Shown here one piece after another: positions 1-64,000 of a stretch of 64,000 nucleotides of DNA (position 1 is the first letter of the stretch; every line of letters starts with the position of its first letter). A program made the translations under genes and the position numbers. Under the pieces are notes generated by a model. The model saw nothing but the letters and a program-made list of their open reading frames with translations, had not been told where the DNA came from and searched no databases. The stretch is from assembly GCA_944321875.1 (NCBI GenBank), contig CALUMX010000009.1, forward strand, positions 35,608 to 99,607, given 5' to 3'. Source of the stretch: an uncultured Muribaculaceae bacterium (GTDB lineage: Bacteria > Bacteroidota > Bacteroidia > Bacteroidales > Muribaculaceae).

Positions 1-484
1 GGCAGTGCCGCAGAAAGTAAGGAATGCGCCCCCGGTGAGCGTGATGGGAGTGAACGTGTTCCGTCAGGAGGCGGATGGCCGCTGGCTGGTCGGTTCGTTC
101 AGCGGGCTTTATCGCTGGAACAGGCAAGACGGAGTGTCGACCGACTATTTTACGGGAGAACGGGCTGTCGAAGAGAGTGGTCCGCCCTTCGGGAAGAGAG
201 CGGTCAGTGGATATAGCGGTGATTTCGGCCGTCCGATAGTTGTGGAATATACGACGGGAACCGACGGATTGCCGCAGCCGGAGTGGCTGTCGGAGTTGCC
301 GATGTCGCTTTGGAATGTGGCACAGGAAGTACACACGGGGCGTATCTATACGTTCCTGGGAAGCATCGGCACGCTGTTGTTTATCTTCTTTGCCGGCGGA
401 GCTGTTCTGTGGTGCATCATCACCGGCTACCGCATCCGGAGCCGGAAAAAGCGACAGAACCCTGTTGAAAACAAAAAACCGTAG
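1..484 (+). CDS. PepSY-associated transmembrane protein, C-terminal part (cut by window start)
   Basis: The reading frame is open from the window edge, so the N-terminus lies outside; the GTG at 5 is probably not the true start. The visible 160 residues hold a periplasmic part (W-L-V-G-S-F-S-G-L-Y-R-W) and, near the end, a membrane helix (about residues 118-142) preceded by an E-V-H-T-G-R-I-Y motif and followed by a basic tail. This pattern is that of PepSY-associated TM proteins, inner-membrane proteins often linked to iron or siderophore reduction. Only the family assignment is supported; the substrate is unknown. A perfect palindromic terminator begins inside the last codons. Confidence 0.65.
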   Translation, partial: AVPQKVRNAPPVSVMGVNVFRQEADGRWLVGSFSGLYRWNRQDGVSTDYFTGERAVEESGPPFGKRAVSGYSGDFGRPIVVEYTTGTDGLPQPEWLSELPMSLWNVAQEVHTGRIYTFLGSIGTLLFIFFAGGAVLWCIITGYRIRSRKKRQNPVENKKP

Positions 485-506
485 CACGCGTGCTACGGTT
501 TTTTGT
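471..506. terminator. Perfect 18-bp palindromic bidirectional terminator
   Basis: The two 18-base arms meet at 488/489 and are exactly complementary, with an A-run on the left and a T-run on the right. It overlaps the stop codon of the PepSY gene and can serve both that gene and the convergent MATE gene. Confidence 0.85.
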
Positions 507-603
507 CTTACTCCTAATATTTCCCAACAGAAGAGTAATCTATAAAATATAATAGTGAATGGTTATTTTCTGCTAAATTATACTTTATTCTGATATTAGC
601 CAA

Positions 604-632
604 ATATTTGTGCCTGTTTTAGGCACAAATAT
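604..632 (-). terminator. Hairpin downstream of the MATE gene
   Basis: A perfect 12-bp stem (604-615 with 621-632) around a 5-base loop lies 58 bases beyond the minus-strand MATE stop codon. It lacks a long T-run, so it may act with the palindrome at 471-506. Confidence 0.55.
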
Positions 633-690
633 AAACGATATAAGTGCAATAAGCTGATAATTAGTAATGTAATTTTGCCAAATATAAGTA

Positions 691-2007
691 CTAATCAAAG
701 CGCTTCCACGCTTCTTTTCGCAGCATCCGGCGGTATATGAGGAGCTGAATGATGCCTCTGATGGCCAGATAGGTGATGAATGCGAGCCACAGTCGGTTGT
801 TGGGGTCGGGAATGATTTGATGGACACCGAAGTAGAGGACAAAGAAAGAGGCGGAGGCAAGAAACACGGTGGTGAGCATCTGGCGGGAGGCTGTCATGCC
901 GATGAAGATGCCGTCCCAGATGAAGGCGGCCATGCCTGCGACGGGTACGGCTGCCGACCACAGCCGGTAATGGGAGGCATGGTGCAATACGTCGGCATCG
1001 TCGGTAATAAGACCCATCACCTGGTTTCCGGCAAGTCCGTAGAGCAGGGTGAAAGCAAGCATCACGCCGCTACCCGACAGGAAAAGCGCCTTGACGGTGT
1101 CGATCAGCCCCTTGCGGTTGCCCGCTCCGACGTGTTTCCCGGCGATGGCTTCTCCCGCATAGGCGAAACCGTCCATGAAGTAGGAGTAGAGCGTAAACAT
1201 CTGCATGATGACGGCGTTGACGGCGAGCGTAGTCTTGCCGCTTCTTGCTCCCGCGGCCGTGAAGAAGAGCATGACGAGCATCATGCAGAGACTGCGCAGG
1301 AAGATGTCGGAATTGACGCTGAAAAACTTGCGCATATCGCGCAGGATGCCGTCCAGGTGAAAGGGAAGCGGAATGGAATACCGCCGCATGATGCGCAGGC
1401 AGAACGCGATATTAAGCAGAAATCCGGTCCATTGTGCGATGAGTGTGCCTGTGGGGATGCCGAGAAAGCGCATGTCGAGCAGAAACACGCAGGCAAGGCT
1501 GGCAACGATGTTGACAATGTTGACCGTGATGGACACAATCATGGGGTAGGTGGAGTTCTGCATGCCGATACACCAGCCCGAGAGGCTCATCGTGCCCAGC
1601 ATGGCGGGCGCGCCCCAGACGCAGATGAAGAAATAGCTGCGAGCCAGTTCCGTCACTTCGGCATCGGGCGCGATGGCCGTGAGCAACACCCATTGCAAGG
1701 GTTGCTGCAGCAGGATGATGGCGGTGCCGATGGCAAGGGCGAGTGCTGAGGCCCGGTAGAGCAGCCGTGCCGCTTCCTCGCGGTTGCCGGCGCCGAAGGC
1801 TTGTGCGGTCATGCCGCTGGTGCCCATGCGCAGGAATCCGAGATTCCAGTAGGTGAGATTGAACATCATGGCTCCCACTGCCACGGCTCCGATGAAGGCA
1901 GTAGCACCGAGGTGACCTGCAATGGCAAGGTCCAGGAGGCCGAGCAGCGGCACGGCGATGTTGGAAATGATGGCGGGAACGGCTATTTTCAGGATGTCCT
2001 TATACAT
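691..2007 (-). CDS. MATE family efflux transporter (DinF-like)
   Basis: 438 residues with about 12 hydrophobic segments in two homologous halves, the usual length and layout of MATE Na+/H+-coupled exporters. The N-terminus (I-A-V-P-A-I-I-S-N-I-A-V-P-L-L-G-L-L-D) and the G-H-L-G motif followed by a conserved W-N-L-G-F-L-R-M-G-T-S-G stretch are typical of the DinF subgroup rather than NorM. It sits in the inner membrane and probably expels drugs or metabolites; the substrate cannot be read from sequence. The start is the ATG at 2007, just downstream of the tRNA-Glu terminator. It is a single-gene unit. Confidence 0.88.
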   Translation of the reverse strand: MYKDILKIAVPAIISNIAVPLLGLLDLAIAGHLGATAFIGAVAVGAMMFNLTYWNLGFLRMGTSGMTAQAFGAGNREEAARLLYRASALALAIGTAIILLQQPLQWVLLTAIAPDAEVTELARSYFFICVWGAPAMLGTMSLSGWCIGMQNSTYPMIVSITVNIVNIVASLACVFLLDMRFLGIPTGTLIAQWTGFLLNIAFCLRIMRRYSIPLPFHLDGILRDMRKFFSVNSDIFLRSLCMMLVMLFFTAAGARSGKTTLAVNAVIMQMFTLYSYFMDGFAYAGEAIAGKHVGAGNRKGLIDTVKALFLSGSGVMLAFTLLYGLAGNQVMGLITDDADVLHHASHYRLWSAAVPVAGMAAFIWDGIFIGMTASRQMLTTVFLASASFFVLYFGVHQIIPDPNNRLWLAFITYLAIRGIIQLLIYRRMLRKEAWKRFD

Positions 2008-2036
2008 GGAAATGCTATTTAAGGAGGGATAAAACG

Positions 2037-2070
2037 AAAAAAGCTGATGTAATTTGCATTACATCAGCTT
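2037..2070 (-). terminator. Terminator of the tRNA-Glu/rpsT unit
   Basis: A 13-bp stem (2041-2053 with 2058-2070) is followed on the minus strand by a run of T. It lies four bases past the 3' end of tRNA-Glu at 2074, before the MATE gene. Confidence 0.8.
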
Positions 2071-2073
2071 TAG

Positions 2074-2145
2074 TAGCCCATAGGAGAATCGAACTCCTCT
2101 TTCAAGAATGAAAATCTTGCGTCCTAACCGATAGACGAATGGGCC
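2074..2145 (-). tRNA. tRNA-Glu (anticodon TTC), copy 1
   Basis: The minus strand folds into a 72-nt cloverleaf. The acceptor arm is GGCCCAT with ATGGGCT (one G-T pair), then discriminator A. The anticodon stem is CAAGA/TCTTG with loop TTTTCAT, giving anticodon TTC. The T-arm carries GTTCGATTC. CCA is not encoded. It is identical to the copy at 2451-2522 and follows rpsT by 22 bases in the same direction. Confidence 0.95.
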
Positions 2146-2167
2146 ATTGAAATCGAGTCAGACTCGA

Positions 2168-2428
2168 TTATGCTGCTTGAATTTTATTCAAGTGTTTAGC
2201 AAGCTTGCTCTTCAAGTTAGCAGCCTTGTTCTTAGAGATGACACTCTTACCAGCAAGACGGTCCAACATAGAGCTAACCTTGTTGTAAGCTTCAGTAGCT
2301 TCAGCCTTGTCAGTCATAGCACGGAGACGACGAACAGCGTTACGTGCAGTCTTTGCATAATAACGGTTGCGAAGACGACGGCTTTCCGTTTGACGGATGC
2401 GTTTGATAGATGATTTATGATTTGCCAT
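2168..2428 (-). CDS. rpsT: 30S ribosomal protein S20
   Basis: 86 residues, the normal size for S20, which binds the 5' domain of 16S rRNA early in 30S assembly. The N-terminus [20 protein letters not shown] is the family hallmark, and the protein is very basic throughout. It lies between two identical tRNA-Glu genes, with 22 bases on each side and all on the minus strand, so the three are probably transcribed together from the promoter at 2556-2586 and cut apart by tRNA-processing enzymes. The ATG at 2428 is the only sensible start. Confidence 0.97.
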
Positions 2429-2450
2429 TATAAATAAATCTTTAAATTAG

Positions 2451-2522
2451 TAGCCCATAGGAGAATCGAACTCCTCTTTCAAGAATGAAAATCTTGCGTC
2501 CTAACCGATAGACGAATGGGCC
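2451..2522 (-). tRNA. tRNA-Glu (anticodon TTC), copy 2
   Basis: Base-for-base identical to the tRNA at 2074-2145, with the same cloverleaf and anticodon TTC, no encoded CCA. It is the first gene of the tRNA-rpsT-tRNA unit and lies about 25 bases downstream of the expected transcription start. Confidence 0.95.
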
Positions 2523-2555
2523 AGCGTTTAGTTACTTCGTTTATCAAAGCGAGTG

Positions 2556-2586
2556 CAAAGTTATGTGATAAATTTGAACCCTGCAA
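2556..2586 (-). promoter_or_regulatory. Promoter of the tRNA-Glu/rpsT unit
   Basis: On the minus strand a TTG (2584-2586), a 20-base spacer and TAACTTTG (2556-2563) match the Bacteroidota -33/-7 consensus. Confidence 0.7.
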
Positions 2587-3030
2587 GTGTTTCTGAAAAT
2601 AATTGCCTAATTTAAATGTTATTAACATTTTTCGTTTCTTTGTTTCCGGCTCTATCATAGTGCTTTACAGGAGGATTGGCAGACGATTGGAGGCTGTCTC
2701 TGTTTTTGGGGTATCCGTGTGGCTTTCGGTTGCTTTCGGTGCTTGTGGCTGGCTGTTTTCCCTTCAGGAGGCAGTAACGGCATCGGTTTGCTGATTTCTC
2801 TATTTTTATAGATAAATCTATTGTTTTTTAGTAGAATATTTCTTAATTTTACAAACGTCTAATATCATATATTCGAATTGAATATGCGATTAAATGTATT
2901 AGAGGGAACGGTTGGGTGCATTTTCCCAAAGAATGCCTGACTAACAGTTGAACTGCTCTCAAGGAGTTTATCCTTATTTTTCCTATTATTATGAAGTACA
3001 CTTTTTGATTTACCTAAAAACGAACAACGT
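2587..3030. other. Intergenic region with no recognisable gene
   Basis: About 440 bases between the tRNA-Glu promoter and the lipoprotein gene. It contains a short palindrome around 2617-2631 (AATGTTA/TAACATT) and an AT-rich stretch at 2800-2900. A 63-codon open frame at 2603-2794 has no family features and is probably chance. The lipoprotein promoter must lie in the right half, but I see no clear TAnnTTTG box. Confidence 0.5.
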
Positions 3031-3456
3031 ATGAAAAAAACATTTTTGTGGCTGATATTGCCGGTTATGTTGTTCGTTTGCTTTCCCAGCTGCGACAATG
3101 GGCCGGAAGATGGTGCTGTCCCTTTGAAATGGGAGGCGGCTACTGGCATTCAATTTGGTGTGTGGGATGCAAAGGTTGATGTTCCTGCAGAAGGAGCTTC
3201 GTACTCGCTGGTTTGTTCCAATGCGTCGGAAACAGGCATTGGCCTCAGCGAGGTGCGGGTAGACGAACAACTTGTTGATATTGTTGATTACACATTGGCA
3301 GAGGGTGAATGGGGTAAAATCGTATGTGAGGGTAAGAATGTGACTGTCACGATAGCCCCTAACACGACCGATAAGGAGCGCGTTATCAGCGCGATACCCT
3401 CACAGGTTGGTTACTTCTATTATTTGATTTTTACACAGCAGCCTGCCGCAAAGTAG
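3031..3456 (+). CDS. Putative surface lipoprotein, possibly BACON-like domain
   Basis: 141 residues. The N-terminus is a lipoprotein signal peptide ending at Cys21 (C-F-P-S-C), followed by an acidic stretch D-N-G-P-E-D of the kind that sends Bacteroidota lipoproteins to the cell surface. The rest is predicted beta-rich (A-E-G-A-S-Y-S-L-V-C, V-T-V-T-I-A-P-N, I-F-T-Q-Q-P at the end). The terminal F-T-Q-Q-P resembles the end of BACON domains (I-x-Q-x-x), which often occur in surface carbohydrate-binding proteins, but a BACON assignment is an inference. It is a monocistronic unit closed by the terminator at 3503-3552. Confidence 0.6.
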   Translation: MKKTFLWLILPVMLFVCFPSCDNGPEDGAVPLKWEAATGIQFGVWDAKVDVPAEGASYSLVCSNASETGIGLSEVRVDEQLVDIVDYTLAEGEWGKIVCEGKNVTVTIAPNTTDKERVISAIPSQVGYFYYLIFTQQPAAK

Positions 3457-3502
3457 ATTCAAATAAACAAACTGCCCATATTGACTTTGCGGCAGTATAG
3501 GG

Positions 3503-3552
3503 AACTGCACTCCTGAAAGTTGATGAAAACTTTGGGAGTGCAGTTTGCTTTT
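3503..3552 (+). terminator. Terminator of the lipoprotein gene
   Basis: AACTGCACTCC (3503-3513) pairs with GGAGTGCAGTT (3535-3545), extended by an inner stem, and is followed by TGCTTTT. Confidence 0.8.
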
Positions 3553-3750
3553 GGGGTTGGGTGAGTTGGTCGTATGGTTTGGGCAATTGTGTGGAATAAT
3601 GACGGCGCGCTGTATCGTTTTGTAGGGATGTGTTTCAGAGTGCTCGGTGTGAATAAAGTGTTGGGAAATAGGTTGTTATACGCGAATTTGCTTCGGTCTT
3701 TCGGGGAGGCGGACGCACCGGGGGTACGTCCCTACGCTCGGGGAAGACAC

Positions 3751-3820
3751 TGCGGCTCGGCAAAGCCAAACTTGAAAACTTCGTTTTCGTTTGTCTCTGC
3801 GCTCGCCTTGCACTACTTTG
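3751..3820 (+). repeat. Dispersed hairpin repeat, unit 1
   Basis: Starts with the constant TGCGGCTCGGC and ends with TGCGCTCGCCTTGCACTA. The middle forms a stem: CAAAC and GAAAAC on the left pair with GTTTTC and GTTTG on the right. The end box reads TACTTTG, one base short of TAnnTTTG. It is joined to unit 2 by a 12-base linker (GATAAGATAGGC). Related units lie at 25108-25170 and 46541-46694. Confidence 0.8.
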
Positions 3821-3832
3821 GATAAGATAGGC

Positions 3833-3895
3833 TGCGGCTCGGCATAAAAAATCAAGCAAGCTTGTTTTTTCTGCGCTCGCCTTGCACTATCTTTG
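3833..3895 (+). repeat. Dispersed hairpin repeat, unit 2, carrying the recO promoter box
   Basis: Same constant ends as unit 1 but a different stem: AAAAAA-t-CAAGC pairs with GCTTGTTTTTT. It ends in TATCTTTG (3888-3895), an exact -7 element. The recO ATG begins only five bases later, so the repeat appears to supply the promoter of recO. A TTG lies at 3862-3864, a 23-base spacer. Confidence 0.8.
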
Positions 3896-3899
3896 TAAT

Positions 3900-4625
3900 A
3901 TGTATGAAAGGGTGAAAGGTGTGGTGCTCCACACGATAAAGTATAACGATAAGAATGCGGTCGTGAAGGTGTATACCGACACGCATGGCATCATTCCGTT
4001 TCTGCTGCCGCAGGGTAGCGGCAAGGTGGCCCGTATGCGCAGGGCGCTGTTTCAGCCGCTGTCGATTGTGGAGATAGAGACGGATATTGTGCCGCACCGC
4101 GACATTTACCGTATCCTTCAGGTGCATTGCCTGCAGCCTCTCGCCAATCTCCACACTGACCCTGTGAAGAATGCGGTGGCGCTGTTCGTGACGGAGCTGC
4201 TCTCCCACGTTATTGTGGAGCAGGAGGAGAATGCGCCGCTGTTCTCCTATGTGTCGAGTTCGGTGGCTCTTCTCGACCGGATAGAGCGGGGTGTGGCTAA
4301 TTTCCATCTTTGTTTCCTCTATAATCTCGGGTTGTTTATCGGCATTGAGCCGGATGTGGCAACCTATGAGGAGGGGCGTATTTTCGACATGATGAACGGT
4401 GTCTTTATCGACGGATTGCCCTTGCACGGTCACTTCCTGAGCCGGGAGGAGTCGGCGGTGCTCTACCGCTTGTCGCGTATCAACTATGAAAATATGCACC
4501 TTTACCGCTTCAACCGCCAGCAGCGCATGCGTCTGCTTGAACTGATGCTCGACTATTACAGACTGCACAGTTCTGCCATCGGAGAGCTGCGTTCGCCGGC
4601 CATCCTCAGCGCATTGTTTGAATAA
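3900..4625 (+). CDS. recO: DNA repair protein RecO
   Basis: 241 residues, the size of E. coli RecO, which with RecF and RecR loads RecA onto SSB-coated single-stranded DNA. The N-terminal OB-fold is seen as V-K-G-V-V-L-H-T-I-K-Y-N-D-K-N-A-V-V-K-V-Y-T, followed by a helical C-terminal domain. The zinc-binding cysteines of some RecO proteins are absent. I chose the ATG at 3900 because the OB-fold begins at residue 5. The -7 box TATCTTTG ends at 3895, so the message would have almost no leader. The convergent pfkA gene is separated by a shared terminator. Confidence 0.9.
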   Translation: MYERVKGVVLHTIKYNDKNAVVKVYTDTHGIIPFLLPQGSGKVARMRRALFQPLSIVEIETDIVPHRDIYRILQVHCLQPLANLHTDPVKNAVALFVTELLSHVIVEQEENAPLFSYVSSSVALLDRIERGVANFHLCFLYNLGLFIGIEPDVATYEEGRIFDMMNGVFIDGLPLHGHFLSREESAVLYRLSRINYENMHLYRFNRQQRMRLLELMLDYYRLHSSAIGELRSPAILSALFE

Positions 4626-4640
4626 ACTGATTGAGAATAA

Positions 4641-4693
4641 AAAACGGAAGGACCGTGAATGCCACGCCGGGCATCACGGTCCTTCTGTCGTTT
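4641..4693. terminator. Bidirectional terminator between recO and pfkA
   Basis: A long stem with arms 4641-4663 and 4670-4693 (core AAGGACCGTGA / TCACGGTCCTT) has an A-run on the left and a T-rich right side, fitting convergent genes. Confidence 0.8.
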
Positions 4694-4708
4694 ATCGTGG
4701 GTCGGCTC

Positions 4709-5686
4709 TTAGATGGAGAGTCGGCGAAGTGTCTCAAGCAAGTCGCGGTTGATAGGCTTGTCCTTCTTGATAGCCTTGGTGAACGGTACATAGACGATTT
4801 CGTCGTTGGCCACACCAATCATGACGTTGCGCTGGTCTTCGAGCAGGGCGTCGATGGCAGCCGCACCCATGCGTGAAGCGAGGATACGGTCGTGGGCTGT
4901 CGGTGAGCCGCCTCGCTGCAAGTGACCGAGGATGGAAACGCGCACCTCATATTGCGGATATTCCTTCTTTACGCGTTCTGCAAGTGCCATTGCACCACCG
5001 GTAATCGGGCTTTCTGCCACGAGGACGATGGATGAGTTCTTGCTCTTGCGGAAACCGTTGTTGATAAGTTCTTCCAACTGGTCGACCTCTGTGGAGATTT
5101 CCGGGATGATGGCAGCCTCCGCACCGGCGGCGATGGCGCCGTTGAGGGCGAGGAATCCGGCGTCGCGTCCCATTACCTCGATGAAGAACAGACGCTCGTG
5201 GGAAGTGGCTGTGTCACGGATTTTATCGACGCATTCCATGATGGTGTTCAGCGCCGTGTCGTAACCGATAGTCGTATCGGTGCCGTAAAGGTCGTTGTCG
5301 ATGGTGCCGGGGAGGCCAACGATAGGAATGTTGAACTCACTGGCGAAGATGCGGGCACCTGTCAGAGAGCCGTCGCCGCCGATTACGACGAGGGCGTCGA
5401 TGCCTTCCTTCTGCATATTTTCATAGGCCGTCTTTCGTCCTTCCGGAGTCTTGAATTCGGCACAGCGGGCAGTCTTGAGGATGGTACCGCCCATTTGAAC
5501 GATGTTGGATACGTTCTGCGTGCGGAATTCCACAATTTCGCCGGTTACCAGACCACGGTATCCTCTGTAGATACCTTTTACTTTGATGCCGTTGAAGATG
5601 GCCGAACGAGTGACGGCGCGGATGGCAGCATTCATGCCCGGAGCATCACCGCCGGAAGTCAGAATACCAATGCATTTAATTGACAT
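4709..5686 (-). CDS. pfkA: ATP-dependent 6-phosphofructokinase
   Basis: 325 residues, the length of bacterial PfkA, which phosphorylates fructose 6-phosphate in glycolysis. The N-terminal ATP site [19 protein letters not shown] at 103-107, the catalytic PGTIDND at 126-132 (Asp130 as base) and the M-G-R substrate motif are all present. Gly in GGDGS and Gly in PGTIDND point to ATP rather than pyrophosphate as donor. The gene is alone on the minus strand, with a promoter at 5795-5824 and a roughly 100-base leader containing a hairpin. Confidence 0.95.
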
Positions 5687-5730
5687 ATCTCAATGTTATT
5701 AAGTTGGCTTATATAACGTATTATTGGAAG

Positions 5731-5774
5731 CTGTTTAAATATTAAACCTGTTACGAATATAATTTAAACGGCTT
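5731..5774 (-). other. Hairpin in the pfkA leader
   Basis: GCTGTTTAAAT on the left pairs with ATTTAAACGGC on the right. It sits in the untranslated leader between the promoter and the ATG; whether it regulates pfkA is unknown. Confidence 0.45.
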
Positions 5775-5794
5775 CTTATAAACATAAGTACACG

Positions 5795-5824
5795 CAAAAA
5801 TACAAATTTTTTTCAAAGTGCCAA
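5795..5824 (-). promoter_or_regulatory. pfkA promoter
   Basis: Minus-strand TTG (5822-5824), 19-base spacer, TATTTTTG (5795-5802). Confidence 0.65.
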
Positions 5825-5841
5825 TTGTCTTGAATTTATTA

Positions 5842-5873
5842 TTTGGGTGGAATTTGCAATATTAATATCTTTG
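5842..5873 (+). promoter_or_regulatory. Promoter of the ABC-2 exporter genes
   Basis: TTTG (5842-5845), 20-base spacer, TATCTTTG (5866-5873): an exact match to the Bacteroidota consensus, 25 bases before the ATP-binding gene. Confidence 0.8.
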
Positions 5874-5897
5874 TAGTATAAACAATGAATAAACAGT

Positions 5898-6824
5898 ATG
5901 TCGAACAATTGTCTTGAAGTACGAAGCATCGTCAAGCGTTTTGCCGGTCATGTGGCGATTGACGGAGTGAGTTTTACTGTTCAACCCGGCCGGATTTTCG
6001 GGTTGCTCGGACCTAACGGAGCCGGAAAAACGACGACTATCCGCATTGTCAACCGCATCCTGATGCCGGATGAGGGCGAGGTGCTTTTGGGTGACCGTCC
6101 GATGACGGATGCCGACCTGGCACGGGTGGGCTATCTGCCGGAGGAGCGAGGCCTCTACAAGAAGATGAAGGTGGGCGAGCAGGCTGTCTATCTGGCACGG
6201 CTGAAGGGCTTGAGCCGTGACGAGGCGGAGAAGCGGTTGCGCCGGTGGTTCGACAAGTTTGAGATTGGCGGCTGGTGGAACCGCAAGGTGGAGGAGCTGT
6301 CGAAGGGTATGCAGCAGAAGGTGCAGTTTATCGCTACCGTACTCCATGAGCCGGAGTTGGTTATCCTCGACGAGCCGTTCTCCGGGTTTGACCCCGTCAA
6401 TGCCGAGTTGCTGAAGAAAGAGGTGCTCGAGCTGAAGGAAAAAGGCTGTACGATTATGTTCTCTTCCCATAACATGAATTCCGTTGAGGAGATTTGCGAC
6501 GACATCGCGTTAATCAACAAGTCGAAGGTGGTGCTTTCGGGCGAGGTTGACGAGGTGCGCGCCCGCTACCGTACGGGATATTATCAGCTGGTGGCTGCCG
6601 CCGACCGGCTGTTGCCGGAGATGCCTGAGCTGTTCCGCATCCGTAAAATGGAGGCGAAAAGGAGCGAGATGTGCTATCTGCTGGAGGCGGAAAACCCTGC
6701 GATGTCCAACTCCGACCTGCTCCGGCACATTGTCGACAAGGTGGAGGTGCGGTCGTTTGCCGAGCAGTTGCCGTCGATGCACGACATCTTTTTGAAAGAA
6801 GTAGGAGGAATAACTGAGGAATAA
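5898..6824 (+). CDS. ABC transporter ATP-binding protein (NatA-like)
   Basis: 308 residues. Walker A GPNGAGKTT (about 39-47), signature L-S-K-G-M-Q-Q, Walker B L-V-I-L-D-E-P-F-S-G-F-D-P and switch histidine in S-S-H-N-M are intact, so it should be an active ATPase. A C-terminal extension of about 90 residues after the nucleotide-binding domain is usual in ABC-2 exporters of the NatA/CcmA/DrrA type. Its partner is the permease at 6849, 24 bases downstream. Substrate unknown; NatAB systems export Na+ but related pairs move lipids or drugs. An earlier ATG at 5885 is out of frame, so 5898 is the start. Confidence 0.9.
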   Translation: MSNNCLEVRSIVKRFAGHVAIDGVSFTVQPGRIFGLLGPNGAGKTTTIRIVNRILMPDEGEVLLGDRPMTDADLARVGYLPEERGLYKKMKVGEQAVYLARLKGLSRDEAEKRLRRWFDKFEIGGWWNRKVEELSKGMQQKVQFIATVLHEPELVILDEPFSGFDPVNAELLKKEVLELKEKGCTIMFSSHNMNSVEEICDDIALINKSKVVLSGEVDEVRARYRTGYYQLVAAADRLLPEMPELFRIRKMEAKRSEMCYLLEAENPAMSNSDLLRHIVDKVEVRSFAEQLPSMHDIFLKEVGGITEE

Positions 6825-6848
6825 TACGATAAAAAAGTCTGTTAATCA

Positions 6849-8144
6849 ATGAAAAACAAGATATTATTAGTGGCGAGCCGGGAATTCTCGGTCAACGTCA
6901 AGAAACGCTCCTTCATCGTTACGACGATTGTCATGCCGGTGCTGATGCTGGTTGTCATGTTGTTGCCGGTGATGTTGATGATTTTTGAGGATACCGACCG
7001 TAAGACGGTGGCCGTGGTCGACGTGACGGGCGAGTATGTCTCCGCCTTTGAGAGCAACGACAGCTATCTCTATGTGCCTACCGAGAAAATGACCAATGCC
7101 ATGCGGAGCGACTCGACGGATACGGATGCGGTGGTGTATATCTCTGAGAATCTGGTCGAGAATCCTTCGGCGGTTACGGTTTTCTCCCGTAATGAGGTGC
7201 CGCTAACGCTGTTGGCTGAGGTGGAGGAAGTGCTGTCCGACAAAGTAAGGGAGCAGAAAATGAAGCAGTACGACATTCCGAAGCTGGAGGCGGTGATGGC
7301 CGATTTGCAGCAGGATGTGGAAGTGGGAGCTGTGCGCTGGACCGATGAGGGCGAGCAGCAGTCGATACCGCAGGTGCTGACGATTGTGGGCGGCATCGGA
7401 ATGTTTCTGATTTATATATTTGTCATGGGCTATGGAGCGATGGTGATGCAGAGCGTTTCGGAAGAGAAAACTAACCGCATTGTCGAGCTGATTGTGTCGA
7501 GCGTCAAGCCTGTGCAGCTGTTGCTGGGCAAGATTATCGGCATCGGCTGTGTGGGTCTGTTGCAGATGGCCATCTGGGCTGTGTTGCTCCTGGTGGTGAT
7601 GCTCGTTGTCGGCATGGTCACGGGTATCGCCCTGATTGGCCAGCCTCCGGTCGACGCGCCTTCGATGGCAGCGGCGGGCGGTATCGACCCCGACATCCTG
7701 TCGGCTGTGACTTCCGTGGCGACCGTGCCGTTCCTCAAGATATTCATTGTCTTCGTGTTGTGCTTCCTTGGCGGCTATCTCTTCTATGCCTCATTCCTTG
7801 CCGCTATCGGAGCTGCTGTCAACGAGCCGCAGGACTCCCAGCAGTTGATGATGCCGGTTATCATCGTGCTGATGCTTGCTTTCTATATGGGTTATTACGC
7901 GATGCTCAACCCTGACAGCACGGCCGTGGCCTGGAGTTCCTACATTCCGATTACGTCGCCGATTGTGCTGATGGTGCGCGTGCCGCTGGGTATGCCTCTC
8001 TACGAGGTGATAATCGCTCTGGGCGTGCTGTTCCTCTCGGCGTTCGTCATGCTGAAGCTGTCGTCAAAAATCTATCGCACCGGAATCCTGATGTACGGTA
8101 AGAAACCGTCTTTCAAGGAGATTTTCAAGTGGTTGCACTATTGA
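6849..8144 (+). CDS. ABC-2 type transporter permease (NatB-like)
   Basis: 431 residues. One membrane helix near residues 20-45, then a large extracytoplasmic domain, then five or so helices from about residue 175 on; this is the ABC-2 permease 3 (NatB/YhaP) plan. The motif V-S-E-E-K-T-N-R-I-V-E-L-I-V-S-S-V-K-P after the second helix is the conserved cytoplasmic signature of the family. It follows its ATPase by 24 bases and forms the other half of the exporter. Function as a Na+ exporter is not demonstrated by sequence. Confidence 0.88.
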   Translation: MKNKILLVASREFSVNVKKRSFIVTTIVMPVLMLVVMLLPVMLMIFEDTDRKTVAVVDVTGEYVSAFESNDSYLYVPTEKMTNAMRSDSTDTDAVVYISENLVENPSAVTVFSRNEVPLTLLAEVEEVLSDKVREQKMKQYDIPKLEAVMADLQQDVEVGAVRWTDEGEQQSIPQVLTIVGGIGMFLIYIFVMGYGAMVMQSVSEEKTNRIVELIVSSVKPVQLLLGKIIGIGCVGLLQMAIWAVLLLVVMLVVGMVTGIALIGQPPVDAPSMAAAGGIDPDILSAVTSVATVPFLKIFIVFVLCFLGGYLFYASFLAAIGAAVNEPQDSQQLMMPVIIVLMLAFYMGYYAMLNPDSTAVAWSSYIPITSPIVLMVRVPLGMPLYEVIIALGVLFLSAFVMLKLSSKIYRTGILMYGKKPSFKEIFKWLHY

Positions 8145-8261
8145 TTTCCCGGAAAAAGCATCCCCAAAAGCACCAATTCTATATTGAAAATAAGCATACA
8201 AGGACAAAATAATGTTAATGAAGTGTGTTCTTTAACATATTTTTGTCTGGGTATGTCTTAT

Positions 8262-8307
8262 TTATGATATATGTCATAAATATTGCCGCTGATTCTCTGT
8301 AATTTTG
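8262..8307 (+). promoter_or_regulatory. Promoter region and candidate operator of the RND efflux operon
   Basis: TAATTTTG (8300-8307) is a good -7 box but no TTG sits at the usual distance. Instead an 18-base dyad, TTATGATATATGTCATAA (8262-8279), lies where the -33 region would be. This looks like a regulator site; no regulator gene is adjacent. Confidence 0.5.
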
Positions 8308-8381
8308 CCCTGAAAAATTGGTTGTGTCCAAGATATTTAGAAGGAAAATACAATAGAATAATTAATATAGAGACTTATCAG

Positions 8382-9551
8382 ATGGACAAAAAAGCTTTTT
8401 TGAAATCGGTAGGGCGTGTTGCCTTGTCGGTTGCAGTATTGGGATTTACGATGGCTTCTTGCGGTAATAAGCAAGAGCAAACGCAGCAGAATGCGGTTCC
8501 GTCGGTGGGTGTGATAACAGTAACTCCACAGACGGTTGAACTGGAAACGGTTTATCCGGCAACAATCAAAGGACAGCGAGATGTAGAGATTCGTCCACAG
8601 GTAACAGGTTTCATTACGCAGGTATGCGTCGATGAAGGCCAGCAGGTAGCCAAGGGTCAGACCTTGTTTGTTATCGACCAAGTGCAGTATCAGGCCGCTG
8701 TCAATCAGGCCCGCGCTACAGTCAACGTGGCGAAGGAGGCTCTCAACAGTGCGGAAATCACAGCCCGCAACAAGCAGAAACTTTATGAGAAGAACGTAAT
8801 CAGCGAATATGAGAACCAGCTTGCGCAGAACGACCTGGCTTCAGCGCGTGCGACTCTGGCTCAGGCACAGGCGACTCTCGTCAATGCCGAGAAGAATTTG
8901 TCGTACACGGTAGTGAAGGCTCCGTCGGCAGGTTATGTCGGAACAATTCCTAACCGGGAAGGTTCGCTGGCAAGCCCGTCGTCGGCTTCTCCTCTGACAA
9001 CGGTGAGCGACATTTCCAACGTATATGCCTACATTTCGTTCAACGAGCGTCAGGTACTCGAAATGACGCAGAGCGGCAAGGTGAGCCTGCAGCAGGCTCT
9101 GGACTCTCTCCCTGCGGTGAAACTCCGTCTGTCGGACGGTACGGACTATGCCGTAACGGGTAAGATGTCTACTATCTCAGGTATGCTCAGCGACAATACG
9201 GGTTCGGCAACGGTCCGCGTGCTGTTCACCAACCAGAACGGTATGCTCCGCAGCGGTTCTACGGGTTCCATCGTGATTCCGGTACATGCGGAGAACGTGT
9301 ATCTCGTGCCTCAGAACGCAACCTCTGAAATTCAGGATGCGCGCTTTGCCTATGTCGTAGGAAAGGACAACAAGGTAGAGGCTCGTCAGATAAAAGTGCT
9401 CGCACAGAACGACGGCAAGAACTTCGTAGTTACGTCCGGTCTGAACAAGGGAGACCGCGTAGTGGTGGAAGGTGTCGGCGTGAGCGTACGCGAAGGCATG
9501 ACTATCAATCCGGTAGCGCCGAAAGCGGCTGCCGCACAAGAACAGAAGTAA
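8382..9551 (+). CDS. RND efflux periplasmic adaptor lipoprotein (AcrA/MexA family)
   Basis: 389 residues with a lipoprotein signal ending at Cys27 (F-T-M-A-S-C). Order of domains: barrel-sandwich half (D-V-E-I-R-P-Q-V-T-G-F-I), alpha-helical hairpin rich in A-Q-A-x-L (about 105-175), second lipoyl half with V-V-K-A-P-S-A-G-Y-V-G, beta-barrel, membrane-proximal domain. It bridges the inner-membrane pump and outer-membrane channel encoded immediately downstream. I placed the start at the ATG at 8382, directly before the signal peptide; the frame upstream has no coding character and contains the -7 promoter box. Confidence 0.93.
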   Translation: MDKKAFLKSVGRVALSVAVLGFTMASCGNKQEQTQQNAVPSVGVITVTPQTVELETVYPATIKGQRDVEIRPQVTGFITQVCVDEGQQVAKGQTLFVIDQVQYQAAVNQARATVNVAKEALNSAEITARNKQKLYEKNVISEYENQLAQNDLASARATLAQAQATLVNAEKNLSYTVVKAPSAGYVGTIPNREGSLASPSSASPLTTVSDISNVYAYISFNERQVLEMTQSGKVSLQQALDSLPAVKLRLSDGTDYAVTGKMSTISGMLSDNTGSATVRVLFTNQNGMLRSGSTGSIVIPVHAENVYLVPQNATSEIQDARFAYVVGKDNKVEARQIKVLAQNDGKNFVVTSGLNKGDRVVVEGVGVSVREGMTINPVAPKAAAAQEQK

Positions 9552-9574
9552 ACTCATAAAACGAAACGAATATT

Positions 9575-12500
9575 ATGAACTTAGATAATTTTATCAAACG
9601 GCCTGTACTATCGACCGTGATTTCCATCTTTATCGTGATTCTCGGTATCGTTGGAATGTTGTGGTTGCCGATTACGCAATATCCGGATATTGCGCCGCCT
9701 ACGATTTCCGTACAGACCACCTATCAGGGAGCGAATGCCCAGACCGTGCTGAATTCGGTCATCGCTCCTCTGGAAGAGCAGATTAACGGTGCGGAAGGCA
9801 TGATGTACATGACATCAACAGCCACCAACACCGGTGCTGCCAACATTTCGATTACCTTTGAGCAGGGTTTCGACCCGGATATGGCTGCCGTCGACGTGCA
9901 GAACCGTGTGGCAAAGGCTCAGAGCCAGTTGCCTGCCGAGGTAACGAAGGTGGGTGTCATCACGCAGAAGCGTCAGACATCCATGCTTATGGTATTCTCT
10001 CTCTATTCTCCGACCGACGAATACAGCTCGGAGTTTATTGAGAACTACATGTCAATCAACGTGATTCCGCAGATTAAGCGTGTGTCGGGTGTGGGTGACG
10101 CGATGGTGCTGGGTGCCGACTACTCCATGCGTATCTGGCTGAATCCGGACGTGATGGCTCAGTACAACATGATGCCGGACGACGTGGTTGCCGCTCTTGC
10201 TGAGCAGAACATCGAGGCGGCTCCGGGTCAGTTTGGTGAACGCGGTGAGCAGACCTTCCAGTACATTATGCGCTACAAGGGACGTCTGATTACGCCGGAG
10301 GAATTCGGTAACATCATTATCCGTGCCGACAAGAACGGTGAGGTGCTTTACCTGAAGGATGTGGCAGAACTGGAGCTGGGTCGTGCTGACTACGGTTATA
10401 CCAACAAGACTAACGGCCACCATTCAGTATCGGCCATCATCTTCCAGACGGCAGGTTCCAACGCGACAGCCGTCATCAACGGTATCCTTGAAGAAATCCA
10501 CAAGGCGGAACTCGACCTTCCGAAGGGATTGGAATTCAACGTGATGATGAACACCAACGACTTCTTGTTCGCCTCTATCGAAGAGGTAATCAAGACTCTT
10601 ATCGAGGCGTTTATCCTCGTGTTCATCGTGGTTTACATCTTCCTGCAGGACCTCCGCTCTACGATTATCCCGGCTATTGCCATTCCGGTGGCGCTGATTG
10701 GTACGTTCTTCGGTCTGTACCTGATTGGCTTCTCCATCAACTTGCTTACACTCTCCGCTTTGGTGCTTGCGATTGCGATTGTGGTCGACGATGCCATAGT
10801 GGTGGTCGAGGCCGTCCACGCCAAGCTCGACGAGGGCTATACCTCCTCGCGTCTTGCGGCCATCGATGCGATGCGTGAAATCGGCGGTGCCATCATTTCG
10901 ATTACGCTGGTCATGATGCTTGTGTTTGTGCCGGTATCCTTCATGCCGGGTACGTCGGGTATCTTCTACCGTCAGTTCGGTCTGACAATGGCCATCGCCA
11001 TCGGTCTGTCGGCTCTTAACGCCTTGACGCTTTCTCCGGCGTTGTGTGCCTTGTTCCTGAAACCGCACAAAGAGGAGGATGGTAAGAAGAAGACTATTGT
11101 GGCTCGTTTCCACGAAGGCTTCAACCGCATGTATGAAAAGGTGCTTCACCATTATAACGGTTATACGCGCTTCTTCATCAATCATAAGATTACGTCGTTC
11201 GGCATCGTCGGTGCCAGCATCGTCGGCCTTGTGCTTTTGATGATGTCCACTTCTACTGCCCTCGTGCCGAATGAGGATACGGGTACGCTGTTCTGTATGG
11301 TGACCATGCCGCCTGCAACATCTTTGGAAGAGACAGAGAAGACGCTTGACGAGATTGACGATATCATCGCCTCCATTCCGGCCATCAAGGACCGTACGGA
11401 GATTGTCGGTTATAGCTTCCTTGCCGGTCAGGGTAGTACATACGGTACGTTCATCATCAAGCTGAAGGATTGGAGTGAGCGTGGAGAGAACGAGAGCGCG
11501 GAAGCCGTGCTCGGACAACTCTATGCGATGGCCGGACAGCGCATCAAGTCGGGTACAGCCCTGTTCTTCCAGCCTCCTATGATTTCCGGTTACTCTGTGA
11601 CCAGCGGTTTCGAAATGAAGCTGCAGGATAAGACGGGTGGCGACATCAACAAGTTCTCGCAGATTGCCCAGACCTTTATCGGCAAGCTGCAGCAGCGTCC
11701 GGAAGTGGCTCAGGCCTATACGACCTTCAACCCGAACTTCCCGCAGTATCTTGTAAACGTCGACGTTGCGAAGACCAAGCAGGCCGGCATCAGCCCGAAC
11801 ACCGTACTCTCTACGCTGCAGGGTTACTTCGGCGGTATGTATGTCTCCAACTTCAACCGTTTCGGTAAGCTCTACCGTGTGATGATGCAGGCTGACCCGT
11901 CAGCCCGAATCTCTCCGGAGTCGCTCAACAATGTGAAGGTACGCGTCGGAGGCGAGATGGCGCCGATTACCAACTTCATGACGCTGGAGCGTGTCTACGG
12001 TCCTGATATCATCAGCCGTTTCAACATGTACACGGCGATTACAGTCAACGGTCTGCCGGCAGCCGGCTACAGCTCTGGTGACGTAATCAAGGCCATCCAG
12101 GAAGTCGCTGCTGAAACGCTTCCGCAGGGCTACGGTTACGAGTTCTCCGGTATGACCCGTGAGGAACAGGATACGTCGGCCAGCTCAACGGCTATCGTCT
12201 TCGGTCTGTGTCTGCTCTTCGTCTACCTGTTGCTGTCGGCACAGTACGAGAGCTACATCCTGCCGTTGGCGGTTATCCTCTCCATTCCGTTCGGTCTGTT
12301 CGGTTCGTTTGTCTTTGCCAAGATATTCGGTATCGACAACAACATCTACCTGCAGATTGGTTTGATTATGCTTATCGGTCTGTTGGCTAAGAATGCCATC
12401 CTTATCGTTGAGTTCGCGCTCGACCGCCGCAAGACCGGTATGAGCATCATCGGAGCGGCCGTTGCCGGAGCCTCAGCCCGTCTGCGCCCGATTTTGATGA

Positions 12501-12754
12501 CCTCGTTTGCGATGATTATCGGTCTGTTGCCGCTGATGTTTGCCCACGGCGTAGGTGCCAACGGTAACAGCTCACTCGGTACGGGAGCCGTCGGCGGTAT
12601 GTTGATTGGTATGATTCTCCAGGTGCTCATCGTTCCGGCTCTGTTCGTTGCGTTTGAGATTATCCAGGAAAAGATTTCTCCGCTCAAGTGGAAAGATACC
12701 GACAATGCAGAAATTGAGTCTCAGATTGAGCAATATTCACGCAATAATAAGTAA
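9575..12754 (+). CDS. RND multidrug efflux pump, inner-membrane subunit (AcrB/HAE1 family)
   Basis: 1059 residues, the normal AcrB length, with 12 membrane helices and two large periplasmic loops. The N-terminus N-F-I-K-R-P-V-L-S-T-V-I-S-I and the proton-relay aspartates in A-I-V-V-D-D-A-I-V-V-V-E in the fourth helix are intact. It is a homotrimeric proton/drug antiporter of the HAE1 group, which exports hydrophobic drugs, bile acids and dyes. It lies 23 bases after its adaptor and 11 bases before the channel gene, so all three are one operon. The substrate range cannot be read from sequence. Confidence 0.95.
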   Translation: MNLDNFIKRPVLSTVISIFIVILGIVGMLWLPITQYPDIAPPTISVQTTYQGANAQTVLNSVIAPLEEQINGAEGMMYMTSTATNTGAANISITFEQGFDPDMAAVDVQNRVAKAQSQLPAEVTKVGVITQKRQTSMLMVFSLYSPTDEYSSEFIENYMSINVIPQIKRVSGVGDAMVLGADYSMRIWLNPDVMAQYNMMPDDVVAALAEQNIEAAPGQFGERGEQTFQYIMRYKGRLITPEEFGNIIIRADKNGEVLYLKDVAELELGRADYGYTNKTNGHHSVSAIIFQTAGSNATAVINGILEEIHKAELDLPKGLEFNVMMNTNDFLFASIEEVIKTLIEAFILVFIVVYIFLQDLRSTIIPAIAIPVALIGTFFGLYLIGFSINLLTLSALVLAIAIVVDDAIVVVEAVHAKLDEGYTSSRLAAIDAMREIGGAIISITLVMMLVFVPVSFMPGTSGIFYRQFGLTMAIAIGLSALNALTLSPALCALFLKPHKEEDGKKKTIVARFHEGFNRMYEKVLHHYNGYTRFFINHKITSFGIVGASIVGLVLLMMSTSTALVPNEDTGTLFCMVTMPPATSLEETEKTLDEIDDIIASIPAIKDRTEIVGYSFLAGQGSTYGTFIIKLKDWSERGENESAEAVLGQLYAMAGQRIKSGTALFFQPPMISGYSVTSGFEMKLQDKTGGDINKFSQIAQTFIGKLQQRPEVAQAYTTFNPNFPQYLVNVDVAKTKQAGISPNTVLSTLQGYFGGMYVSNFNRFGKLYRVMMQADPSARISPESLNNVKVRVGGEMAPITNFMTLERVYGPDIISRFNMYTAITVNGLPAAGYSSGDVIKAIQEVAAETLPQGYGYEFSGMTREEQDTSASSTAIVFGLCLLFVYLLLSAQYESYILPLAVILSIPFGLFGSFVFAKIFGIDNNIYLQIGLIMLIGLLAKNAILIVEFALDRRKTGMSIIGAAVAGASARLRPILMTSFAMIIGLLPLMFAHGVGANGNSSLGTGAVGGMLIGMILQVLIVPALFVAFEIIQEKISPLKWKDTDNAEIESQIEQYSRNNK

Positions 12755-12765
12755 CTTTACAGGAA

Positions 12766-14160
12766 ATGAAGATAACCAAATATATCATAGCAGCAGTCGT
12801 CGTGGCACTCGCCACGACGATGAGCAGCTGCCACATCTACAAAAAGTTTGATTTGCCGCAGGAAGGACTGTCGGCAGAGGTGGCAGAGGCTCAGAAGGAA
12901 GCTGTCGATTCGACGGCGGTGGGCAATGTCGACTGGCAGGAGATGTTCACAGACCCCCAGTTGCAGGCGCTCATCATGATTGCTCTCGACAATAATGTCG
13001 ACCTTGAGAATGCCCGTCTCAACGTGGAGATGGCCAACGCTCAGCTCCTCGGAGCGAAGTTGAGCTATCTGCCGTCGGTGACGTTGTCGCCGAATGCCGG
13101 CGCGATGTCTATCGCCGGTTCCAAGATAACCCGCGACACCTGGTCTTACCAGATTCCGGCTCAGGCCAGCTGGGAAATCGACCTGTTCGGCCGTCTGCTC
13201 AACACAAAGCGTCAGGCTAAGGCCTCTCTGCTGCAGAGCGAGGCTTACCAGCAGGCAGTACGCTCGCAGCTAATCAGCGGCGTGGCCAACTGCTACTACA
13301 CTATCGTGATGCTGGAGGAACAGCTTCAGCTGATGCACGCCACAGCCGACCTCTGGGAGAAGAGCGTAAAGACGATGCAGGACTTGAAGGAAGCCGGCCG
13401 CTACAATGAGGTGGCAGTCGTACAAAGCAAGGCCAACTACAACAGCTTGCTGGCTTCGATTCCACAAACGGAGGAGAGCCTGCATTCAGCCTATAACTCT
13501 CTGTCGCTGTTGCTGAACCGCATGCCGGGCACGGTGGAATGGGAAGTGGATACGGCTTATGAGCCGACTTTCCCGGAATATATGGAAGAGGGTATTCCTT
13601 TGAAATATCTGGCTGCGCGTCCCGACGTGCAGGCTGCCGAGCAGTCGCTGGCCATCGCCTACTATTCGACGAACCTTGCCCGTTCGGCATTCTATCCTAA
13701 CCTGGTGCTCTCCGTGAGCGGCGGCTATACGAACCTCATCGGCTCCATCATCAAGAATCCGGGCGAATGGTTCTACCAGCTTGCCGCACAGCTGACGGCT
13801 CCACTCTTCAACCGCGGTACGAACATCGCCAACCTGAAGGCTGCGAAGGCTGCACAGCAACAGTCGCTCAACACGTTTGAATATACGGTCATGAGCGCCG
13901 GTGCGGAGGTTTCGGACGCATTGGTGTCCTACACGAAGAACAAGGAGCGTGTGGGCTATATCAAGGAGCAGGTGGACAACTTGTCGAAAGCGGTGGAATA
14001 CAACAACGACTTGCTGCTTTACGGCACGGCTACTTATCTGGAAGTGCTGACGGCTCAACAGTCGCTGCTCAACGCCCAGATGAGCATGCTGCAGTGCGAG
14101 CTGGCATTGCGTCAGTCGGCCATCAGCGTCTACCAGTCGCTTGGCGGCGGCCGCTTGTAG
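12766..14160 (+). CDS. RND efflux outer-membrane channel lipoprotein (TolC/NodT family)
   Basis: 464 residues with a lipoprotein signal ending at Cys22 (T-T-M-S-S-C-H), then two repeats of the outer-membrane efflux protein domain, with the long heptad-rich helices that form the periplasmic tunnel (for example the Q-L-L-G-A-K-L-S-Y-L-P-S segment and L-E-V-L-T-A-Q-Q-S-L-L-N-A-Q near the end). NodT-type channels are lipid-anchored TolC relatives. It is the third gene of the efflux operon, 11 bases after the pump. Confidence 0.93.
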   Translation: MKITKYIIAAVVVALATTMSSCHIYKKFDLPQEGLSAEVAEAQKEAVDSTAVGNVDWQEMFTDPQLQALIMIALDNNVDLENARLNVEMANAQLLGAKLSYLPSVTLSPNAGAMSIAGSKITRDTWSYQIPAQASWEIDLFGRLLNTKRQAKASLLQSEAYQQAVRSQLISGVANCYYTIVMLEEQLQLMHATADLWEKSVKTMQDLKEAGRYNEVAVVQSKANYNSLLASIPQTEESLHSAYNSLSLLLNRMPGTVEWEVDTAYEPTFPEYMEEGIPLKYLAARPDVQAAEQSLAIAYYSTNLARSAFYPNLVLSVSGGYTNLIGSIIKNPGEWFYQLAAQLTAPLFNRGTNIANLKAAKAAQQQSLNTFEYTVMSAGAEVSDALVSYTKNKERVGYIKEQVDNLSKAVEYNNDLLLYGTATYLEVLTAQQSLLNAQMSMLQCELALRQSAISVYQSLGGGRL

Positions 14161-14208
14161 GCTAATATGAGAATGATTAACTTAACAAAACCTTAAATAC
14201 AAAACACG

Positions 14209-15003
14209 ATGATAAGTCCATTAGCATTTGTCGACCCGGCAGCGAAAGTCGGCGGCAACGTAACGGTTTATCCGTTTGCCTTCATCGACAAGAATGTCGA
14301 GATTGGCGACGGGTGCGTGATTATGCCTCACGCATGTATCATGTCGGGCGCGCGTCTCGGCAAGAATGTGAAAGTGTATAACGGCGCCATTGTCAGCGCG
14401 GAGCCGCAGGATTTCCGTTGGAAAGGCGAGAATTCGCTGACGGAGATTGGCGACAACACCGTCATCCGCGAGATGGCCATCATCAACCGCAGTATCCATG
14501 AGGGGGGAGCGACCCGTATCGGAGCCGATACCTTTATCATGGGCGAGGTCCATATCGGACATGATACGGTTGTGGCCAACAAGTGTGTAATCGGTAACAA
14601 TGTGCTGATTTCAGGCGATGTGCATATCGACAGCTTCACCATCCTGTCGACAGGCTGCAAGCTGTTTGAGGGCAGCCATGTGGGCAGCTGGGTGTTCATC
14701 AAGGGCGGTTGCCGCATTTCGGGTAACGTGCCGCCGTTTGTGGTTATTGCCCACAATCCGGCACAGTACTACGGTGTCAATGCAACGATTATGCGTCACA
14801 AGAACATGTTCACGGAGGCTGGTATCGACGTAGTGGCTAAGGCTTATCGCCATATTTATCAGTGCAACGTGTCGCTCTTCAACGCTTTGCGACGGGTACG
14901 CAAGGACGTGGAGCCTTGCAAGGAGCGCGATATGATTCTTGATTTCATCGAGAAGAATGACAACAAGATTATAGCGTTGCCGAAATTTGACGTATATCAA
15001 TAG
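14209..15003 (+). CDS. LpxA-like UDP-GlcNAc O-acyltransferase paralog (left-handed beta helix)
   Basis: 264 residues against 262 for E. coli LpxA. The N-terminal two thirds are hexapeptide repeats ([LIV]-G-x-x-x-x), the rest is the helical LpxA C-terminal domain. The catalytic pair is kept: V-H-I-G-H-D at 114-119 aligns with His122 and His125 of E. coli. Two other histidines needed for full E. coli activity are not: His144 aligns with Asp137 and His160 with Phe153, and the K-R-R-G loop reads M-R-H-K-N. It is not next to lpxC, lpxD or fabZ, but 48 bases after the efflux operon, which it probably shares. It may be a second acyltransferase with a different acyl-chain or sugar preference rather than the housekeeping LpxA. 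Confidence 0.8.
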   Translation: MISPLAFVDPAAKVGGNVTVYPFAFIDKNVEIGDGCVIMPHACIMSGARLGKNVKVYNGAIVSAEPQDFRWKGENSLTEIGDNTVIREMAIINRSIHEGGATRIGADTFIMGEVHIGHDTVVANKCVIGNNVLISGDVHIDSFTILSTGCKLFEGSHVGSWVFIKGGCRISGNVPPFVVIAHNPAQYYGVNATIMRHKNMFTEAGIDVVAKAYRHIYQCNVSLFNALRRVRKDVEPCKERDMILDFIEKNDNKIIALPKFDVYQ

Positions 15004-15029
15004 CCAATCAATACAAACTATAGGACGGT

Positions 15030-15072
15030 GCGGGTGTGTGTCCCTGAGGGGATGCACACCCGTTCCATTTTT
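15030..15072 (+). terminator. Terminator of the efflux/LpxA-like operon
   Basis: GCGGGTGTGTGTCCC pairs with GGGATGCACACCCG, followed by a T-run at 15067-15072. Confidence 0.8.
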
Positions 15073-15088
15073 TCAGGGTCGCGCACAA

Positions 15089-15130
15089 AAAAACGTCTCC
15101 CCGCAAGTCATCCAAGACTTGCGGGGAGGC
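15089..15130 (-). terminator. Terminator of the meaB operon
   Basis: CTCCCCGCAAGTC and GACTTGCGGGGAG form a 13-bp stem, followed on the minus strand by a run of seven T, 26 bases after the meaB stop. Confidence 0.85.
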
Positions 15131-15155
15131 GGTATTGTAAAGTAGCGGTTGCGGC

Positions 15156-16289
15156 CTATTTGAGACCGAGTTTCGCAAAGTAGAAGTCGAGTACCTCGCG
15201 GGCAGCGACAAATGAGCTTTGGCGGGCTGCCAGCACGTTTTCCTGCTTCTTCTTCAGCATCGCAGCGATTTCCTCGTCGCGGTAGAAGTTGGACTTCAGA
15301 TGCTCGTCGATGGTCTCATACATCCAGTATTTCTCCTGCTCCATGCGTCGGTGCTCGAAGAAACCGTTGCCCTTGACGTATTCGAAGTAGCGGTCAATCA
15401 TGTCCCACACTTCCTTGATGCCCAGTTCGTAGTAGCCTGAGTAGGTAAGCACTTCCGGCATCCATCCCGACGTTGTGGGCGGGAAGAGGTGGAGCGCGCT
15501 CTGGAACTGTGCCTTGGCGAGGTTGGCACGGTCGATGTTGTCGCCGTCGGCCTTGTTGATGACGATGCCGTCAGCCATTTCCATGATGCCTCGCTTGATG
15601 CCCTGCAACTCGTCGCCCGTTCCTGCCAACTGGATGAGGAGGAAGAAGTCGACCATGGAGTGAACGGCCGTTTCGCTCTGGCCTACGCCGACGGTCTCGA
15701 CGAAGATGTTGTTGTAGCCTGCGGCCTCACAGAGCACGATGGTCTCGCGCGTCTTGCGGGCTACGCCGCCGAGGGAGCCTGCCGATGGGCTGGGACGGAT
15801 GAACGCGTTCGGATGGATGGACAGTTTCTCCATGCGCGTCTTGTCGCCGAGGATACTACCCTTGGTGCGCTCGCTCGAAGGGTCGATGGCCAGCACGGCC
15901 AGTTTGCCGCCGTCCTTCAGCACGTGAAGGCCGAAGACGTCGATTGACGTACTCTTGCCCGCTCCCGGAACGCCGGTGATACCGATGCGGCGGGAATTGC
16001 CGGCATGAGGCAGACATTTTTCAATCACCTCCTGCGCGAGTGCCTGATGGTCGGCAGCCTGGCTCTCCACCAGCGTCACCGCACGGCTGAGCACCGTTAC
16101 GTCGCCCTTGAGGATGCCCTCTACATATTCGCCTGCCGTCATGAGGCGCTTGCGCTTGACGGGACGCATGTAAGGGTTGACTTTCGGAGGCTCGGGCACT
16201 CCGTTGTTGACCGTCAGTCCCATGAACTGGTCGCTGTTCTCGGGATGTTCGGTCGTGTTGTGGCTTACATCATGATTGAGATATTCCAT
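15156..16289 (-). CDS. meaB: Methylmalonyl-CoA mutase-associated GTPase MeaB
   Basis: 377 residues, G3E-family P-loop GTPase. Walker A is G-V-P-G-A-G-K-S-T at 106-114, followed by D-P-S-S-E-R-T-K-G-S-I-L-G-D-K-T-R (switch I, the MeaB/ArgK signature) and N-K-A-D for guanine binding. MeaB loads and protects adenosylcobalamin in methylmalonyl-CoA mutase, the B12 enzyme of the succinate-propionate pathway. The N-terminal extension of about 50 residues before the core is longer than in Methylobacterium MeaB. It is the last gene of a three-gene minus-strand operon behind two DUF1573 genes; the mutase genes are not in the window. Confidence 0.94.
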   Translation of the reverse strand: MEYLNHDVSHNTTEHPENSDQFMGLTVNNGVPEPPKVNPYMRPVKRKRLMTAGEYVEGILKGDVTVLSRAVTLVESQAADHQALAQEVIEKCLPHAGNSRRIGITGVPGAGKSTSIDVFGLHVLKDGGKLAVLAIDPSSERTKGSILGDKTRMEKLSIHPNAFIRPSPSAGSLGGVARKTRETIVLCEAAGYNNIFVETVGVGQSETAVHSMVDFFLLIQLAGTGDELQGIKRGIMEMADGIVINKADGDNIDRANLAKAQFQSALHLFPPTTSGWMPEVLTYSGYYELGIKEVWDMIDRYFEYVKGNGFFEHRRMEQEKYWMYETIDEHLKSNFYRDEEIAAMLKKKQENVLAARQSSFVAAREVLDFYFAKLGLK

Positions 16290-16306
16290 ATCGTTGTCTT
16301 TTTTGT

Positions 16307-17350
16307 TTAGTTATTATCAATAGAGCCCACTGTCCGTATCTGGGGAGTGGGGTTGAGGGGGTCGTTGCAGAAGATGACGAGTGAGGAGTTGAGCACCTCG
16401 GTGGTCAGCTTGGAGGCATCGAGCCGCAGCACGATGTCGGCCTTCTCGCCCGGTTGCAGCGTGGAAGGAACGCTGACGACCGTAACGGCATCCTCCATGC
16501 TCGTCACGCGCTGTAGCCGTAGCGGCTGGCTGCCGGCGTTGGCAACGGTGAGGCGGCGTTCGACGATGCCTTTCATCGGTGAGAAGTCCACCTTGCCGGC
16601 CACTTCTATCACCGGTCGCTTCTCGCTCTGCCGCATCGGGTGGTCGGGGATGACCTGCGCCGTCACTTCCAGCGGGAAACGCGCGCCACGGTCGTCGCAG
16701 AGGACGACTTGGTGTGACAGGAGTCCGAAATCCTCGTCCTTGGGTGAAAGTGTGACTCCGACGGTTGCCAGTTCATAGGGCGGAAGCGCCTGAATCCAGA
16801 TGGCTTCTTTCATGCAGTCCGGCAGGTTCTCGAGATGCAGCCTGAGCGTGTCGGCGGTCGGATTGTAGACCGTCACGTTGGCCGTACGGCGGCTGTGCTG
16901 CTTGATTTTACCGAAGGAAATCTGCGGATAGTCCAGCCTCAGGTTTCCTGCCTGTATCGGATAAAAACTGTTGAGCGTAGAGTCGGAGGCAATCACTTTG
17001 CCTTTTATCTTCAGCATATGCGGCTCGTCGGAGATGGTGACGGCAATCAGCTTGTCAAACGTACCGGGGCGGAACTTCGGGTCAAACGCCACTTCGAGGC
17101 GCAGGCTGTCGCCGGCGGCAACGGTGCGGTGGTCGTAGGTGACCAGCGTACAGCCGCACGAGGAACGGATGCGTTGCACAGTGATGCTGTCGCTGCCGCA
17201 GTTGTGGAGCGTGAACGAGGTGTGTACCTTGCCTGCGTCCTCGCGTATCGTGCCGAAGGAATGCTCCGTTTTGTCCCATTCCACGCGGATTTCGGCGTGG
17301 GCAAGGGCGGCAGTCGCGATGAGTAACAGCAGGAACAGTCGTCGCATCAT
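16307..17350 (-). CDS. DUF1573 domain-containing secreted protein
   Basis: 347 residues with a signal peptide (R-R-L-F-L-L-L-L-I-A-T-A-A-L-A-H-A). The first domain carries H-S-F-G-T-I-R-E and S-S-C-G-C-T, the DUF1573 hallmark, an immunoglobulin-like fold related to ASH/MSP domains. A second, more divergent Ig-like part follows (about 215-340: L-T-V-A-N-A-G-S-Q-P-L-R-L). The role of DUF1573 proteins is unknown; they are periplasmic or surface proteins in Bacteroidota. It follows the smaller DUF1573 gene by 6 bases and precedes meaB by 17. Confidence 0.85.
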   Translation of the reverse strand: MMRRLFLLLLIATAALAHAEIRVEWDKTEHSFGTIREDAGKVHTSFTLHNCGSDSITVQRIRSSCGCTLVTYDHRTVAAGDSLRLEVAFDPKFRPGTFDKLIAVTISDEPHMLKIKGKVIASDSTLNSFYPIQAGNLRLDYPQISFGKIKQHSRRTANVTVYNPTADTLRLHLENLPDCMKEAIWIQALPPYELATVGVTLSPKDEDFGLLSHQVVLCDDRGARFPLEVTAQVIPDHPMRQSEKRPVIEVAGKVDFSPMKGIVERRLTVANAGSQPLRLQRVTSMEDAVTVVSVPSTLQPGEKADIVLRLDASKLTTEVLNSSLVIFCNDPLNPTPQIRTVGSIDNN

Positions 17351-17356
17351 GGCCGG

Positions 17357-17734
17357 TTATTTTTTAGGAATTACGTTGCCCTTGATGCGCAGGTAAACGG
17401 AGCCGCTGCTCGCATTGACCGTAACGACCTTGTCGAACGGACCTTTCTGGCTCTTGGGGTTGTAGACGAGCTTAATCTTACCCTTCTCGTTGGTCTTGAT
17501 AGGGTTGCGGGGATAGTCGGTCGCCGTACAGCCGCACGAGGAGCGCACGTTATAGATGATAACCGGACGCTTGCCGGTGTTCTTAAACTCAAAATTGTAG
17601 CTTACTGGCCCGTTGGCTTCTTTCACATACCCGAAATTGTGGGTTGTTTCCGAAAACTGGATGCTGTTTTTCTCCTCTGACCGGGCAGGGAAAAATGCGC
17701 ACAGGGCGATTATGAATAGAATAATTTGTTTCAT
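17357..17734 (-). CDS. DUF1573 protein, single domain
   Basis: 125 residues: signal peptide to about residue 19 (F-F-P-A-R-S), then one DUF1573 domain with H-N-F-G-Y-V-K-E, F-K-N-T-G, S-S-C-G-C-T and a final I-K-G-N-V-I-P-K-K. It is the short paralog of the downstream gene and first in the operon. A candidate -7 box TAAGTTTG (17767-17774, minus) lies 32 bases upstream of its ATG. Confidence 0.88.
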   Translation of the reverse strand: MKQIILFIIALCAFFPARSEEKNSIQFSETTHNFGYVKEANGPVSYNFEFKNTGKRPVIIYNVRSSCGCTATDYPRNPIKTNEKGKIKLVYNPKSQKGPFDKVVTVNASSGSVYLRIKGNVIPKK

Positions 17735-17766
17735 AGCAAATGAACGGTTCTATAATAGGAATAATG

Positions 17767-17774
17767 CAAACTTA
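17767..17774 (-). promoter_or_regulatory. Candidate -7 box for the DUF1573-meaB operon
   Basis: TAAGTTTG on the minus strand fits TAnnTTTG; the nearest TTTG upstream (17799-17802) is 24 bases away, longer than usual. Confidence 0.45.
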
Positions 17775-17907
17775 CGGAAAATTGTTTGGATAAACTAACA
17801 AAATCGGCAGATTGAGATGGTGAAAATTTGATAAAAGCCGTTGTCTGCAGCATGACAATTTGGATAAGTCTAAAATCCTCAACTTATAAGTAAATCATTT
17901 GTAAATA

Positions 17908-17937
17908 TTTTGTTTTTAATACTTTTTTGTAATTTTG
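17908..17937 (+). promoter_or_regulatory. Candidate promoter for the secreted protein gene
   Basis: TTTTG (17908-17912) and TAATTTTG (17930-17937) are 17 bases apart, in a very AT-rich stretch; leader about 80 bases. Confidence 0.45.
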
Positions 17938-18024
17938 TGGAAAAGGGGAATCCCCAATGGAATATTATTGAGGATTTTAAGTAATGTGGAACATATTTAT
18001 TGTATAATTACCAAAACCATGATT

Positions 18025-18591
18025 ATGAAACGAATCTTTATTGTTTTAATTGTCCTTTTTTCGGTTATTAGTGTGATGGCTCAGGAACACCTTTCATTTA
18101 AAGGCATTCCTATCGAAGGGAGTATAAGCGACTTTAGTCGGAAGCTAAAGTCTAAAGGAATGACTTTGACTAGAAAGGAAGGAAATTATTGGTTTTTTTC
18201 AGGAGATTTTATTGGACGGAAAGCAACAGTGTTGGTCGCTACAGCCGATGGAAAAAATGTTTTTAAGGTAGGTACTTTTTTTGATCCGAGTGGGGAATGG
18301 AATACGCTTGTTGATACCTACAACTATTGTAAAGATTTGTATACTCGTAAATACGGACAGCCTATAGCTTCTAGAGAAATGAATCCAGCTCTTTCTGATT
18401 CCAATACGGCTTTGATGCAGGAAGTGTATCAAGGTACAGTGGTCTATTTCAGTGCGTGGGAGGTTACAGGTGGTGCGATTGAACTTTCGATTGGAAAGTC
18501 TTCCGGTTTATATGAGGGTATGGTGGCGATTATTTATCGTGACGCTCAAAATGCGGAAGTCAAAATGCAAGAAGATTTGAATGACATTTAG
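18025..18591 (+). CDS. Secreted protein of unknown function
   Basis: 188 residues from the ATG at 18025; an ATG two codons earlier is also possible. A signal peptide ends at V-M-A-Q (residue 20). The mature part begins H-L-S-F-K-G-I-P-I-E-G-S, and has two halves with F-S-G-D-F-I-G-R-K-A-T-V-L-V-A and a C-terminal A-I-E-L-S-I-G-K-S-S-G-L-Y. I do not recognise the family firmly; proteins of this look, starting with an L-x-F-K-G-I-P-I-x-G motif, recur in Bacteroidales and in phage-linked regions. Base use is clearly more AT-rich than in the neighbouring housekeeping genes, as it is for the next two genes. Confidence 0.7.
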   Translation: MKRIFIVLIVLFSVISVMAQEHLSFKGIPIEGSISDFSRKLKSKGMTLTRKEGNYWFFSGDFIGRKATVLVATADGKNVFKVGTFFDPSGEWNTLVDTYNYCKDLYTRKYGQPIASREMNPALSDSNTALMQEVYQGTVVYFSAWEVTGGAIELSIGKSSGLYEGMVAIIYRDAQNAEVKMQEDLNDI

Positions 18592-18707
18592 AATGCAGCA
18601 GTATGTTTATTGATTAAATACTACAAATTCAAAATTGTTGTCGGTATTTTATTGATTTTAAAAGAAGTAGGCCAATTCTTGTGTTTTATATTAAATTTTC
18701 ATATGCT

Positions 18708-19130
18708 ATGAAGAGTGTTATGTTACCGCTGTTATTTTGCATCTTACTGTCGGTTGGAGGTTGTGCTGAAAAGGAATCAAAGTTGGAAGTATCGGAAAAA
18801 ATATCTGAGCAGTTAGTGCAGGTATCTGATATGGAGCGATATAAACTTTTTCCAACACAGAATTTGTGGACCTTTATTAAGCTAGATACACAAACAGGTC
18901 AAATGTGGCAACTGCAGTATAGTGTAAATGATAAAAGTGAGCGTTTGGAATATGACCTTAATCCTTATCCTCTGATTACTGATAAACAGGAGAAAGTCAA
19001 TGGACGTTTTGAACTTTACCCGACTCAGAATATCTATAACTTTATTTTGCTTGATCAAATAGATGGTAAAACATGGCAGGTCCAGTGGGCGATTGAAGAG
19101 GAAAATCGTGTGGTTTTACCTATCAGATAA
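18708..19130 (+). CDS. Lipoprotein with two tandem PTQN...WQ repeats
   Basis: 140 residues from the ATG at 18708. Lipoprotein signal ends at Cys19 (S-V-G-G-C-A). The mature protein has two copies of a 29-residue unit, 45-73 and 100-128, sharing the frame (Y/F)-(K/E)-L-(F/Y)-P-T-Q-N-x-x-x-F-I-x-L-D-x-x-x-G-x-x-W-Q-x-Q-(Y/W). The repeat is rich in aromatic residues and probably forms a beta hairpin or propeller-like blade. The family has no known function that I can name. It lies in the AT-rich stretch between a secreted protein and a helicase, all on the plus strand. Confidence 0.75.
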   Translation: MKSVMLPLLFCILLSVGGCAEKESKLEVSEKISEQLVQVSDMERYKLFPTQNLWTFIKLDTQTGQMWQLQYSVNDKSERLEYDLNPYPLITDKQEKVNGRFELYPTQNIYNFILLDQIDGKTWQVQWAIEEENRVVLPIR

Positions 19131-19212
19131 ATAGATAAATATATTTGAAGAATTGGTTTTACTCTCTTTTGTGTATCTTGATGGTTTGTTATAAAGAAAA
19201 TTATATTGGAAT

Positions 19213-21813
19213 ATGCAGTTAATAATTATTGTTGTTATTTGTCTTGGCGTCATTGTGGCGGTTGGAATTGCTGTAGTACGGATGCGACTTAAAAAACAGG
19301 CTAAGGAATTATCAGATCGGCTGAGTCACATTGCTGCGTATCGCGACAAATCCAATACGGAGCAGGTTGAGTCGAAGGACGTTGTGTCAACTGATATTCC
19401 GGCGGCTCTAAGTAGCTGTTTTGAGGGGAGGATAATATCAGCTGCTCAGGAAAAGGAATTTACTGATTATTATTCTCTGTATTTTCAGGAAGTCTATCCT
19501 CTTCTTCGAAAACTTGATATGTATAAGATTGCTCTGTCTGATACACTTTCTGGTCTGGTGTCTGATTTTGAACATATTAGTGAATTTGTTAGACAACATA
19601 ACAACGGAGTAATTAATAGGTTGCTCGATATACACAAAGATTTTTTTGACCATTGTCTGAAATATCCGTTGGATAGTCAGCAGAGACGTTCTATTGTGTC
19701 AGAAGAAGATAATTGTTTAGTAGTTAGTAGTGCTGGTAGCGGCAAGACATCTTCAATTGTGGGAAAAGTCAAGTATCTTATCGAAATTAAGGCTGTTGAT
19801 CCTAGGAAAATATTGCTGATAAGCTATACAAATAAAGCGGCTGCTGAGCTTACTGACAGAATGGCGACTGATGGATTAAGAGGTTATACGTTTCATAAGT
19901 TGGCTTTGGATATCATAGGGAAAGCAACAGGTGTCAAACCGTCGGTCTGTGACAATACAGATGCCTTGTTTATAGATATATATCATAATCTATTGACAGA
20001 ACCTGGTTTTAAGAAGAATGTCTTGGAATATTTCGTGGATTATCCGGTTAATGAGGCTGACTGGGAACAGCATAAGAACGAAAGACGAGAACAGTTGTCA
20101 GAACTAAAATCTGTGCAATTGAAAGCTATGTTTCCTGATATGGATGGTAAAACAATTTATGTTAGGAGCGAGCAGGAGCAGAAACTCTGTTTTATCTTGT
20201 CGTCACTTGGGGTGAGATTTAGGTATGAAGAACCGTATGAGCATCAGTTAGCAGATGAAATGCATTCCCAATATTGTCCGGATTTCTCAATATACTTTGA
20301 GCAAAAGGGTGTAACTCGGCGTATTTATTTGGAACATTTTGGAGTGGATGAACACAGTCTTGTTCCAGCTTGGTTCGCAAAGGATAAGAATATAACATAT
20401 GAAGAAGCTAACCAGAAATACAATGATGGTATAACATGGAAGAAAGCAGCTCACGAAAAGTTCGGAACACAATTATTAGTAACATCAAGTGCTGATTTCT
20501 ATCAGTCAGATATAAAAGCTAAGCTTCGGAAATTATTAAAAGATGCAGGTGTGCCGATTCAGGAAAAGACAGCAGAGGAATTGTATGATTTGGTTTTGCC
20601 CAAGGGTAGTAAGCAGGAAAAAGCTTTTGTGAGGCTTGTTGTGACTTTTGTGACATTGGTAAAATCAAGTTGCAAGCCGATTGCTGATATTTTGGAACAA
20701 GCAGACAATGCGGGAGACAAGAGAAGCGGGTTTATTATCCGAAATATATTTCTTCCTGTATATGAGCGTTATGTTGAGGCGTTAAGAAACCGGGGACAGA
20801 TTGATTTTACAGATGCAATATTGCAGGCGACTGAGATTTGTAGGACATCGCATCCGGTTGCATATAACTATATAATCGTGGATGAATTCCAGGATATATC
20901 GGTTGACCGCTACAATTTCTTGAAAGTGTTGAGAGAGGGGAACCCTCCTGCAAAGTTGTATTGTGTTGGAGATGATTGGCAGTCCATATACCGCTTTTCA
21001 GGAAGTGATATGTCACTGTTCAATCAATTTCCTGACTATTTCGGACCAACCGAAATAAACAAAATTGAGACAACATACAGATTTGGAGAGCCTTTGGTAT
21101 CGTTGTCTTCTCAGTTTATCCAGCGTAATGGCGCCCAGATAAGAAAGAACATACATCCGTTCAATCCAGACGTGAGAACAGAATTGGAATTTTGTTCGTA
21201 TGATAGGCGGGATTACTGTAAGACAATCGGCCAGCTTATTTCTTCTCTTCCTCCAGATAAATCGGTCTTTTTATTGGGTCGCTATTCATTTGATGATTAT
21301 TATTTATCTTTTATGTACCAATGCATAAAGGAGGGAGACAAATTCTACTATGTGATAAGCGGGCGTAAAATCGAGTTCTTAACTGTGCATAAGTCAAAGG
21401 GACTTGAGGCTGATTATGTAGTACTTCTGCAGTGCAATAAAGACACTTATGGTTTCCCATCGCTTATTAGTGACGATCCCGTATTGAATTATGTGTTGAC
21501 AAGAGGAGACCAATTTCCGTGCGGAGAAGAACGCCGATTGTTTTATGTGGCGATAACAAGAGCCAAAATCAAAACGTTTGTGCTTTATGATAGGCGTTTC
21601 CCTTCTGTCTTTGTGAATGAGTTCTTACATCCAGAGAAAGTATCGGTGGAAAGTTATGTGAAGCATCCTAATGCCAATAAAAGATGGACGGATAAGGCTG
21701 ATCAGTTCTTGTTGAAGTTGGATAGTGAAGGTAAAAGTGTGAAGTACATAGCGGCAAAGATGGGAAGAAGTCAGACTTCTATAGTGATGCGATTGAATAA
21801 ACTCAAGCAGTAA
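19213..21813 (+). CDS. Membrane-anchored UvrD/helicase IV-like superfamily 1 helicase
   Basis: 866 residues. Residues 3-24 form one hydrophobic helix, an unusual anchor for a helicase. Walker A (S-A-G-S-G-K-T-S) is at 173-180, motif II DEFQD at 557-561, G-D-D-W-Q-S-I-Y-R-F-S-G-S-D (motif III) near 585, V-H-K-S-K-G-L-E-A-D (motif V) and V-A-I-T-R-A-K (motif VI) follow. Between motifs Ia and II an inserted region with Y-C-P-D-F (354-358) and I-Y-L-E-H-F-G (371-377) resembles the PD-(D/E)xK-like insert of helicase IV. The last 27 residues look like a helix-turn-helix (Y-I-A-A-K-M-G-R-S-Q-T-S-I-V-M-R-L-N). It should unwind DNA with 3'-5' polarity, but the cellular role is unknown. AT-rich like its two upstream neighbours. 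Confidence 0.85.
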   Translation: MQLIIIVVICLGVIVAVGIAVVRMRLKKQAKELSDRLSHIAAYRDKSNTEQVESKDVVSTDIPAALSSCFEGRIISAAQEKEFTDYYSLYFQEVYPLLRKLDMYKIALSDTLSGLVSDFEHISEFVRQHNNGVINRLLDIHKDFFDHCLKYPLDSQQRRSIVSEEDNCLVVSSAGSGKTSSIVGKVKYLIEIKAVDPRKILLISYTNKAAAELTDRMATDGLRGYTFHKLALDIIGKATGVKPSVCDNTDALFIDIYHNLLTEPGFKKNVLEYFVDYPVNEADWEQHKNERREQLSELKSVQLKAMFPDMDGKTIYVRSEQEQKLCFILSSLGVRFRYEEPYEHQLADEMHSQYCPDFSIYFEQKGVTRRIYLEHFGVDEHSLVPAWFAKDKNITYEEANQKYNDGITWKKAAHEKFGTQLLVTSSADFYQSDIKAKLRKLLKDAGVPIQEKTAEELYDLVLPKGSKQEKAFVRLVVTFVTLVKSSCKPIADILEQADNAGDKRSGFIIRNIFLPVYERYVEALRNRGQIDFTDAILQATEICRTSHPVAYNYIIVDEFQDISVDRYNFLKVLREGNPPAKLYCVGDDWQSIYRFSGSDMSLFNQFPDYFGPTEINKIETTYRFGEPLVSLSSQFIQRNGAQIRKNIHPFNPDVRTELEFCSYDRRDYCKTIGQLISSLPPDKSVFLLGRYSFDDYYLSFMYQCIKEGDKFYYVISGRKIEFLTVHKSKGLEADYVVLLQCNKDTYGFPSLISDDPVLNYVLTRGDQFPCGEERRLFYVAITRAKIKTFVLYDRRFPSVFVNEFLHPEKVSVESYVKHPNANKRWTDKADQFLLKLDSEGKSVKYIAAKMGRSQTSIVMRLNKLKQ

Positions 21814-21949
21814 CGGTACCGGTTTGCCCAGATTTACTCTCTAAAACAAACACGCTATTGGATGTCTGTTGTGGAATAGTGACCTTCAGAGCGAATAATT
21901 TGTTGACAAGAGAATTTTAATTGGTTTCGTTGTTGTGGAAAGTTTTCTG

Positions 21950-21993
21950 TACAAAACTACTACAGTTGTCAGGAATTGTGGTAGTTTTGTACT
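21950..21993 (+). promoter_or_regulatory. Inverted repeat enclosing the promoter box of the aspartyl protease gene
   Basis: GTACAAAACTAC (21950-21961) and GTAGTTTTGTAC (21982-21993) are exact reverse complements. The right arm contains TAGTTTTG (21983-21990), a -7 box, 27 bases before the ATG at 22018. The dyad could be an operator or a structural element; it has no T-run and so is not an obvious terminator of the helicase gene. Confidence 0.5.
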
Positions 21994-22017
21994 ATGTACT
22001 TATTTTGATGGATTATT

Positions 22018-23220
22018 ATGAAAAACATGGTTTTAGCGTTGGTTTGCGTGCTGGTGGCGTTGGTGACGCAGGCTCAGACTAAGGATGTGCCGACCGGGGC
22101 GATTCCGTTTATTTTTGACAGTCATTTGTATCTGCAGGTGACGTTGAATGACTCTGTTCCGGTCACTGTCATCTATGACACGGGTGCGGACTTTCTGTAT
22201 ATGGATGAGGATTATCTGGCGTTGAACCGTCTTCAGGATGCGTTCGGAAAAAAAGGCAAGGCCAAGATGGGTGGTGCCGGGAACAGCGACCCGAAGTCCG
22301 TTGATATATTCATTGAGCCGGTGAAGATTAGGTGTGGTGAAATGACTTATCAAAACAGGCCGACTCCTGTCATCCGGTTGCGCGATATTCTCGGACGGTA
22401 CGTTGACGGGTTGTTGGGAAATACGCACTTGCTGAGTGCGCCGCTGGAGATTAATTTCAGTAAAGGCTACCTGCGACAGCTGGATGAGCCGGTTTCAGCA
22501 GATATGCTTGACGGTTACAGAAAGCTTGACGTGCGGTTTGAGGATAACCGCATCGATGTCAAGGCGCGTCTGCAAATCGATTCCCTGAATGTGGTGGAAG
22601 GCTGGTTCAGAATGGATTTGGGCTGCGGTTCTGCCATCGTACTCACCAATGAGACGGCATCCTCGCTTGTGCTTAACGATGTGCCTAAGGCTTATTTCTC
22701 GACGCAGGCCGGCGGTGTGGGTGGCGGCTCGGACGATGTCTCGGTAAGGGCGGCTCGGTTTGAAATGGCAGGTACGCTCCAAAATCTTGTCATAGACTAT
22801 TCGCTGAACGAGAAAGGGGCTTTGTCATCGGGCAGACCTTATGTCGGTCTCATCGGCAATGAGATATGGTCGCTGTACGATATCGTTTTAGACCCGGAGA
22901 ATTCCGCGGTATGGGTGAAGCGTAACGGTAATGTCGGGTCTTATTCAAAGTCCTCGACTACCCACATGGCAGTTTTCGACCGTACCGACATTTGTGACGG
23001 GTGGATTGTGAACGGTCTTTACAAAGATGGTATTGCCGAGCAGGCGGGCATCGAGATAGGTGACGTAATTATTGCCATTAACGGCCGGCCGGTCAAGGAA
23101 ATAACATGGGAAGAACAGCGACGTGGATTAGGACTGACTGGCGAGACAAAATATACGGTAAGGAAGGCTGATGGAAGAATTGCCGTCTATACGCTCTTTA
23201 TCCGTGACCAGATTATTTGA
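22018..23220 (+). CDS. Retropepsin-like aspartyl protease with PDZ domain
   Basis: 400 residues. Signal peptide ends at T-Q-A-Q (residue 20). The first retropepsin-like half carries V-I-Y-D-T-G-A-D with DTG at 54-56; the second half has W-F-R-M-D-L-G-C-G (Asp200), a degenerate second active site, so catalysis may need dimerisation or be lost. A PDZ domain fills about 330-395 (D-G-I-A-E-Q-A-G-I-E-I-G-D-V-I-I-A-I-N-G). Such proteins are secreted in many Bacteroidota, with unknown substrates. Followed 30 bases later by a small membrane protein gene. Confidence 0.85.
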   Translation: MKNMVLALVCVLVALVTQAQTKDVPTGAIPFIFDSHLYLQVTLNDSVPVTVIYDTGADFLYMDEDYLALNRLQDAFGKKGKAKMGGAGNSDPKSVDIFIEPVKIRCGEMTYQNRPTPVIRLRDILGRYVDGLLGNTHLLSAPLEINFSKGYLRQLDEPVSADMLDGYRKLDVRFEDNRIDVKARLQIDSLNVVEGWFRMDLGCGSAIVLTNETASSLVLNDVPKAYFSTQAGGVGGGSDDVSVRAARFEMAGTLQNLVIDYSLNEKGALSSGRPYVGLIGNEIWSLYDIVLDPENSAVWVKRNGNVGSYSKSSTTHMAVFDRTDICDGWIVNGLYKDGIAEQAGIEIGDVIIAINGRPVKEITWEEQRRGLGLTGETKYTVRKADGRIAVYTLFIRDQII

Positions 23221-23250
23221 TTGAAAGGCCACTTCTTTATTTACAGGAAT

Positions 23251-23670
23251 ATGGAACAGAAAGCTAAAGTATATAAATCGAAGGTTGACGGATGGCTGGT
23301 GGCCGTGATTTATGGGTTTCTTGCCGTAGTTTTCGTGCCTATGACGGTCCTTGATTTTCAGTGGATAGTGGGTGTAATCGGGGTGGGGACAGTTGCGTTT
23401 GTATCGTTGGTGATGTTTGGCTTTCGTTACCGGATTGCGGACGGAATGCTGACGATTAAGTGTTGCTGCTTCACGGCAGGGAAATGCGATGTGCAGAAGA
23501 TGGTCTCCATCCGGCCGACGCGCACTTGCCTGTCGGCTCCGGCCGCTTCCCTCGACCGGTTGGAGATACGGTTAGGGAAACGCGGCACGGTAATCGTGTC
23601 GCCCCGCGACAAGCAGGCTTTCATCGCCCACCTTCAATTCCTCAATCCAGCCATCCGCGTCGAATCCTGA
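23251..23670 (+). CDS. Small membrane protein with bacterial PH-like domain
   Basis: 139 residues from the ATG at 23251. Two membrane helices (about 13-55: V-A-V-I-Y-G-F-L-A-V-V-F-V and V-G-V-I-G-V-G-T-V-A-F) are followed by F-R-Y-R-I-A-D-G-M-L-T-I and a beta-rich end with L-E-I-R-L-G-K-R-G-T-V-I-V-S-P-R-D-K-Q-A-F. This is the plan of bPH_4 (DUF1200) proteins, whose function is unknown. It probably shares a message with the protease. Its stop codon ends only two bases before the stop codon of the convergent gene, and no terminator lies between. Confidence 0.75.
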   Translation: MEQKAKVYKSKVDGWLVAVIYGFLAVVFVPMTVLDFQWIVGVIGVGTVAFVSLVMFGFRYRIADGMLTIKCCCFTAGKCDVQKMVSIRPTRTCLSAPAASLDRLEIRLGKRGTVIVSPRDKQAFIAHLQFLNPAIRVES

Positions 23671-23672
23671 TG

Positions 23673-24509
23673 TTAGTCTGAAAGAATATTCCATGTAATG
23701 CAGTTGAGTGCACCGCCTTCGTTGGCTATTCCGGTGATGGAAATGGAAAAAATACGGTCTGCGTAGTCCGGGAAAAGTTGGGTGATTTGTTGGTGTGCCT
23801 GGGCATCTTCTTCGGCGTTGAAGGCCGGAATGACAATCAATTGGCTTGTTTGCAGATAGTTGATGTAAGCCCAGCTGTGCCGGTGTGGGCGTGACGTGTT
23901 GTAGGAAAGGGTGTGAACATTGAACTTCTTGGAAAGTTGATTGGCTATTTTGTCGGCAGAAGCAGGGTCGAAGTCATAATAGTTGGTCATGAGAACTTCT
24001 TTGTCTCTGATAAAACGTACAACTCCGTCTGCATGTCCGTATTTCTCCATTTTATCCCAGTAAATGAGCAAAACTTCACACTGGAAAAGAGATTCAAGTT
24101 GAGCTATAAGTTCTACCTTGGAATAGTTCCGTCTGTTTTCTTCCACCACCTTTTCTGTCATAATAACGCAATCGTCACATTTAATGACGTTGCCGCCGTC
24201 AATTATGATGTCCGTTTTTATGGTTTCGATACCGAGGTCCTGCAATGTTTGCGTAGGATCTGTAATGTAGGGAATGTCGATAGAGTTATTTCTTAGATAA
24301 TCAGGGAAATAGTAATATTGAATAAAGCGGTTTCGGCTTGTCTGTATGGGCATATAGTCACGGCACCAACTGTCATTGGTGTGTAGTAATAATTTGCAGG
24401 GAACGTTATGCGACTTCAGCAGTCGGATGATGCGCTGGGTGATACGGGGATGCTGCTGGAAAGTTTGTTTGGAAATGAATACTGTATCTGTCTGTGCGTC
24501 GGTTATCAT
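23673..24509 (-). CDS. Agmatine/peptidylarginine deiminase family protein
   Basis: 278 residues from the ATG at 24509, which overlaps the stop of the upstream gene as ATGA, indicating coupled translation. Motifs of the guanidino-group hydrolase fold are intact: N-D-S-W-C-R-D-Y-M-P-I, I-I-D-G-G-N-V-I, K-Y-G-H-A-D-G-V-V-R-F (catalytic His and Asp) and N-E-G-G-A-L-N-C-I-T-W-N with the catalytic Cys near the end. It is shorter than AguA (about 340-370) and begins after the first part of that fold, as do other short Bacteroidales members. It should deiminate a guanidine compound, but whether agmatine, arginine or protein arginine is open. Confidence 0.8.
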   Translation of the reverse strand: MITDAQTDTVFISKQTFQQHPRITQRIIRLLKSHNVPCKLLLHTNDSWCRDYMPIQTSRNRFIQYYYFPDYLRNNSIDIPYITDPTQTLQDLGIETIKTDIIIDGGNVIKCDDCVIMTEKVVEENRRNYSKVELIAQLESLFQCEVLLIYWDKMEKYGHADGVVRFIRDKEVLMTNYYDFDPASADKIANQLSKKFNVHTLSYNTSRPHRHSWAYINYLQTSQLIVIPAFNAEEDAQAHQQITQLFPDYADRIFSISITGIANEGGALNCITWNILSD

Positions 24510-25102
24510 ATTAAGTCGGATTTGTCTATACCGAAACGCCATTCACGCGGTTTGTCTTCTCCGTCAACGATAGGTATATTGTGACGGGGGCCTTGTGTAA
24601 GACGTTTATTCGAATAGTTGTCAACGGGTGCATCTATCCACGTTATGGATAGGCCGTCGCCTCCAATAAATGAGGCATTTCCAAACAAATCTTCTCTTAG
24701 ATAGGTTGGGTTGTAGTTCTTACTTTTGTTGTTCGTATAGGTTTCTTTATTGTCAACATACTTATAACCGCGGATAAGAAACGAGGCTCTAAACTTTTTC
24801 AGCTCATTTTCGAATGTTACGTCAACACCGGAGTTATGAGGATGGAATGAACCGATAGGGAAATATGGGACATCACCCTGGTGATACATTTTTGGTTCAT
24901 GTATGCCATCGGCTGTCTCGGAGTGGAAATAGAATTCAACATCGAGAATGTAAATTTTATAGGAGTTGTTGATAAGAAAATATCCACCGTAAATGGCCGC
25001 TTGGGCTATTTTCTTAAATTCAACGGTTAATTGGTCGATATCGGCCTTGTCAGGATTGAATGAGAGTAAAAGTTCAGGTAATGTTTGCATAGCTAAATCC
25101 AT
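24506..25102 (-). CDS. Unknown protein translationally coupled to the deiminase
   Basis: 198 residues from the ATG at 25102 (an in-frame ATG at 25090 is also possible; an extended start at 25171 would run through the promoter repeat). Soluble, no signal peptide. Conspicuous stretches are L-D-V-E-F-Y-F-H-S-E, P-I-G-S-F-H-P-H-N-S-G-V-D-V-T-F, F-R-A-S-F-L-I-R-G and R-L-T-Q-G-P-R. The H-x-H-N-S-G-x-D pattern and D-V-E-x-Y hint at an enzyme that binds a nucleic acid or nucleotide, perhaps related to methylpurine glycosylase-like folds, but I cannot assign it. The -7 box of the repeat unit ends five bases before the ATG. Confidence 0.65.
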   Translation of the reverse strand: MDLAMQTLPELLLSFNPDKADIDQLTVEFKKIAQAAIYGGYFLINNSYKIYILDVEFYFHSETADGIHEPKMYHQGDVPYFPIGSFHPHNSGVDVTFENELKKFRASFLIRGYKYVDNKETYTNNKSKNYNPTYLREDLFGNASFIGGDGLSITWIDAPVDNYSNKRLTQGPRHNIPIVDGEDKPREWRFGIDKSDLI

Positions 25103-25107
25103 TTTTT

Positions 25108-25170
25108 CAAAGATAGTGAAAGGCGGGAGTAAAGAAAACAAGTTCACTTGATTTTTTATGCCGAGCCGCA
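25108..25170 (-). repeat. Dispersed hairpin repeat, unit 5, with promoter box
   Basis: On the minus strand it starts TGCGGCTCGGCATAAAAAA as unit 2 (3833-3895) does, and ends CCTTTCACTATCTTTG. The stem differs from unit 2 (CAAGT pairs with ACTTG, where unit 2 has CAAGC with GCTTG) yet still pairs. TATCTTTG at 25108-25115 lies directly before the start of the unknown gene at 25102. Confidence 0.8.
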
Positions 25171-25342
25171 TCTGATATTATCTAATATAGGAAAAACGAG
25201 AGTAAGATATTTAGTATCCTAAATAGAGAATAATTCGGTCAGTAAGGTGGTGTTCCGGTGATTTTGTCAATGCTTTTTCTGAGTGTCATCAGTTTGATGA
25301 AAATCAAAAAACATTATGGCCTAATTTATAGAACTTGCCTTA

Positions 25343-25376
25343 TTTGTGGGAAATTCTAAAAAAAATAGTAACTTCG
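25343..25376 (+). promoter_or_regulatory. Candidate promoter of the DUF3467-cysS operon
   Basis: TTTG (25343-25346), 22-base spacer and TAACTTCG (25369-25376), one base off the -7 consensus; the start codon is 42 bases on. Confidence 0.45.
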
Positions 25377-25417
25377 CAACATCAAACTTATTTAATAACC
25401 TATAAAACTTAATTATT

Positions 25418-25717
25418 ATGAGCGATAATAACGAAAAAAGAGAAATAAAGATTGAATTGACTCCGGAAATGGCTTCTGGCAAGTATGCTAACCTGGCAAT
25501 TATCAGCCACTCAGTGAACGAGTTCTTCATGGACTTCGTAAGCGTAGTGCCTAACGCTCCTCAGGCTCGCGTACAAAGCCGCATCATCATGACTCCGGAA
25601 AACGCAAAGACGCTGTTGATGGCTTTGCAGGACAATCTGAGCAAGTACGAGCAGAATTTCGGCGTTATCAAGCCTAAAGGCAACGTCGGAGGCAACTCGC
25701 CTGTAGGTCAAGCATAA
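25418..25717 (+). CDS. DUF3467 domain-containing protein
   Basis: 99 residues, soluble. The whole protein is the DUF3467 domain: I-E-L-T-P-E-M-A-S-G-K-Y-A-N-L-A, S-H-S-V-N-E-F-F-M-D-F and I-I-M-T-P-E-N-A-K, ending with a glycine-rich tail. DUF3467 proteins are widespread in Bacteroidota and of unknown function. It lies 21 bases before cysS and probably shares its message. Confidence 0.92.
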   Translation: MSDNNEKREIKIELTPEMASGKYANLAIISHSVNEFFMDFVSVVPNAPQARVQSRIIMTPENAKTLLMALQDNLSKYEQNFGVIKPKGNVGGNSPVGQA

Positions 25718-25738
25718 TAGAAATAAACAACTTAAAAT

Positions 25739-27223
25739 ATGGAACATCCTTTATATATCTATAATACGTTAACTCGCAAGAAGGAGCAGTTTGTTCCGGT
25801 CAACGAGCCAAATGTGGGAATGTATGTGTGCGGACCGACGGTCTACGGCGACGGCCATTTGGGTCACGCCCGTCCGGCGATTACGTTTGACGTGCTTTTC
25901 CGCTATCTGCGCTATCTTGGCTACAAGGTGCGCTATGTGCGCAACATCACTGACGTGGGCCATCTTGAGCATGACGCCGACGAGGGTGAGGACAAGATTG
26001 CGAAGAAGGCACGCCTGGAGCAGCTGGAGCCGATGGAAGTGGTGCAATACTATCTGAACCGCTACCACAAGGCAATGGATGCGCTCAACGTGCTTCCGCC
26101 GAGCATTGAGCCTCATGCGTCGGGTCACATCATCGAGCAGATTGAGTATATCAAGAAGATTCTCGATGCCGGCTATGCTTATGAGAGCGACGGTTCGGTC
26201 TATTTCGATGTCGTAAAGTATAGCAAGGATTTCCATTACGGAAAGTTGTCGGGACGCAATGTCGACGAGCTGCTCAACACGACCCGTGAACTCGACGGAC
26301 AGTCGGAGAAACACGCTTCCTGCGACTTCGCGCTGTGGAAGAAGGCATCGCCTGAGCACATCATGCGCTGGCCTTCACCGTGGAGCGACGGTTTCCCGGG
26401 CTGGCACCTGGAATGCTCAACGATGGGCGAGAAGTATCTCGGCGAGGAGTTTGACATCCACGGCGGCGGTATGGACCTCATGTTCCCGCACCACGAATGC
26501 GAGATTGCACAGTCGGTGGCGCACAACGGACACGAGACCGTACACTACTGGATGCACAACAACATGATTACCATCAACGGTCAGAAGATGGGCAAGTCGC
26601 TGGGCAATTTCATTACCCTCGATGAGTTCTTTACCGGTAATCATCCTTCGCTCGACCAGGCTTATTCACCGATGACTATCCGCTTCTTCATTCTTCAGGC
26701 TCACTACCGTGGTACTGTCGACTTCTCGAACGACGCTCTGAAGGCGGCTGAGAAGGCTTATGACCGCATGATTGACGGCTGGCGCCGTCTGCAGGACCTG
26801 AAGGCAGGGGAGACTTCTACGCTTGAGGTGGGCGACTTCCGCAAGCGTTGCAACGAGGCGATGAACGACGACCTGAACACTCCTATCGTAATCGCTACGC
26901 TTTTCGATGCCTGCCGCGTCATCAATCAGGTGAACGACGGAAAGGCTACGCTGACCCAAGCTGATATCGATGAGCTGAAAGACTTGTTTAAGACTTTCCT
27001 TATCGACGTGCTCGGTATCCGTACGGAAATCGTGGCTGCGGAGGACGGCGGCGCATCGCTGGAACCATTTGAAAAGGCCGTAGACCTTCTTCTCCAGATT
27101 CGTAAGGAGTCGAAAGAGAAGAAAGACTGGGCTACTTCCGACCTGATTCGAAACCGACTTGCAGAAATCGGTTTTGACGTGAAGGATACGAAAGATGGTT
27201 TTGAATGGTCTCTCAAACGATAA
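25739..27223 (+). CDS. cysS: Cysteine--tRNA ligase
   Basis: 494 residues, class I synthetase that charges tRNA-Cys. C-G-P-T-V-Y at 31-36 with H-L-G-H (40-43, the HIGH motif), zinc ligands Cys31, W-H-L-E-C and H-H-E-C, and [10 protein letters not shown] (KMSKS loop) are all present, followed by the DALR anticodon-binding domain. The overall plan matches other bacterial CysRS enzymes. Second gene after DUF3467. Confidence 0.97.
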
Positions 27224-27260
27224 AAAAATTCGATTTTAGCAATAAATTTTTGTGGAAAAT

Positions 27261-27291
27261 TTTGCTGAATGAGAAATATCGGTTAATTTTG
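27261..27291 (+). promoter_or_regulatory. Promoter with no ORF downstream
   Basis: TTTG (27261-27264), 19-base spacer, TAATTTTG (27284-27291): a near-perfect Bacteroidota promoter. It lies after cysS and reads towards the terminator at 27464-27500. Confidence 0.65.
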
Positions 27292-27297
27292 TGATGA

Positions 27298-27500
27298 AGA
27301 AAGTGGATTTCTCCCTTTCTGTATCGACTAGGTTAAAATATTAAAACGATATATTACACTTCAACCTTAATCATTTAGTCTAAATTTCCCTACGTCGTTG
27401 ACTGAAAAGAAGTATGTGAATATCGAATGGACGTAAAACGACAAAACAGCAACGAGTTTGCTGAAGCAGCACGGCTTTTTAGTCGTGCTGCTTGCATTTT
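27298..27500 (+). ncRNA. Candidate small RNA, about 200 nt
   Basis: The stretch runs from a strong promoter to a strong terminator and has no convincing open frame on the plus strand. Several short complementary segments lie inside (AGAAAG/CTTTCT near the 5' end; ACGTCGTT with AACGAC-like segments in the second half). It does not show the signatures of tmRNA, RNase P RNA or SRP RNA. A 6S-like RNA or a species-group sRNA is possible. It could also be a processed cysS 3' UTR, though the promoter argues against that. Confidence 0.4.
27464..27500 (+). terminator. Terminator of the candidate small RNA
   Basis: AAGCAGCACGGC (27464-27475) pairs with GTCGTGCTGCTT (27482-27493), one G-T pair, followed by GCATTTT. 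Confidence 0.75.
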
Positions 27501-27756
27501 ATAGGTTTCGTTTTTTACGCTTCCGGGTTTCGTATTGTTCCGATTGGGTTTCCCGGCGTTCAAATTTCGGCGGTTGAATGAAGAAGTGTCGCTCGGTGGT
27601 TGTCATACAACCGGTTATCTTCCGTATGGGAACCGAGGGAAGTTGGAGTGTTGGGAGGAGGATGACGATGAAGGAAGTCAGGCATCTGCAAAAGGCTGAT
27701 TGTTAATTGCATGCTGTTTGCTGTGTTGCCGGAAAGCCAAAAAAAGAGGTGAAAAT

Positions 27757-27787
27757 TTTGGTATTGTCGGATTTTGTCGTACCTTTG
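27757..27787 (+). promoter_or_regulatory. tRNA-Leu promoter
   Basis: TTTG (27757-27760), 19-base spacer, TACCTTTG (27780-27787), ten bases before the mature tRNA 5' end. Confidence 0.75.
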
Positions 27788-27797
27788 CAACAGTTTT

Positions 27798-27879
27798 GCG
27801 CATGTGGCGTAATTGGTAGCCGCGCTAGACTTAGGATCTAGTGACGTAAGTCGTGGGGGTTCGAGTCCCTTCATGCGCA
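27798..27879 (+). tRNA. tRNA-Leu (anticodon TAG)
   Basis: 82 nt with a 7-bp acceptor stem GCGCATG/CATGCGC and discriminator A. Anticodon stem CTAGA/TCTAG with loop CTTAGGA gives anticodon TAG, reading CUA/CUG leucine codons. A long variable arm (TGACGTAAGTCG) marks a class II tRNA. CCA is not encoded. Confidence 0.95.
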
Positions 27880-27937
27880 CAGAGAGGGTGGTATTGTTAA
27901 TATCATCCTCTTTTTTTCTTTCGTAAAGAAAACGACT

Positions 27938-28903
27938 ATGCAAAAGGACGAAATAATAGTGAGATGGAATGAGCCTCCAGTGACGGCAAGTGCGGAAAAT
28001 CCCTACAAGGTGGGTCCGGCGCTTGACCGCAGAGGTCGCATTCAGGGAAAGGCTCCTGTTGTCGATACCGACGACGAGTCGCAAAAACGCACTGTGCTTG
28101 ATTACAATGACCTGCGGCGGATGGTTCCTTTCTTCGACGGTAAGGAGAAACTTGTCGACGTCTTGTCGAAGTGGCTGAAACTCGATGCCGTCAACTATGT
28201 GCATCACCGTAATCTGAACACGCCGGGACCGGCATTCGTGCGCGGTCTGCTCGACGATTTCCGCATTACGATGCGTGTGGACGGGGCTTCCGTGCTCAAT
28301 AATTTGCCGGAGGGCAGTTTCATCACCGTTTCCAATCACCCGTTCGGCGCGCTCGACGGCATCATGCTTATCGACTTGTTTGCCTCACGGCGCAGCGACT
28401 ACAAGGTGATGGTCAATCTGATTCTGAACTATATCCGCGGTATGCGTCCGAACTTCATCGCCGTTGACCCGCTGGCTACCGACAATCCGGAGAAGCGTGC
28501 CGTGACGCTTAAAGGCATCAAGGAGGCGATGCTGCATGTGAAGCGGGGACATCCGCTCGGTTTCTTCCCTGCCGGAGCGATGTCGAAGCTCAATTCCAAG
28601 TTCCAGGCAGAGGACCGCGAATGGCAGCCTTCGATTGTGCGTCTGATTAAGCAATTGAACGTACCGGTGGTGCCTGTGTTCTTCCATGGACGCAACAGTA
28701 TGATTTTCAATATACTCGGTATGATTTCCTGGCAGTTGCGCACGCTGCGTCTGCCTTCGGAGGTGTTCTCTCACCACGACACGACCTATCATATCTCGGT
28801 GGGTGACATCATCTTGCCGGAGGAACAGAACAAATACGACAATCTCGACGAGTTCGGCAAGATGCTCCGCGAGCGCACCTACGCGCTGCGTAGCCGCAAA
28901 TAG
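27938..28903 (+). CDS. Lysophospholipid-type acyltransferase (PlsC-like)
   Basis: 321 residues. V-S-N-H-P-F-G-A-L-D-G (His134, Asp140) is the active-site motif of the acyltransferase family; the His-Asp spacing is five rather than the usual four, as is common in Bacteroidota members. F-F-P-A-G-A (residues 210-215) is the substrate-binding block and V-P-V-V-P-V-F-F-H-G a later one. No long membrane helix. It should transfer an acyl chain to a lysolipid, possibly in phospholipid or amino-acid lipid (glycine/ornithine lipid) synthesis; the partner N-acyltransferase is not adjacent. It begins 58 bases after the tRNA-Leu gene. Confidence 0.82.
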   Translation: MQKDEIIVRWNEPPVTASAENPYKVGPALDRRGRIQGKAPVVDTDDESQKRTVLDYNDLRRMVPFFDGKEKLVDVLSKWLKLDAVNYVHHRNLNTPGPAFVRGLLDDFRITMRVDGASVLNNLPEGSFITVSNHPFGALDGIMLIDLFASRRSDYKVMVNLILNYIRGMRPNFIAVDPLATDNPEKRAVTLKGIKEAMLHVKRGHPLGFFPAGAMSKLNSKFQAEDREWQPSIVRLIKQLNVPVVPVFFHGRNSMIFNILGMISWQLRTLRLPSEVFSHHDTTYHISVGDIILPEEQNKYDNLDEFGKMLRERTYALRSRK

Positions 28904-28929
28904 CGGTTGAGCCGATTAGGATAAAAGCA

Positions 28930-28966
28930 GAGCCGGCCTTGGATTTCCGTAATCCAAGGCCGGCTC
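28930..28966. terminator. Bidirectional terminator between acyltransferase and barrel genes
   Basis: GAGCCGGCCTTGGATT and AATCCAAGGCCGGCTC form a perfect 16-bp stem with a 5-base loop; an A-run precedes and TTT follows, serving convergent genes. Confidence 0.85.
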
Positions 28967-28990
28967 GTTTATGTATGGGCCTGCAACGCA

Positions 28991-30763
28991 TTAGAAGCTG
29001 ATACCCACTCCGATGAGGAAGGTGGCGCGTTGCGAGAGCATGCCGTAATAGTCGTAGACACGACGGTTGAGCAAGTTGGAGCCTTGCGCGTAGGCGTGCA
29101 GCCAGTCGAAGAAGCGGTAAGTCACGCCGAAGCCGAGGTTGCTGATGTTGCCCAGATTTTCCATGCCGGCATTAGGCAGCAGGGACGGGTTGGCGTCGAA
29201 AATGGTCGTTACGTTGACATAGCGTCCGGCACGCAGCTGATAGTCCACATAGATGTCGAGCGGCTTGATGGGTGTGATCTTGAGCGAAGCCGAAACGGTG
29301 TGCTCGGCGCGGTCGTCGGCCAGCGCATAGCCGGAATCGTATTCCTGTGGCATGAATGCATAGCCCGCTTTCAGCTCCAGCAGCTCGCGGAATTTCCAAC
29401 CCATGTCGATACCCATTTTCAGACCGTTGCGGTCGAAGCCGCTGTAACGGACCATTCCGAGGCGGTCGCTGAAAAGGTTGACGAAGGTCTGGTCATTCTG
29501 CATATAGCGGATAACCGAAGGTGTGAGCGCATCTTTCACGATGGCATATCCGAAGTAGGGCGAGAAGCGGAAGCCGCCCCATTCGCCGATGTTGAGGCGA
29601 ACCTCAGCGTCGAGCTGCGTGAAAGTGCGTGTGTTCCACATTAGTGTGGAGGCATAGAGGTTGCGTGCCGCCAGCGTGTAGTAGGAGTTGAGACGGTTGC
29701 CGCCGGTGGCAGATGCTTCCAGAGAGACGCGGTCGGTGAAGATGTAGCCGAACTTCACGTCAGGCGCGATTCTGAACACGGTTCCGTTGTTGTGGGAAAT
29801 GTCGAGACGTGCGCCGATGCGGAGGTTCATGCGGTCGGTAGTCTTGGCGTAGTAGGGAGTGGCCGAGAACATGCCGAGCGATTTATTGGTCGCCATGATG
29901 ACGGGTTCCGGCGAGTCGCTGTGCTGTCCGTAGACCGGCAGGTTGGAATACTTGTCCCACTGCACTTCCGCATCCAGTCCGACGTGGGAATAGTCGTTCC
30001 AGGTGAGGCTTGCTCCGATTTTCGCCAGGATGTTGTTTTCCGTCAGCCCCTCATCCATAAACTCATAAGGACGGGTTTCAGAGAGAGGAAGGCCGTTGCC
30101 ATGGGCGAAGTAATTATAGCCGAGGTCGACATAGTACTGCAGACCGTTGTCGGTCGGCTGGGAGAGCCATGAGAGGTTCAGGCTGCCGTTGTTGGCAATC
30201 TGACGCTTCGTGTCGGGCGAATAGTAGAGAGAGCCGTAGTAGTTGAACTTGTTCAGCTTGTAGCCGGCGTTGATGCCCAGGCGGCCCTTATAGAAATCGT
30301 GTCCGAACTCCAGACGGAAACGGTCGTCGGTGGCAAATTTCGTGCGGTTGTCGATGGTGCCGTCGGTCGAGTTGTGCTGCATCCAGACGTTGAGCAGCGT
30401 GTTCTCCTTGTCGATGATGCGGAAACCGGCGGAGCCCACCATGTTCAGGTAGTTGCCCATGCCGAATGAGGCATATCCGCGCTTGCGCAGGAAGCGGAAG
30501 CCGTCGTTGTAGCGGTCGGGCGACTGAGTGACCAGCGACGGGTCAATCTCAGCGGGAATGGTCCAGTCGCTGAAATTGAGGTTGACGTTGCGTGCCACGA
30601 CGGGCATGGCTTCGGGCATGGCCGGCATCTTGTCGGCCTTTTGCTCCACCACTTCCACCTGCTTCTCCACTTCGATTACCTGATTGAGCTCGTCGGCAAA
30701 GGTAACCGGTGCGGCCATCAGGGTGGCCGCCAGAATTATATGTGATTTTTTCGAAGTTTTCAT
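28991..30763 (-). CDS. Outer-membrane beta-barrel protein (TonB-receptor-like, no plug)
   Basis: 590 residues. Signal peptide to about residue 23 (A-P-V-T-F-A), a linker with E-V-E-K-Q-V-E-V-V-E-Q-K, then about 480 residues of alternating strands ending I-G-V-G-I-S-F, the C-terminal aromatic expected of a barrel strand recognised by BamA. Strand signatures such as L-N-L-S-W-L, L-R-I-G-A-R-L-D-I and L-L-N-R-R-V-Y-D-Y-Y-G resemble the barrels of TonB-dependent receptors, but there is no carboxypeptidase-like or plug domain and no TonB box. It lies 11 bases after a large TPR gene and should work with it. Substrate unknown. Confidence 0.78.
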   Translation of the reverse strand: MKTSKKSHIILAATLMAAPVTFADELNQVIEVEKQVEVVEQKADKMPAMPEAMPVVARNVNLNFSDWTIPAEIDPSLVTQSPDRYNDGFRFLRKRGYASFGMGNYLNMVGSAGFRIIDKENTLLNVWMQHNSTDGTIDNRTKFATDDRFRLEFGHDFYKGRLGINAGYKLNKFNYYGSLYYSPDTKRQIANNGSLNLSWLSQPTDNGLQYYVDLGYNYFAHGNGLPLSETRPYEFMDEGLTENNILAKIGASLTWNDYSHVGLDAEVQWDKYSNLPVYGQHSDSPEPVIMATNKSLGMFSATPYYAKTTDRMNLRIGARLDISHNNGTVFRIAPDVKFGYIFTDRVSLEASATGGNRLNSYYTLAARNLYASTLMWNTRTFTQLDAEVRLNIGEWGGFRFSPYFGYAIVKDALTPSVIRYMQNDQTFVNLFSDRLGMVRYSGFDRNGLKMGIDMGWKFRELLELKAGYAFMPQEYDSGYALADDRAEHTVSASLKITPIKPLDIYVDYQLRAGRYVNVTTIFDANPSLLPNAGMENLGNISNLGFGVTYRFFDWLHAYAQGSNLLNRRVYDYYGMLSQRATFLIGVGISF

Positions 30764-30774
30764 ACTGTAGAAAT

Positions 30775-33762
30775 TTATTTGAGGTCCTTGAGACGGGTTT
30801 CAATCATGTCGAAAATATCGGCTTCGTGGCCCGGATAGTTGCTCTTCAGGCTCTGGAGATACTCGCGTGCCTGGAACTTGTCGCCCTGCTTCTTGTAGAT
30901 GTCGGAGAGCATGATGAAGCCGCGTGCCATCCAGTACTGGTGAGGTGTCGCAGAGTCGACGAGCTTGTTGACCGTCTTTTCGGCAGAGGAGTAGTCGCCG
31001 TTCTTGTAGTAGTATTCAGCCAGCTCGATGGCAGCCATGGAGCCGTGGAGCGTTTCCACATGGTTGTTGACCAGCGTGGAGAGGTCGGCCACCGCTTTCT
31101 TTGTCTCACCCTTGCCGCGCAGCGCCTTGGCACGGGCAAACAGGAATTCGGCACGAAGGTCGGATGAAAGGCCGTCGGTAGCGAGCAGCTTGTCGGACAA
31201 TTCGATAATCTGACCGTTGTCCTCCAGTCCCACAGCCGCGCGCAGACGTCCCACCTGCGCCCGTTGCTTCGAGAAGGAAGAAGCGGCGATGCTTTCCATC
31301 TTTGTGTAGGCGGCGGCAGCTTCCTGGTAGCGGTCCTGCTTCAGCAACTGGTCAGCCTTGATGCCCAGGGCAGACTCGGCAAATCCGGCATCGGGCGCCT
31401 TGTCGAGCGCGCGTGTCGCGTAGTCGAGAGCCGCCTCGTCGTTGCCGGCAATGTTGGCAGCCTCCGCCAGATAGAAGGATGCCTGAGCCGTGTAGGAGCT
31501 GTTGGGGTACTTCTTCAGGAAGTCGTGGATGCGTTCCGTCTTTCCGCTGGCAAGGTATTCATTCTCGGCCGACTCAAAGGAAAGTCGGGCCATCTCGTTT
31601 TCGTTCAGCTCATAGTTGGAACCGGCCTCGCGAAGGAAGGTAGAGAGACCTGCCAGATTGCCCTCGTCGGCATAGATGCGCTTCAAATCCTCGATGGCGA
31701 GTCGTGCCTCGCTGCTGGAAGGATAGTTACGGACGAGTGTCTCATATTGTGTTTTTGCCTCCTTGTTGCGTCCCATGTTGTTGAGCAACAGTGCCATCTG
31801 CAACAGGCCCTGACGGGCTTCAGCCGTCTGCGGATAGTTGCTTGCCAGTTGCTTGAACGTGCGCACAGCCTCCTCGTTCTTTCCGGAAGCCACCAGCGCC
31901 TGCGATTTCTCGTAGACAGCCTTAGCCGAGTAGGCCGATGACGGGAACTTGTCGGTCAGGCGGTCCATAATGCTGATTTTTTCCGACTGATTGCCCGTGA
32001 GTCCCTGCATCATACCCTTCTGGAAGAGCGCGTAGTCGGCATTGGCTGTGTTCTGCGACAACGCCTTGTCGTAGTAGCTGCCGGCGTTGGCAAAGTCACG
32101 TCCGTAGTAGTAGCAGTCGCCGATGCGGCAATAGGTGTCGGCTTTCAGTTGCGGGCTGAGCGCGTTGCCGTTCATCGCCGAGGCGAATGCCGTGCGCGCG
32201 TCGGCATACTTGCGTTGCTGGAAGAGCGCGTAGCCCAGACCGTAGTTGGCCTTGGCCGCATTGTCCGAGCGTCCTCCCGTATTGCGGATGTAGCGGGCGT
32301 ACATTGTCTGCGATTTCGCATACTGGCCGTCGGCATAGTAAGCCTCGCCGAGCCAAAGCGCCGTCTCGTTGGATACGCTCTTGTCGTAGCTGAGCTTGTC
32401 GGCCTGCGTCAGATAGTCAAGCGCCGCTTTCGTATTTCCGTTGCCCATCTCGCGCATACCCAGACGGTAAAGTACGTTTTGCTTGGCCGCCAGCATCTTG
32501 TCGGACGGCTTGTTGATGGAGTTGATGCTTACGAGCGCATTGTCGTAGTCCTTCTTCGTGTAGAAAGAGTTGATGATATAGTCCTCCACGTCCGACGCAT
32601 ACTGCGAGTTGGGGAACGTGTTGAGGAAGTCGCGGAACAGGTTGATGGAGCCGACAAACGGCGTGCGGCCGCCCCGGCTCTGGGCGATGGCGTAGTTGTA
32701 GAACGCCGTCTCGCGCACAGCCTGGTCGTAAGGCATCTTGTAGGCCTTCTCAAAAGCCAGGGACGCAGCGTCGACGTTGTCCTCGCGCAGGTAAGCCTGT
32801 CCGACATAGAGGTAGGCACTTTGCGCCAGCGCGTCGTCGCCGTCGGTCACGTCGCCAAGGTAGCGCAGCGTCTCGCTGTAGTCACCGTTGCGGAAGTGGC
32901 AGACGCCGAGAATGTAGAGCGCAGAGCGTTCCGGTTCCTGCTCTGTCAGTTGCAGGTAGGCGTTGAGGAGCTGCACAGCCCGCTCCGTGTTGCCCAGATG
33001 GTACTCACTCTCACCGATGATGCGGTTGAGCTCTGCCGTCATTTCCGCCGGCAGGTTCTTGGCAAGCAGGGCATTGCCGGCTGCCTGTACTGATGTGTAG
33101 TCCGATTTGTGGAAGGCAATCTGGCAGAGGTAGAACTGCGCCTCGCTGTAGAGACTGCTCTTCTTCGATACGCGTTGGAATCCGGATTCCGCCTCGTCGT
33201 AGTTGCCTTCGGAATAGTCGATTACGGCCAGGTAGTAGTTGGCCAAATCGTTGTATTTGCTCTTGCCTTTCAGCTTGTTGAATCCGCGGCGGGCTTTATC
33301 GTAGTCCTTCTGGCGGATATAGCAGAACGACTTGCGGTAGATGAGCTCGGAAGCCCGCTGGCCGTCGAATGCCGTTTCCGGCACTTGCTCGTAGCGGGTG
33401 AGCGCCTCATCGAAGCGGTCCTTGTAGAAGTGATAGTTGCCTATCGTATAGAGAACGCTCTGGCGGAGCGTCGAGGCCGGATAGTCGGACAGGAATTTCT
33501 CAAGCAGCGAGAGGCATTCGCTGTCGCCGCGGTTGTATTTGGAGAGAGCGATGTAGTAGTCGGCAGTTTCGGCAAACGACTTGGAAATGTCGAGCGCCCT
33601 GGCTTCCGACATCTGGTCGATGCAACCGTTGTAGTTCTCATTGTCATACATCTGTATTCCACGGGCGAGGAATCCCTCGACCCCGGTAGAAGTGATGGCA
33701 TTCTGAGCGGAGATGGCAGTTGCCGAAGCCATGCACAGTATCGCAAGTTTATATTTTTTCAT
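30775..33762 (-). CDS. Large periplasmic tetratricopeptide repeat protein
   Basis: 995 residues from the ATG at 33762, which starts a signal peptide (K-K-Y-K-L-A-I-L-C-M-A-S-A-T-A-I-S-A). Nearly the whole mature part is TPR units, for example A-x-x-x-F-x-x-L-x-x-x-Y-P-x-S-x-x-A and G-D-Y-S-E-T-L-R-Y-L-G-D, including Sel1/BamD-like F-P-N-S-Q-Y-A-S-D and Y-P-S-S-S-E-A-R-L-A units. A frame extension upstream of 33762 overlaps the promoter and is not used. It is first of a two-gene operon with the beta-barrel, which suggests an envelope complex for assembly or uptake. Confidence 0.85.
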   Translation of the reverse strand: MKKYKLAILCMASATAISAQNAITSTGVEGFLARGIQMYDNENYNGCIDQMSEARALDISKSFAETADYYIALSKYNRGDSECLSLLEKFLSDYPASTLRQSVLYTIGNYHFYKDRFDEALTRYEQVPETAFDGQRASELIYRKSFCYIRQKDYDKARRGFNKLKGKSKYNDLANYYLAVIDYSEGNYDEAESGFQRVSKKSSLYSEAQFYLCQIAFHKSDYTSVQAAGNALLAKNLPAEMTAELNRIIGESEYHLGNTERAVQLLNAYLQLTEQEPERSALYILGVCHFRNGDYSETLRYLGDVTDGDDALAQSAYLYVGQAYLREDNVDAASLAFEKAYKMPYDQAVRETAFYNYAIAQSRGGRTPFVGSINLFRDFLNTFPNSQYASDVEDYIINSFYTKKDYDNALVSINSINKPSDKMLAAKQNVLYRLGMREMGNGNTKAALDYLTQADKLSYDKSVSNETALWLGEAYYADGQYAKSQTMYARYIRNTGGRSDNAAKANYGLGYALFQQRKYADARTAFASAMNGNALSPQLKADTYCRIGDCYYYGRDFANAGSYYDKALSQNTANADYALFQKGMMQGLTGNQSEKISIMDRLTDKFPSSAYSAKAVYEKSQALVASGKNEEAVRTFKQLASNYPQTAEARQGLLQMALLLNNMGRNKEAKTQYETLVRNYPSSSEARLAIEDLKRIYADEGNLAGLSTFLREAGSNYELNENEMARLSFESAENEYLASGKTERIHDFLKKYPNSSYTAQASFYLAEAANIAGNDEAALDYATRALDKAPDAGFAESALGIKADQLLKQDRYQEAAAAYTKMESIAASSFSKQRAQVGRLRAAVGLEDNGQIIELSDKLLATDGLSSDLRAEFLFARAKALRGKGETKKAVADLSTLVNNHVETLHGSMAAIELAEYYYKNGDYSSAEKTVNKLVDSATPHQYWMARGFIMLSDIYKKQGDKFQAREYLQSLKSNYPGHEADIFDMIETRLKDLK

Positions 33763-33787
33763 ATTACAGTAATTTATATGATACTGA

Positions 33788-33818
33788 CAAAGATAGTGCA
33801 ATCGGAATTTAAAACAAA
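33788..33818 (-). promoter_or_regulatory. Promoter of the TPR/barrel operon
   Basis: Minus-strand TTTG (33815-33818), 19-base spacer, TATCTTTG (33788-33795), 26 bases before the ATG. Confidence 0.75.
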
Positions 33819-33825
33819 GTTTTGG

Positions 33826-33856
33826 TTTGCGTGATTTCCCATATTTTGTAATTTTG
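33826..33856 (+). promoter_or_regulatory. Promoter of the double-DTG protease gene
   Basis: TTTG (33826-33829), 19-base spacer, TAATTTTG (33849-33856). It is back-to-back with the TPR promoter, the two -33 boxes being 7 bases apart. Confidence 0.75.
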
Positions 33857-33883
33857 AATAATATAAATCCAAATTGGAATAAA

Positions 33884-35173
33884 ATGATGAAACGAATTTT
33901 TAGCCTACTTATCCTTGCCGTTGCCTTGTTGGTCGGAAGTGGCAATACCGCGGCGCAGACTGTCGCTGACCAGAAATTGGGAGAACTGCTCAATGAAGGC
34001 GACCTGTTTCAGCTGCGGGAACAATATCCGCAATTGAAGGATTCCGTCAGTCTGGAAATGCTCCGTCTGATGGCCGAGGCGCAGACAGGCATCGGTTTCA
34101 ACCGCCTTGACCGGGCCGCTTCGGCGCTCGATTCTCTCCTGCAATCGCATCAGGAAGCCCTCGGCGTGCAGAACTCGGTCGGGTTGGCCGCCCTGCGGGC
34201 GATGAATCTGCTGAACCTCGGGCTTTATGCCGAGGCCGGAGAGGCTGGCGGTGATTTGGTGGAGGCCTTGAAGGGGCAGTTGCCGTTTGAGTCGCTTTAC
34301 AGTTTTCTCTTTATCCAGCGTGTCGGAGAAGCTCTTGCCGATACGCCGAAACCCTATCTGGAGCGTCCTGACCACGATGTTGAGGTGGCGATGAAGTGCG
34401 ACAAGGTGGGGAGGGGACACCATCTTTACCTGCCGGTGGAAGTGAACGGCGTGACGCGCGATTTCATTTTCGATACCGGCTGCTCGTTCGGCAACTTCGT
34501 GTCGGAGGAATATGCGCGGGAGGCCGGGTTGACCATCGTGGCCGACTCTGTGCCCGTTTCCGGCATGACTGTCGGTTTCGTGAAACTGGCGACTGCCAAG
34601 GAGTTGAAGATTGGCGAGCTGACTTACCATAATCCCGTTTTCATGGTAGCTCCCCGCGATGAGGAGGTGGACAGCGTGTTTGCGTTTGACGGCGTGCTGG
34701 GCTATCATTTCATCAGTGACGCACGGGAAGTTGTAATCGACAACGAACGGGGCGTGTGCCGTTTCCCTGTCAAAATATCGGAGGGCGAGCCGAATATGTA
34801 TCTGTCGTCCAATACGCCTCAGGTGCGGATTGATTACGGAGGTCGGGCGTTGGACCTTGTGTTTGATACGGGCAATGTGAAAACCGACTTGGGTAAGGGG
34901 TTTGCGGAATGTTTCCCGGAGGCAGTTGCAGGATTGAAGGAGCAGGATGCCCGCCGAGGCGGTTTTGGCGGCATGCAGAACGTGAAGGCAGTCGTCCTGC
35001 CTGAATTCCGCTTTTCCGTTGGCGGCCGTACTGTCGTACTCCGTGACACGGAGGTGATTACGGACGCATCCGGTAACAGCCAGCTTTTCAGCGGGTCGCT
35101 GGGTGCGGATTTTGTCCTGGCGTTCAAGCGGCTGACCATCAATTATGAGAATATGTTCGTCAGGGGCGAATAA
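33884..35173 (+). CDS. Secreted retropepsin-like protease with two DTG motifs
   Basis: 430 residues; signal peptide ends near residue 25 (N-T-A-A-Q). Residues 30-160 are helical and TPR-like (L-G-E-L-L-N-E-G-D-L-F, A-S-A-L-D-S-L-L). Two retropepsin-like halves follow, each with a full active-site triad: F-I-F-D-T-G-C-S (DTG 197-199) and L-V-F-D-T-G-N-V (DTG 328-330), with L-G-Y-H-F-I and L-G-A-D-F-V after them. Having both aspartates in one chain, as in pepsin, is unusual for this bacterial group, where one is often lost. Two ATGs lie at 33884 and 33887. Monocistronic. Confidence 0.82.
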   Translation: MMKRIFSLLILAVALLVGSGNTAAQTVADQKLGELLNEGDLFQLREQYPQLKDSVSLEMLRLMAEAQTGIGFNRLDRAASALDSLLQSHQEALGVQNSVGLAALRAMNLLNLGLYAEAGEAGGDLVEALKGQLPFESLYSFLFIQRVGEALADTPKPYLERPDHDVEVAMKCDKVGRGHHLYLPVEVNGVTRDFIFDTGCSFGNFVSEEYAREAGLTIVADSVPVSGMTVGFVKLATAKELKIGELTYHNPVFMVAPRDEEVDSVFAFDGVLGYHFISDAREVVIDNERGVCRFPVKISEGEPNMYLSSNTPQVRIDYGGRALDLVFDTGNVKTDLGKGFAECFPEAVAGLKEQDARRGGFGGMQNVKAVVLPEFRFSVGGRTVVLRDTEVITDASGNSQLFSGSLGADFVLAFKRLTINYENMFVRGE

Positions 35174-35195
35174 GCGGTATGCTTCAACTTGTAAG

Positions 35196-35252
35196 GCGGC
35201 AGCGGCCGGTATCTCAGAGTGGGATGCCGGCCGCTGCCGTTGTTCGTTTTTA
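35196..35252 (+). terminator. Terminator after the double-DTG protease gene
   Basis: GGCAGCGGCCGG and CCGGCCGCTGCC pair around a loop with a few further pairs, followed by a T-rich tail. Confidence 0.75.
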
Positions 35253-35276
35253 CAGCGGAAGGGCAAAAACGGGGAA

Positions 35277-35284
35277 TAATTTTG
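35277..35284 (+). promoter_or_regulatory. Candidate -7 box of the capsid-like operon
   Basis: TAATTTTG 26 bases before the ATG at 35310; no TTG at a usual distance. Confidence 0.4.
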
Positions 35285-35309
35285 CAGTGTAATCAAAAAC
35301 ACAGGTATT

Positions 35310-35678
35310 ATGGGAAATGAAACAAATGAAACCAATGAAAAGCCGGCAACACAACGTCAATGGCCGGGGGAGGACGCATGGCTACGCTATCTGGCCGACC
35401 GTCATCCTGACGATGAAGCCTCGCTTGAGGCGATGAGCCGGCTGATGGGCGCGGAGGGTGACGAGGGCGAGTTGCTCGATGTGATTTACAAGGGTCTGCA
35501 TGCCGAGGAGAACGTGCGGAAAGCCGAAGAGGCTGCCTATCTGAAAGGTCGGAACGAAAACATCGAGATGCGTCGGCTGGAGCAGGCCGGACGAGAGCCG
35601 ACGGATGACGGAGGACATCCGGAACAGGAGTCGGACTTGCTGTTTCTCAGTCATCTGCGCCAGAGCGTCTGGGACTAA
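35310..35678 (+). CDS. Small acidic protein upstream of the capsid-like gene
   Basis: 122 residues, hydrophilic and strongly acidic, predicted mostly helical with a heptad-like stretch around 65-90 (A-E-E-N-V-R-K-A-E-E-A-A-Y-L-K). No signal peptide. The part A-W-L-R-Y-L-A-D-R-H-P-D-D-E-A-S-L-E-A-M resembles small proteins found next to capsid genes in Bacteroidales prophages, which suggests a scaffold or head-related role, but that is inference. It is followed 32 bases later by the capsid-like gene, in the same direction. Confidence 0.6.
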   Translation: MGNETNETNEKPATQRQWPGEDAWLRYLADRHPDDEASLEAMSRLMGAEGDEGELLDVIYKGLHAEENVRKAEEAAYLKGRNENIEMRRLEQAGREPTDDGGHPEQESDLLFLSHLRQSVWD

Positions 35679-35710
35679 TCAATCTATTACCTTACAATCT
35701 TATTACCAAC

Positions 35711-37117
35711 ATGAACAACACAAGTATTTTTGAGAAAATGAGAAACGCAGCCTCCGGGTTGCTGACTGTGAGAAATTTGGCTGTGGTGACGGCCGCTGTA
35801 CTTTTCTTCCTGTTTTTGTCGGATTGCAGTGGCGGAGGTGTCGCTCTGGCAATGGCTGCCGTGACCGGCGTGGCGGGAGGCAGACACGTCGCAGCCGAGC
35901 CGCTGACCACCGACCTCACCCGTGAGCTGTCGCCCGACCTGCTGCTCAACGAAATTGACCGCCGCATCGTGAAAATCCGTCCGATGGCCACTCCCATCGA
36001 CCAGCTTTCCCGCTGGGCAGGCGCGAAGAAGGCCGGAAGCATGATTGTGGATTACTATTCGGTTGATACGCGTCCCACGGTGTCGAAAGTGACGAAGGAG
36101 CATACCTGGGACGGCGACTCGATGGGGAACAACGTGGTGCAGCTTAAGGTGGAAAACGCGGAGGTGTTTGAGCCGTCGGAAACGGTGCTCGTGAAGGGTG
36201 TGCATGGTTATGAGCCTGACGGGCAGACAGAGAGCAACCATGACCTGGTGCTCTATGTGGTGGGCAAGGACAAGTCGGCGGGGTCGCTGAGTGTGATTGC
36301 CGTGAACGGCTTGAAGGACGGAGAAACGGAGAATTGTGTGCCGACGATACCGCTCGACAGCGTACTGGTGCGCATGGGACGCGCCGCCTCGGAGCTGGAC
36401 GTGCAGACAGCCCAGTTTGAGGCCCTGCCGAAAAAGGCACAGAACTATTGCCAGATTTTCAAGATGCAGATAGAGCAGAGCACGCTCCAGCGTATCGCCA
36501 ACAAGGAAGTGGGGTGGACATTCAGCGACCAGGAAGAGGCTGCCGTCTACGATATGCGTCTCGGAATGGAGAAGAATTATCTGTTTGGTGTCAAGGCCCG
36601 CATTTCCGACCCGGAGAAAAACGACACCGTATTGCTCACGGGCGGCATCTGGCATCAGGCCGGCGGGGAGTTTACCTATAAGAAGGGCGAGCTGAACCAG
36701 AATGCCGTCATCTCGATGATGCGCCAGGCCTTTACGGGTAATGCCGGCACGAAGCGCAAGGTGCTGATTGGCGGTTCCGGTCTGATAGAGCAGTTGAACC
36801 AGCTCGACTCCACGAAGGTGGTGATGGCCGGGGAGAGCATCGTGAAGTGGGGAATTGATTTCAGCGAGATGCGCTCGAAGTTCGGCCGCCTTTACGTTCT
36901 ACTGTCGGAAGTGTTTGACGAGTGCGGCATGGAGAACAACGGTATGATAATCGACCCTGAATATCTGCAGAAGTACAGCCACATTCCGTTTACGACCGAG
37001 CAGCTTAACCTGAAGCAGGCCGGCGTGCGCAACACCGACGCCATCGTTCTCACGGAGGCTTCCTGCATGACGCTCCGTTATCCGAAGGCCCATCTGCGCA
37101 TCGTCTGCAACGGATAG
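35711..37117 (+). CDS. HK97-fold major-capsid-like protein with hydrophobic N-terminus
   Basis: 468 residues. Residues 20-38 and 42-58 are hydrophobic, then A-A-E-P-L-T-T-D-L-T-R starts a soluble region resembling phage major capsid proteins of the SU10/DUF5309 type: I-V-K-I-R-P-M-A-T-P-I-D-Q-L-S-R (near 90-105), an E-loop-like segment, V-Y-D-M-R-L-G-M-E-K-N-Y-L-F-G-V-K, V-L-I-G-G-S-G-L, I-I-D-P-E-Y-L, and the final A-I-V-L-T-E-A-S-C-M-T-L-R-Y-P-K-A-H, which fits the C-terminal signature of that family. No portal, terminase, protease or tail gene is nearby, so it is a remnant or a domesticated shell protein. The hydrophobic start is unusual for a capsid. I am fairly sure of the fold, not of the function. 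Confidence 0.6.
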   Translation: MNNTSIFEKMRNAASGLLTVRNLAVVTAAVLFFLFLSDCSGGGVALAMAAVTGVAGGRHVAAEPLTTDLTRELSPDLLLNEIDRRIVKIRPMATPIDQLSRWAGAKKAGSMIVDYYSVDTRPTVSKVTKEHTWDGDSMGNNVVQLKVENAEVFEPSETVLVKGVHGYEPDGQTESNHDLVLYVVGKDKSAGSLSVIAVNGLKDGETENCVPTIPLDSVLVRMGRAASELDVQTAQFEALPKKAQNYCQIFKMQIEQSTLQRIANKEVGWTFSDQEEAAVYDMRLGMEKNYLFGVKARISDPEKNDTVLLTGGIWHQAGGEFTYKKGELNQNAVISMMRQAFTGNAGTKRKVLIGGSGLIEQLNQLDSTKVVMAGESIVKWGIDFSEMRSKFGRLYVLLSEVFDECGMENNGMIIDPEYLQKYSHIPFTTEQLNLKQAGVRNTDAIVLTEASCMTLRYPKAHLRIVCNG

Positions 37118-37146
37118 CGGCTCGCCGGAAGGCGGATGTAAAAGAA

Positions 37147-37183
37147 AGCGGGTCAGCATCGCGATAGGTGATGCTGACCCGCT
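37147..37183. terminator. Terminator between the capsid-like and rubrerythrin genes
   Basis: AGCGGGTCAGCATC pairs with GATGCTGACCCGCT; it lies between convergent stop codons and is followed by a T-rich stretch. Confidence 0.8.
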
Positions 37184-37206
37184 CTTCTATTGGGTTACGT
37201 TTTTTA

Positions 37207-37749
37207 TTAGTAGTTAGTCTTGCGGAGTTCGAAGTAGGATTGCGGGTGCTCGCAAACCGGGCAAACCTTCGGAGCTTCCTTGCCGAAGTGGATGTGTCCG
37301 CAGTTGAGGCACTGCCAGAAGCTGTCGCCCTCGCTTGAGAATACCACCTTGTCGTTGATGTTCTTCAGGAGCTTGCGGTAGCGTTCCTCGTGTTCCTTCT
37401 CGATTGCGCCTACTGCCTCGAAGAGGTATGCGATGTGGTCGAAACCTTCCTCGCGTGCTTCCTTCGCAAAGGTAGCGTACATGTCAGTCCATTCGTAGTT
37501 TTCGCCGTTGGCAGCATCCTCGAGATTTTCCATTGTTCCGGGCACTGCGCCGCCGTGAAGGAGCTTGAACCAGATTTTCGCATGCTCGCGCTCGTTGCCT
37601 GCAGTTTCAAGGAAGATGTTGGCGATTTGCACATATCCGTCCTTCTTCGCCTTTGAAGCGTAGTATGTATACTTGTTAGTAGCTTGTGATTCACCTGCGT
37701 AAGCAGCCATCAAGTTTTTTTCTGTCTTAGTTCCTTTCAGTTCTTTCAT
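37207..37749 (-). CDS. Rubrerythrin
   Basis: 180 residues from the ATG at 37749. The N-terminal four-helix domain holds the di-iron ligands ([30 protein letters not shown]), and the C-terminus a rubredoxin-like Fe(Cys)4 site (C-L-N-C-G, C-P-V-C). Rubrerythrin reduces hydrogen peroxide in the cytoplasm of anaerobes, taking electrons from NADH via rubredoxin-type partners. Upstream starts in the same frame lie in the AT-rich leader and are not used. No partner gene is adjacent. Confidence 0.93.
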
Positions 37750-37899
37750 CTTTTTTATGGAGTTTGAAGTTAGTAAATATTTGAATTTGTTGGAAAACCG
37801 GAATTGCGGGTTCTTCACTTGATAATCGGTTTTCTATGATAGAAACGTTTTCGTTTTTTATTTTGTTTAATGGAAATTGAAAAAAACTTGCAGCATATA

Positions 37900-37933
37900 A
37901 AAAAGCCGGACAGGTTTTACTCTGTCCGGCCTT
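37900..37933 (-). terminator. Terminator of the Na/phosphate transporter gene
   Basis: A 10-bp stem (GCCGGACAG on the left, CTGTCCGGC on the right) with a T-run on the minus strand, 22 bases after the stop codon. Confidence 0.85.
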
Positions 37934-37954
37934 GTATGTAAGATAATCAGGTTC

Positions 37955-39772
37955 TTACTTCTTGTTATGCTCAAATTGAGCCTTGACGCCTTCCACCACA
38001 TTAATAATATAATCGCCGAGTTTCTCGCTCTCGTTGATGATATCCATGTAGTAGATACCTTCCTCATACGGATAAGCCTTGCGGTTCACGTTGTCGATGT
38101 TTTCAGCACGGAGGGCATTGCGGTAGTTGTTGATAGCGCGCTCCATATTGTAGGACTCGATGATGTCCTTCTCGCTGATGTTCTCGATGTCGCGGAGGAT
38201 GAGCAGCATGTTGTCAAGGGCATCGGACGCATATTTGAACATCGTGTCGATGTTCTCGTTGATGCTGTCGTCGAAGACGATGCCTGCCTCGTGCTGGCGT
38301 GTCATTGTGCGGGCCAGGTTGTTGCAGCTGTCGGCGATGCTTTCGATTTCGCTGACGATGCTGAGCATGGCAGAGATGTGGAGTTTACCCTCGTAGCTGA
38401 GTCGTCCGTCAACGACACGGTTCAGGTAGTTGGCAATCTCGATTTCCATGCGGTCGGAAATTTCCTCGTATTTTCCGATACGGGAGTAGAGGTTGTTGAA
38501 TTCCTCGGTGTCAGGCTTCGTGTGAGCAAGCGATTTCACCATGCCGAACATGCGGTTGATGCGTTCAGCATAGACGATAATCTCGCGTTGTGCCTGAGCG
38601 ATGTTGAGCTCGGAAGCGTTGAGCATACCGCGGGAGATGTATTTGAGCTGGAATTCGCTTTCTTCCTTGCTCTTTGTCTTGATGAGGAAGTCGGCAATCT
38701 TTACGAACAGCTTGGTCATCCAAATCATGATGGCAACGTTGACAAGGTTGAATGCCGTGTGGAAGATGGAAAGACCGAACGATACGGAGAATTGCAGAGA
38801 CGCCAGATGCGCCATTACCTCAGGAGCGGCTTTTCCGGCCACTACTTTCTGATAGAGGTCAGGAGAGGTAGTCTCCAGCTCGTTGAGATAGTTGAAGAGC
38901 GCGTGAGGGTCGCCGCCTCCGCCGATGTGTTGCGTAATCCAGGAGTTGAGGTCGACGAAAGGAATGAAGAATATCAAGGCCCAAAGCGTACCGAAGCAGT
39001 TGAACATGAGGTGGCCGAGCGCGGCTTTCTTGGCGGCCGTGTTGGCTCCGAGGGAGGCAATAATCGGAGTGATTGTCGTACCGATGTTGCTACCCAGCAC
39101 CATCGCGCAGGCGATGTCGAATGCAATCCATCCCTTGCTGCACATAATCAGGATGATGGCGAATGCAGCCGATGAGGATTGGATAATCATGGTCAGGATA
39201 ATACCCACGAAGAGGAAAATGAGCACGGAGCCGAATCCCATGGAGGCATATCCCTGCAGGAAGCTGAATATTTCAGGATTTGACTTCAGGTCGGGGACAT
39301 TGGCGTTGATGAACTCGAGGCCCATAAACAAAAAAGCGAAACCAATCATGAATTCAGAAAGCGACTTGTGGTTGCTTTTCTTGGAGAACATGAAAGGTAT
39401 CGCCAAACCAATCAAAGGAAGGACGAATGCTTCGACATTTACTTTGAATCCGAAAATTGTGATAATCCAGGAGGTGACAGTCGTACCGACGTTGGCACCC
39501 ATGATAACCGCCATGGAGTCGGCCAGCGACATCAAACCGGCGTTTACGAAGCTGACCACCATCACAGTGGACGCTGAAGAGGATTGGATTAATGCGGTGA
39601 TGAAAATACCGGTGATGAGACCTGCAAAACGGTTCTTGGTCATAGCCGACAGGATGTTGCGCATTCTGTCGCCTGCGACTTTCTGCAAGCCTTCACTCAT
39701 GATTTTCATTCCGTACAGAAACAATCCCACCGCTCCAATGAGCGTTAAGAAGTCAAATAGAGAATAGTCCAT
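37955..39772 (-). CDS. Na+/phosphate cotransporter family protein (NptA/YjbB type)
   Basis: 605 residues from the ATG at 39772. The N-terminal half has two copies of the Na/Pi repeat, each with the Q-S-S-S motif: L-I-Q-S-S-S-A-S-T-V and I-I-Q-S-S-S-A-A-F-A, and G-A-N-V-G-T-T-V-T and G-S-N-I-G-T-T-I-T. The C-terminal 200 residues are a PhoU-like helical domain (E-I-E-S-I-A-D-S-C-N-N-L-A-R). It imports or exports phosphate with Na+ across the inner membrane; the PhoU part suggests control by phosphate state. Its leader contains a run of nine C. Confidence 0.9.
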   Translation of the reverse strand: MDYSLFDFLTLIGAVGLFLYGMKIMSEGLQKVAGDRMRNILSAMTKNRFAGLITGIFITALIQSSSASTVMVVSFVNAGLMSLADSMAVIMGANVGTTVTSWIITIFGFKVNVEAFVLPLIGLAIPFMFSKKSNHKSLSEFMIGFAFLFMGLEFINANVPDLKSNPEIFSFLQGYASMGFGSVLIFLFVGIILTMIIQSSSAAFAIILIMCSKGWIAFDIACAMVLGSNIGTTITPIIASLGANTAAKKAALGHLMFNCFGTLWALIFFIPFVDLNSWITQHIGGGGDPHALFNYLNELETTSPDLYQKVVAGKAAPEVMAHLASLQFSVSFGLSIFHTAFNLVNVAIMIWMTKLFVKIADFLIKTKSKEESEFQLKYISRGMLNASELNIAQAQREIIVYAERINRMFGMVKSLAHTKPDTEEFNNLYSRIGKYEEISDRMEIEIANYLNRVVDGRLSYEGKLHISAMLSIVSEIESIADSCNNLARTMTRQHEAGIVFDDSINENIDTMFKYASDALDNMLLILRDIENISEKDIIESYNMERAINNYRNALRAENIDNVNRKAYPYEEGIYYMDIINESEKLGDYIINVVEGVKAQFEHNKK

Positions 39773-39809
39773 CAGAATGTAGATGTTTAAGAAAATGTTA
39801 TAAATAATT

Positions 39810-39818
39810 GGGGGGGGG
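39810..39818 (-). repeat. C9 homopolymer tract in the transporter leader
   Basis: Nine G on the plus strand (nine C in the transcript) between the -7 box and the ATG at 39772, probably within the first 15 transcribed bases. Confidence 0.8.
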
Positions 39819-39829
39819 TAAATCAACTA

Positions 39830-39837
39830 CAAAGTTA
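39830..39837 (-). promoter_or_regulatory. -7 box of the Na/phosphate transporter
   Basis: TAACTTTG on the minus strand; no clear TTG at the usual distance. Confidence 0.5.
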
Positions 39838-39922
39838 CATTAATTGAGGAAAATAAAAAATAAATAAAGGTTTTTTACAATTATTTATAGAAAACCCTTC
39901 GGCCTGACTGACAGGCAAAAAG

Positions 39923-39953
39923 AAACCGGCTCCAAATAGCTTGGAGCCGGTTT
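39923..39953 (-). terminator. metK terminator
   Basis: AACCGGCTCCAA pairs with TTGGAGCCGGTT, 28 bases after the metK stop codon, with a T-rich tail on the minus strand. Confidence 0.85.
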
Positions 39954-39980
39954 TCTAATCGCTGATGGGGAGGGGTTGGC

Positions 39981-41270
39981 TTACAGGCCGAACTCCTTCC
40001 GTATGTCGTCGACGCGGTCGAGTTTTTCCCAGGTGAAGAGCTCGACGGTCATAGTCTTGTCGCCGTTGTATTTTGAGTAGAAGGTCTTCTCTACGATTTC
40101 GTTCTTGCGTCCCATGTGTCCGTAGGCAGCCGTTTCCTGATAGATAGGCTGACGCAGCTTCAGGTCGCGCTCGATGGCAGCCGGGCGCATGTCGAACAGA
40201 CGGTTGATGCGGTCGGAGATTTCGGCATCCGACAAGTCAACTTTGGCTGTTCCGTAGGTGTTGACGCAGAGGCTTACCGGTTGAGCCACGCCGATGGCAT
40301 AGGCTACCTGCACAAGTGCCTCGTCGGCCAGGCCGGCAGCGACGATGTTCTTGGCGATGTGGCGAGCGGCATAGGCTGCGGAACGGTCCACCTTTGAAGG
40401 GTCCTTGCCGGAGAATGCGCCACCACCGTGGGCACCGCGTCCGCCGTAGGTGTCGACGATAATCTTACGGCCCGTCAGACCGGTGTCGCCGTGAGGACCA
40501 CCGATGACGAATTTGCCTGTCGGGTTGACGTGGAGAATCAGCTTGTCGTCAAACATGGCGCGGATATGCTCCGGAAGTTTGGCGATGACACGCGGCAGAA
40601 GAATGTTGCGCACGTCGTTGTAGATAGTGTCGAGCATCTGCTTGTCGGCCTCATCCTGAGCCTTTTGCGTAGCGTCAGCCGGAGCGATGAAGTCATCGTG
40701 CTGCGTACTTACGACAATGGTGTGGATGCGTACCGGATGGTTATGCTCGTCGTATTCCACCGTCACCTGGCTCTTGGAGTCGGGACGGAGGTAGGTCATT
40801 TGTTGCTTTTCGTTACGGATGGCTGAGAGCTCGCGCAGAATCATGTGCGCCAGGTCGAGCGTCAGCGGCATGTAGTTTTCCGTTTCGTTGCAGGCGTATC
40901 CGAACATCATGCCCTGGTCGCCGGCACCCTGGTCTTCCGCATTCTCGCGCTCTACGCCGCGGTTGATGTCGGCCGACTGCTCATGGATGGCCGAGAGGAC
41001 GCCGCAGGACTCCCCGTCAAATTTGTACTCACTCTTGTTGTAGCCGATGCCGTTGATGACGCGGCGGGCTGTCTCCATCAGGTCGATGTAGGCTTCCGAC
41101 TTGACCTCGCCGGCGATAACCACCTGGCCGGTAGTCACGAGCGTCTCACACGCCACTTTGGATGACGGGTCGTAGGCGAGAAGTTTGTCGACGATGGCAT
41201 CTGAAATCTGGTCAGCGACTTTGTCGGGATGACCTTCTGATACTGATTCTGAAGTAAATAGATAGTTCAT
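39981..41270 (-). CDS. metK: S-adenosylmethionine synthase
   Basis: 429 residues from the ATG at 41270. MetK makes SAM from methionine and ATP in the cytoplasm. The N-terminal [15 protein letters not shown] (ATP and metal binding), the [12 protein letters not shown] loop, D-T-G-L-T-G-R-K-I and [17 protein letters not shown] (substrate-binding) motifs are intact. It is longer than E. coli MetK (384) owing to inserts typical of Bacteroidota. The leader is about 120 bases with two hairpins. Confidence 0.96.
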
Positions 41271-41391
41271 TTTTCCAATTTGTTTTAAAAGTGGAACACA
41301 TGCATACCGGAAAACTGAGGGGAGAATTCGCAGTTTTAGCATTTTTTTAGGTGGTTGCAAGCAGCCAAATTTGTCCACACGGTTAATAAAT
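41271..41391 (-). other. metK 5' leader with two hairpins
   Basis: The leader contains GGCTGC-TT-GCAACC and AAAACTG...CAGTTTT stems and an A-rich stretch between them. I see no match to known SAM riboswitch cores; a regulatory role is possible only. Confidence 0.35.
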
Positions 41392-41397
41392 AGGTGG

Positions 41398-41429
41398 CAA
41401 AGATAGTGATTTTCTGTGGAAAAACCAAA
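41398..41429 (-). promoter_or_regulatory. metK promoter
   Basis: Minus-strand TTTG (41426-41429), 20-base spacer, TATCTTTG (41398-41405). Confidence 0.75.
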
Positions 41430-41544
41430 TCAAGACCTTAAATAATATAAAGGAAGAGAGGGGGATTGGATGGCTTTTTGAAGGGGATTACGGGGGCCTC
41501 TGGACCCCCTTCGGAGGGATGAGCAATAAAAATTAGCAAAAATA

Positions 41545-41574
41545 TTGCATTCTTCATAAAATTTGGTAACTTTG
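41545..41574 (+). promoter_or_regulatory. Promoter of the PpiD-like gene
   Basis: TTG (41545-41547), 19-base spacer, TAACTTTG (41567-41574), 76 bases before the ATG. A GC-rich hairpin (GGGGG at 41492-41496, CCCCC at 41505-41509) of unknown role lies just upstream. Confidence 0.7.
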
Positions 41575-41650
41575 CGTGCTGATTTGTATATCAATCCTAT
41601 TACCAAACAGTTAATTGATTACCGAAGAAAAATTAAAATTAAATAGATAA

Positions 41651-43753
41651 ATGGCAACATTAGAGAAAATCAGAAGTAGATCCGTTCTACTACTTGTGGT
41701 TATCGGTGTAGCGCTTCTGGCGTTTATCATCGGTGACTTCTTGAACTCCAGCTACACATTGTTCGGTAGCGGTACGACGGTAGCCAAAGTGGATGGCACC
41801 AAGATTGAATATCCTGAGTATCAACAGCGTTACAGCATGATGTCGGAGGGCAATCCTCAGGCAAGCCAGATGGACCCGGCTTTCGTTCAGAACCAGGTAC
41901 TTGAGCAAATGATTGGCGAAGTGCTGATGAACGAGGAGTATGAGGCTCTGGGCATCTATGTTTCTGACAAGGAATTGTCTGACTACATGTTCAAGCAGAT
42001 GATTCGCATGGACCGTAACTTCGCTCAGACGCTGTACAGCATGATTCAGCAGCTTCAGGCACCGGTTGAGTTGAAAGACCCGTCAAAGCCGGAGCAGATG
42101 GTTCAGGATTTCTATTCATTCATCTTCAACCCGGGTAAGTTCGGCCGTCAGGCTGACGAGTCAATCATGCAGGTAAGAAACTGGTGGTTGCAACTCGAGC
42201 AACAGGCTGAGGAGACAGTGAAGCAGGTTAAGTTCCAGCGCTTGTTCGGTGGCTTGATTGTAGCCAACGACCTCGACAAGGCTGCCATCAAGGAGGATCT
42301 CTCTCACTCATACGACGTTCAATACGTAAGCGTTCCTTACTCTTCATTGAACGATTCTGACTACAAGGTTAGCGAGAGCGACATTCAGGCTGTATACGCA
42401 ACTGAGAAGGAGCGTTTCGCTATCGACAAGGAAATGCGTCGCGTTCACTACATCGCAGTGCCTATCGCTCCGTCTGCAAAGGACATCGCGGCAGCCGACA
42501 CTCTGATGGCTAAGGTGGAAAGAGAGCTTGCGGCATCGGAAGGTGTGGCAGCAGCCAACAAGTACAGCGAGCTTTCCGTATCACAGAAGAAAGAGCGTCT
42601 CGCAGAGATGGACGCAGAGAAGAAGGGCTTCGTTGAGTCAGCTCAGGCCGGCGCCGTTTCCCACGTATTCTCTCGCCCGGTTAACCGCACACTCTACCGT
42701 CTTCTCTCCAGCGCATCTGAAGTTGACTCTGTCAACATCACAACGCTGCAGGTTGTAGGCGGTAAGGCATTCCAGGACAAGACGCTTGCGGCTCTCAACA
42801 GCGGCAAGGCCTTGAATGAGGTTACAAGCGACTCTGTTGTAGTGATGGCTGAGAACCAGTCAATCGACCTTTTGAAGGAGCAGTTGCCGATGGACGTACA
42901 ACAGAAGATTGTCAACGCAGGTGTTGACTACTTCGTTCTCCAAAGCGTACCGGAGCAGGGCGCAGTGCTTTGCAAGGTAAACAGCAAGAAGTCCAACACT
43001 GTCTACACGACAGCTACTGTCTCTTACGCTATCAACGCAAGCCGCGAGACTCGCGACAGCTTGACTAACGCATTGCAGGCTTACATCAACAAGAACAATA
43101 CAGCGAAGGCATTCGTTGAAAACGCAGTGGCTTCCGAACAACACTATACAGCTCAGTCGGCTACCATCAATGATGAGACTCCGGCTCTCGGCAGCAACAT
43201 CTACACAAGCGTGAAGGGTACAAGCCGTCTCGTTCAGTGGTTGTTCAAGGATGCTTCTGAAGGTCAGGTTTCACAGATTCAGAAAGACCAGGATCAGTTG
43301 GTTGTAGTGGCTCTGTCAGCTATCTACGATGGTGGTTACCTCCCTGTAACTGACCCGGACGTGAAGCGTTACTGCGAGAACAAGGCCCGCGACAACAAGA
43401 AGGCTGAGGCTTTGATTAAGCAATACAAGGGTAAGGCTACCGACATCAACGGCTATGCAACGCTCATGAAGCGTCCGGCACAGTCATTGCGCGTAGGCGG
43501 CGGTATGCCGACAGTTGAGCCGGCTCTGTATGCACAGGCTCCTTACGCACAGGTTGGCAAGGCTTACGGCCCGGTTAAGGGTGCGAACGGCGTATTTGTC
43601 TATACTGTCACTAAGGCAGAGAAGGCAGCCAGCGAAATCGGCGACGCACAGGTTGCGATGAGCTTCCAGCGTCAGTTCCCGATGTTCCAGAACTTCATCG
43701 AAATTATCAAGGAGAACAAGAAGGTTGAGAACAACCTGATTAATTTCCGTTAA
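41651..43753 (+). CDS. Periplasmic peptidyl-prolyl isomerase, PpiD-like
   Basis: 700 residues. One N-terminal membrane helix (S-V-L-L-L-V-V-I-G-V-A-L-L-A-F-I-I-G-D-F) anchors it to the inner membrane, with V-A-K-V-D-G-T-K-I-E-Y-P-E-Y-Q-Q-R of the SurA/PpiD N-terminal domain after it. A parvulin-like part lies about 325-440 (S-H-V-F-S-R-P-V-N) but is divergent, so isomerase activity is uncertain; the main role may be as a chaperone for outer-membrane proteins leaving the Sec translocon. The length is usual for Bacteroidota. Own promoter and terminator. Confidence 0.85.
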   Translation: MATLEKIRSRSVLLLVVIGVALLAFIIGDFLNSSYTLFGSGTTVAKVDGTKIEYPEYQQRYSMMSEGNPQASQMDPAFVQNQVLEQMIGEVLMNEEYEALGIYVSDKELSDYMFKQMIRMDRNFAQTLYSMIQQLQAPVELKDPSKPEQMVQDFYSFIFNPGKFGRQADESIMQVRNWWLQLEQQAEETVKQVKFQRLFGGLIVANDLDKAAIKEDLSHSYDVQYVSVPYSSLNDSDYKVSESDIQAVYATEKERFAIDKEMRRVHYIAVPIAPSAKDIAAADTLMAKVERELAASEGVAAANKYSELSVSQKKERLAEMDAEKKGFVESAQAGAVSHVFSRPVNRTLYRLLSSASEVDSVNITTLQVVGGKAFQDKTLAALNSGKALNEVTSDSVVVMAENQSIDLLKEQLPMDVQQKIVNAGVDYFVLQSVPEQGAVLCKVNSKKSNTVYTTATVSYAINASRETRDSLTNALQAYINKNNTAKAFVENAVASEQHYTAQSATINDETPALGSNIYTSVKGTSRLVQWLFKDASEGQVSQIQKDQDQLVVVALSAIYDGGYLPVTDPDVKRYCENKARDNKKAEALIKQYKGKATDINGYATLMKRPAQSLRVGGGMPTVEPALYAQAPYAQVGKAYGPVKGANGVFVYTVTKAEKAASEIGDAQVAMSFQRQFPMFQNFIEIIKENKKVENNLINFR

Positions 43754-43815
43754 TTCCGATGGGAAATGATTATGACAATCAATTCCTTTAAATAAAGTTT
43801 TCATAATATGCTATT

Positions 43816-43852
43816 AAGGGGAGGCGCCGTGAGGCATCTCCCCTTGCTTTTT
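43816..43852 (+). terminator. Terminator of the PpiD-like gene
   Basis: AAGGGGAG pairs with CTCCCCTT, then GCTTTTTT. The tail overlaps the aspS -33 box. Confidence 0.85.
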
Positions 43853-43874
43853 TCGTTATAAAATACTACTTTTG
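43844..43874 (+). promoter_or_regulatory. aspS promoter
   Basis: TTG (43844-43846), 20-base spacer, TACTTTTG (43867-43874), 40 bases before the ATG. Confidence 0.7.
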
Positions 43875-43913
43875 CGGAGTGTAGCAAATAGAAATTTCTA
43901 AACTTACTAAAAT

Positions 43914-45671
43914 ATGTACAGAACAAAAACATGTGGAGAGCTTCGCATCTCCAACGTGGGTGAAACCGTTACGTTGGCCGGTTGGGTACAACGTTCGCGT
44001 AAGATGGGAGGAATGACCTTCGTCGACCTCCGCGACCGCTATGGCATTACCCAGCTCGTGTTTAACAACGAAGTGAATGCCGAACTCTGCGAAGAGGCCA
44101 ACCACCTCGGCCGTGAGTATGTGATTCAGGTGACGGGTGAGGTTTCCGAGCGTTCGAGCAAGAACCCCAATATGCCGACAGGTGAAATCGAAATCATCGT
44201 CAGCGCACTGACTCGTCTGAACAAGAGTGAGGTGCCGCCGTTCACCATTGAGGACAACACCGACGGCGGTGACGACCTGCGCATGAAATACCGTTATCTT
44301 GACCTTCGCCGTACGGCTGTGCGCAAGAACCTTGAGCTGCGCCACAAGATGACGATGGAAGTGCGTCGCTACCTTGACAGCAAGGGCTTCCTTGAGGTGG
44401 AGACTCCGATGCTCATCGGCTCTACTCCGGAAGGCGCACGCGACTTCGTCGTTCCTTCCCGCATGAATCCGGGCCAATTCTACGCTCTTCCGCAGTCACC
44501 TCAGACGCTGAAGCAGCTGTTGATGGTGTCAGGCTTCGACCGCTACTTCCAGATTGTGAAGTGCTTCCGCGACGAAGACCTCCGCGCTGACCGTCAGCCG
44601 GAGTTCACGCAGATTGACTGCGAGATGAGCTTCGTGGAGCAGGAAGACGTGATTTCCACTTTCGAGGGCATGGCCAAGCACCTGTTCAAGGAATTGCGCG
44701 GCATCGAGCTTACTGAGCCGTTCCTGCGCATGACTTGGGCCGACGCGATGAAATACTACGGAAGCGACAAGCCTGACTTGCGCTTCGGCATGAAGTTCGT
44801 CGAATTGATGGACATCATGAAGGGTCACGGCTTCTCCGTATTTGACAATGCTGCCTATGTGGGCGGTATCTGTGCGGAAGGCGCCGCATCCTATACTCGC
44901 AAGCAACTCGACCAGCTTACGGAATTCGTTAAGCGTCCGCAAATCGGTGCGAAGGGTATGGTTTATGCCCGTGTAGAGGCCGATGGCAACGTGAAGTCGA
45001 GCGTCGACAAGTTCTACTCACAGGAAGTGCTTCAGCAGATGAAGGAAGCGTTCGGCGCAAAACCGGGCGACCTGATTCTCATCCTCAGCGGCGACGACGT
45101 GATGAAGACCCGCAAGCAACTTTGCGAGCTCCGTCTTGAGATGGGCCGTCAGCTCGGTCTCCGCGGCAAGGATAAGTTCGCATGCCTCTGGGTGATTGAC
45201 TTCCCGATGTTTGAATGGAGCGAGGAGGAAGGCCGTCTGATGGCTATGCACCACCCGTTCACTCATCCGAAGGACGAGGATATCGCGCTTCTCGACACTG
45301 ACCCGGCAGCCGTGCGTGCCGATGCCTACGACATGGTTATCAACGGTGTCGAGGTTGGCGGTGGCTCTATCCGTATCCACGACTCTGAATTGCAGGCGAA
45401 GATGTTTGAGATTCTCGGTTTCACTCCGGAAAAGGCACAGGAGCAGTTCGGCTTCCTGATGAACGCCTTCAAGTACGGTGCGCCCCCTCACGGAGGTCTG
45501 GCTTATGGTCTTGACCGTTGGGTATCGCTGTTTGCAGGTTTGGATTCCATCCGCGACTGCATCGCATTCCCGAAGAACAACAGCGGCCGCGACGTCATGC
45601 TCGACGCACCTGCCGCTCTCGACCAGAAGCAGCTCGACGAGCTTAATCTCGTTGTCGATATTAAGGAATAG
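43914..45671 (+). CDS. aspS: Aspartate--tRNA ligase
   Basis: 585 residues, bacterial-type class II synthetase. An N-terminal OB-fold anticodon-binding domain ([15 protein letters not shown]) leads to motif 2 ([18 protein letters not shown]) and motif 3 (G-L-A-Y-G-L-D-R), with the bacterial GAD insertion between. It charges tRNA-Asp; whether it also charges tRNA-Asn cannot be told from this window. Monocistronic with its own promoter and terminator. Confidence 0.97.
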
Positions 45672-45691
45672 TCTTCTATACGCTATAACTG

Positions 45692-45730
45692 AAAAGCCGG
45701 GATTCCCCACACGGAAATCCCGGCTTTTTT
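45692..45730 (+). terminator. aspS terminator
   Basis: AAAAGCCGGGATT and AATCCCGGCTTTTTT form a long stem with an ideal T-run. Confidence 0.9.
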
Positions 45731-45850
45731 CGTTTCCTGACAGCGGGGCGTAAAGGCGATGGACTGCGTAAATGGTTGCAAAAAGCAATTAAAAACCTAA
45801 AAAAAACGACTATTCACTAAATTTTTAAGTAGATTTTACCTGAATTCCGC

Positions 45851-45879
45851 TTGTCGGATGAAAAATTGCTATATCTTTG
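45851..45879 (+). promoter_or_regulatory. Promoter of the Lrp/AsnC gene
   Basis: TTG (45851-45853), 18-base spacer, TATCTTTG (45872-45879), 20 bases before the ATG. Confidence 0.65.
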
Positions 45880-45899
45880 CGATATAAACAGTATTGAAA

Positions 45900-46364
45900 A
45901 TGGAAAAAATAGATAATCTTGACCGTAAGATTTTGGAAATCGTAATGAAAAACGCGCGTATTCCGTCAAAAGACGTGGCGGAAGTTTGTGGAGTTTCAAG
46001 AGCTGCTATCCATCAACGCATTCAGCGATTGATTGACCTGCAGGTAATCACAGGCTCAGGCTATCATGTCAATCCGAAGATTCTGGGCTATACAACTTGC
46101 ACATATATCGGGGTGAAATTGGAGAAGGGGTCCATGTATAAGGACGTTGTGCCTGAATTGGAGAAAATCCCGGAAGTGGTGGAATGCCACTTCACAACCG
46201 GTCCTTACACCATGCTTATCAAGCTCTATGCCCGCGACAACCAGCACCTGATGGAGCTGCTCAATGATAAAATCCAGATGATTCATGGCGTCGTGGCGAC
46301 AGAAACCCTCATCTCGCTCGACCAGAGCATGAACCGGGAGATACCCATCAACTACGAGGTATAG
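45900..46364 (+). CDS. Lrp/AsnC family transcriptional regulator
   Basis: 154 residues from the ATG at 45900. N-terminal winged helix-turn-helix: L-D-R-K-I-L-E-I-V-M-K-N-A-R-I-P-S-K-D-V-A, then V-S-R-A-A-I-H-Q-R-I-Q-R-L. The C-terminal RAM domain (Y-I-G-V-K-L-E, V-E-C-H-F-T-T-G-P-Y-T-M-L-I-K) binds amino acids and forms oligomers. It should control amino-acid metabolism genes; the targets are not evident. An upstream TTG start would only add two residues. Confidence 0.92.
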   Translation: MEKIDNLDRKILEIVMKNARIPSKDVAEVCGVSRAAIHQRIQRLIDLQVITGSGYHVNPKILGYTTCTYIGVKLEKGSMYKDVVPELEKIPEVVECHFTTGPYTMLIKLYARDNQHLMELLNDKIQMIHGVVATETLISLDQSMNREIPINYEV

Positions 46365-46406
46365 CGACTGCGGCGGTAAACGACAGCCGGATTAGATACA
46401 AACGCT

Positions 46407-46480
46407 GTCGCCTGTGGTTCAGAGCAAATTGTTCCTGCGTGCAGGCATCCTCTGAGCGACAGGCGACTGCGTGTTTTTTT
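46407..46480 (+). terminator. Terminator of the Lrp/AsnC gene
   Basis: GTCGCCTG and TCAGAG on the left pair with CTCTGA and CAGGCGAC on the right, followed by TGCGTGTTTTTTT. Confidence 0.75.
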
Positions 46481-46540
46481 CAAAGGAAGAGAGGCGTTTG
46501 CCCTGACGGTGTCTTTTCGCTATCTTTGAATAAGATAGGA

Positions 46541-46610
46541 AGCGGCTCGGCAAAGCCGAACCGAAAACTGCGTTTTCTGTTTGGTTCTGCGCTCGCCTTT
46601 CACTATTTTT
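46541..46610 (+). repeat. Dispersed hairpin repeat, unit 3
   Basis: GCGGCTCGGC start and TGCGCTCGCCTTTCACTA end. The stem pairs GAACC and GAAAAC with GTTTTC and GGTTC. A remnant of a further unit end (GCTATCTTTGAATAAGATAGG, 46519-46539) lies just before it. The end box is degenerate (TATTTTTA). Confidence 0.8.
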
Positions 46611-46623
46611 AGATAAAATAGGA

Positions 46624-46694
46624 TGCGGCTCGGCAAAGCCAAACCGAAAACTGCGTTTTCCGTTTGGTTCTGCGCTCGCCTTTCACTATTTTTG
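46624..46694 (+). repeat. Dispersed hairpin repeat, unit 4, with promoter box
   Basis: Same ends as unit 3; the stem pairs CCAAACCGAAAAC with GTTTTCCGTTTGG (12 of 13). TTTG (46663-46666), a 20-base spacer and TATTTTTG (46687-46694) form a full consensus promoter towards the yfhO-like gene at 46815. Confidence 0.8.
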
Positions 46695-46814
46695 CGCAAC
46701 TTTTCTTGATTCTAAAATTGACAGGCCGATTGCGGCCGCCCGTCTGCATTCATGACGCGAAGACGGGGCAGGGCCGGGGAAAGCCACATGTCTCACATAA
46801 CTAAAAAAACAGAT

Positions 46815-49451
46815 ATGCAAAAATTTGACTTAAAAGCCGTTTCCGAAGGCTTTAAAGCGGCCGTTGCCAGCAAGGGGCTGCACAGAGCGTTGCTCGGTGT
46901 GGCGGTGATGCTGGTGATTTCCGTGCTTTATTTCTCCACCAGCTTTGGCGAGGTGCTGCAGCAGAACGACATCATGCAGGGCGTGGCCAACGGCCAGGAG
47001 GCAAAGGAATTCTACGAGGCAACCGGCGAGAAGACCAACTGGACCAACTCGCTGTTTTCAGGAATGCCTACGTTCCAAATCTCTCCGTCCTACAGCAGTA
47101 CGTCCATGGTGAAGGCGCTTCAGGACGTCTACAGCCTGTGGCTCCCAAGCCCGGTTAACCTGCTGTTTATCATGATGTTCGGTTTCTATATTCTGATGCT
47201 CGCTTTCGGCGTGCGGTGGTATCTGGCTCTGCTCGGTGCCATCGGCTATGGCTTCTCGTCCTACTTCCTGATTATTATCGGAGCCGGGCATATCTGGAAA
47301 TTCTGTGTGCTTGCCTACATCCCGCCCACAATTGCCGGCATTGTGCTCTGCTACAGAGGCCGGTTGCTGCTTGGTGGCGCGCTGACGGCGTTTTTCGGCA
47401 TGATGCAGATTGTGTCCAACCACGTTCAGATGACTTTCTATTTCCTTTTCGTGGTAGTGGCCATGATGATTGCCTATGCCGTCGAGGCTTACCGCAAGAA
47501 GGAGATGAAGAAGTGGTACAAGGCTACGGCTACGCTTGTCGTGGCCGGAATATTGGCGGTGGGAGCCAACCTGACCAGCCTTTACAATACGTATGAGTAC
47601 AGTAAGGAGACGACCCGCGGCCGTACGACGGAGCTGACTCCGCTCAACACGGCAGAGGGTGAGGAGTCTCACAACGTAAATAAGAACGGAATCAACCGCG
47701 ATGCCGTAACGGCATGGAGCTACGGCGTAGACGAGACGCTGACGCTGCTCGTGCCTAATCTGAAGGGTGGCGCGACAGTGAAGCCCAACGATTATAGCGA
47801 CGAGGGCGGTCTTGCTGCAGCTTCGGTGGTTGAGATTGACGGTTTTGATGACCTGGTGGCCAATTCCTCGATTACGGGCGACCCGGCTCAGGACGAGTCG
47901 CTGCGTCCGCAGTTGCGTGAGGTGTGCAGTCAGTTCCGCCAGTATTTCGGTGACCAGCCGATGACCAACGGTCCGGTTTATGTCGGTGCGCTCATCTTTG
48001 CCCTGTTCCTGCTGGGCATCATGGTGGTGAAGGGTCCGATGAAGTGGGCTTTGCTGGCCGTTACGGTGCTGGCGCTGCTGTTGTCGTGGGGTCACAACTT
48101 CGCTCCGTTCAACTACTGGATGATTGACAATTTCCCGATGTACGACAAGTTCCGTACGCCGTCGAGCGTGCTCGTCGTGGTTGAGTTCACGATGCCGTTG
48201 CTGGCTGTGCTGGCTATCGAGAAGATGCTCTCCACGGAGAATTTCTTCGCTACCTACCGCCGTCAGCTCTACATAGCGTTTGGTGTGCCGATGTTCCTCT
48301 GCCTGCTGCTGGCCATCATGCCGTCGGTGTTTGGAAACGGAATGTCGCAGGCCGAGAACGCTCAGATGAATGAGTTGATTATGGGAACAAGCGGCTTGGA
48401 GCAAGCTTTCTATCACCGTGTGGCAGAAGTGGTGAAGGAAGCCCGCCTGATGATGGTTTCGGCCGACGCATGGCGCAGTTTCTTCATCCTTGCCGTTGGT
48501 CTGGCTGCCGTATGGCTCTATCTGTCGGGCAAATTGAAGGCCGTGCCTTTCTGCCTGATTCTGCTGGCAGTGGTCGTGTTTGACCTTTACACGGTCGACA
48601 AGCGTTACCTCAATGCCGACAACTTTGTCAAGAAGTCGCACACGGAGGCAATGACTATCCAGCCGTCTGCTGCCGATACGGAAATCATGAAGGATAAGTC
48701 GAACTACAGGGTGATGCTCGTTGGCGGTCTCGGACTTCCTGACCCGTCCTACTTCCACAAGAGCATCGGTGGCTACCATGCGGCTAAGCTGACGCGCTAC
48801 AACGACTTGATGGAGCGTCAGATACAACCGGCCGACAGATGGCTGATACAGCGTATCCAGCAAGGCGACTCCCTCGACCTGGCTGCGCCGCAGATGAACA
48901 TGATTAACCTGCTCAATACGAAATATCTCATTATAGGAGAATCGTTTGTCGAGAACCCGGAAGCCCGTGGCAACGCATGGTTTGTCGACAGAATCAGCTA
49001 TGTTGAGAATCCGGATGCCGAAATGGCTGCCATCAGCAAGCTCGGCCGTACGGAGGCCGTGGCCGATAAGAAGTTTGAGTCGGTGCTGGGCAAGGCGAAT
49101 GCCGTGATGCCGGGCGATACGATTTACGAGACTTCCTACAAGCCGAACGAGCTGGCTTATAAGGCTGTGTCGAAGAACGGCGGTCTGGCTGTCTTCTCCG
49201 AAATCTACTTCCCGTGGGGATGGACCGCTACTGTCGACGGCAAGGAAGTGCCCGTAGGACGTGTGGACTACATGCTCCGTGCCCTGCAGGTTCCTGCCGG
49301 AGAGCACGACATCGTGTTCCGCTTTGACCCGCAGTCAATCCATACGACAGAAACGGTGGCCTACACTTCGACCACGATTATTTATCTGATGCTTGCCGCT
49401 GCCTTTCTGCTGTCGATTGCAGCGTTGGCACGCCGTAAGGAAAACAAATAA
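46815..49451 (+). CDS. YfhO family multi-pass membrane protein
   Basis: 878 residues from the ATG at 46815. Twelve or more membrane helices, with a long extracytoplasmic C-terminal segment that has F-S-E-I-Y-F-P-W-G-W-T-A and V-D-G-K-E-V-P-V-G-R-V-D-Y-M-L-R-A, the YfhO hallmark, and a last helix. YfhO proteins are GT-C-type glycosyltransferases; B. subtilis YfhO glycosylates lipoteichoic acid, and in Bacteroidota the target is probably a lipid- or surface-glycan, by inference. Its promoter lies in the hairpin repeat at 46624-46694. The methyltransferase-like gene follows after 12 bases. Confidence 0.85.
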   Translation: MQKFDLKAVSEGFKAAVASKGLHRALLGVAVMLVISVLYFSTSFGEVLQQNDIMQGVANGQEAKEFYEATGEKTNWTNSLFSGMPTFQISPSYSSTSMVKALQDVYSLWLPSPVNLLFIMMFGFYILMLAFGVRWYLALLGAIGYGFSSYFLIIIGAGHIWKFCVLAYIPPTIAGIVLCYRGRLLLGGALTAFFGMMQIVSNHVQMTFYFLFVVVAMMIAYAVEAYRKKEMKKWYKATATLVVAGILAVGANLTSLYNTYEYSKETTRGRTTELTPLNTAEGEESHNVNKNGINRDAVTAWSYGVDETLTLLVPNLKGGATVKPNDYSDEGGLAAASVVEIDGFDDLVANSSITGDPAQDESLRPQLREVCSQFRQYFGDQPMTNGPVYVGALIFALFLLGIMVVKGPMKWALLAVTVLALLLSWGHNFAPFNYWMIDNFPMYDKFRTPSSVLVVVEFTMPLLAVLAIEKMLSTENFFATYRRQLYIAFGVPMFLCLLLAIMPSVFGNGMSQAENAQMNELIMGTSGLEQAFYHRVAEVVKEARLMMVSADAWRSFFILAVGLAAVWLYLSGKLKAVPFCLILLAVVVFDLYTVDKRYLNADNFVKKSHTEAMTIQPSAADTEIMKDKSNYRVMLVGGLGLPDPSYFHKSIGGYHAAKLTRYNDLMERQIQPADRWLIQRIQQGDSLDLAAPQMNMINLLNTKYLIIGESFVENPEARGNAWFVDRISYVENPDAEMAAISKLGRTEAVADKKFESVLGKANAVMPGDTIYETSYKPNELAYKAVSKNGGLAVFSEIYFPWGWTATVDGKEVPVGRVDYMLRALQVPAGEHDIVFRFDPQSIHTTETVAYTSTTIIYLMLAAAFLLSIAALARRKENK

Positions 49452-49463
49452 ACGACCGACGTA

Positions 49464-50174
49464 GTGAGTGCGCTCCGAAGATATTACACGGCGTTGAGCC
49501 GTTACCGCAGAGGCAAGGGGTTTGGAATCCATTCCCCCTTTGCCTTCCACTTTGTGCTGCGTGTGCTCAAGGAGCGTGCCGCCTACTATTTCTATGACGA
49601 CATCGACGAGTGCCGTCAGTTGGCGTCGGCCGGACGCAGCCGCATGAAGGGGCGTAAGCGTCCGCTGGTGAGCCGGAAGAATGCCCGTCTGCTGTTCCGT
49701 ATCGTCAACTGCTTCCAGCCCTCCGCCGTGCTGGCTTTCGGTTCCAGCTACGGTGTGTCGTCCCGGGTTATCCTGGGCGTGAGCCGGAAAACGCGTTTGT
49801 GGCTTTGTGAGCCGGCAGAACTGATGCCGGTGGTAGCAGAGGTGCTTGGCGGGGAGATGCGGCGTGTGACGGCCGGAGAATGCGCCGGAGAGCTTATCGG
49901 ACAGGCTGCGCAGGAGATGGGGGAATGTCCGTTTGTGGTGGTCGATTATCTGCGGGACGAGGACATACCGCCGGTTGCCGCCTATCTCGGACAGATTGTC
50001 GGAGGCGAGGCCGTAGTGGTCGTGCGCAACTTGTCGCAGAGTCAACTCTCGCAGGAGTTGTGGGAGGGAATGAAGGGTCGTATGGCCCACGGCATGACCT
50101 TCTCCAACGGCAAAATCGCGGTGGCTGTCGTGCGCCGGAAACTGCCGCTCCACCATTATCAAATCTGGTTCTGA
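49464..50174 (+). CDS. SAM-dependent methyltransferase-like protein
   Basis: 236 residues, GTG start at 49464, 12 bases after the yfhO-like stop. F-G-I-H-S-P-F-A-F near the N-terminus and A-V-L-A-F-G-S-S-Y-G-V-S-S (about 88-100, the SAM-binding loop of class I methyltransferases) define the group of O-methyltransferase-like proteins of Bacteroidota. F-V-V-V-D-Y-L corresponds to motif IV. The acidic residue after motif I is a Glu in L-C-E-P. The target is unknown; the close link to the yfhO-like gene suggests envelope work. Confidence 0.72.
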   Translation: MSALRRYYTALSRYRRGKGFGIHSPFAFHFVLRVLKERAAYYFYDDIDECRQLASAGRSRMKGRKRPLVSRKNARLLFRIVNCFQPSAVLAFGSSYGVSSRVILGVSRKTRLWLCEPAELMPVVAEVLGGEMRRVTAGECAGELIGQAAQEMGECPFVVVDYLRDEDIPPVAAYLGQIVGGEAVVVVRNLSQSQLSQELWEGMKGRMAHGMTFSNGKIAVAVVRRKLPLHHYQIWF

Positions 50175-50194
50175 TTATTCTTTACGCACAATAT

Positions 50195-50227
50195 AAGGGC
50201 GGCAATCCCGATGGGGTTGCCGCCCTT
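50195..50227. terminator. Bidirectional terminator between methyltransferase-like and MATE genes
   Basis: AAGGGCGGCAATCCC pairs with GGGTTGCCGCCCTT; it lies between the two convergent stop codons. Confidence 0.8.
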
Positions 50228-50248
50228 GCTGTATATAGGGTTTGATGA

Positions 50249-51580
50249 TTATCGTTGCGGGACAAGGCGGGTGGCCTTGTTGAAGCGCAGGAGGAAAAGA
50301 ATGCCTGCCGTCAGCAGTGCGACGGTGAACGACAGGAAGATGCCCTGCACGCCCAGTCCGGCAGGGAAGGCGAGCAGATAGGATGTCGGGATGCCGATGA
50401 GGATGTAGCTGATGAAGGCCAGTACCATCATCGACAGCACCTCCGAGGTGCCTCGCAGCGCGTTGGCGAAGCATGTCTGGGTGGCATCGCCAAACTGGTA
50501 GAGAATGAGGGCTCCGATGAGCGATTGGGAGGTGGCAATGACGCGCGGGTCGGACGTAAAGCCGGAAATCAGCGGTCCGGAGAATACGAAGAATATGATG
50601 GACGCCATGACGGCGAGTCCGAGCAGGATGTGATAGCCCGACCAGGCAGCGCGGCGCACGTTGACACGGTCGCCTACGCCCATGAAGTTGGCAACGCGGA
50701 TGGCAACGGCCGACCCCATGCTGTAATAGAACATGAAGCCGAGCGTGCTAAGCGTGGCGAGCACCTGGTAGCTGGCCAGCTCAATGGTGCCAATCCATCC
50801 CACCATGATGGCGCTGATGGTGAACGTGCCGGTTTCCATACCCATCTGCAGGGCTACGGGAAACGAGATGCGGGCGATGCGCAGGATGCCCTTCAGGCGC
50901 AGGGCCGACAACCGGAAGCCTTCGCGGTAGAGGGCGTAGCATTTGCGCTTGTAGAGCAACAGTATGAAGGCCAGCGCCATGAAGATACGGGAGCCGAGCG
51001 TGCTGATGCCGGCACCGAGTGCGCCCAGTTCCGGGAAACCGAACTTACCGAAGATGAGCAGGTAGTTGAACAGGATGTTCAGCAGGTTACCGGTGATGAG
51101 CAGCCACATGGCGGTTGAGGTCTGCATGATGCTGTCGGTGAACTGACGCATTGCGTTGAAGAGCGCCACAAACACGAGCGACGATAGAATCGTCAGGTAG
51201 TAGGGGCGGATGATGGGCATCAGTTCCTTCGGCTGGTTGAAGGCATCGAGGTGGAAGTAGACAATGCCCATGATGGCCGTGAACAGCAATCCGATGATGA
51301 GATTGGTCACGACGGCCTCCTTCAGCGCCTTTCCGGCACGGCGCAGCTCGCGACGGGCAAAAAGACCGCCGATAATGGGCGTGATGCCGTAGGAGAAGCC
51401 GAGCAGCGTGATGATAATCAGGTTCATCACATTGTTGACAAACGATGCGGCCGCAAGTGATTCCGTGTTGTAGTGTCCCACCATCATGGTATCGGCAAAA
51501 CCGAGGACGATGACCCCGATTTGTCCGATGACGATGGGAAGTCCGAGACGGATGGTTTCCTTGTAGTGTTGCAGGTTCAT
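50249..51580 (-). CDS. MATE family efflux transporter (NorM-like)
   Basis: 443 residues from the ATG at 51580. Twelve helices; N-terminus L-G-L-P-I-V-I-G-Q-I-G-V-I-V-L-G-F-A-D-T-M-M-V-G is the NorM signature, the second of two MATE genes in the window and clearly different from the DinF-like one at 691-2007. It is last in the ftsX operon, 82 bases after the FKBP gene, so it may share that message or use its own promoter. Substrate unknown. Confidence 0.9.
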   Translation of the reverse strand: MNLQHYKETIRLGLPIVIGQIGVIVLGFADTMMVGHYNTESLAAASFVNNVMNLIIITLLGFSYGITPIIGGLFARRELRRAGKALKEAVVTNLIIGLLFTAIMGIVYFHLDAFNQPKELMPIIRPYYLTILSSLVFVALFNAMRQFTDSIMQTSTAMWLLITGNLLNILFNYLLIFGKFGFPELGALGAGISTLGSRIFMALAFILLLYKRKCYALYREGFRLSALRLKGILRIARISFPVALQMGMETGTFTISAIMVGWIGTIELASYQVLATLSTLGFMFYYSMGSAVAIRVANFMGVGDRVNVRRAAWSGYHILLGLAVMASIIFFVFSGPLISGFTSDPRVIATSQSLIGALILYQFGDATQTCFANALRGTSEVLSMMVLAFISYILIGIPTSYLLAFPAGLGVQGIFLSFTVALLTAGILFLLRFNKATRLVPQR

Positions 51581-51662
51581 AAGTTGTTTGGTATAAAATA
51601 TAGCCTTTGCGCAGGCAAAGACTATCATGATGTTTTTTTGAGTCAAAAAGAGGGGATTCCCG

Positions 51663-52064
51663 TCAGCCAATCATCAGCAGCTCGACTTCGAAAATCAGGG
51701 TCGAATAGGCCGGAATCGGGCCGGAGGTACGGGTGCCGTAGCCCAGCGTGTAGGGAATGTAGATGCGCCAGTGGTCGCCCGGATGCATGGCTTGCAGGGC
51801 GTGCTGCCATCCTTCGATTACGTCGCGTACGCGGAAGGCTTCCGGGCAGTTGCGCTTGTAGGAGTTGTCAAACTCGCGGCCGTTGATGAGCGTGCCTCTG
51901 TAATGCACCGACACAACGCTCGACACCGTAGGGCTGGCGGTTGACTCTCCTTTCCGGAGCACTTCGTAGAGTACGCCCGACGGCAGGCGGCAGATGCCTT
52001 CCTCAGCGGCTTTTGCCTCGAGAAACTGCTCGTTGCGCAGGCGGTATTCTTCCTTTCTTCCCAT
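51663..52064 (-). CDS. FKBP-type peptidyl-prolyl cis-trans isomerase
   Basis: 133 residues from the ATG at 52064, five bases after the xpt stop. A short helical N-terminus (R-N-E-Q-F-L-E-A-K-A-A-E-E-G-I) leads to one FKBP domain: V-S-V-H-Y-R-G-T-L-I-N-G-R-E-F-D-N-S, V-I-E-G-W-Q-H-A-L-Q-A-M, Y-T-L-G-Y-G and I-P-A-Y-S-T-L-I-F-E-V-E-L. No signal peptide, so probably cytoplasmic; other Bacteroidota copies are often secreted lipoproteins. Confidence 0.9.
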   Translation of the reverse strand: MGRKEEYRLRNEQFLEAKAAEEGICRLPSGVLYEVLRKGESTASPTVSSVVSVHYRGTLINGREFDNSYKRNCPEAFRVRDVIEGWQHALQAMHPGDHWRIYIPYTLGYGTRTSGPIPAYSTLIFEVELLMIG

Positions 52065-52069
52065 ATTGT

Positions 52070-52636
52070 TTAACGGAATTGTATTTGACAATTCTCCAGA
52101 CTCTCGATGATGGCAAGGCTCTGCACGTTGTAGCCCATCTCACGCAGACGGTCGCCGCCGTGCTGGAAGCCTTTCTCGATGATGAATCCCATGCCCTCGA
52201 TGGTCGCACCCGACTGGCGGGCCAGGTCAATCATGCCCATTGCCGCATTTCCGTAGGCCAGGAAGTCGTCGATGAAAAGCACATGGTCGTTGGCCGTGAG
52301 GAAGCTGTTGCTGATGCACACGGTGTAGACACGGTTTTTCGTGAAGGAGCGAACCTCCGAGACGAGCATGTTGTCCATCGTTTTCGGCTCTTTCTTCTTG
52401 ATAAACACGACGGGCAGCTGCATGATGTAGCCCAGGATGATGGCCGGAGCGATACCGCTGGCCTCGATGGTTACGATTTTATTGACATTGACGCCTTCGA
52501 AGCGGCGGCGGAACTCTTCGGCCACCTTGAACATCAGGTTCGGATCGAGCTGATGGTTCAGGAAGCTGTCCACTTTAAGAATACCGCCCGGAAGCGAGCG
52601 GCCGTCCTGCAAAATGCGTTGTTTGAGCAATTCCAT
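52070..52636 (-). CDS. xpt: Xanthine phosphoribosyltransferase
   Basis: 188 residues from the ATG at 52636 (an earlier in-frame start overlaps queA and is not used). It closely follows the Xpt pattern: [13 protein letters not shown] near residue 22-34, [12 protein letters not shown] and the PRPP-binding [14 protein letters not shown]. It salvages xanthine to XMP. 13 bases after queA in the operon. No purine riboswitch is seen, as it is internal to the operon. Confidence 0.93.
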
Positions 52637-52649
52637 AATTTGACGGGGA

Positions 52650-53699
52650 TTATAAGATGAGCATTGCGTCGCCGTAGACACCGAAACGGTATTTCTCCTT
52701 CACAGCCTCGTTGTAGGCATTCATCACGATGTCGTAATTGCCGAATGCAGCCACCATCATCAGCATGGTAGAGTAGGGCATGTGGAAGTTGGAGATGAGT
52801 GAGTCGGCTACGGTGAACTCATACGGCGGGAAAATGAACTTGTTGGTCCATCCGCTGTATTCCTTGATGTGGCCGTTCATGCTGACGGCAGTGGAGAGCG
52901 CGCGGAGCACGGACGCACCTACGGCGCAGACACGGTGTCCGCTGTCCTTCGTGCTGTTGACGAGCTTTACGAGTTCAGCCGATACCTCCATCTGCTCGGA
53001 GTCCATGCGGTGCTTGGTGAGGTCTTCCACGTCGATTTCACGGAAGTTGCCCAGTCCGAAGTGAAGGGTAAGGAAGTCGTAGTTGATACCCTTGATTTCC
53101 ATGCGCTTGAGCACCTCGCGGCTGAAGTGCAGGCCGGCAGCCGGAGCTACGACTGCGCCTTCGTTCTTGGCGAAGATGCATTGGAAACGCTCCTCGTCGG
53201 ATTCTACCGGCTCACGCTCGATGTAGAGCGGAAGCGGAGTCTGGCCGAGGTCGAAAAGCGCTTTCTTGAATTCTTCATGCGAACCGTCGTAGAGGAAACG
53301 GAGCGTACGGCCGCGGGAAGTTGTGTTGTCAATCACTTCAGCCACCATTGATTCGTCTTCCCCGAAATAGAGCTTGTTGCCGATGCGGATTTTGCGCGCC
53401 GGCTCAACAAGTACGTCCCAGAGTTTGTGCTCGGCGTTCAGCTCGCGGAGCAGGAACACTTCGATGCGGGCGTTGGTCTTCTCCTTGTTGCCGTAGAGAC
53501 GTGCCGGGAACACTTTCGTGTCGTTGAGCACCAACAGGTCGTTCTCGTCGAAATAGTGGATTACATCCTTGAAAATTCTGTGCTCGATTTCGCCGGTTTT
53601 ACGGTTTACGACCATCAGGCGCGACTCGTCGCGCTCTTCAGTCGGATATTGAGCGATAAGTTCTTCAGGTAATTTGAATTTGAATTGAGACAGCTTCAT
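52650..53699 (-). CDS. queA: S-adenosylmethionine:tRNA ribosyltransferase-isomerase
   Basis: 349 residues. QueA transfers the ribosyl part of SAM to preQ1 in tRNA, making epoxyqueuosine. [35 protein letters not shown] and A-P-A-A-G-L-H-F-S are conserved blocks. Starts two bases after the truB stop, so the two are probably translationally coupled. Confidence 0.96.
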
Positions 53700-53701
53700 A
53701 A

Positions 53702-54442
53702 TTATTGTTCCTCTTTATTACGTTTGACCACATTTAATTCTTCAGGAAGCTCAAACGGCTCCTCTTTGAGCCGGGCGATGAGCGCATCGACCTGCTCACA
53801 CTGTTCAACGCTGACCTCGCCCACGCGCGTACGGCGCAAGGCTGTCAGATGACCGCCACTGTTGAGCGCCTCCCCGATGTCACGGGCAAGGGCGCGGATA
53901 TAAGTGCCTTTGCTGCATACGACGCGGATAACGATGGTGGGAAGGTCGAAGCTGAGCAGCTCAATCTCGTCGATGACCAGCTCCTTGGCCTTGATTTCCA
54001 CTTCCTTTCCCTTTCGTGCCATGTCGTAGGCCCGCTTTCCGTCCACCTTGCAGGCAGAATAGGCCGGCGGCACCTGGCTGATGCGTCCGACAAAGCGTTG
54101 GAGCGTGCTTTCGACCATCTCGCGGGTGATGTGCTGCCAGGGATATTCGGCGTCGATTTCCGTCTCCAGGTCGAACGACGGAGTCGTCGCTCCGAGCCGG
54201 ATGGTGGCCACATATTCCTTCGTGTGGGCTTGCAGTTCCTCGATGCGCTTGGTGAAGCGTCCGGTGACCACGGTGATTACGCCGGTGGCCAGCGGGTCGA
54301 GTGTCCCGGCATGTCCCACTTTCAGCTTCTTGATGCCTGTGCGGCGGGAAAGCGTGCTGCGGACGCGCTTGACCACGTCAAACGAAGTCCATCGCAACGG
54401 CTTGTCGATGTAAAAAATTTCTCCTTCTACGGGATGCAGCAT
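53702..54442 (-). CDS. truB: tRNA pseudouridine(55) synthase
   Basis: 246 residues. TruB makes pseudouridine 55 in the T-loop of all tRNAs. [15 protein letters not shown] and the catalytic [12 protein letters not shown] (Asp49) are intact, with [12 protein letters not shown] further on. The PUA domain of E. coli TruB is shortened, as in many Bacteroidota. 15 bases after uppP. Confidence 0.96.
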
Positions 54443-54457
54443 ATAGGGTTGATGATA

Positions 54458-55261
54458 TTATAGTAAAAACAAAGTAACCAGACCGGCGATTACGCAGTAG
54501 ATGGCGAAGTAGATGAGCTTGCCTTTCTTGACGATGTTAATCATCCACTTGCAGGCCAGACATCCGGAGATGAAAGCGGCCAGGAAGCCGATAATGAGTG
54601 CCATTGCGGAGATTTCACCGCCGGCAGTCACGCTTTCGCTGTTGCCTGATATGAGTTTCATCACGTCGAGCAGCGCCTCTCCCAGAATCGGAGGAATCAC
54701 CATGAGGAAAGAGAACTGCGCCATCAGCTCCTTCTTGTTGCCGAGCAGCAAGCCGGTTGCGATGGTCGAGCCTGAGCGGGAAAGTCCCGGCATCACGGCG
54801 CAGGCTTGTGCCAGACCGATGATGAAGGCGTCGCGCAGCGAAATGGTCTCCTTAATGCGCGGTTTGGCAAAGTAGGAGAACGTAAGGAGCGCCGCTGTCA
54901 CGAGAAGCATGATGCCCACAGTGACCAGCCCGCTGCTGAATACGTCTTCGACCGTGTCCTTAAAAAATACGCCGACGATTCCGACAGGAATCATCGATAT
55001 GACAATATTGAGAAAATAACGGGTCTCGCTGTTCATTTGAAATTTGAACAACCCCTTGAAAATCCAGCTGATTTCTTTCCACAGAATGACCAGCGTACTG
55101 AACACGGTGGCTACGTGGACGATAATTGTAAATTGAAGGTTCGCCTCGCCGCTGATGCCGAACAGTGCCGAGCCGATGGCCAGATGACCGCTGCTGCTGA
55201 CGGGGAGGTATTCCGTCAATCCTTGTAAAAGACCTAAAACTAATGCTTCAAACCATTCCAT
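54458..55261 (-). CDS. uppP: Undecaprenyl-diphosphatase
   Basis: 267 residues, eight membrane helices. UppP (BacA) recycles the lipid carrier of peptidoglycan and surface polysaccharides by removing one phosphate from undecaprenyl diphosphate. The two active-site blocks are present: [18 protein letters not shown] near the start and [14 protein letters not shown] in the middle. 83 bases after DUF3098. Confidence 0.96.
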
Positions 55262-55344
55262 TCTAAAAAAACTATACTTATTGATTTAACCTAAAATAAT
55301 CTTGTGCCACAACCGCTTATGTGGCTATGTCTGCTTTTATTCGC

Positions 55345-55590
55345 TTATTTGCTTTTCTTCTTGTAGAGAATGGCAAAGAACATGAAGACAAAGCCGAGGA
55401 AGGAAATCGTCGGACCGACTACGATGCGTGTCGCGCTGAAGATGTCGGGATTGAATTTTTCTTCCGTTGTAGGTTCGCCGCTGATGAGGAAGTAGCCGAG
55501 TACAATCATGAACACTGCTACACCCATGAGGATATAGTTGATTTTTTCAAGCGGGCGGGCAACCTGCTGTTTGTTAGAGTTGTTGTCCAT
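55345..55590 (-). CDS. DUF3098 small membrane protein
   Basis: 81 residues with two membrane helices (about 20-38 and 58-76) and the motif G-Y-F-L-I-S-G followed by F-N-P-D-I-F-S-A-T-R-I-V-V-G-P-T-I. DUF3098 is nearly always next to ftsX and uppP in Bacteroidota, which suggests a cell-division or envelope role. 21 bases after ftsX. Confidence 0.93.
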   Translation of the reverse strand: MDNNSNKQQVARPLEKINYILMGVAVFMIVLGYFLISGEPTTEEKFNPDIFSATRIVVGPTISFLGFVFMFFAILYKKKSK

Positions 55591-55611
55591 ATATACTTTG
55601 ATTTGAGAGGG

Positions 55612-56490
55612 TTATCGTTTGAACAGGTCGTCGTAGCTGAGGCGGATGTATTTGATGGAAGCCAGCAGGGCTGCCAGGCCGCAGATGGCTGCTCCGATGA
55701 CGAGCAGTCCGCAGTAGACGAGGATGGTCTCTGTCGTGGATATGGCATTGGCAATCAGGTTGTCGAAGAGATTGCTTGCCAGCGCAAACAGTCCGAAGAA
55801 GATGGCGATGGCAATGCCGGCTGCGATGAGACCGTTGAAGATGTTCTGGATTACGAACGGTTTATAGATGAACGCCGGCTTTGCTCCGACGAGTTTCATC
55901 GTGTGGATGAGGAATCGGCGGGAGTAGATGGTAAGCCGTACGGTGTTGTTTATCAGAACAAAAGAGATGAGAATGAGCAACGCTGCCACGGAGAGCAGGG
56001 CGATGGATATGTTTCTGATGTTGTTGTTGACGGTGTCGATTTGCGCCTCGTGGATGACCACTTCTTCGACGCATTCGATTTTCTGGATTTTCTGCTTGAT
56101 GACCTTGAGGCTGTCGCTGGTGGAGTAATCGCTCTTGACGTTGACCAGATATTCCGCGCTCAGCGGGTTGACGCCGAAGGTTTCCAGCAGGTTCTCACCC
56201 GTGTCTTTCTGCCACTGAGCGAGTGCTTCCTCTTTTGAGGTGTATTTGGCCGAGGATACGAAAGGCGCTGTTTTCCAATAGTTGTCGAGCTGCGCAATCT
56301 GTTCCGGGGTGGCATCCTGCTTGAGAATGATGTTGAATCCGAAGTTTTCCTTTATCTGGTTGGTGATGGAGCGTCCGATAAAGCCCGTGAAGGCTACGAC
56401 TCCGATGAGGAGAAGGACGAGCGCCACGCTTACTATCGAAGTGATGTTCGATTGAAAGTAAGATACTTTTGATTTGATTTCCTTTGCCAT
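55612..56490 (-). CDS. ftsX: Cell division protein FtsX
   Basis: 292 residues from the ATG at 56490. One helix near the N-terminus, a periplasmic domain (S-A-K-Y-T-S-K-E-E-A-L-A-Q-W-Q-K-D), then three helices with L-V-G-A-K-P-A-F-I-Y-K-P-F-V-I-Q-N (coupling loop) between; the FtsX layout. FtsEX controls peptidoglycan hydrolases at the septum. ftsE is not adjacent, which is usual in Bacteroidota. First gene of the long operon down to about 50.2 kb. Confidence 0.93.
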   Translation of the reverse strand: MAKEIKSKVSYFQSNITSIVSVALVLLLIGVVAFTGFIGRSITNQIKENFGFNIILKQDATPEQIAQLDNYWKTAPFVSSAKYTSKEEALAQWQKDTGENLLETFGVNPLSAEYLVNVKSDYSTSDSLKVIKQKIQKIECVEEVVIHEAQIDTVNNNIRNISIALLSVAALLILISFVLINNTVRLTIYSRRFLIHTMKLVGAKPAFIYKPFVIQNIFNGLIAAGIAIAIFFGLFALASNLFDNLIANAISTTETILVYCGLLVIGAAICGLAALLASIKYIRLSYDDLFKR

Positions 56491-56546
56491 TGTGTAAAAA
56501 GCCCTTGATGAGAGGCTGCAACCGTGCAGTCTTCCGCAAATTTGCA

Positions 56547-56578
56547 CAAAGATAGTGCATGACAGGGGCTGTTGTCAA
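56547..56578 (-). promoter_or_regulatory. Promoter of the ftsX operon
   Basis: Minus-strand TTG (56576-56578), 21-base spacer, TATCTTTG (56547-56554). Confidence 0.7.
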
Positions 56579-56642
56579 TAGTTTTTATAATTTTTTAGCT
56601 TAATGGGCCTTGTAAGTTGCACTGCCTGTGCCGGATTGGATA

Positions 56643-56684
56643 AAAAAGAGGCAGGAAACCTCCGAATGGGAGATTTCCTGCCTG
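56643..56684 (-). terminator. Terminator of the CoA-transferase gene
   Basis: AGGCAGGAAA..CTCC pairs with GGAGATTTCCTGCCT, with six T following on the minus strand. Confidence 0.85.
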
Positions 56685-56740
56685 TATGGTTGCCGGAATT
56701 GCCGCGTTGCGAACAATTCGGTCGGAGATACTGTTTCTAA

Positions 56741-58234
56741 TTAGCAGTATTTTGCGAAGTCTGTCAGCGACATGTCGCCTGACTTTCCGAATTCCTCGTG
56801 GAATGCGAAAGCAGCGCAGAGGGTTTGCGGAGTGTGGCCGCCCTTGCTGAGCTTCAGGTAGTCGCGGAGCAACGGACGGTAAGCCGGGTGAGCACAGTTC
56901 TCGATGATGAGCTCTGCACGCTGCATCGGGCTCTTGCCGCGGAGGTCGGCGATACCTTGGTCGGTGATAAGCACCTTCACTGAGTGTTCGCTGTGGTCCA
57001 TGTGGGAAACGAGCGGCACGATGTTGCTGATTTTGCCACCCTTCGTGATTGACGGACAGCTGAAGATAGAGATATAGGCGTTGCGTGTGAAGTCACCTGA
57101 ACCGCCGATACCGTTCATCATCTTCGTGCCGACAACGTGAGTAGAGTTGACGTTACCGAAGATGTCGGCTTCGAGGGCTGTGTTCATAGAGATGACACCC
57201 AGACGGCGAACGATTTCAGGGTTGTTGGAGATTTCGCCCGGACGGATGACGATTCTGTCGCGGAATGCCTCGATTTCGCTGAAGAAGCGTTCCATGGTAG
57301 CGTCAGAGAATGTGAGCGCGCAAGTACTGCCGAAGCGGCATTTGCCTTGTTCCATCAGGTCGAGCACGGAGTCTTGGATAACTTCAGTGTACATGTCGAA
57401 TTGAGGAATCTCGGCGCTCTCTCCGAGGCCGTGGAGCACGGCGTTGGCGATGTTGCCCACACCTGACTGCAACGGAAGGAATTCCTTAGGAATGCGTCCT
57501 GCGCGGAGTTCACCGATGAGGAACTTGCAGACGTTGGCACCGATGCGCATGGTTGTTTCGTCAAGCGGAGTGAAGCCACCTACGTTGTCCGGCTGGTTAG
57601 TCTTGATGAGACCGACGATTTTTGCCGGGTCAACTTGCAGATATGGAGTACCGATGCGGTCGCTCGGCTTGTAGACCGGAATTTCGCGGCGGTAAGGTGG
57701 GTCGAGCGGAGTATAGATATCGTGCAGACCACGGATGGCTGCCGGGATGTGCTCGTTGATTTCGATGACAATCTTCTCTGCGGCATGAGCCAGTGTCGGA
57801 GTGTTACCTACGCTGGAGCCGAGCAGGATTTTGCCGTCGTCGGTTACGTCGGCTGCTTCGATGACAACGAGGTCAAGCTTGCCGTAGAAACCGTAGCGCA
57901 TTTCCTGTGCGAGGTGAGAGAGGTGCATGTCCACATAGTGGATGTCGCCGTTGTTGATACCCGCGCGTGCGTCCTTGCATGACTGATAAGGCGTACGGAA
58001 GTTGACAGCGTTGGCGCGTGCCAGCTCTCCGTCCACGTAATCGTTGGTGGAAGCGCCTGTAAACAGGTTGATTTTAAACTCACGTCCGGCTTCATGCTCT
58101 CTGCGAGCCTTTGCTGCGATAGCCGGAGCTACTACCTTAGGAGTGCCGACGGCTGTAAAGCCGGAAATGCCGACACTGTCACCATTTTTCATGAGATCCG
58201 CAGCTTGTTCTGCGGTAATAAATGGAAAAGCCAT
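56741..58234 (-). CDS. Succinyl-CoA:acetate CoA-transferase (acetyl-CoA hydrolase/transferase family)
   Basis: 497 residues, against about 505 in the well-studied AarC. The likely catalytic glutamate is Glu284 in M-Y-T-E-V-I-Q-D, and G-S-T-C-A-L-T-F-S and I-R-P-G-E-I-S-N-N-P-E-I are conserved blocks near the CoA site. Such enzymes move CoA between succinate, acetate and propionate; in propionate-making Bacteroidales they close the cycle after methylmalonyl-CoA decarboxylation. The window also holds meaB, which serves the same path. Monocistronic. Confidence 0.9.
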   Translation of the reverse strand: MAFPFITAEQAADLMKNGDSVGISGFTAVGTPKVVAPAIAAKARREHEAGREFKINLFTGASTNDYVDGELARANAVNFRTPYQSCKDARAGINNGDIHYVDMHLSHLAQEMRYGFYGKLDLVVIEAADVTDDGKILLGSSVGNTPTLAHAAEKIVIEINEHIPAAIRGLHDIYTPLDPPYRREIPVYKPSDRIGTPYLQVDPAKIVGLIKTNQPDNVGGFTPLDETTMRIGANVCKFLIGELRAGRIPKEFLPLQSGVGNIANAVLHGLGESAEIPQFDMYTEVIQDSVLDLMEQGKCRFGSTCALTFSDATMERFFSEIEAFRDRIVIRPGEISNNPEIVRRLGVISMNTALEADIFGNVNSTHVVGTKMMNGIGGSGDFTRNAYISIFSCPSITKGGKISNIVPLVSHMDHSEHSVKVLITDQGIADLRGKSPMQRAELIIENCAHPAYRPLLRDYLKLSKGGHTPQTLCAAFAFHEEFGKSGDMSLTDFAKYC

Positions 58235-58342
58235 GTTCTGTTTATGTTTAAAATTTAGATTATTACGGTTGGGTTTTTCGTTAAGTTGCTACTTATTTAC
58301 GAATAATTTTATGTAAGTTTGCAAATGCAATTTACTAAATTG

Positions 58343-58350
58343 CAAAAGTA
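58343..58350 (-). promoter_or_regulatory. Candidate -7 box of the CoA-transferase gene
   Basis: TACTTTTG on the minus strand, about 108 bases before the ATG; no TTG at the usual distance. The 203-base gap to miaB, which reads the other way, is otherwise AT-rich and featureless. Confidence 0.45.
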
Positions 58351-58437
58351 ATAAAATATTGTAAATACACGCCTTAAAATGGTGAAAATAACTTAACGCG
58401 AACCGAAAAAATCGTTAAGTGCTTGATAATAGATATT

Positions 58438-59790
58438 ATGAACAACGAAAACAACACAGAGAAGAAATTATTCATCGAAACTTACGGTTGCCAGATGAAC
58501 GTTGCCGACAGCGAGGTTGTCGCTTCCGTGATGAAACTGGCGGGTTACGAGACAACCGAAACGCTCGATGATGCCGACGCGGTGTTTCTCAACACCTGCT
58601 CCATCCGCGACAACGCTGAGCAGAAGATTTTCTCACGCCTGGAGTTTCTCAACTCTCTGCGGAAAAAGCGCAAGGGGCAGCGTCTGGTTGTGGGCGTGCT
58701 GGGCTGTATGGCCGAGCGCGTGAAGGACGAATTGATTGCCAATCACGGTGTGGATATCGTGGCGGGTCCTGACTCCTATCTGGCTCTGCCGGAGCTGATT
58801 TCGGCGGCTGAGGTGGGCGAGAAGGCCATCAACGTGGAGCTTTCGACCACGGAGACCTATCGTGACGTCATTCCGCAACGCATAGGCCACAGCCGTATCA
58901 GCGGCTACATCAGCATCATGCGTGGCTGCAACAATTTCTGCTCCTACTGCATCGTGCCCTATACACGCGGCCGCGAACGCAGCCGTGAGCCACGCAGCAT
59001 CCTCAATGAGCTGGCCGACATGCAGGCCCGCGGCTTCAAGGAGGTGGTGCTGCTCGGACAGAATGTCAATTCCTATAACTATGTGGGCGAGGACGGCAGC
59101 CGGGTAGGCTTTGCCGAGCTGCTGCGCATCGTGGCCGAGGCAGCTCCCGAGATGCGGGTGCGCTTCACGACGTCACACCCGAAGGATATGACCGACGAGA
59201 TTATCCGTGTGATTGCCGAGGTGCCCAACGTGTGCAAGCACATCCATTTGCCCGTGCAGTCGGGAAGCAACAAGGTGCTGAAGGCGATGAACCGCAAGTA
59301 CACGCGCGAATGGTATCTCGACCGTATCGCTGCCATCCGCCGCGCGATGCCCGACTGCGGTATTACGACCGATATGTTTACGGGCTTCCATGATGAGACG
59401 GAGGAGGACTTTGAGGAAACGCTCAGCCTGATGCGTGAGGTGGTGTTTGACAGCGCCTTTATGTTCAAATATTCGGAGCGTCCCGGAACTTACGCTTCGA
59501 AAAACCTTCCCGACAACGTGCCGGAAGAGGTGAAAATCGACCGTCTGAACCGCATGATTGCCCTTCAGAACGAATTGTCGGCAGAAAGCTACCGCCGCGA
59601 CATCGGCAAGACTTACGAGGTGCTCGTAGAGGGCAGCTCGAAACGCTCCCGCGAGCAGCTTTTCGGCCGCACGGAACAGAACAAGGTCGTTGTGTTCCCG
59701 CGTGGCGACCACCGTATCGGCGACCGTGTGATGGTGCGTATCGAGAGCGCCTCATCGGCTACGCTTATCGGTGAGGAAGTGGAGGATTAG
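58438..59790 (+). CDS. miaB: tRNA-2-methylthio-N6-dimethylallyladenosine synthase
   Basis: 450 residues from the ATG at 58438. MiaB adds a methylthio group to A37 of tRNAs. Auxiliary-cluster cysteines 18, 54 and 90 (E-T-Y-G-C-Q-M-N, N-T-C-S-I-R, L-G-C-M-A-E-R) and the radical-SAM C-x3-C-x2-C at 164-171 (R-G-C-N-N-F-C-S-Y-C) are intact, followed by a C-terminal TRAM domain. The N-T-C-S-I-R and Q-N-V-N-S-Y blocks mark MiaB rather than MtaB or RimO. The MFS gene follows after 33 bases. Confidence 0.96.
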   Translation: MNNENNTEKKLFIETYGCQMNVADSEVVASVMKLAGYETTETLDDADAVFLNTCSIRDNAEQKIFSRLEFLNSLRKKRKGQRLVVGVLGCMAERVKDELIANHGVDIVAGPDSYLALPELISAAEVGEKAINVELSTTETYRDVIPQRIGHSRISGYISIMRGCNNFCSYCIVPYTRGRERSREPRSILNELADMQARGFKEVVLLGQNVNSYNYVGEDGSRVGFAELLRIVAEAAPEMRVRFTTSHPKDMTDEIIRVIAEVPNVCKHIHLPVQSGSNKVLKAMNRKYTREWYLDRIAAIRRAMPDCGITTDMFTGFHDETEEDFEETLSLMREVVFDSAFMFKYSERPGTYASKNLPDNVPEEVKIDRLNRMIALQNELSAESYRRDIGKTYEVLVEGSSKRSREQLFGRTEQNKVVVFPRGDHRIGDRVMVRIESASSATLIGEEVED

Positions 59791-59823
59791 ACTTACTGCG
59801 GATACATAAAAAAACGTCAGGCT

Positions 59824-61056
59824 ATGGCGGAGAATGACGAAAGAAGAATGGACGACGTCGACCCGTATGCGGTGAGCGGCGGTGATACACGGTTGTGGAA
59901 CCGCAACTATGTATTGGTGATGATTGCCAACTTTCTGCTCTTTTTCTCGCTTCACAGCCTGATGCCTGTGTTGCCGATTTATCTGTCGGAGCAGTTGCAC
60001 GCCGGTCGTGATGTCATCGGGGAGGTGATGGGCGGATTTGTGGTGACGACGTTGCTCATCCGTCCGTTCAGCGGCTATCTGGTGGACAGCTTTCCGCGCA
60101 AGAAAGTGCTGATTGTGTGCTATGCCACGTTTGCCGCGCTCAATTTCGGCTATATCGTGCTGACGTCCGTCATGGCGATTGCCGTATTGCGGACGTTGCA
60201 GGGCTTCTCGTTCGGCTCGACTTCGGTCTCCAACAGTACGGTGGCCATCGACGTGCTTCCGTCGGTGCGCCGCAGTGAGGGTATCGGCTACTACGGCATC
60301 AGCAATAACCTGGCGATGGCCGTCGGCCCGTCGGTGGCGTTGGCGCTTTACTACGGCGCGCCCGATATTCATTTTGTGTTTGCCGTGCCGTTTGTATCGT
60401 CGGCTCTCGGTCTGCTCTGTGCCTCGATGGTCAGGATGCAGCCCCGTGCCACGGTGCGCGATAAAGCTCCCATGTCGCTCGACCGCTTCTTCCTGACGGC
60501 GAGCGTGCCGGAGGGAATCACGCTGATTGCCTTCTCCTTTGCCAGTACCGTGCTGACCACCTATGTGGCCATTTACAGCCGGCAGGAGTTGGGAAGCTAT
60601 GCGGAGCCGGGCATGTTTTTCCTCGTGCTGTCGGCCGGACTGATAGCATCGCGGCTGCTTACCAACAAGCGGGTGCGCGACGGCAAAATCGTGGAGAATG
60701 TGAAGCTGGGCATGATACTTGTCACCACCGGTTTCCTGTTGTTTGTGGCTTTTGACTCGGCTCCCGCCTATTTTCTGGCGGCTGCCGTTGCCGGACTGGG
60801 TTACGGCACGATGTGCCCCTCGTATCAGTCCATGTTTATCAACCTGGCCCCGAACTCACGCCGCGGTACGGCCAACTCCTCCTATCTCACCTCGTGGGAT
60901 GTGGGAGCCGGCATCGGAATCCTGTCGGCAGGCTATATCGCCGAGGTAAGCAGTTATCGTACAGTCTATTGGCTGTGCTTTGCGCTTTGTGTGGCCGGTT
61001 TGGCGGCTTATTATCTGTTCACGTCCAAGCACTTCCTGCGCCTCCGCTTGCGGTAG
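59824..61056 (+). CDS. MFS transporter
   Basis: 410 residues with 12 membrane helices. The cytoplasmic loop between helices 2 and 3 reads R-P-F-S-G-Y-L-V-D-S-F-P-R-K-K-V, the MFS signature, and L-Q-G-F-S-F-G follows in helix 4. The two halves repeat. N-terminal 25 residues are acidic and polar, longer than usual. The pattern is of drug/metabolite antiporters (YfcJ/AraJ-like); substrate unknown. Probably cotranscribed with miaB. Confidence 0.88.
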   Translation: MAENDERRMDDVDPYAVSGGDTRLWNRNYVLVMIANFLLFFSLHSLMPVLPIYLSEQLHAGRDVIGEVMGGFVVTTLLIRPFSGYLVDSFPRKKVLIVCYATFAALNFGYIVLTSVMAIAVLRTLQGFSFGSTSVSNSTVAIDVLPSVRRSEGIGYYGISNNLAMAVGPSVALALYYGAPDIHFVFAVPFVSSALGLLCASMVRMQPRATVRDKAPMSLDRFFLTASVPEGITLIAFSFASTVLTTYVAIYSRQELGSYAEPGMFFLVLSAGLIASRLLTNKRVRDGKIVENVKLGMILVTTGFLLFVAFDSAPAYFLAAAVAGLGYGTMCPSYQSMFINLAPNSRRGTANSSYLTSWDVGAGIGILSAGYIAEVSSYRTVYWLCFALCVAGLAAYYLFTSKHFLRLRLR

Positions 61057-61100
61057 CACGGCAGGGAAGCTACCGGGAAAAGCCGCCGGTGCGTGAATTT

Positions 61101-61116
61101 TTAAACCTAAAGGTTT
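61101..61116 (+). other. Short palindrome after the MFS gene
   Basis: TAAACCT-AA-AGGTTTA, a perfect short dyad 45 bases after the stop codon, possibly a weak terminator. Confidence 0.35.
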
Positions 61117-61117
61117 A

Positions 61118-61149
61118 TTTGCTAATGCGCCCAATTTTATGTATCTTTG
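61118..61149 (+). promoter_or_regulatory. Promoter of the IscU-like/GGGtGRT operon
   Basis: TTTG (61118-61121), 20-base spacer, TATCTTTG (61142-61149): an exact consensus promoter 54 bases before the start codon. Confidence 0.8.
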
Positions 61150-61202
61150 CGGATGAAAATATTGACAATTAATTTTTAATTGACTAATTAAAATAACGCG
61201 TT

Positions 61203-61895
61203 ATGATTTACACTCATGAAGTACAGCAAATGTGCTGTGTAAAGAAAGGTGCTAATCACCCTTCTGCCCCAATTCCAGAAGAAGGAAAGTGGGTTCGCAC
61301 TAAAGAGATCAAAGACATCAGCGGTTTGACTCACGGTATTGGTTGGTGTGCTCCTCAACAAGGTGCATGTAAATTGACACTCAACGTAAAGGACGGTATC
61401 ATCCAAGAGGCATTGGTAGAGACTATCGGTTGCTCTGGTATGACTCACTCAGCAGCTATGGCTTCTGAAATCCTTCCGGGCAAGACTCTGCTCGAAGCGT
61501 TGAACACTGACCTCGTTTGCGACGCTATCAACACTGCAATGCGCGAATTGTTCCTGCAAATCGTTTACGGACGTACACAGTCTGCGTTCTCAGAAGGCGG
61601 TCTTGCAGTTGGTGCTTCTTTGGAAGACCTTGGTAAGGGTCTCCGCAGCCAGGTAGGTACAATGTTCGGTACTACTAAGACAGGTACTCGCTACTTGGAG
61701 ATGGCAGAAGGCTATTGCACTCGCATGGCTCTTGACGAGGAAAATCAAGTTATCGGCTACGAGTTCATTCACCTTGGCAAGATGATGGAAATGATCAAGA
61801 ACGGAGAAGATCCAAAAGAAGCTATCGAAAAGGCAAAAGGTACTTACGGACGTTTTGCAGAGGCCGCTAAATATATTGACCCACGTAAAGAATAA
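61203..61895 (+). CDS. IscU/NifU-like iron-sulfur scaffold protein
   Basis: 230 residues, longer than IscU (about 130). The N-terminal part has the scaffold pattern W-C-A-P-Q-Q-G-A-C-K-L-T-L (Cys49, Cys56), D-G-I-I-Q-E-A, T-I-G-C-S-G-M-T-H-S-A-A (Cys77) and P-G-K-T-L-L-E-A-L with Cys106 nearby, i.e. the three conserved scaffold cysteines plus others. Two more cysteines sit at 11-12. The C-terminal part (about 125-230) is specific to this subgroup. It probably binds an Fe-S cluster, but its client is unknown. It is 15 bases before the GGGtGRT gene, its constant partner in other anaerobes as far as I know. Confidence 0.82.
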   Translation: MIYTHEVQQMCCVKKGANHPSAPIPEEGKWVRTKEIKDISGLTHGIGWCAPQQGACKLTLNVKDGIIQEALVETIGCSGMTHSAAMASEILPGKTLLEALNTDLVCDAINTAMRELFLQIVYGRTQSAFSEGGLAVGASLEDLGKGLRSQVGTMFGTTKTGTRYLEMAEGYCTRMALDEENQVIGYEFIHLGKMMEMIKNGEDPKEAIEKAKGTYGRFAEAAKYIDPRKE

Positions 61896-61910
61896 TAGGA
61901 GGACCGTTTT

Positions 61911-62921
61911 ATGATTAGAGAAGTTAAATTTGAGAGCCAAGACCGTCGTATCAAGCAAATTCTTGCTGCGTTGAACGAAAACGGTATCAAAGATATTGAA
62001 GAAGCTAACGCAATCTGCGAAGCTGCAGGTATCGACCCTTACAAGACTTGTGAAGAAACTCAGCCTATCTGTTTCGAAAATGCAAAGTGGGCTTACGTAG
62101 TAGGTTGCGCTATCGCATTGAAGAAGGGCTGCAAGAACGCTGCTGAGGCCGCTGAGGCTATCGGTATCGGTTTGCAGGCATTCTGCATCCCTGGTTCTGT
62201 TGCTGACGACCGTAAGGTAGGTTTGGGCCACGGTAACCTCGCTGCACGTCTGCTCCGCGAAGAGACTAAGTGCTTCGCATTCCTCGCTGGTCACGAGTCA
62301 TTCGCTGCCGCTGAAGGTGCTATCAAGATTGCAGCGAAGGCTGACAAGGTTCGTAAAGAGCCGTTGCGCGTAATCCTTAACGGTCTCGGTAAGGACGCTG
62401 CCATGATTATTTCCCGTATCAACGGTTTCACATACGTACAGACTGAGTTCGACTACTTCACTGGTGAGTTGAAGGTCGTTCGCGAAGTTCCGTTCTCTAA
62501 CGGTCCTCGTGCGAAGGTAAAATGCTACGGTGCTGACGACGTTCGTGAAGGTGTGGCAATCATGTGGAAGGAAGGCGTTGACGTATCTATCACAGGTAAC
62601 TCAACTAACCCGACTCGTTTCCAACACCCGGTTGCTGGTACTTACAAGAAGGAACGCGTACTCGCTGGCAAGCCTTACTTCTCAGTAGCTTCAGGTGGTG
62701 GTACAGGTCGTACACTTCACCCAGACAACATGGCTGCCGGTCCTGCTTCTTACGGTATGACTGACACAATGGGTCGTATGCACTCTGACGCTCAATTCGC
62801 TGGTTCTTCTTCAGTTCCTGCACACGTTGAGATGATGGGCTTCCTCGGTATCGGTAACAACCCGATGGTAGGATGTACAGTTGCTTGCGCCGTTGACGTA
62901 GCTACAGCATTGAACAAGTAA
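61911..62921 (+). CDS. GGGtGRT protein
   Basis: 336 residues, soluble. Named for the motif G-G-G-T-G-R-T at 262-268; other invariant blocks are N-G-L-G-K-D-A-A-M-I-I-S, T-G-N-S-T-N-P-T-R-F-Q-H-P-V-A-G-T-Y and H-S-D-A-Q-F-A-G-S-S-S-V-P-A-H-V-E. It is glycine- and cysteine-rich (Cys40-range, 121, 206 and others). Codon use is that of a highly expressed gene. The biochemical function is unknown; the tight link to an IscU-like scaffold suggests an Fe-S or redox protein of anaerobic metabolism. Confidence 0.88.
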   Translation: MIREVKFESQDRRIKQILAALNENGIKDIEEANAICEAAGIDPYKTCEETQPICFENAKWAYVVGCAIALKKGCKNAAEAAEAIGIGLQAFCIPGSVADDRKVGLGHGNLAARLLREETKCFAFLAGHESFAAAEGAIKIAAKADKVRKEPLRVILNGLGKDAAMIISRINGFTYVQTEFDYFTGELKVVREVPFSNGPRAKVKCYGADDVREGVAIMWKEGVDVSITGNSTNPTRFQHPVAGTYKKERVLAGKPYFSVASGGGTGRTLHPDNMAAGPASYGMTDTMGRMHSDAQFAGSSSVPAHVEMMGFLGIGNNPMVGCTVACAVDVATALNK

Positions 62922-62942
62922 TTAACTTACTGAATCACAATA

Positions 62943-62979
62943 GAAACTCCCCGCAGCCCCGGCCGCAGGGAGTTTTTTT
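62943..62979 (+). terminator. Terminator of the IscU-like/GGGtGRT operon
   Basis: AAACTCCC... pairs with ...GGGAGTTTTTTT, with a seven-T tail. Confidence 0.85.
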
Positions 62980-63149
62980 ATGCCCTCCGTTTGACATCGT
63001 CAATTCGTTGGAGATATTGGTATATGCACTTTTCTTAATGACAATTTGTATTGTTGTATTATTTGTGTTACATTTGTTGCAATTTCAGTTGCTTATAGAG
63101 ATAAGAGACTGAAAGGACATATAATCAGAGGTGTTATTGATATTGTCTT

Positions 63150-63309
63150 CTTAGATTAAACTTCGCAACTTTAATTTTTAGCATGAAGATGATGACAATA
63201 GCACCCACACAGTTGTTATATATATTCATCAGAAAGGTGAATTATATACTTTTAGGTGTGGGGCTATTGTTTTATCCATGCTAAAGGTATTGCGAAGACC
63301 TAATCTAAG
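63150..63309. repeat. Large imperfect inverted repeat (MITE-like)
   Basis: The two halves match as reverse complements over about 75 bases with a 6-base loop near 63231-63236. Matching blocks, left then right: CTTAGATTA, CTTCGCAA, TTTAGCATG, ACAATAGC...CCCACAC, TATATA. It lies in a 400-base gap without ORFs, in AT-rich DNA, before the TerB-like gene. It could be a small non-autonomous transposon or a structured RNA; no target-site duplication is obvious. Confidence 0.65.
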
Positions 63310-63389
63310 GATAAAACAAATATAGTTCCCACACCTTTTTTTTTACTGCTTACTTATGGGAACTGGTAAGTGCAATTTTATTAAAGATA

Positions 63390-63812
63390 ATGAATTTACA
63401 GTACTATGAAGGCTTAGCAAGGTGGGCAGAACGTTTCCAAGATGGTTTTCTGGCAAACAGTTATGCAGATTATTCTTTAAGAACCAAATGCGCTATTTTG
63501 AGGGCTGTTGTATATGTGCTCCGGGCAGATGGTGATATAACACGTGCAAAAAATAAATTTTTTGTTGATTTGGCTATGAAATATGCTGAAAATGGAGATC
63601 CCTCGATGATTGACATTGCGCTCGTGGAAATGGATGATGATGAAATGTTGAAGAGGTTAAATACAATTCTTGGTGGCCGAGATAATGGAAAATATTTACT
63701 TGTTACTTTGTTTAAGGCTGCAGAATGTGATGGAACGATGTCTGAAGAAAGCATCAATACTATAATTGGTATCATTAAAGCAACTCCGACAGGGAAAATT
63801 CGGTTTCATTAA
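63390..63812 (+). CDS. TerB-like helical protein
   Basis: 140 residues, soluble, all-alpha. Two short acidic loops, V-L-R-A-D-G-D-I (near 45-52) and A-A-E-C-D-G-T-M (near 110-117), match the A-D-G repeats of TerB/DUF533-like domains, found in tellurite resistance and phage-defence operons and thought to bind metal. The role here is unknown. AT-rich codon use differs from the preceding operon. A very short ORF follows, and the window ends before the context is clear. Confidence 0.6.
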   Translation: MNLQYYEGLARWAERFQDGFLANSYADYSLRTKCAILRAVVYVLRADGDITRAKNKFFVDLAMKYAENGDPSMIDIALVEMDDDEMLKRLNTILGGRDNGKYLLVTLFKAAECDGTMSEESINTIIGIIKATPTGKIRFH

Positions 63813-63829
63813 TACAATACCTAATTATT

Positions 63830-63982
63830 ATGGGACTTTTTTCATCTGATACAGAGGCTGATGCTCTTAGGCAAATTGATAAAATCAACACTGAAATGAG
63901 AGCAATCAGTGCATTGGTTCATCTTAAGGTGAGTTCTATCAATTCAATTTATCCTCTTGTATCAGACAGCAGAACTCTTTAA
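63830..63982 (+). CDS. Short ORF of 50 residues, possibly a truncated gene
   Basis: ATG at 63830, 17 bases after the TerB-like stop, reading to TAA at 63982. The sequence starts M-G-L-F-S-S-D-T-E-A-D-A-L and is helical (D-K-I-N-T-E-M-R-A-I-S-A). The M-G-L-F start resembles small proteins near TerB genes. Too short to classify; it may be a broken longer gene. Confidence 0.4.
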   Translation: MGLFSSDTEADALRQIDKINTEMRAISALVHLKVSSINSIYPLVSDSRTL

Positions 63983-64000
63983 CTGCCCAATTTGTGAGTT

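Follow-up and report, generated by a model that had tools for sequence, protein, structure and literature searches.

A hairpin repeat of ~83 bp appears to have spread through this genome by insertion behind existing promoter boxes of the form TAnnTTTG, its own gene-facing box then replacing the old promoter. Judged from sequence comparison, this reading has a probability of roughly two in three. The repeat would be a mobile but non-autonomous hairpin which carries a promoter and integrates immediately 3′ of a native -7 box, with an enzyme encoded elsewhere presumably acting on the folded or paired ends of the unit. Transcription would begin behind the box of the unit, leaving the gene dependent on it, and the displaced native box would decay. 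The 3′ end of the unit would offer a fresh target for later insertions, and since every unit ends in such a target, arrays could be built by later insertions or by tandem duplication. If each insertion lands on a promoter and leaves one behind, it would do almost no harm, and this would account for the ~150 copies, several of which precede core genes.

In the window (the whole stretch of 64,000 nt that was analysed), a pattern made of both constant ends of the unit has four matches, compared with none in 100 shuffles (Table 1). The earlier note had reported these two ends as recurring, and had placed a tandem pair ending in a -7 box before recO; the pair does end in TATCTTTG and the RecO identity is confirmed by Pfam. 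The degenerate boxes that it had seen in units 1 and 3 were also read correctly. Its recurrences with gene-facing boxes stand as a minus-strand copy and a second pair, but their extents are now 25108-25180 and 46530-46694. The unit lengths of 63 and 70 bases that it gave were wrong, as a 7-base arm to the left of the 'constant end' opens each unit. It also overlooked the native box directly before unit 3. Nor did it note that the site apparently targeted is a promoter box too, which means that the usual effect of the repeat would be to replace promoters already present and not to create new ones.

Table 1. Hairpin units in the window with their boxes and the genes behind them
Feature	Position	Strand	Remarks
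recO array, unit 1	3747..3821	+	left arm gone; degenerate box TACTTTGG at 3814-3821
recO array, unit 2	3822..3895	+	short-core type; arm AAGATAG at 3824-3830; -7 box TATCTTTG at 3888-3895
recO	3900..4625	+	Pfam RecO_N and RecO_C; start read from sequence
Single unit	25108..25180	-	box TATCTTTG at 25115-25108 (minus strand)
ORF 5 nt behind the box of the single unit	24506..25102	-	start by eye
Native -7 box TATCTTTG	46521..46528	+	directly 5′ of unit 3; proposed insertion target
Unit 3	46530..46611	+	full length; arm AAGATAG; degenerate box TATTTTTA at 46604-46611
Unit 4	46613..46694	+	full length; arm AAAATAG matches own box TATTTTTG at 46687-46694
Downstream membrane-protein gene	46815..49451	+	YfhO-like match below Pfam cut-off

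The individual units vary in detail. The ATG of recO lies 4 nt 3′ of the unit 2 box, before which TTTG is absent at the 20-nt spacing. In the single minus-strand unit the right constant end is altered to ACTCCCGCC, giving three mismatches to the search pattern, and the box in its left flank is degenerate. The minus-strand ORF behind it, listed as 24506-25171, begins within the repeat; by eye, the in-frame ATG at 25102 is the likelier start, and no Pfam family matched the ORF. Unit 4 has a TTTG at 46663-46666, exactly 20 nt 5′ of its box, and the membrane-protein ORF downstream is listed from 46752 with an in-frame ATG at 46815.

The consensus of the unit, ATAAGATAGGATGCGGCTCGGC ... CTGCGCTCGCCTTTCACTATCTTTG, was drawn from 24 copies with flanks and comprises ~83 bp, or ~74 bp where the core is short. 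The whole unit forms one imperfect hairpin whose ends pair. At the 3′ end the -7 box TATCTTTG overlaps the sequence CTATCTT, to which the 5′ arm, AAGATAG, is reverse-complementary, and these terminal inverted repeats carry compensatory changes. Arm and box covary, with TATATTTG accompanied by AATATAG and TAACTTTG by AAGTTAG. The two free letters of the box fit the arm in 145 of the 171 complete units with TAnnTTTN ends, an agreement that spans TC, TA, TT, AC, AT and CC boxes, and the three pairs adjoining the arm vary as well (GGC:GCC, GCC:GGC, ATC:GAT, ATT:AAT, GTC:GAC and others). Tandem units are separated by a few bases at most, and a few copies, including unit 1 before recO, have no left arm.

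Covariation extends along the stem. In alignment A2, which comprises 44 of a diverse set of 58 units taken here and in relatives and favours pairing in that the 14 omitted were mostly degenerate, the 23-pair hairpin is formed in 86.5% of cells versus 73.3 ± 0.7% in shuffles; 16 pairs show double changes, and 125 cells are compensatory. None of 500 shuffles reached its pairing percentage, double changes and compensatory cells; nine of 500 reached its number of further pair types. Control structures slid by 1-3 columns are only 35-48% paired. Fold stability z scores are -1.9 for the recO unit, whose hairpin is not exceptional in stability, -4.3 for unit 3 and -4.2 for unit 4.

A conserved stable fold is also what a regulatory RNA or attenuator would have, with the hairpin working in a transcript from a native or internal promoter, and transcripts from boxes to the left of a unit would include it. 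Over all 190 distinct complete units, 82.6% of the paired cells are Watson-Crick, 2.9% G.T, 3.3% A.C and 11.1% other. The near-equal wobble counts (126 G.T vs 144 A.C) give no sign of the sense RNA as the selected form, and a hairpin acting at the RNA level was rejected for want of a sense-strand wobble excess. Moreover, the terminal box lies 3′ of the hairpin, so its transcript would lack the hairpin, and no Rfam family matched the window's units over its gathering score, the only matches in the window being SAM-II and tRNAs. An attenuator is on these grounds highly improbable.

The genome as a whole (2.70 Mb in 45 contigs, 99.8% complete) contains 24 exact matches to the pattern, and the reversed pattern used as a control has none. 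The sequence-only model R1 finds at least 150 copies, which fall in 94 sites (47 of them single) on both strands. Copy numbers are lower bounds, given that the best 150 candidates were scored here and the best 18 per genome in the order-wide survey, and the models, built from intact units, are biased to intact copies. Partial units comprise 29 without the left part and two without the right part. In 85 of the 89 arrays examined, which hold 141 of the at least 150 copies, a same-strand ORF with an ATG start and at least 80 aa lies within 300 nt of the right end, at a median of 29 nt; the same test outward from the left end succeeds in 40 of 89. Only six of 97 arrays lie within an ORF of at least 100 aa. 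A position directly upstream of genes, as opposed to one mainly inside them, is what the earlier note had expected genome-wide. In B. thetaiotaomicron the median 5′ UTR is 32 nt according to PMC7366714. Downstream of ten units whose genes were hand-picked, not drawn at random, seven genes received names from NCBIfam matches that lie over or near the cut-offs (dnaX, pyrB, leuB, rbfA, thiD, rsgA and dnaB); two of the other three have no family match and one has a helicase match below the cut-off. Being short, non-coding and present in many dispersed copies, the repeat has the marks of a MITE.

The Bacteroides promoter has TAnnTTTG at -7 and TTTG near -33, as stated in the same paper (PMC7366714). 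Among the 137 terminal units with an intact box, TTTG stands exactly 20 nt 5′ of TAnnTTTG in 81 (the next commonest spacing occurs in 8 units). In this genome an intact box is retained by 80 of 95 terminal, gene-proximal units as against 24 of 68 internal ones (p 1e-10), and the relatives show the same bias (59 of 65 terminal vs 19 of 49 internal, p 3e-9). Taken together, the kept terminal boxes, the decayed internal ones and the TTTG at 20 nt uphold, at the level of sequence, the dispersed promoter-bearing repeat that the earlier note had proposed, and the terminal box would act as the promoter of the next gene. Loss of the last G of the box is frequent among internal TAnnTTTN ends (21 of 49) and rare among terminal ones (5 of 121). 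The arm-box stem is nevertheless kept in those 21 G-less internal units, with a mean of 6.1 of 7 pairs; over all units it is somewhat weaker internally (5.9 pairs) than terminally (6.5). Loss of the G with retention of the stem suggests two separable constraints, a promoter at the terminal box and pairing in all units.

The putative target is visible at the other end of the unit. Of 91 arrays with a complete left end, 69 have a non-repeat flank with 120 nt available, and since this flank lies outside the profile it provides an independent test. In 19 of these 69 arrays the left boundary coincides exactly with the end of another TAnnTTTG, one or two bases before the first base of the profile. 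As background, the motif has a single occurrence in the flanks at offset 5 and two over the 104 offsets from 6 to 109. The remaining 50 flanks speak against the reading, having no intact box at the boundary; they would represent decayed native boxes. A looser form, TAnnTTTN, was looked for in loci drawn from R1-positive genomes and is found in 12 of 38 flanks here, 9 of 12 in G057, 2 of 6 in G002 and 2 of 5 in G026; it is absent from the left flanks in G003 (0 of 6), G001 (0 of 1) and the more distant loci (0 of 7).

TAnnTTTG on both sides of the unit, as in 19 of 69 arrays, may represent the target plus the end of the element. It could also be the 8-bp target duplication of a miniature element moved by a DDE cut-and-paste transposase, which would happen to read TAnnTTTG, with the arm-box pairing being secondary. 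Among the 19 intact targets with non-repeat flanks, TA-type arms and right ends are found in the units behind all seven TATATTTG targets (one of them a weak, degenerate match) and behind none of the other 12 (p = 2e-5). For the TATATTTG targets the free letters of the left and right boxes agree in 7/7 cases, as a duplication predicts, and terminal inverted ends exist. A duplication leaves unexplained why a 7-base internal arm pairs with the right box and tracks its changes (145/171 units), and no autonomous parent with a transposase between matching ends is apparent among the 150 copies listed in this genome. A DDE element is a serious but rather unlikely alternative.

The same agreement of arm, own box and target box (7/7 vs 0/12) suggests a more specific form of targeted insertion, as does the fact that internal units lose the promoter-only last G and keep the arm-box stem. 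The 5′ arm could be a base-pairing guide for the -7 box, picking a TAnnTTTG that matches it, inserting behind this box, perhaps during the open promoter bubble, and leaving a matching box. The repeat would then be a parasite living in promoters that re-targets by compensatory changes of arm and box, and ~100 promoters would have been re-founded in this way. Such a guide is an attractive but tentative idea that we consider doubtful.

Insertion behind a native box, whatever its chemistry, predicts boxes without units in relatives. The joined starts of 32 genes served as a query against three genomes of the genus, and 36 of the 40 orthologous matches, at 68-83% identity, were used. The repeat is absent from 34 of the 36 orthologous upstream regions by the checks applied, i.e., a short text pattern and a profile search, which found one unit there; a degenerate opposite-strand unit, seen by eye at the dnaX locus L168 of G003, was flagged by neither. 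TAnnTTTG lies within 100 nt of the start in 22 of the 34 repeat-less regions, compared with six of 34 on the reverse strand. Promoters lie near starts anyway, which makes a box at a similar distance weak evidence, with two exceptions. The first is thiD, before which a TPP riboswitch (RF00059) is found in all four genomes. The three relatives have no unit there and a single box, with gaps of 0, 1 and 1 nt between it and the start of the aptamer model. In the present genome the gap from the box of the unit is 4 nt, and another box, 87 nt upstream of the aptamer, directly adjoins the unit on its left. The single box without a unit in three relatives speaks for integration immediately 3′ of a native -7 box. 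The second exception is C29:3719, where the distance from the box to a shared TATTCA is 10 nt both here and in two relatives. In one relative TAATTTTG lies 9 nt 5′ of the recO ATG; two others have TAATTTTA, one base off. At 68-83% identity no alignable pair of close strains before and after insertion was seen.

These comparisons also bear on whether the repeat is a host promoter module, duplicated or converted by recombination and inherited vertically without being mobile. All four genomes of the genus carry the repeat, and one shared site, C9:31829, has different subfamilies in different species; its orthologs L147 and L161 occupy the same promoter site, a difference that would reflect replacement or independent re-insertion. 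The 94 sites on both strands, the 34 of 36 orthologous regions of the genus without the repeat by the checks applied and the second box exactly at the left boundary all argue against such a module, which is scarcely probable.

The distribution of the family in Bacteroidales is patchy. The present genome is probably Muribaculaceae-like, as RecO reaches at best 45% identity in named genomes and its seven top named matches belong to MAGs of Muribaculaceae or of an unspecified member of Bacteroidales. With R1, 12 of 61 genomes are positive, comprising 4/4 of the genus, 7/33 other members of the family and 1/24 others of the order. The structured model R2, scored on the best 18 candidates per genome, finds 24 of 247 Bacteroidales genomes positive in 17 of 166 genera, with three positive genomes each in genera g51 and g57.

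Extragenic hairpins with covarying stems that occur in arrays recall the REP/RAYT kind, in which single-stranded hairpins are moved by a Y1 (HUH) transposase, and an imperfect hairpin with covariation, as expected of REP elements, is found here. In IS200/IS605 elements, which are also of this general type, the cleavage site is recognised by base pairing. The RAYT-type transposase domain Y1_Tnp is absent from this genome and from 11 of the 15 carriers tested, and the carriers without it include, besides this genome, eight with at least 18 copies. In another comparison it is found in 6 of 12 carriers versus 33 of 49 non-carriers. Its absence in most carriers disfavours RAYT or IS200/IS605 as the present mobiliser, and this origin of the repeat is very unlikely. 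Similarly, no integron integrase was found over the cut-off in 15 of 15 carriers (best tyrosine recombinase match 79 of 265 bits), and integron attC sites were rejected on this ground. The searches of carriers for Y1 transposase and integron integrase thus yielded no mobilising enzyme.

A phage vehicle was considered too. The general unit pattern has no exact match in IMG/VR. BLAST returned one Phocaeicola massiliensis plasmid record and seven unannotated faecal scaffolds filed as 'Bacteriophage sp.'; the four of these records that were inspected all carry units of the same type, and scaffolds such as MT836408, MT835991 and MT836672 have arrays before ORF-like starts. The scaffolds may be bacterial contigs, and a phage vehicle was set aside.

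Promoter-bearing miniature elements land near genes and sometimes make promoters, and among the open-licence PMC papers searched none describes this hairpin family. IS200/IS605 guides and integron attC sites are folded single strands in which short internal sequences pair with the cleavage site, and their structure is conserved despite sequence change. The present repeat resembles them in its folding, in the pairing with a putative cleavage site and in keeping structure over sequence, and differs in that most carriers have no Y1 and none of the 15 has an integron integrase over the cut-off. Putative mobile promoters, or promoter propagation, denote promoter sequences repeated at non-homologous places; here the carrier would be a defined element with ends, a fold and a target. 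Both terms occur in PMC8049555.

The Correia elements (CREE) of Neisseria are similarly short, with terminal inverted repeats and more than 100 copies, many of them before genes, and their ends can form promoters, as PMC2649163 describes. In that account their promoters are partial and become complete through a native -35 or through the sequence at certain insertion sites, and either end can be used. The repeat studied here has a complete -33/-7 promoter at one end only, a -7 box as its apparent target and arm/box covariation; it is set apart by the description of CREE and not by sequence comparison. The BrickBuilt MITE of Porphyromonas gingivalis is another promoter-bearing intergenic miniature element of Bacteroidales, which according to PMC4596501 differs in its copy number (19 in one strain), its trapped 23-nt direct repeats, its other terminal repeats and its bidirectional promoter activity measured in E. 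coli. REP/REPIN sequences with RAYT share the extragenic hairpins, tandem arrays and non-autonomous nature, and carry, according to PMC3733652 and PMC8049555, a GTAG or CGTC tag, which by eye is not in the consensus of this unit; besides the missing Y1 in most carriers, the promoter end and the promoter target appear to be new. By the features seen, the repeat differs from Correia and BrickBuilt elements although it would work alike. It may be regarded as a promoter-targeting variety of promoter-bearing miniature element, its novelty lying in the -7 box as target and the replacement box that it brings. If so, -7 targeting with replacement would account for the tolerance of so dense a repeat before dnaX, dnaB, rbfA and recO, and would provide a natural route to exchange the promoters of a genome singly. 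It would also offer a practical rule for annotating carrier Bacteroidales, in which promoters could be read off at the right ends of terminal units. The question raised is which enzyme can recognise both the folded hairpin and a promoter box.

Several minor features accompany the arrays. A common one-base deletion (TACTTTGG/A/T) marks the internal boxes of one subfamily group, as at C1:131229, C3:126115, C17:19558, C19:4017, C28:41435 and others and at 3814-3821 in the window, which suggests that dimers spread as a whole. Identical foreign sequence at contig ends (C2:80, C18:58626 and C37:29776; C19:78, C5:122051 and C6:121223), probably belonging to insertion sequences, abuts units at or near the box-arm junction, and it looks as if other elements too target this junction. 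A second dispersed, G/C-rich repeat (GCGCACCTGGGGTACGCCCCTAC-like) borders several hairpin arrays, with a window copy at 3707-3736. Its pattern occurs at four places in the own-genome loci searched and does not match the slightly different window copy; sites are L090 (1386 and 1501), L131 (1262), L012 (1350) and the C44 array. Elsewhere in the window, a SAM-II riboswitch (RF01726, 57.7 bits) lies at 41326-41384 on the minus strand, and two minus-strand tRNA genes with identical scores, at 2074-2145 and 2451-2522, are ~300 bases apart.
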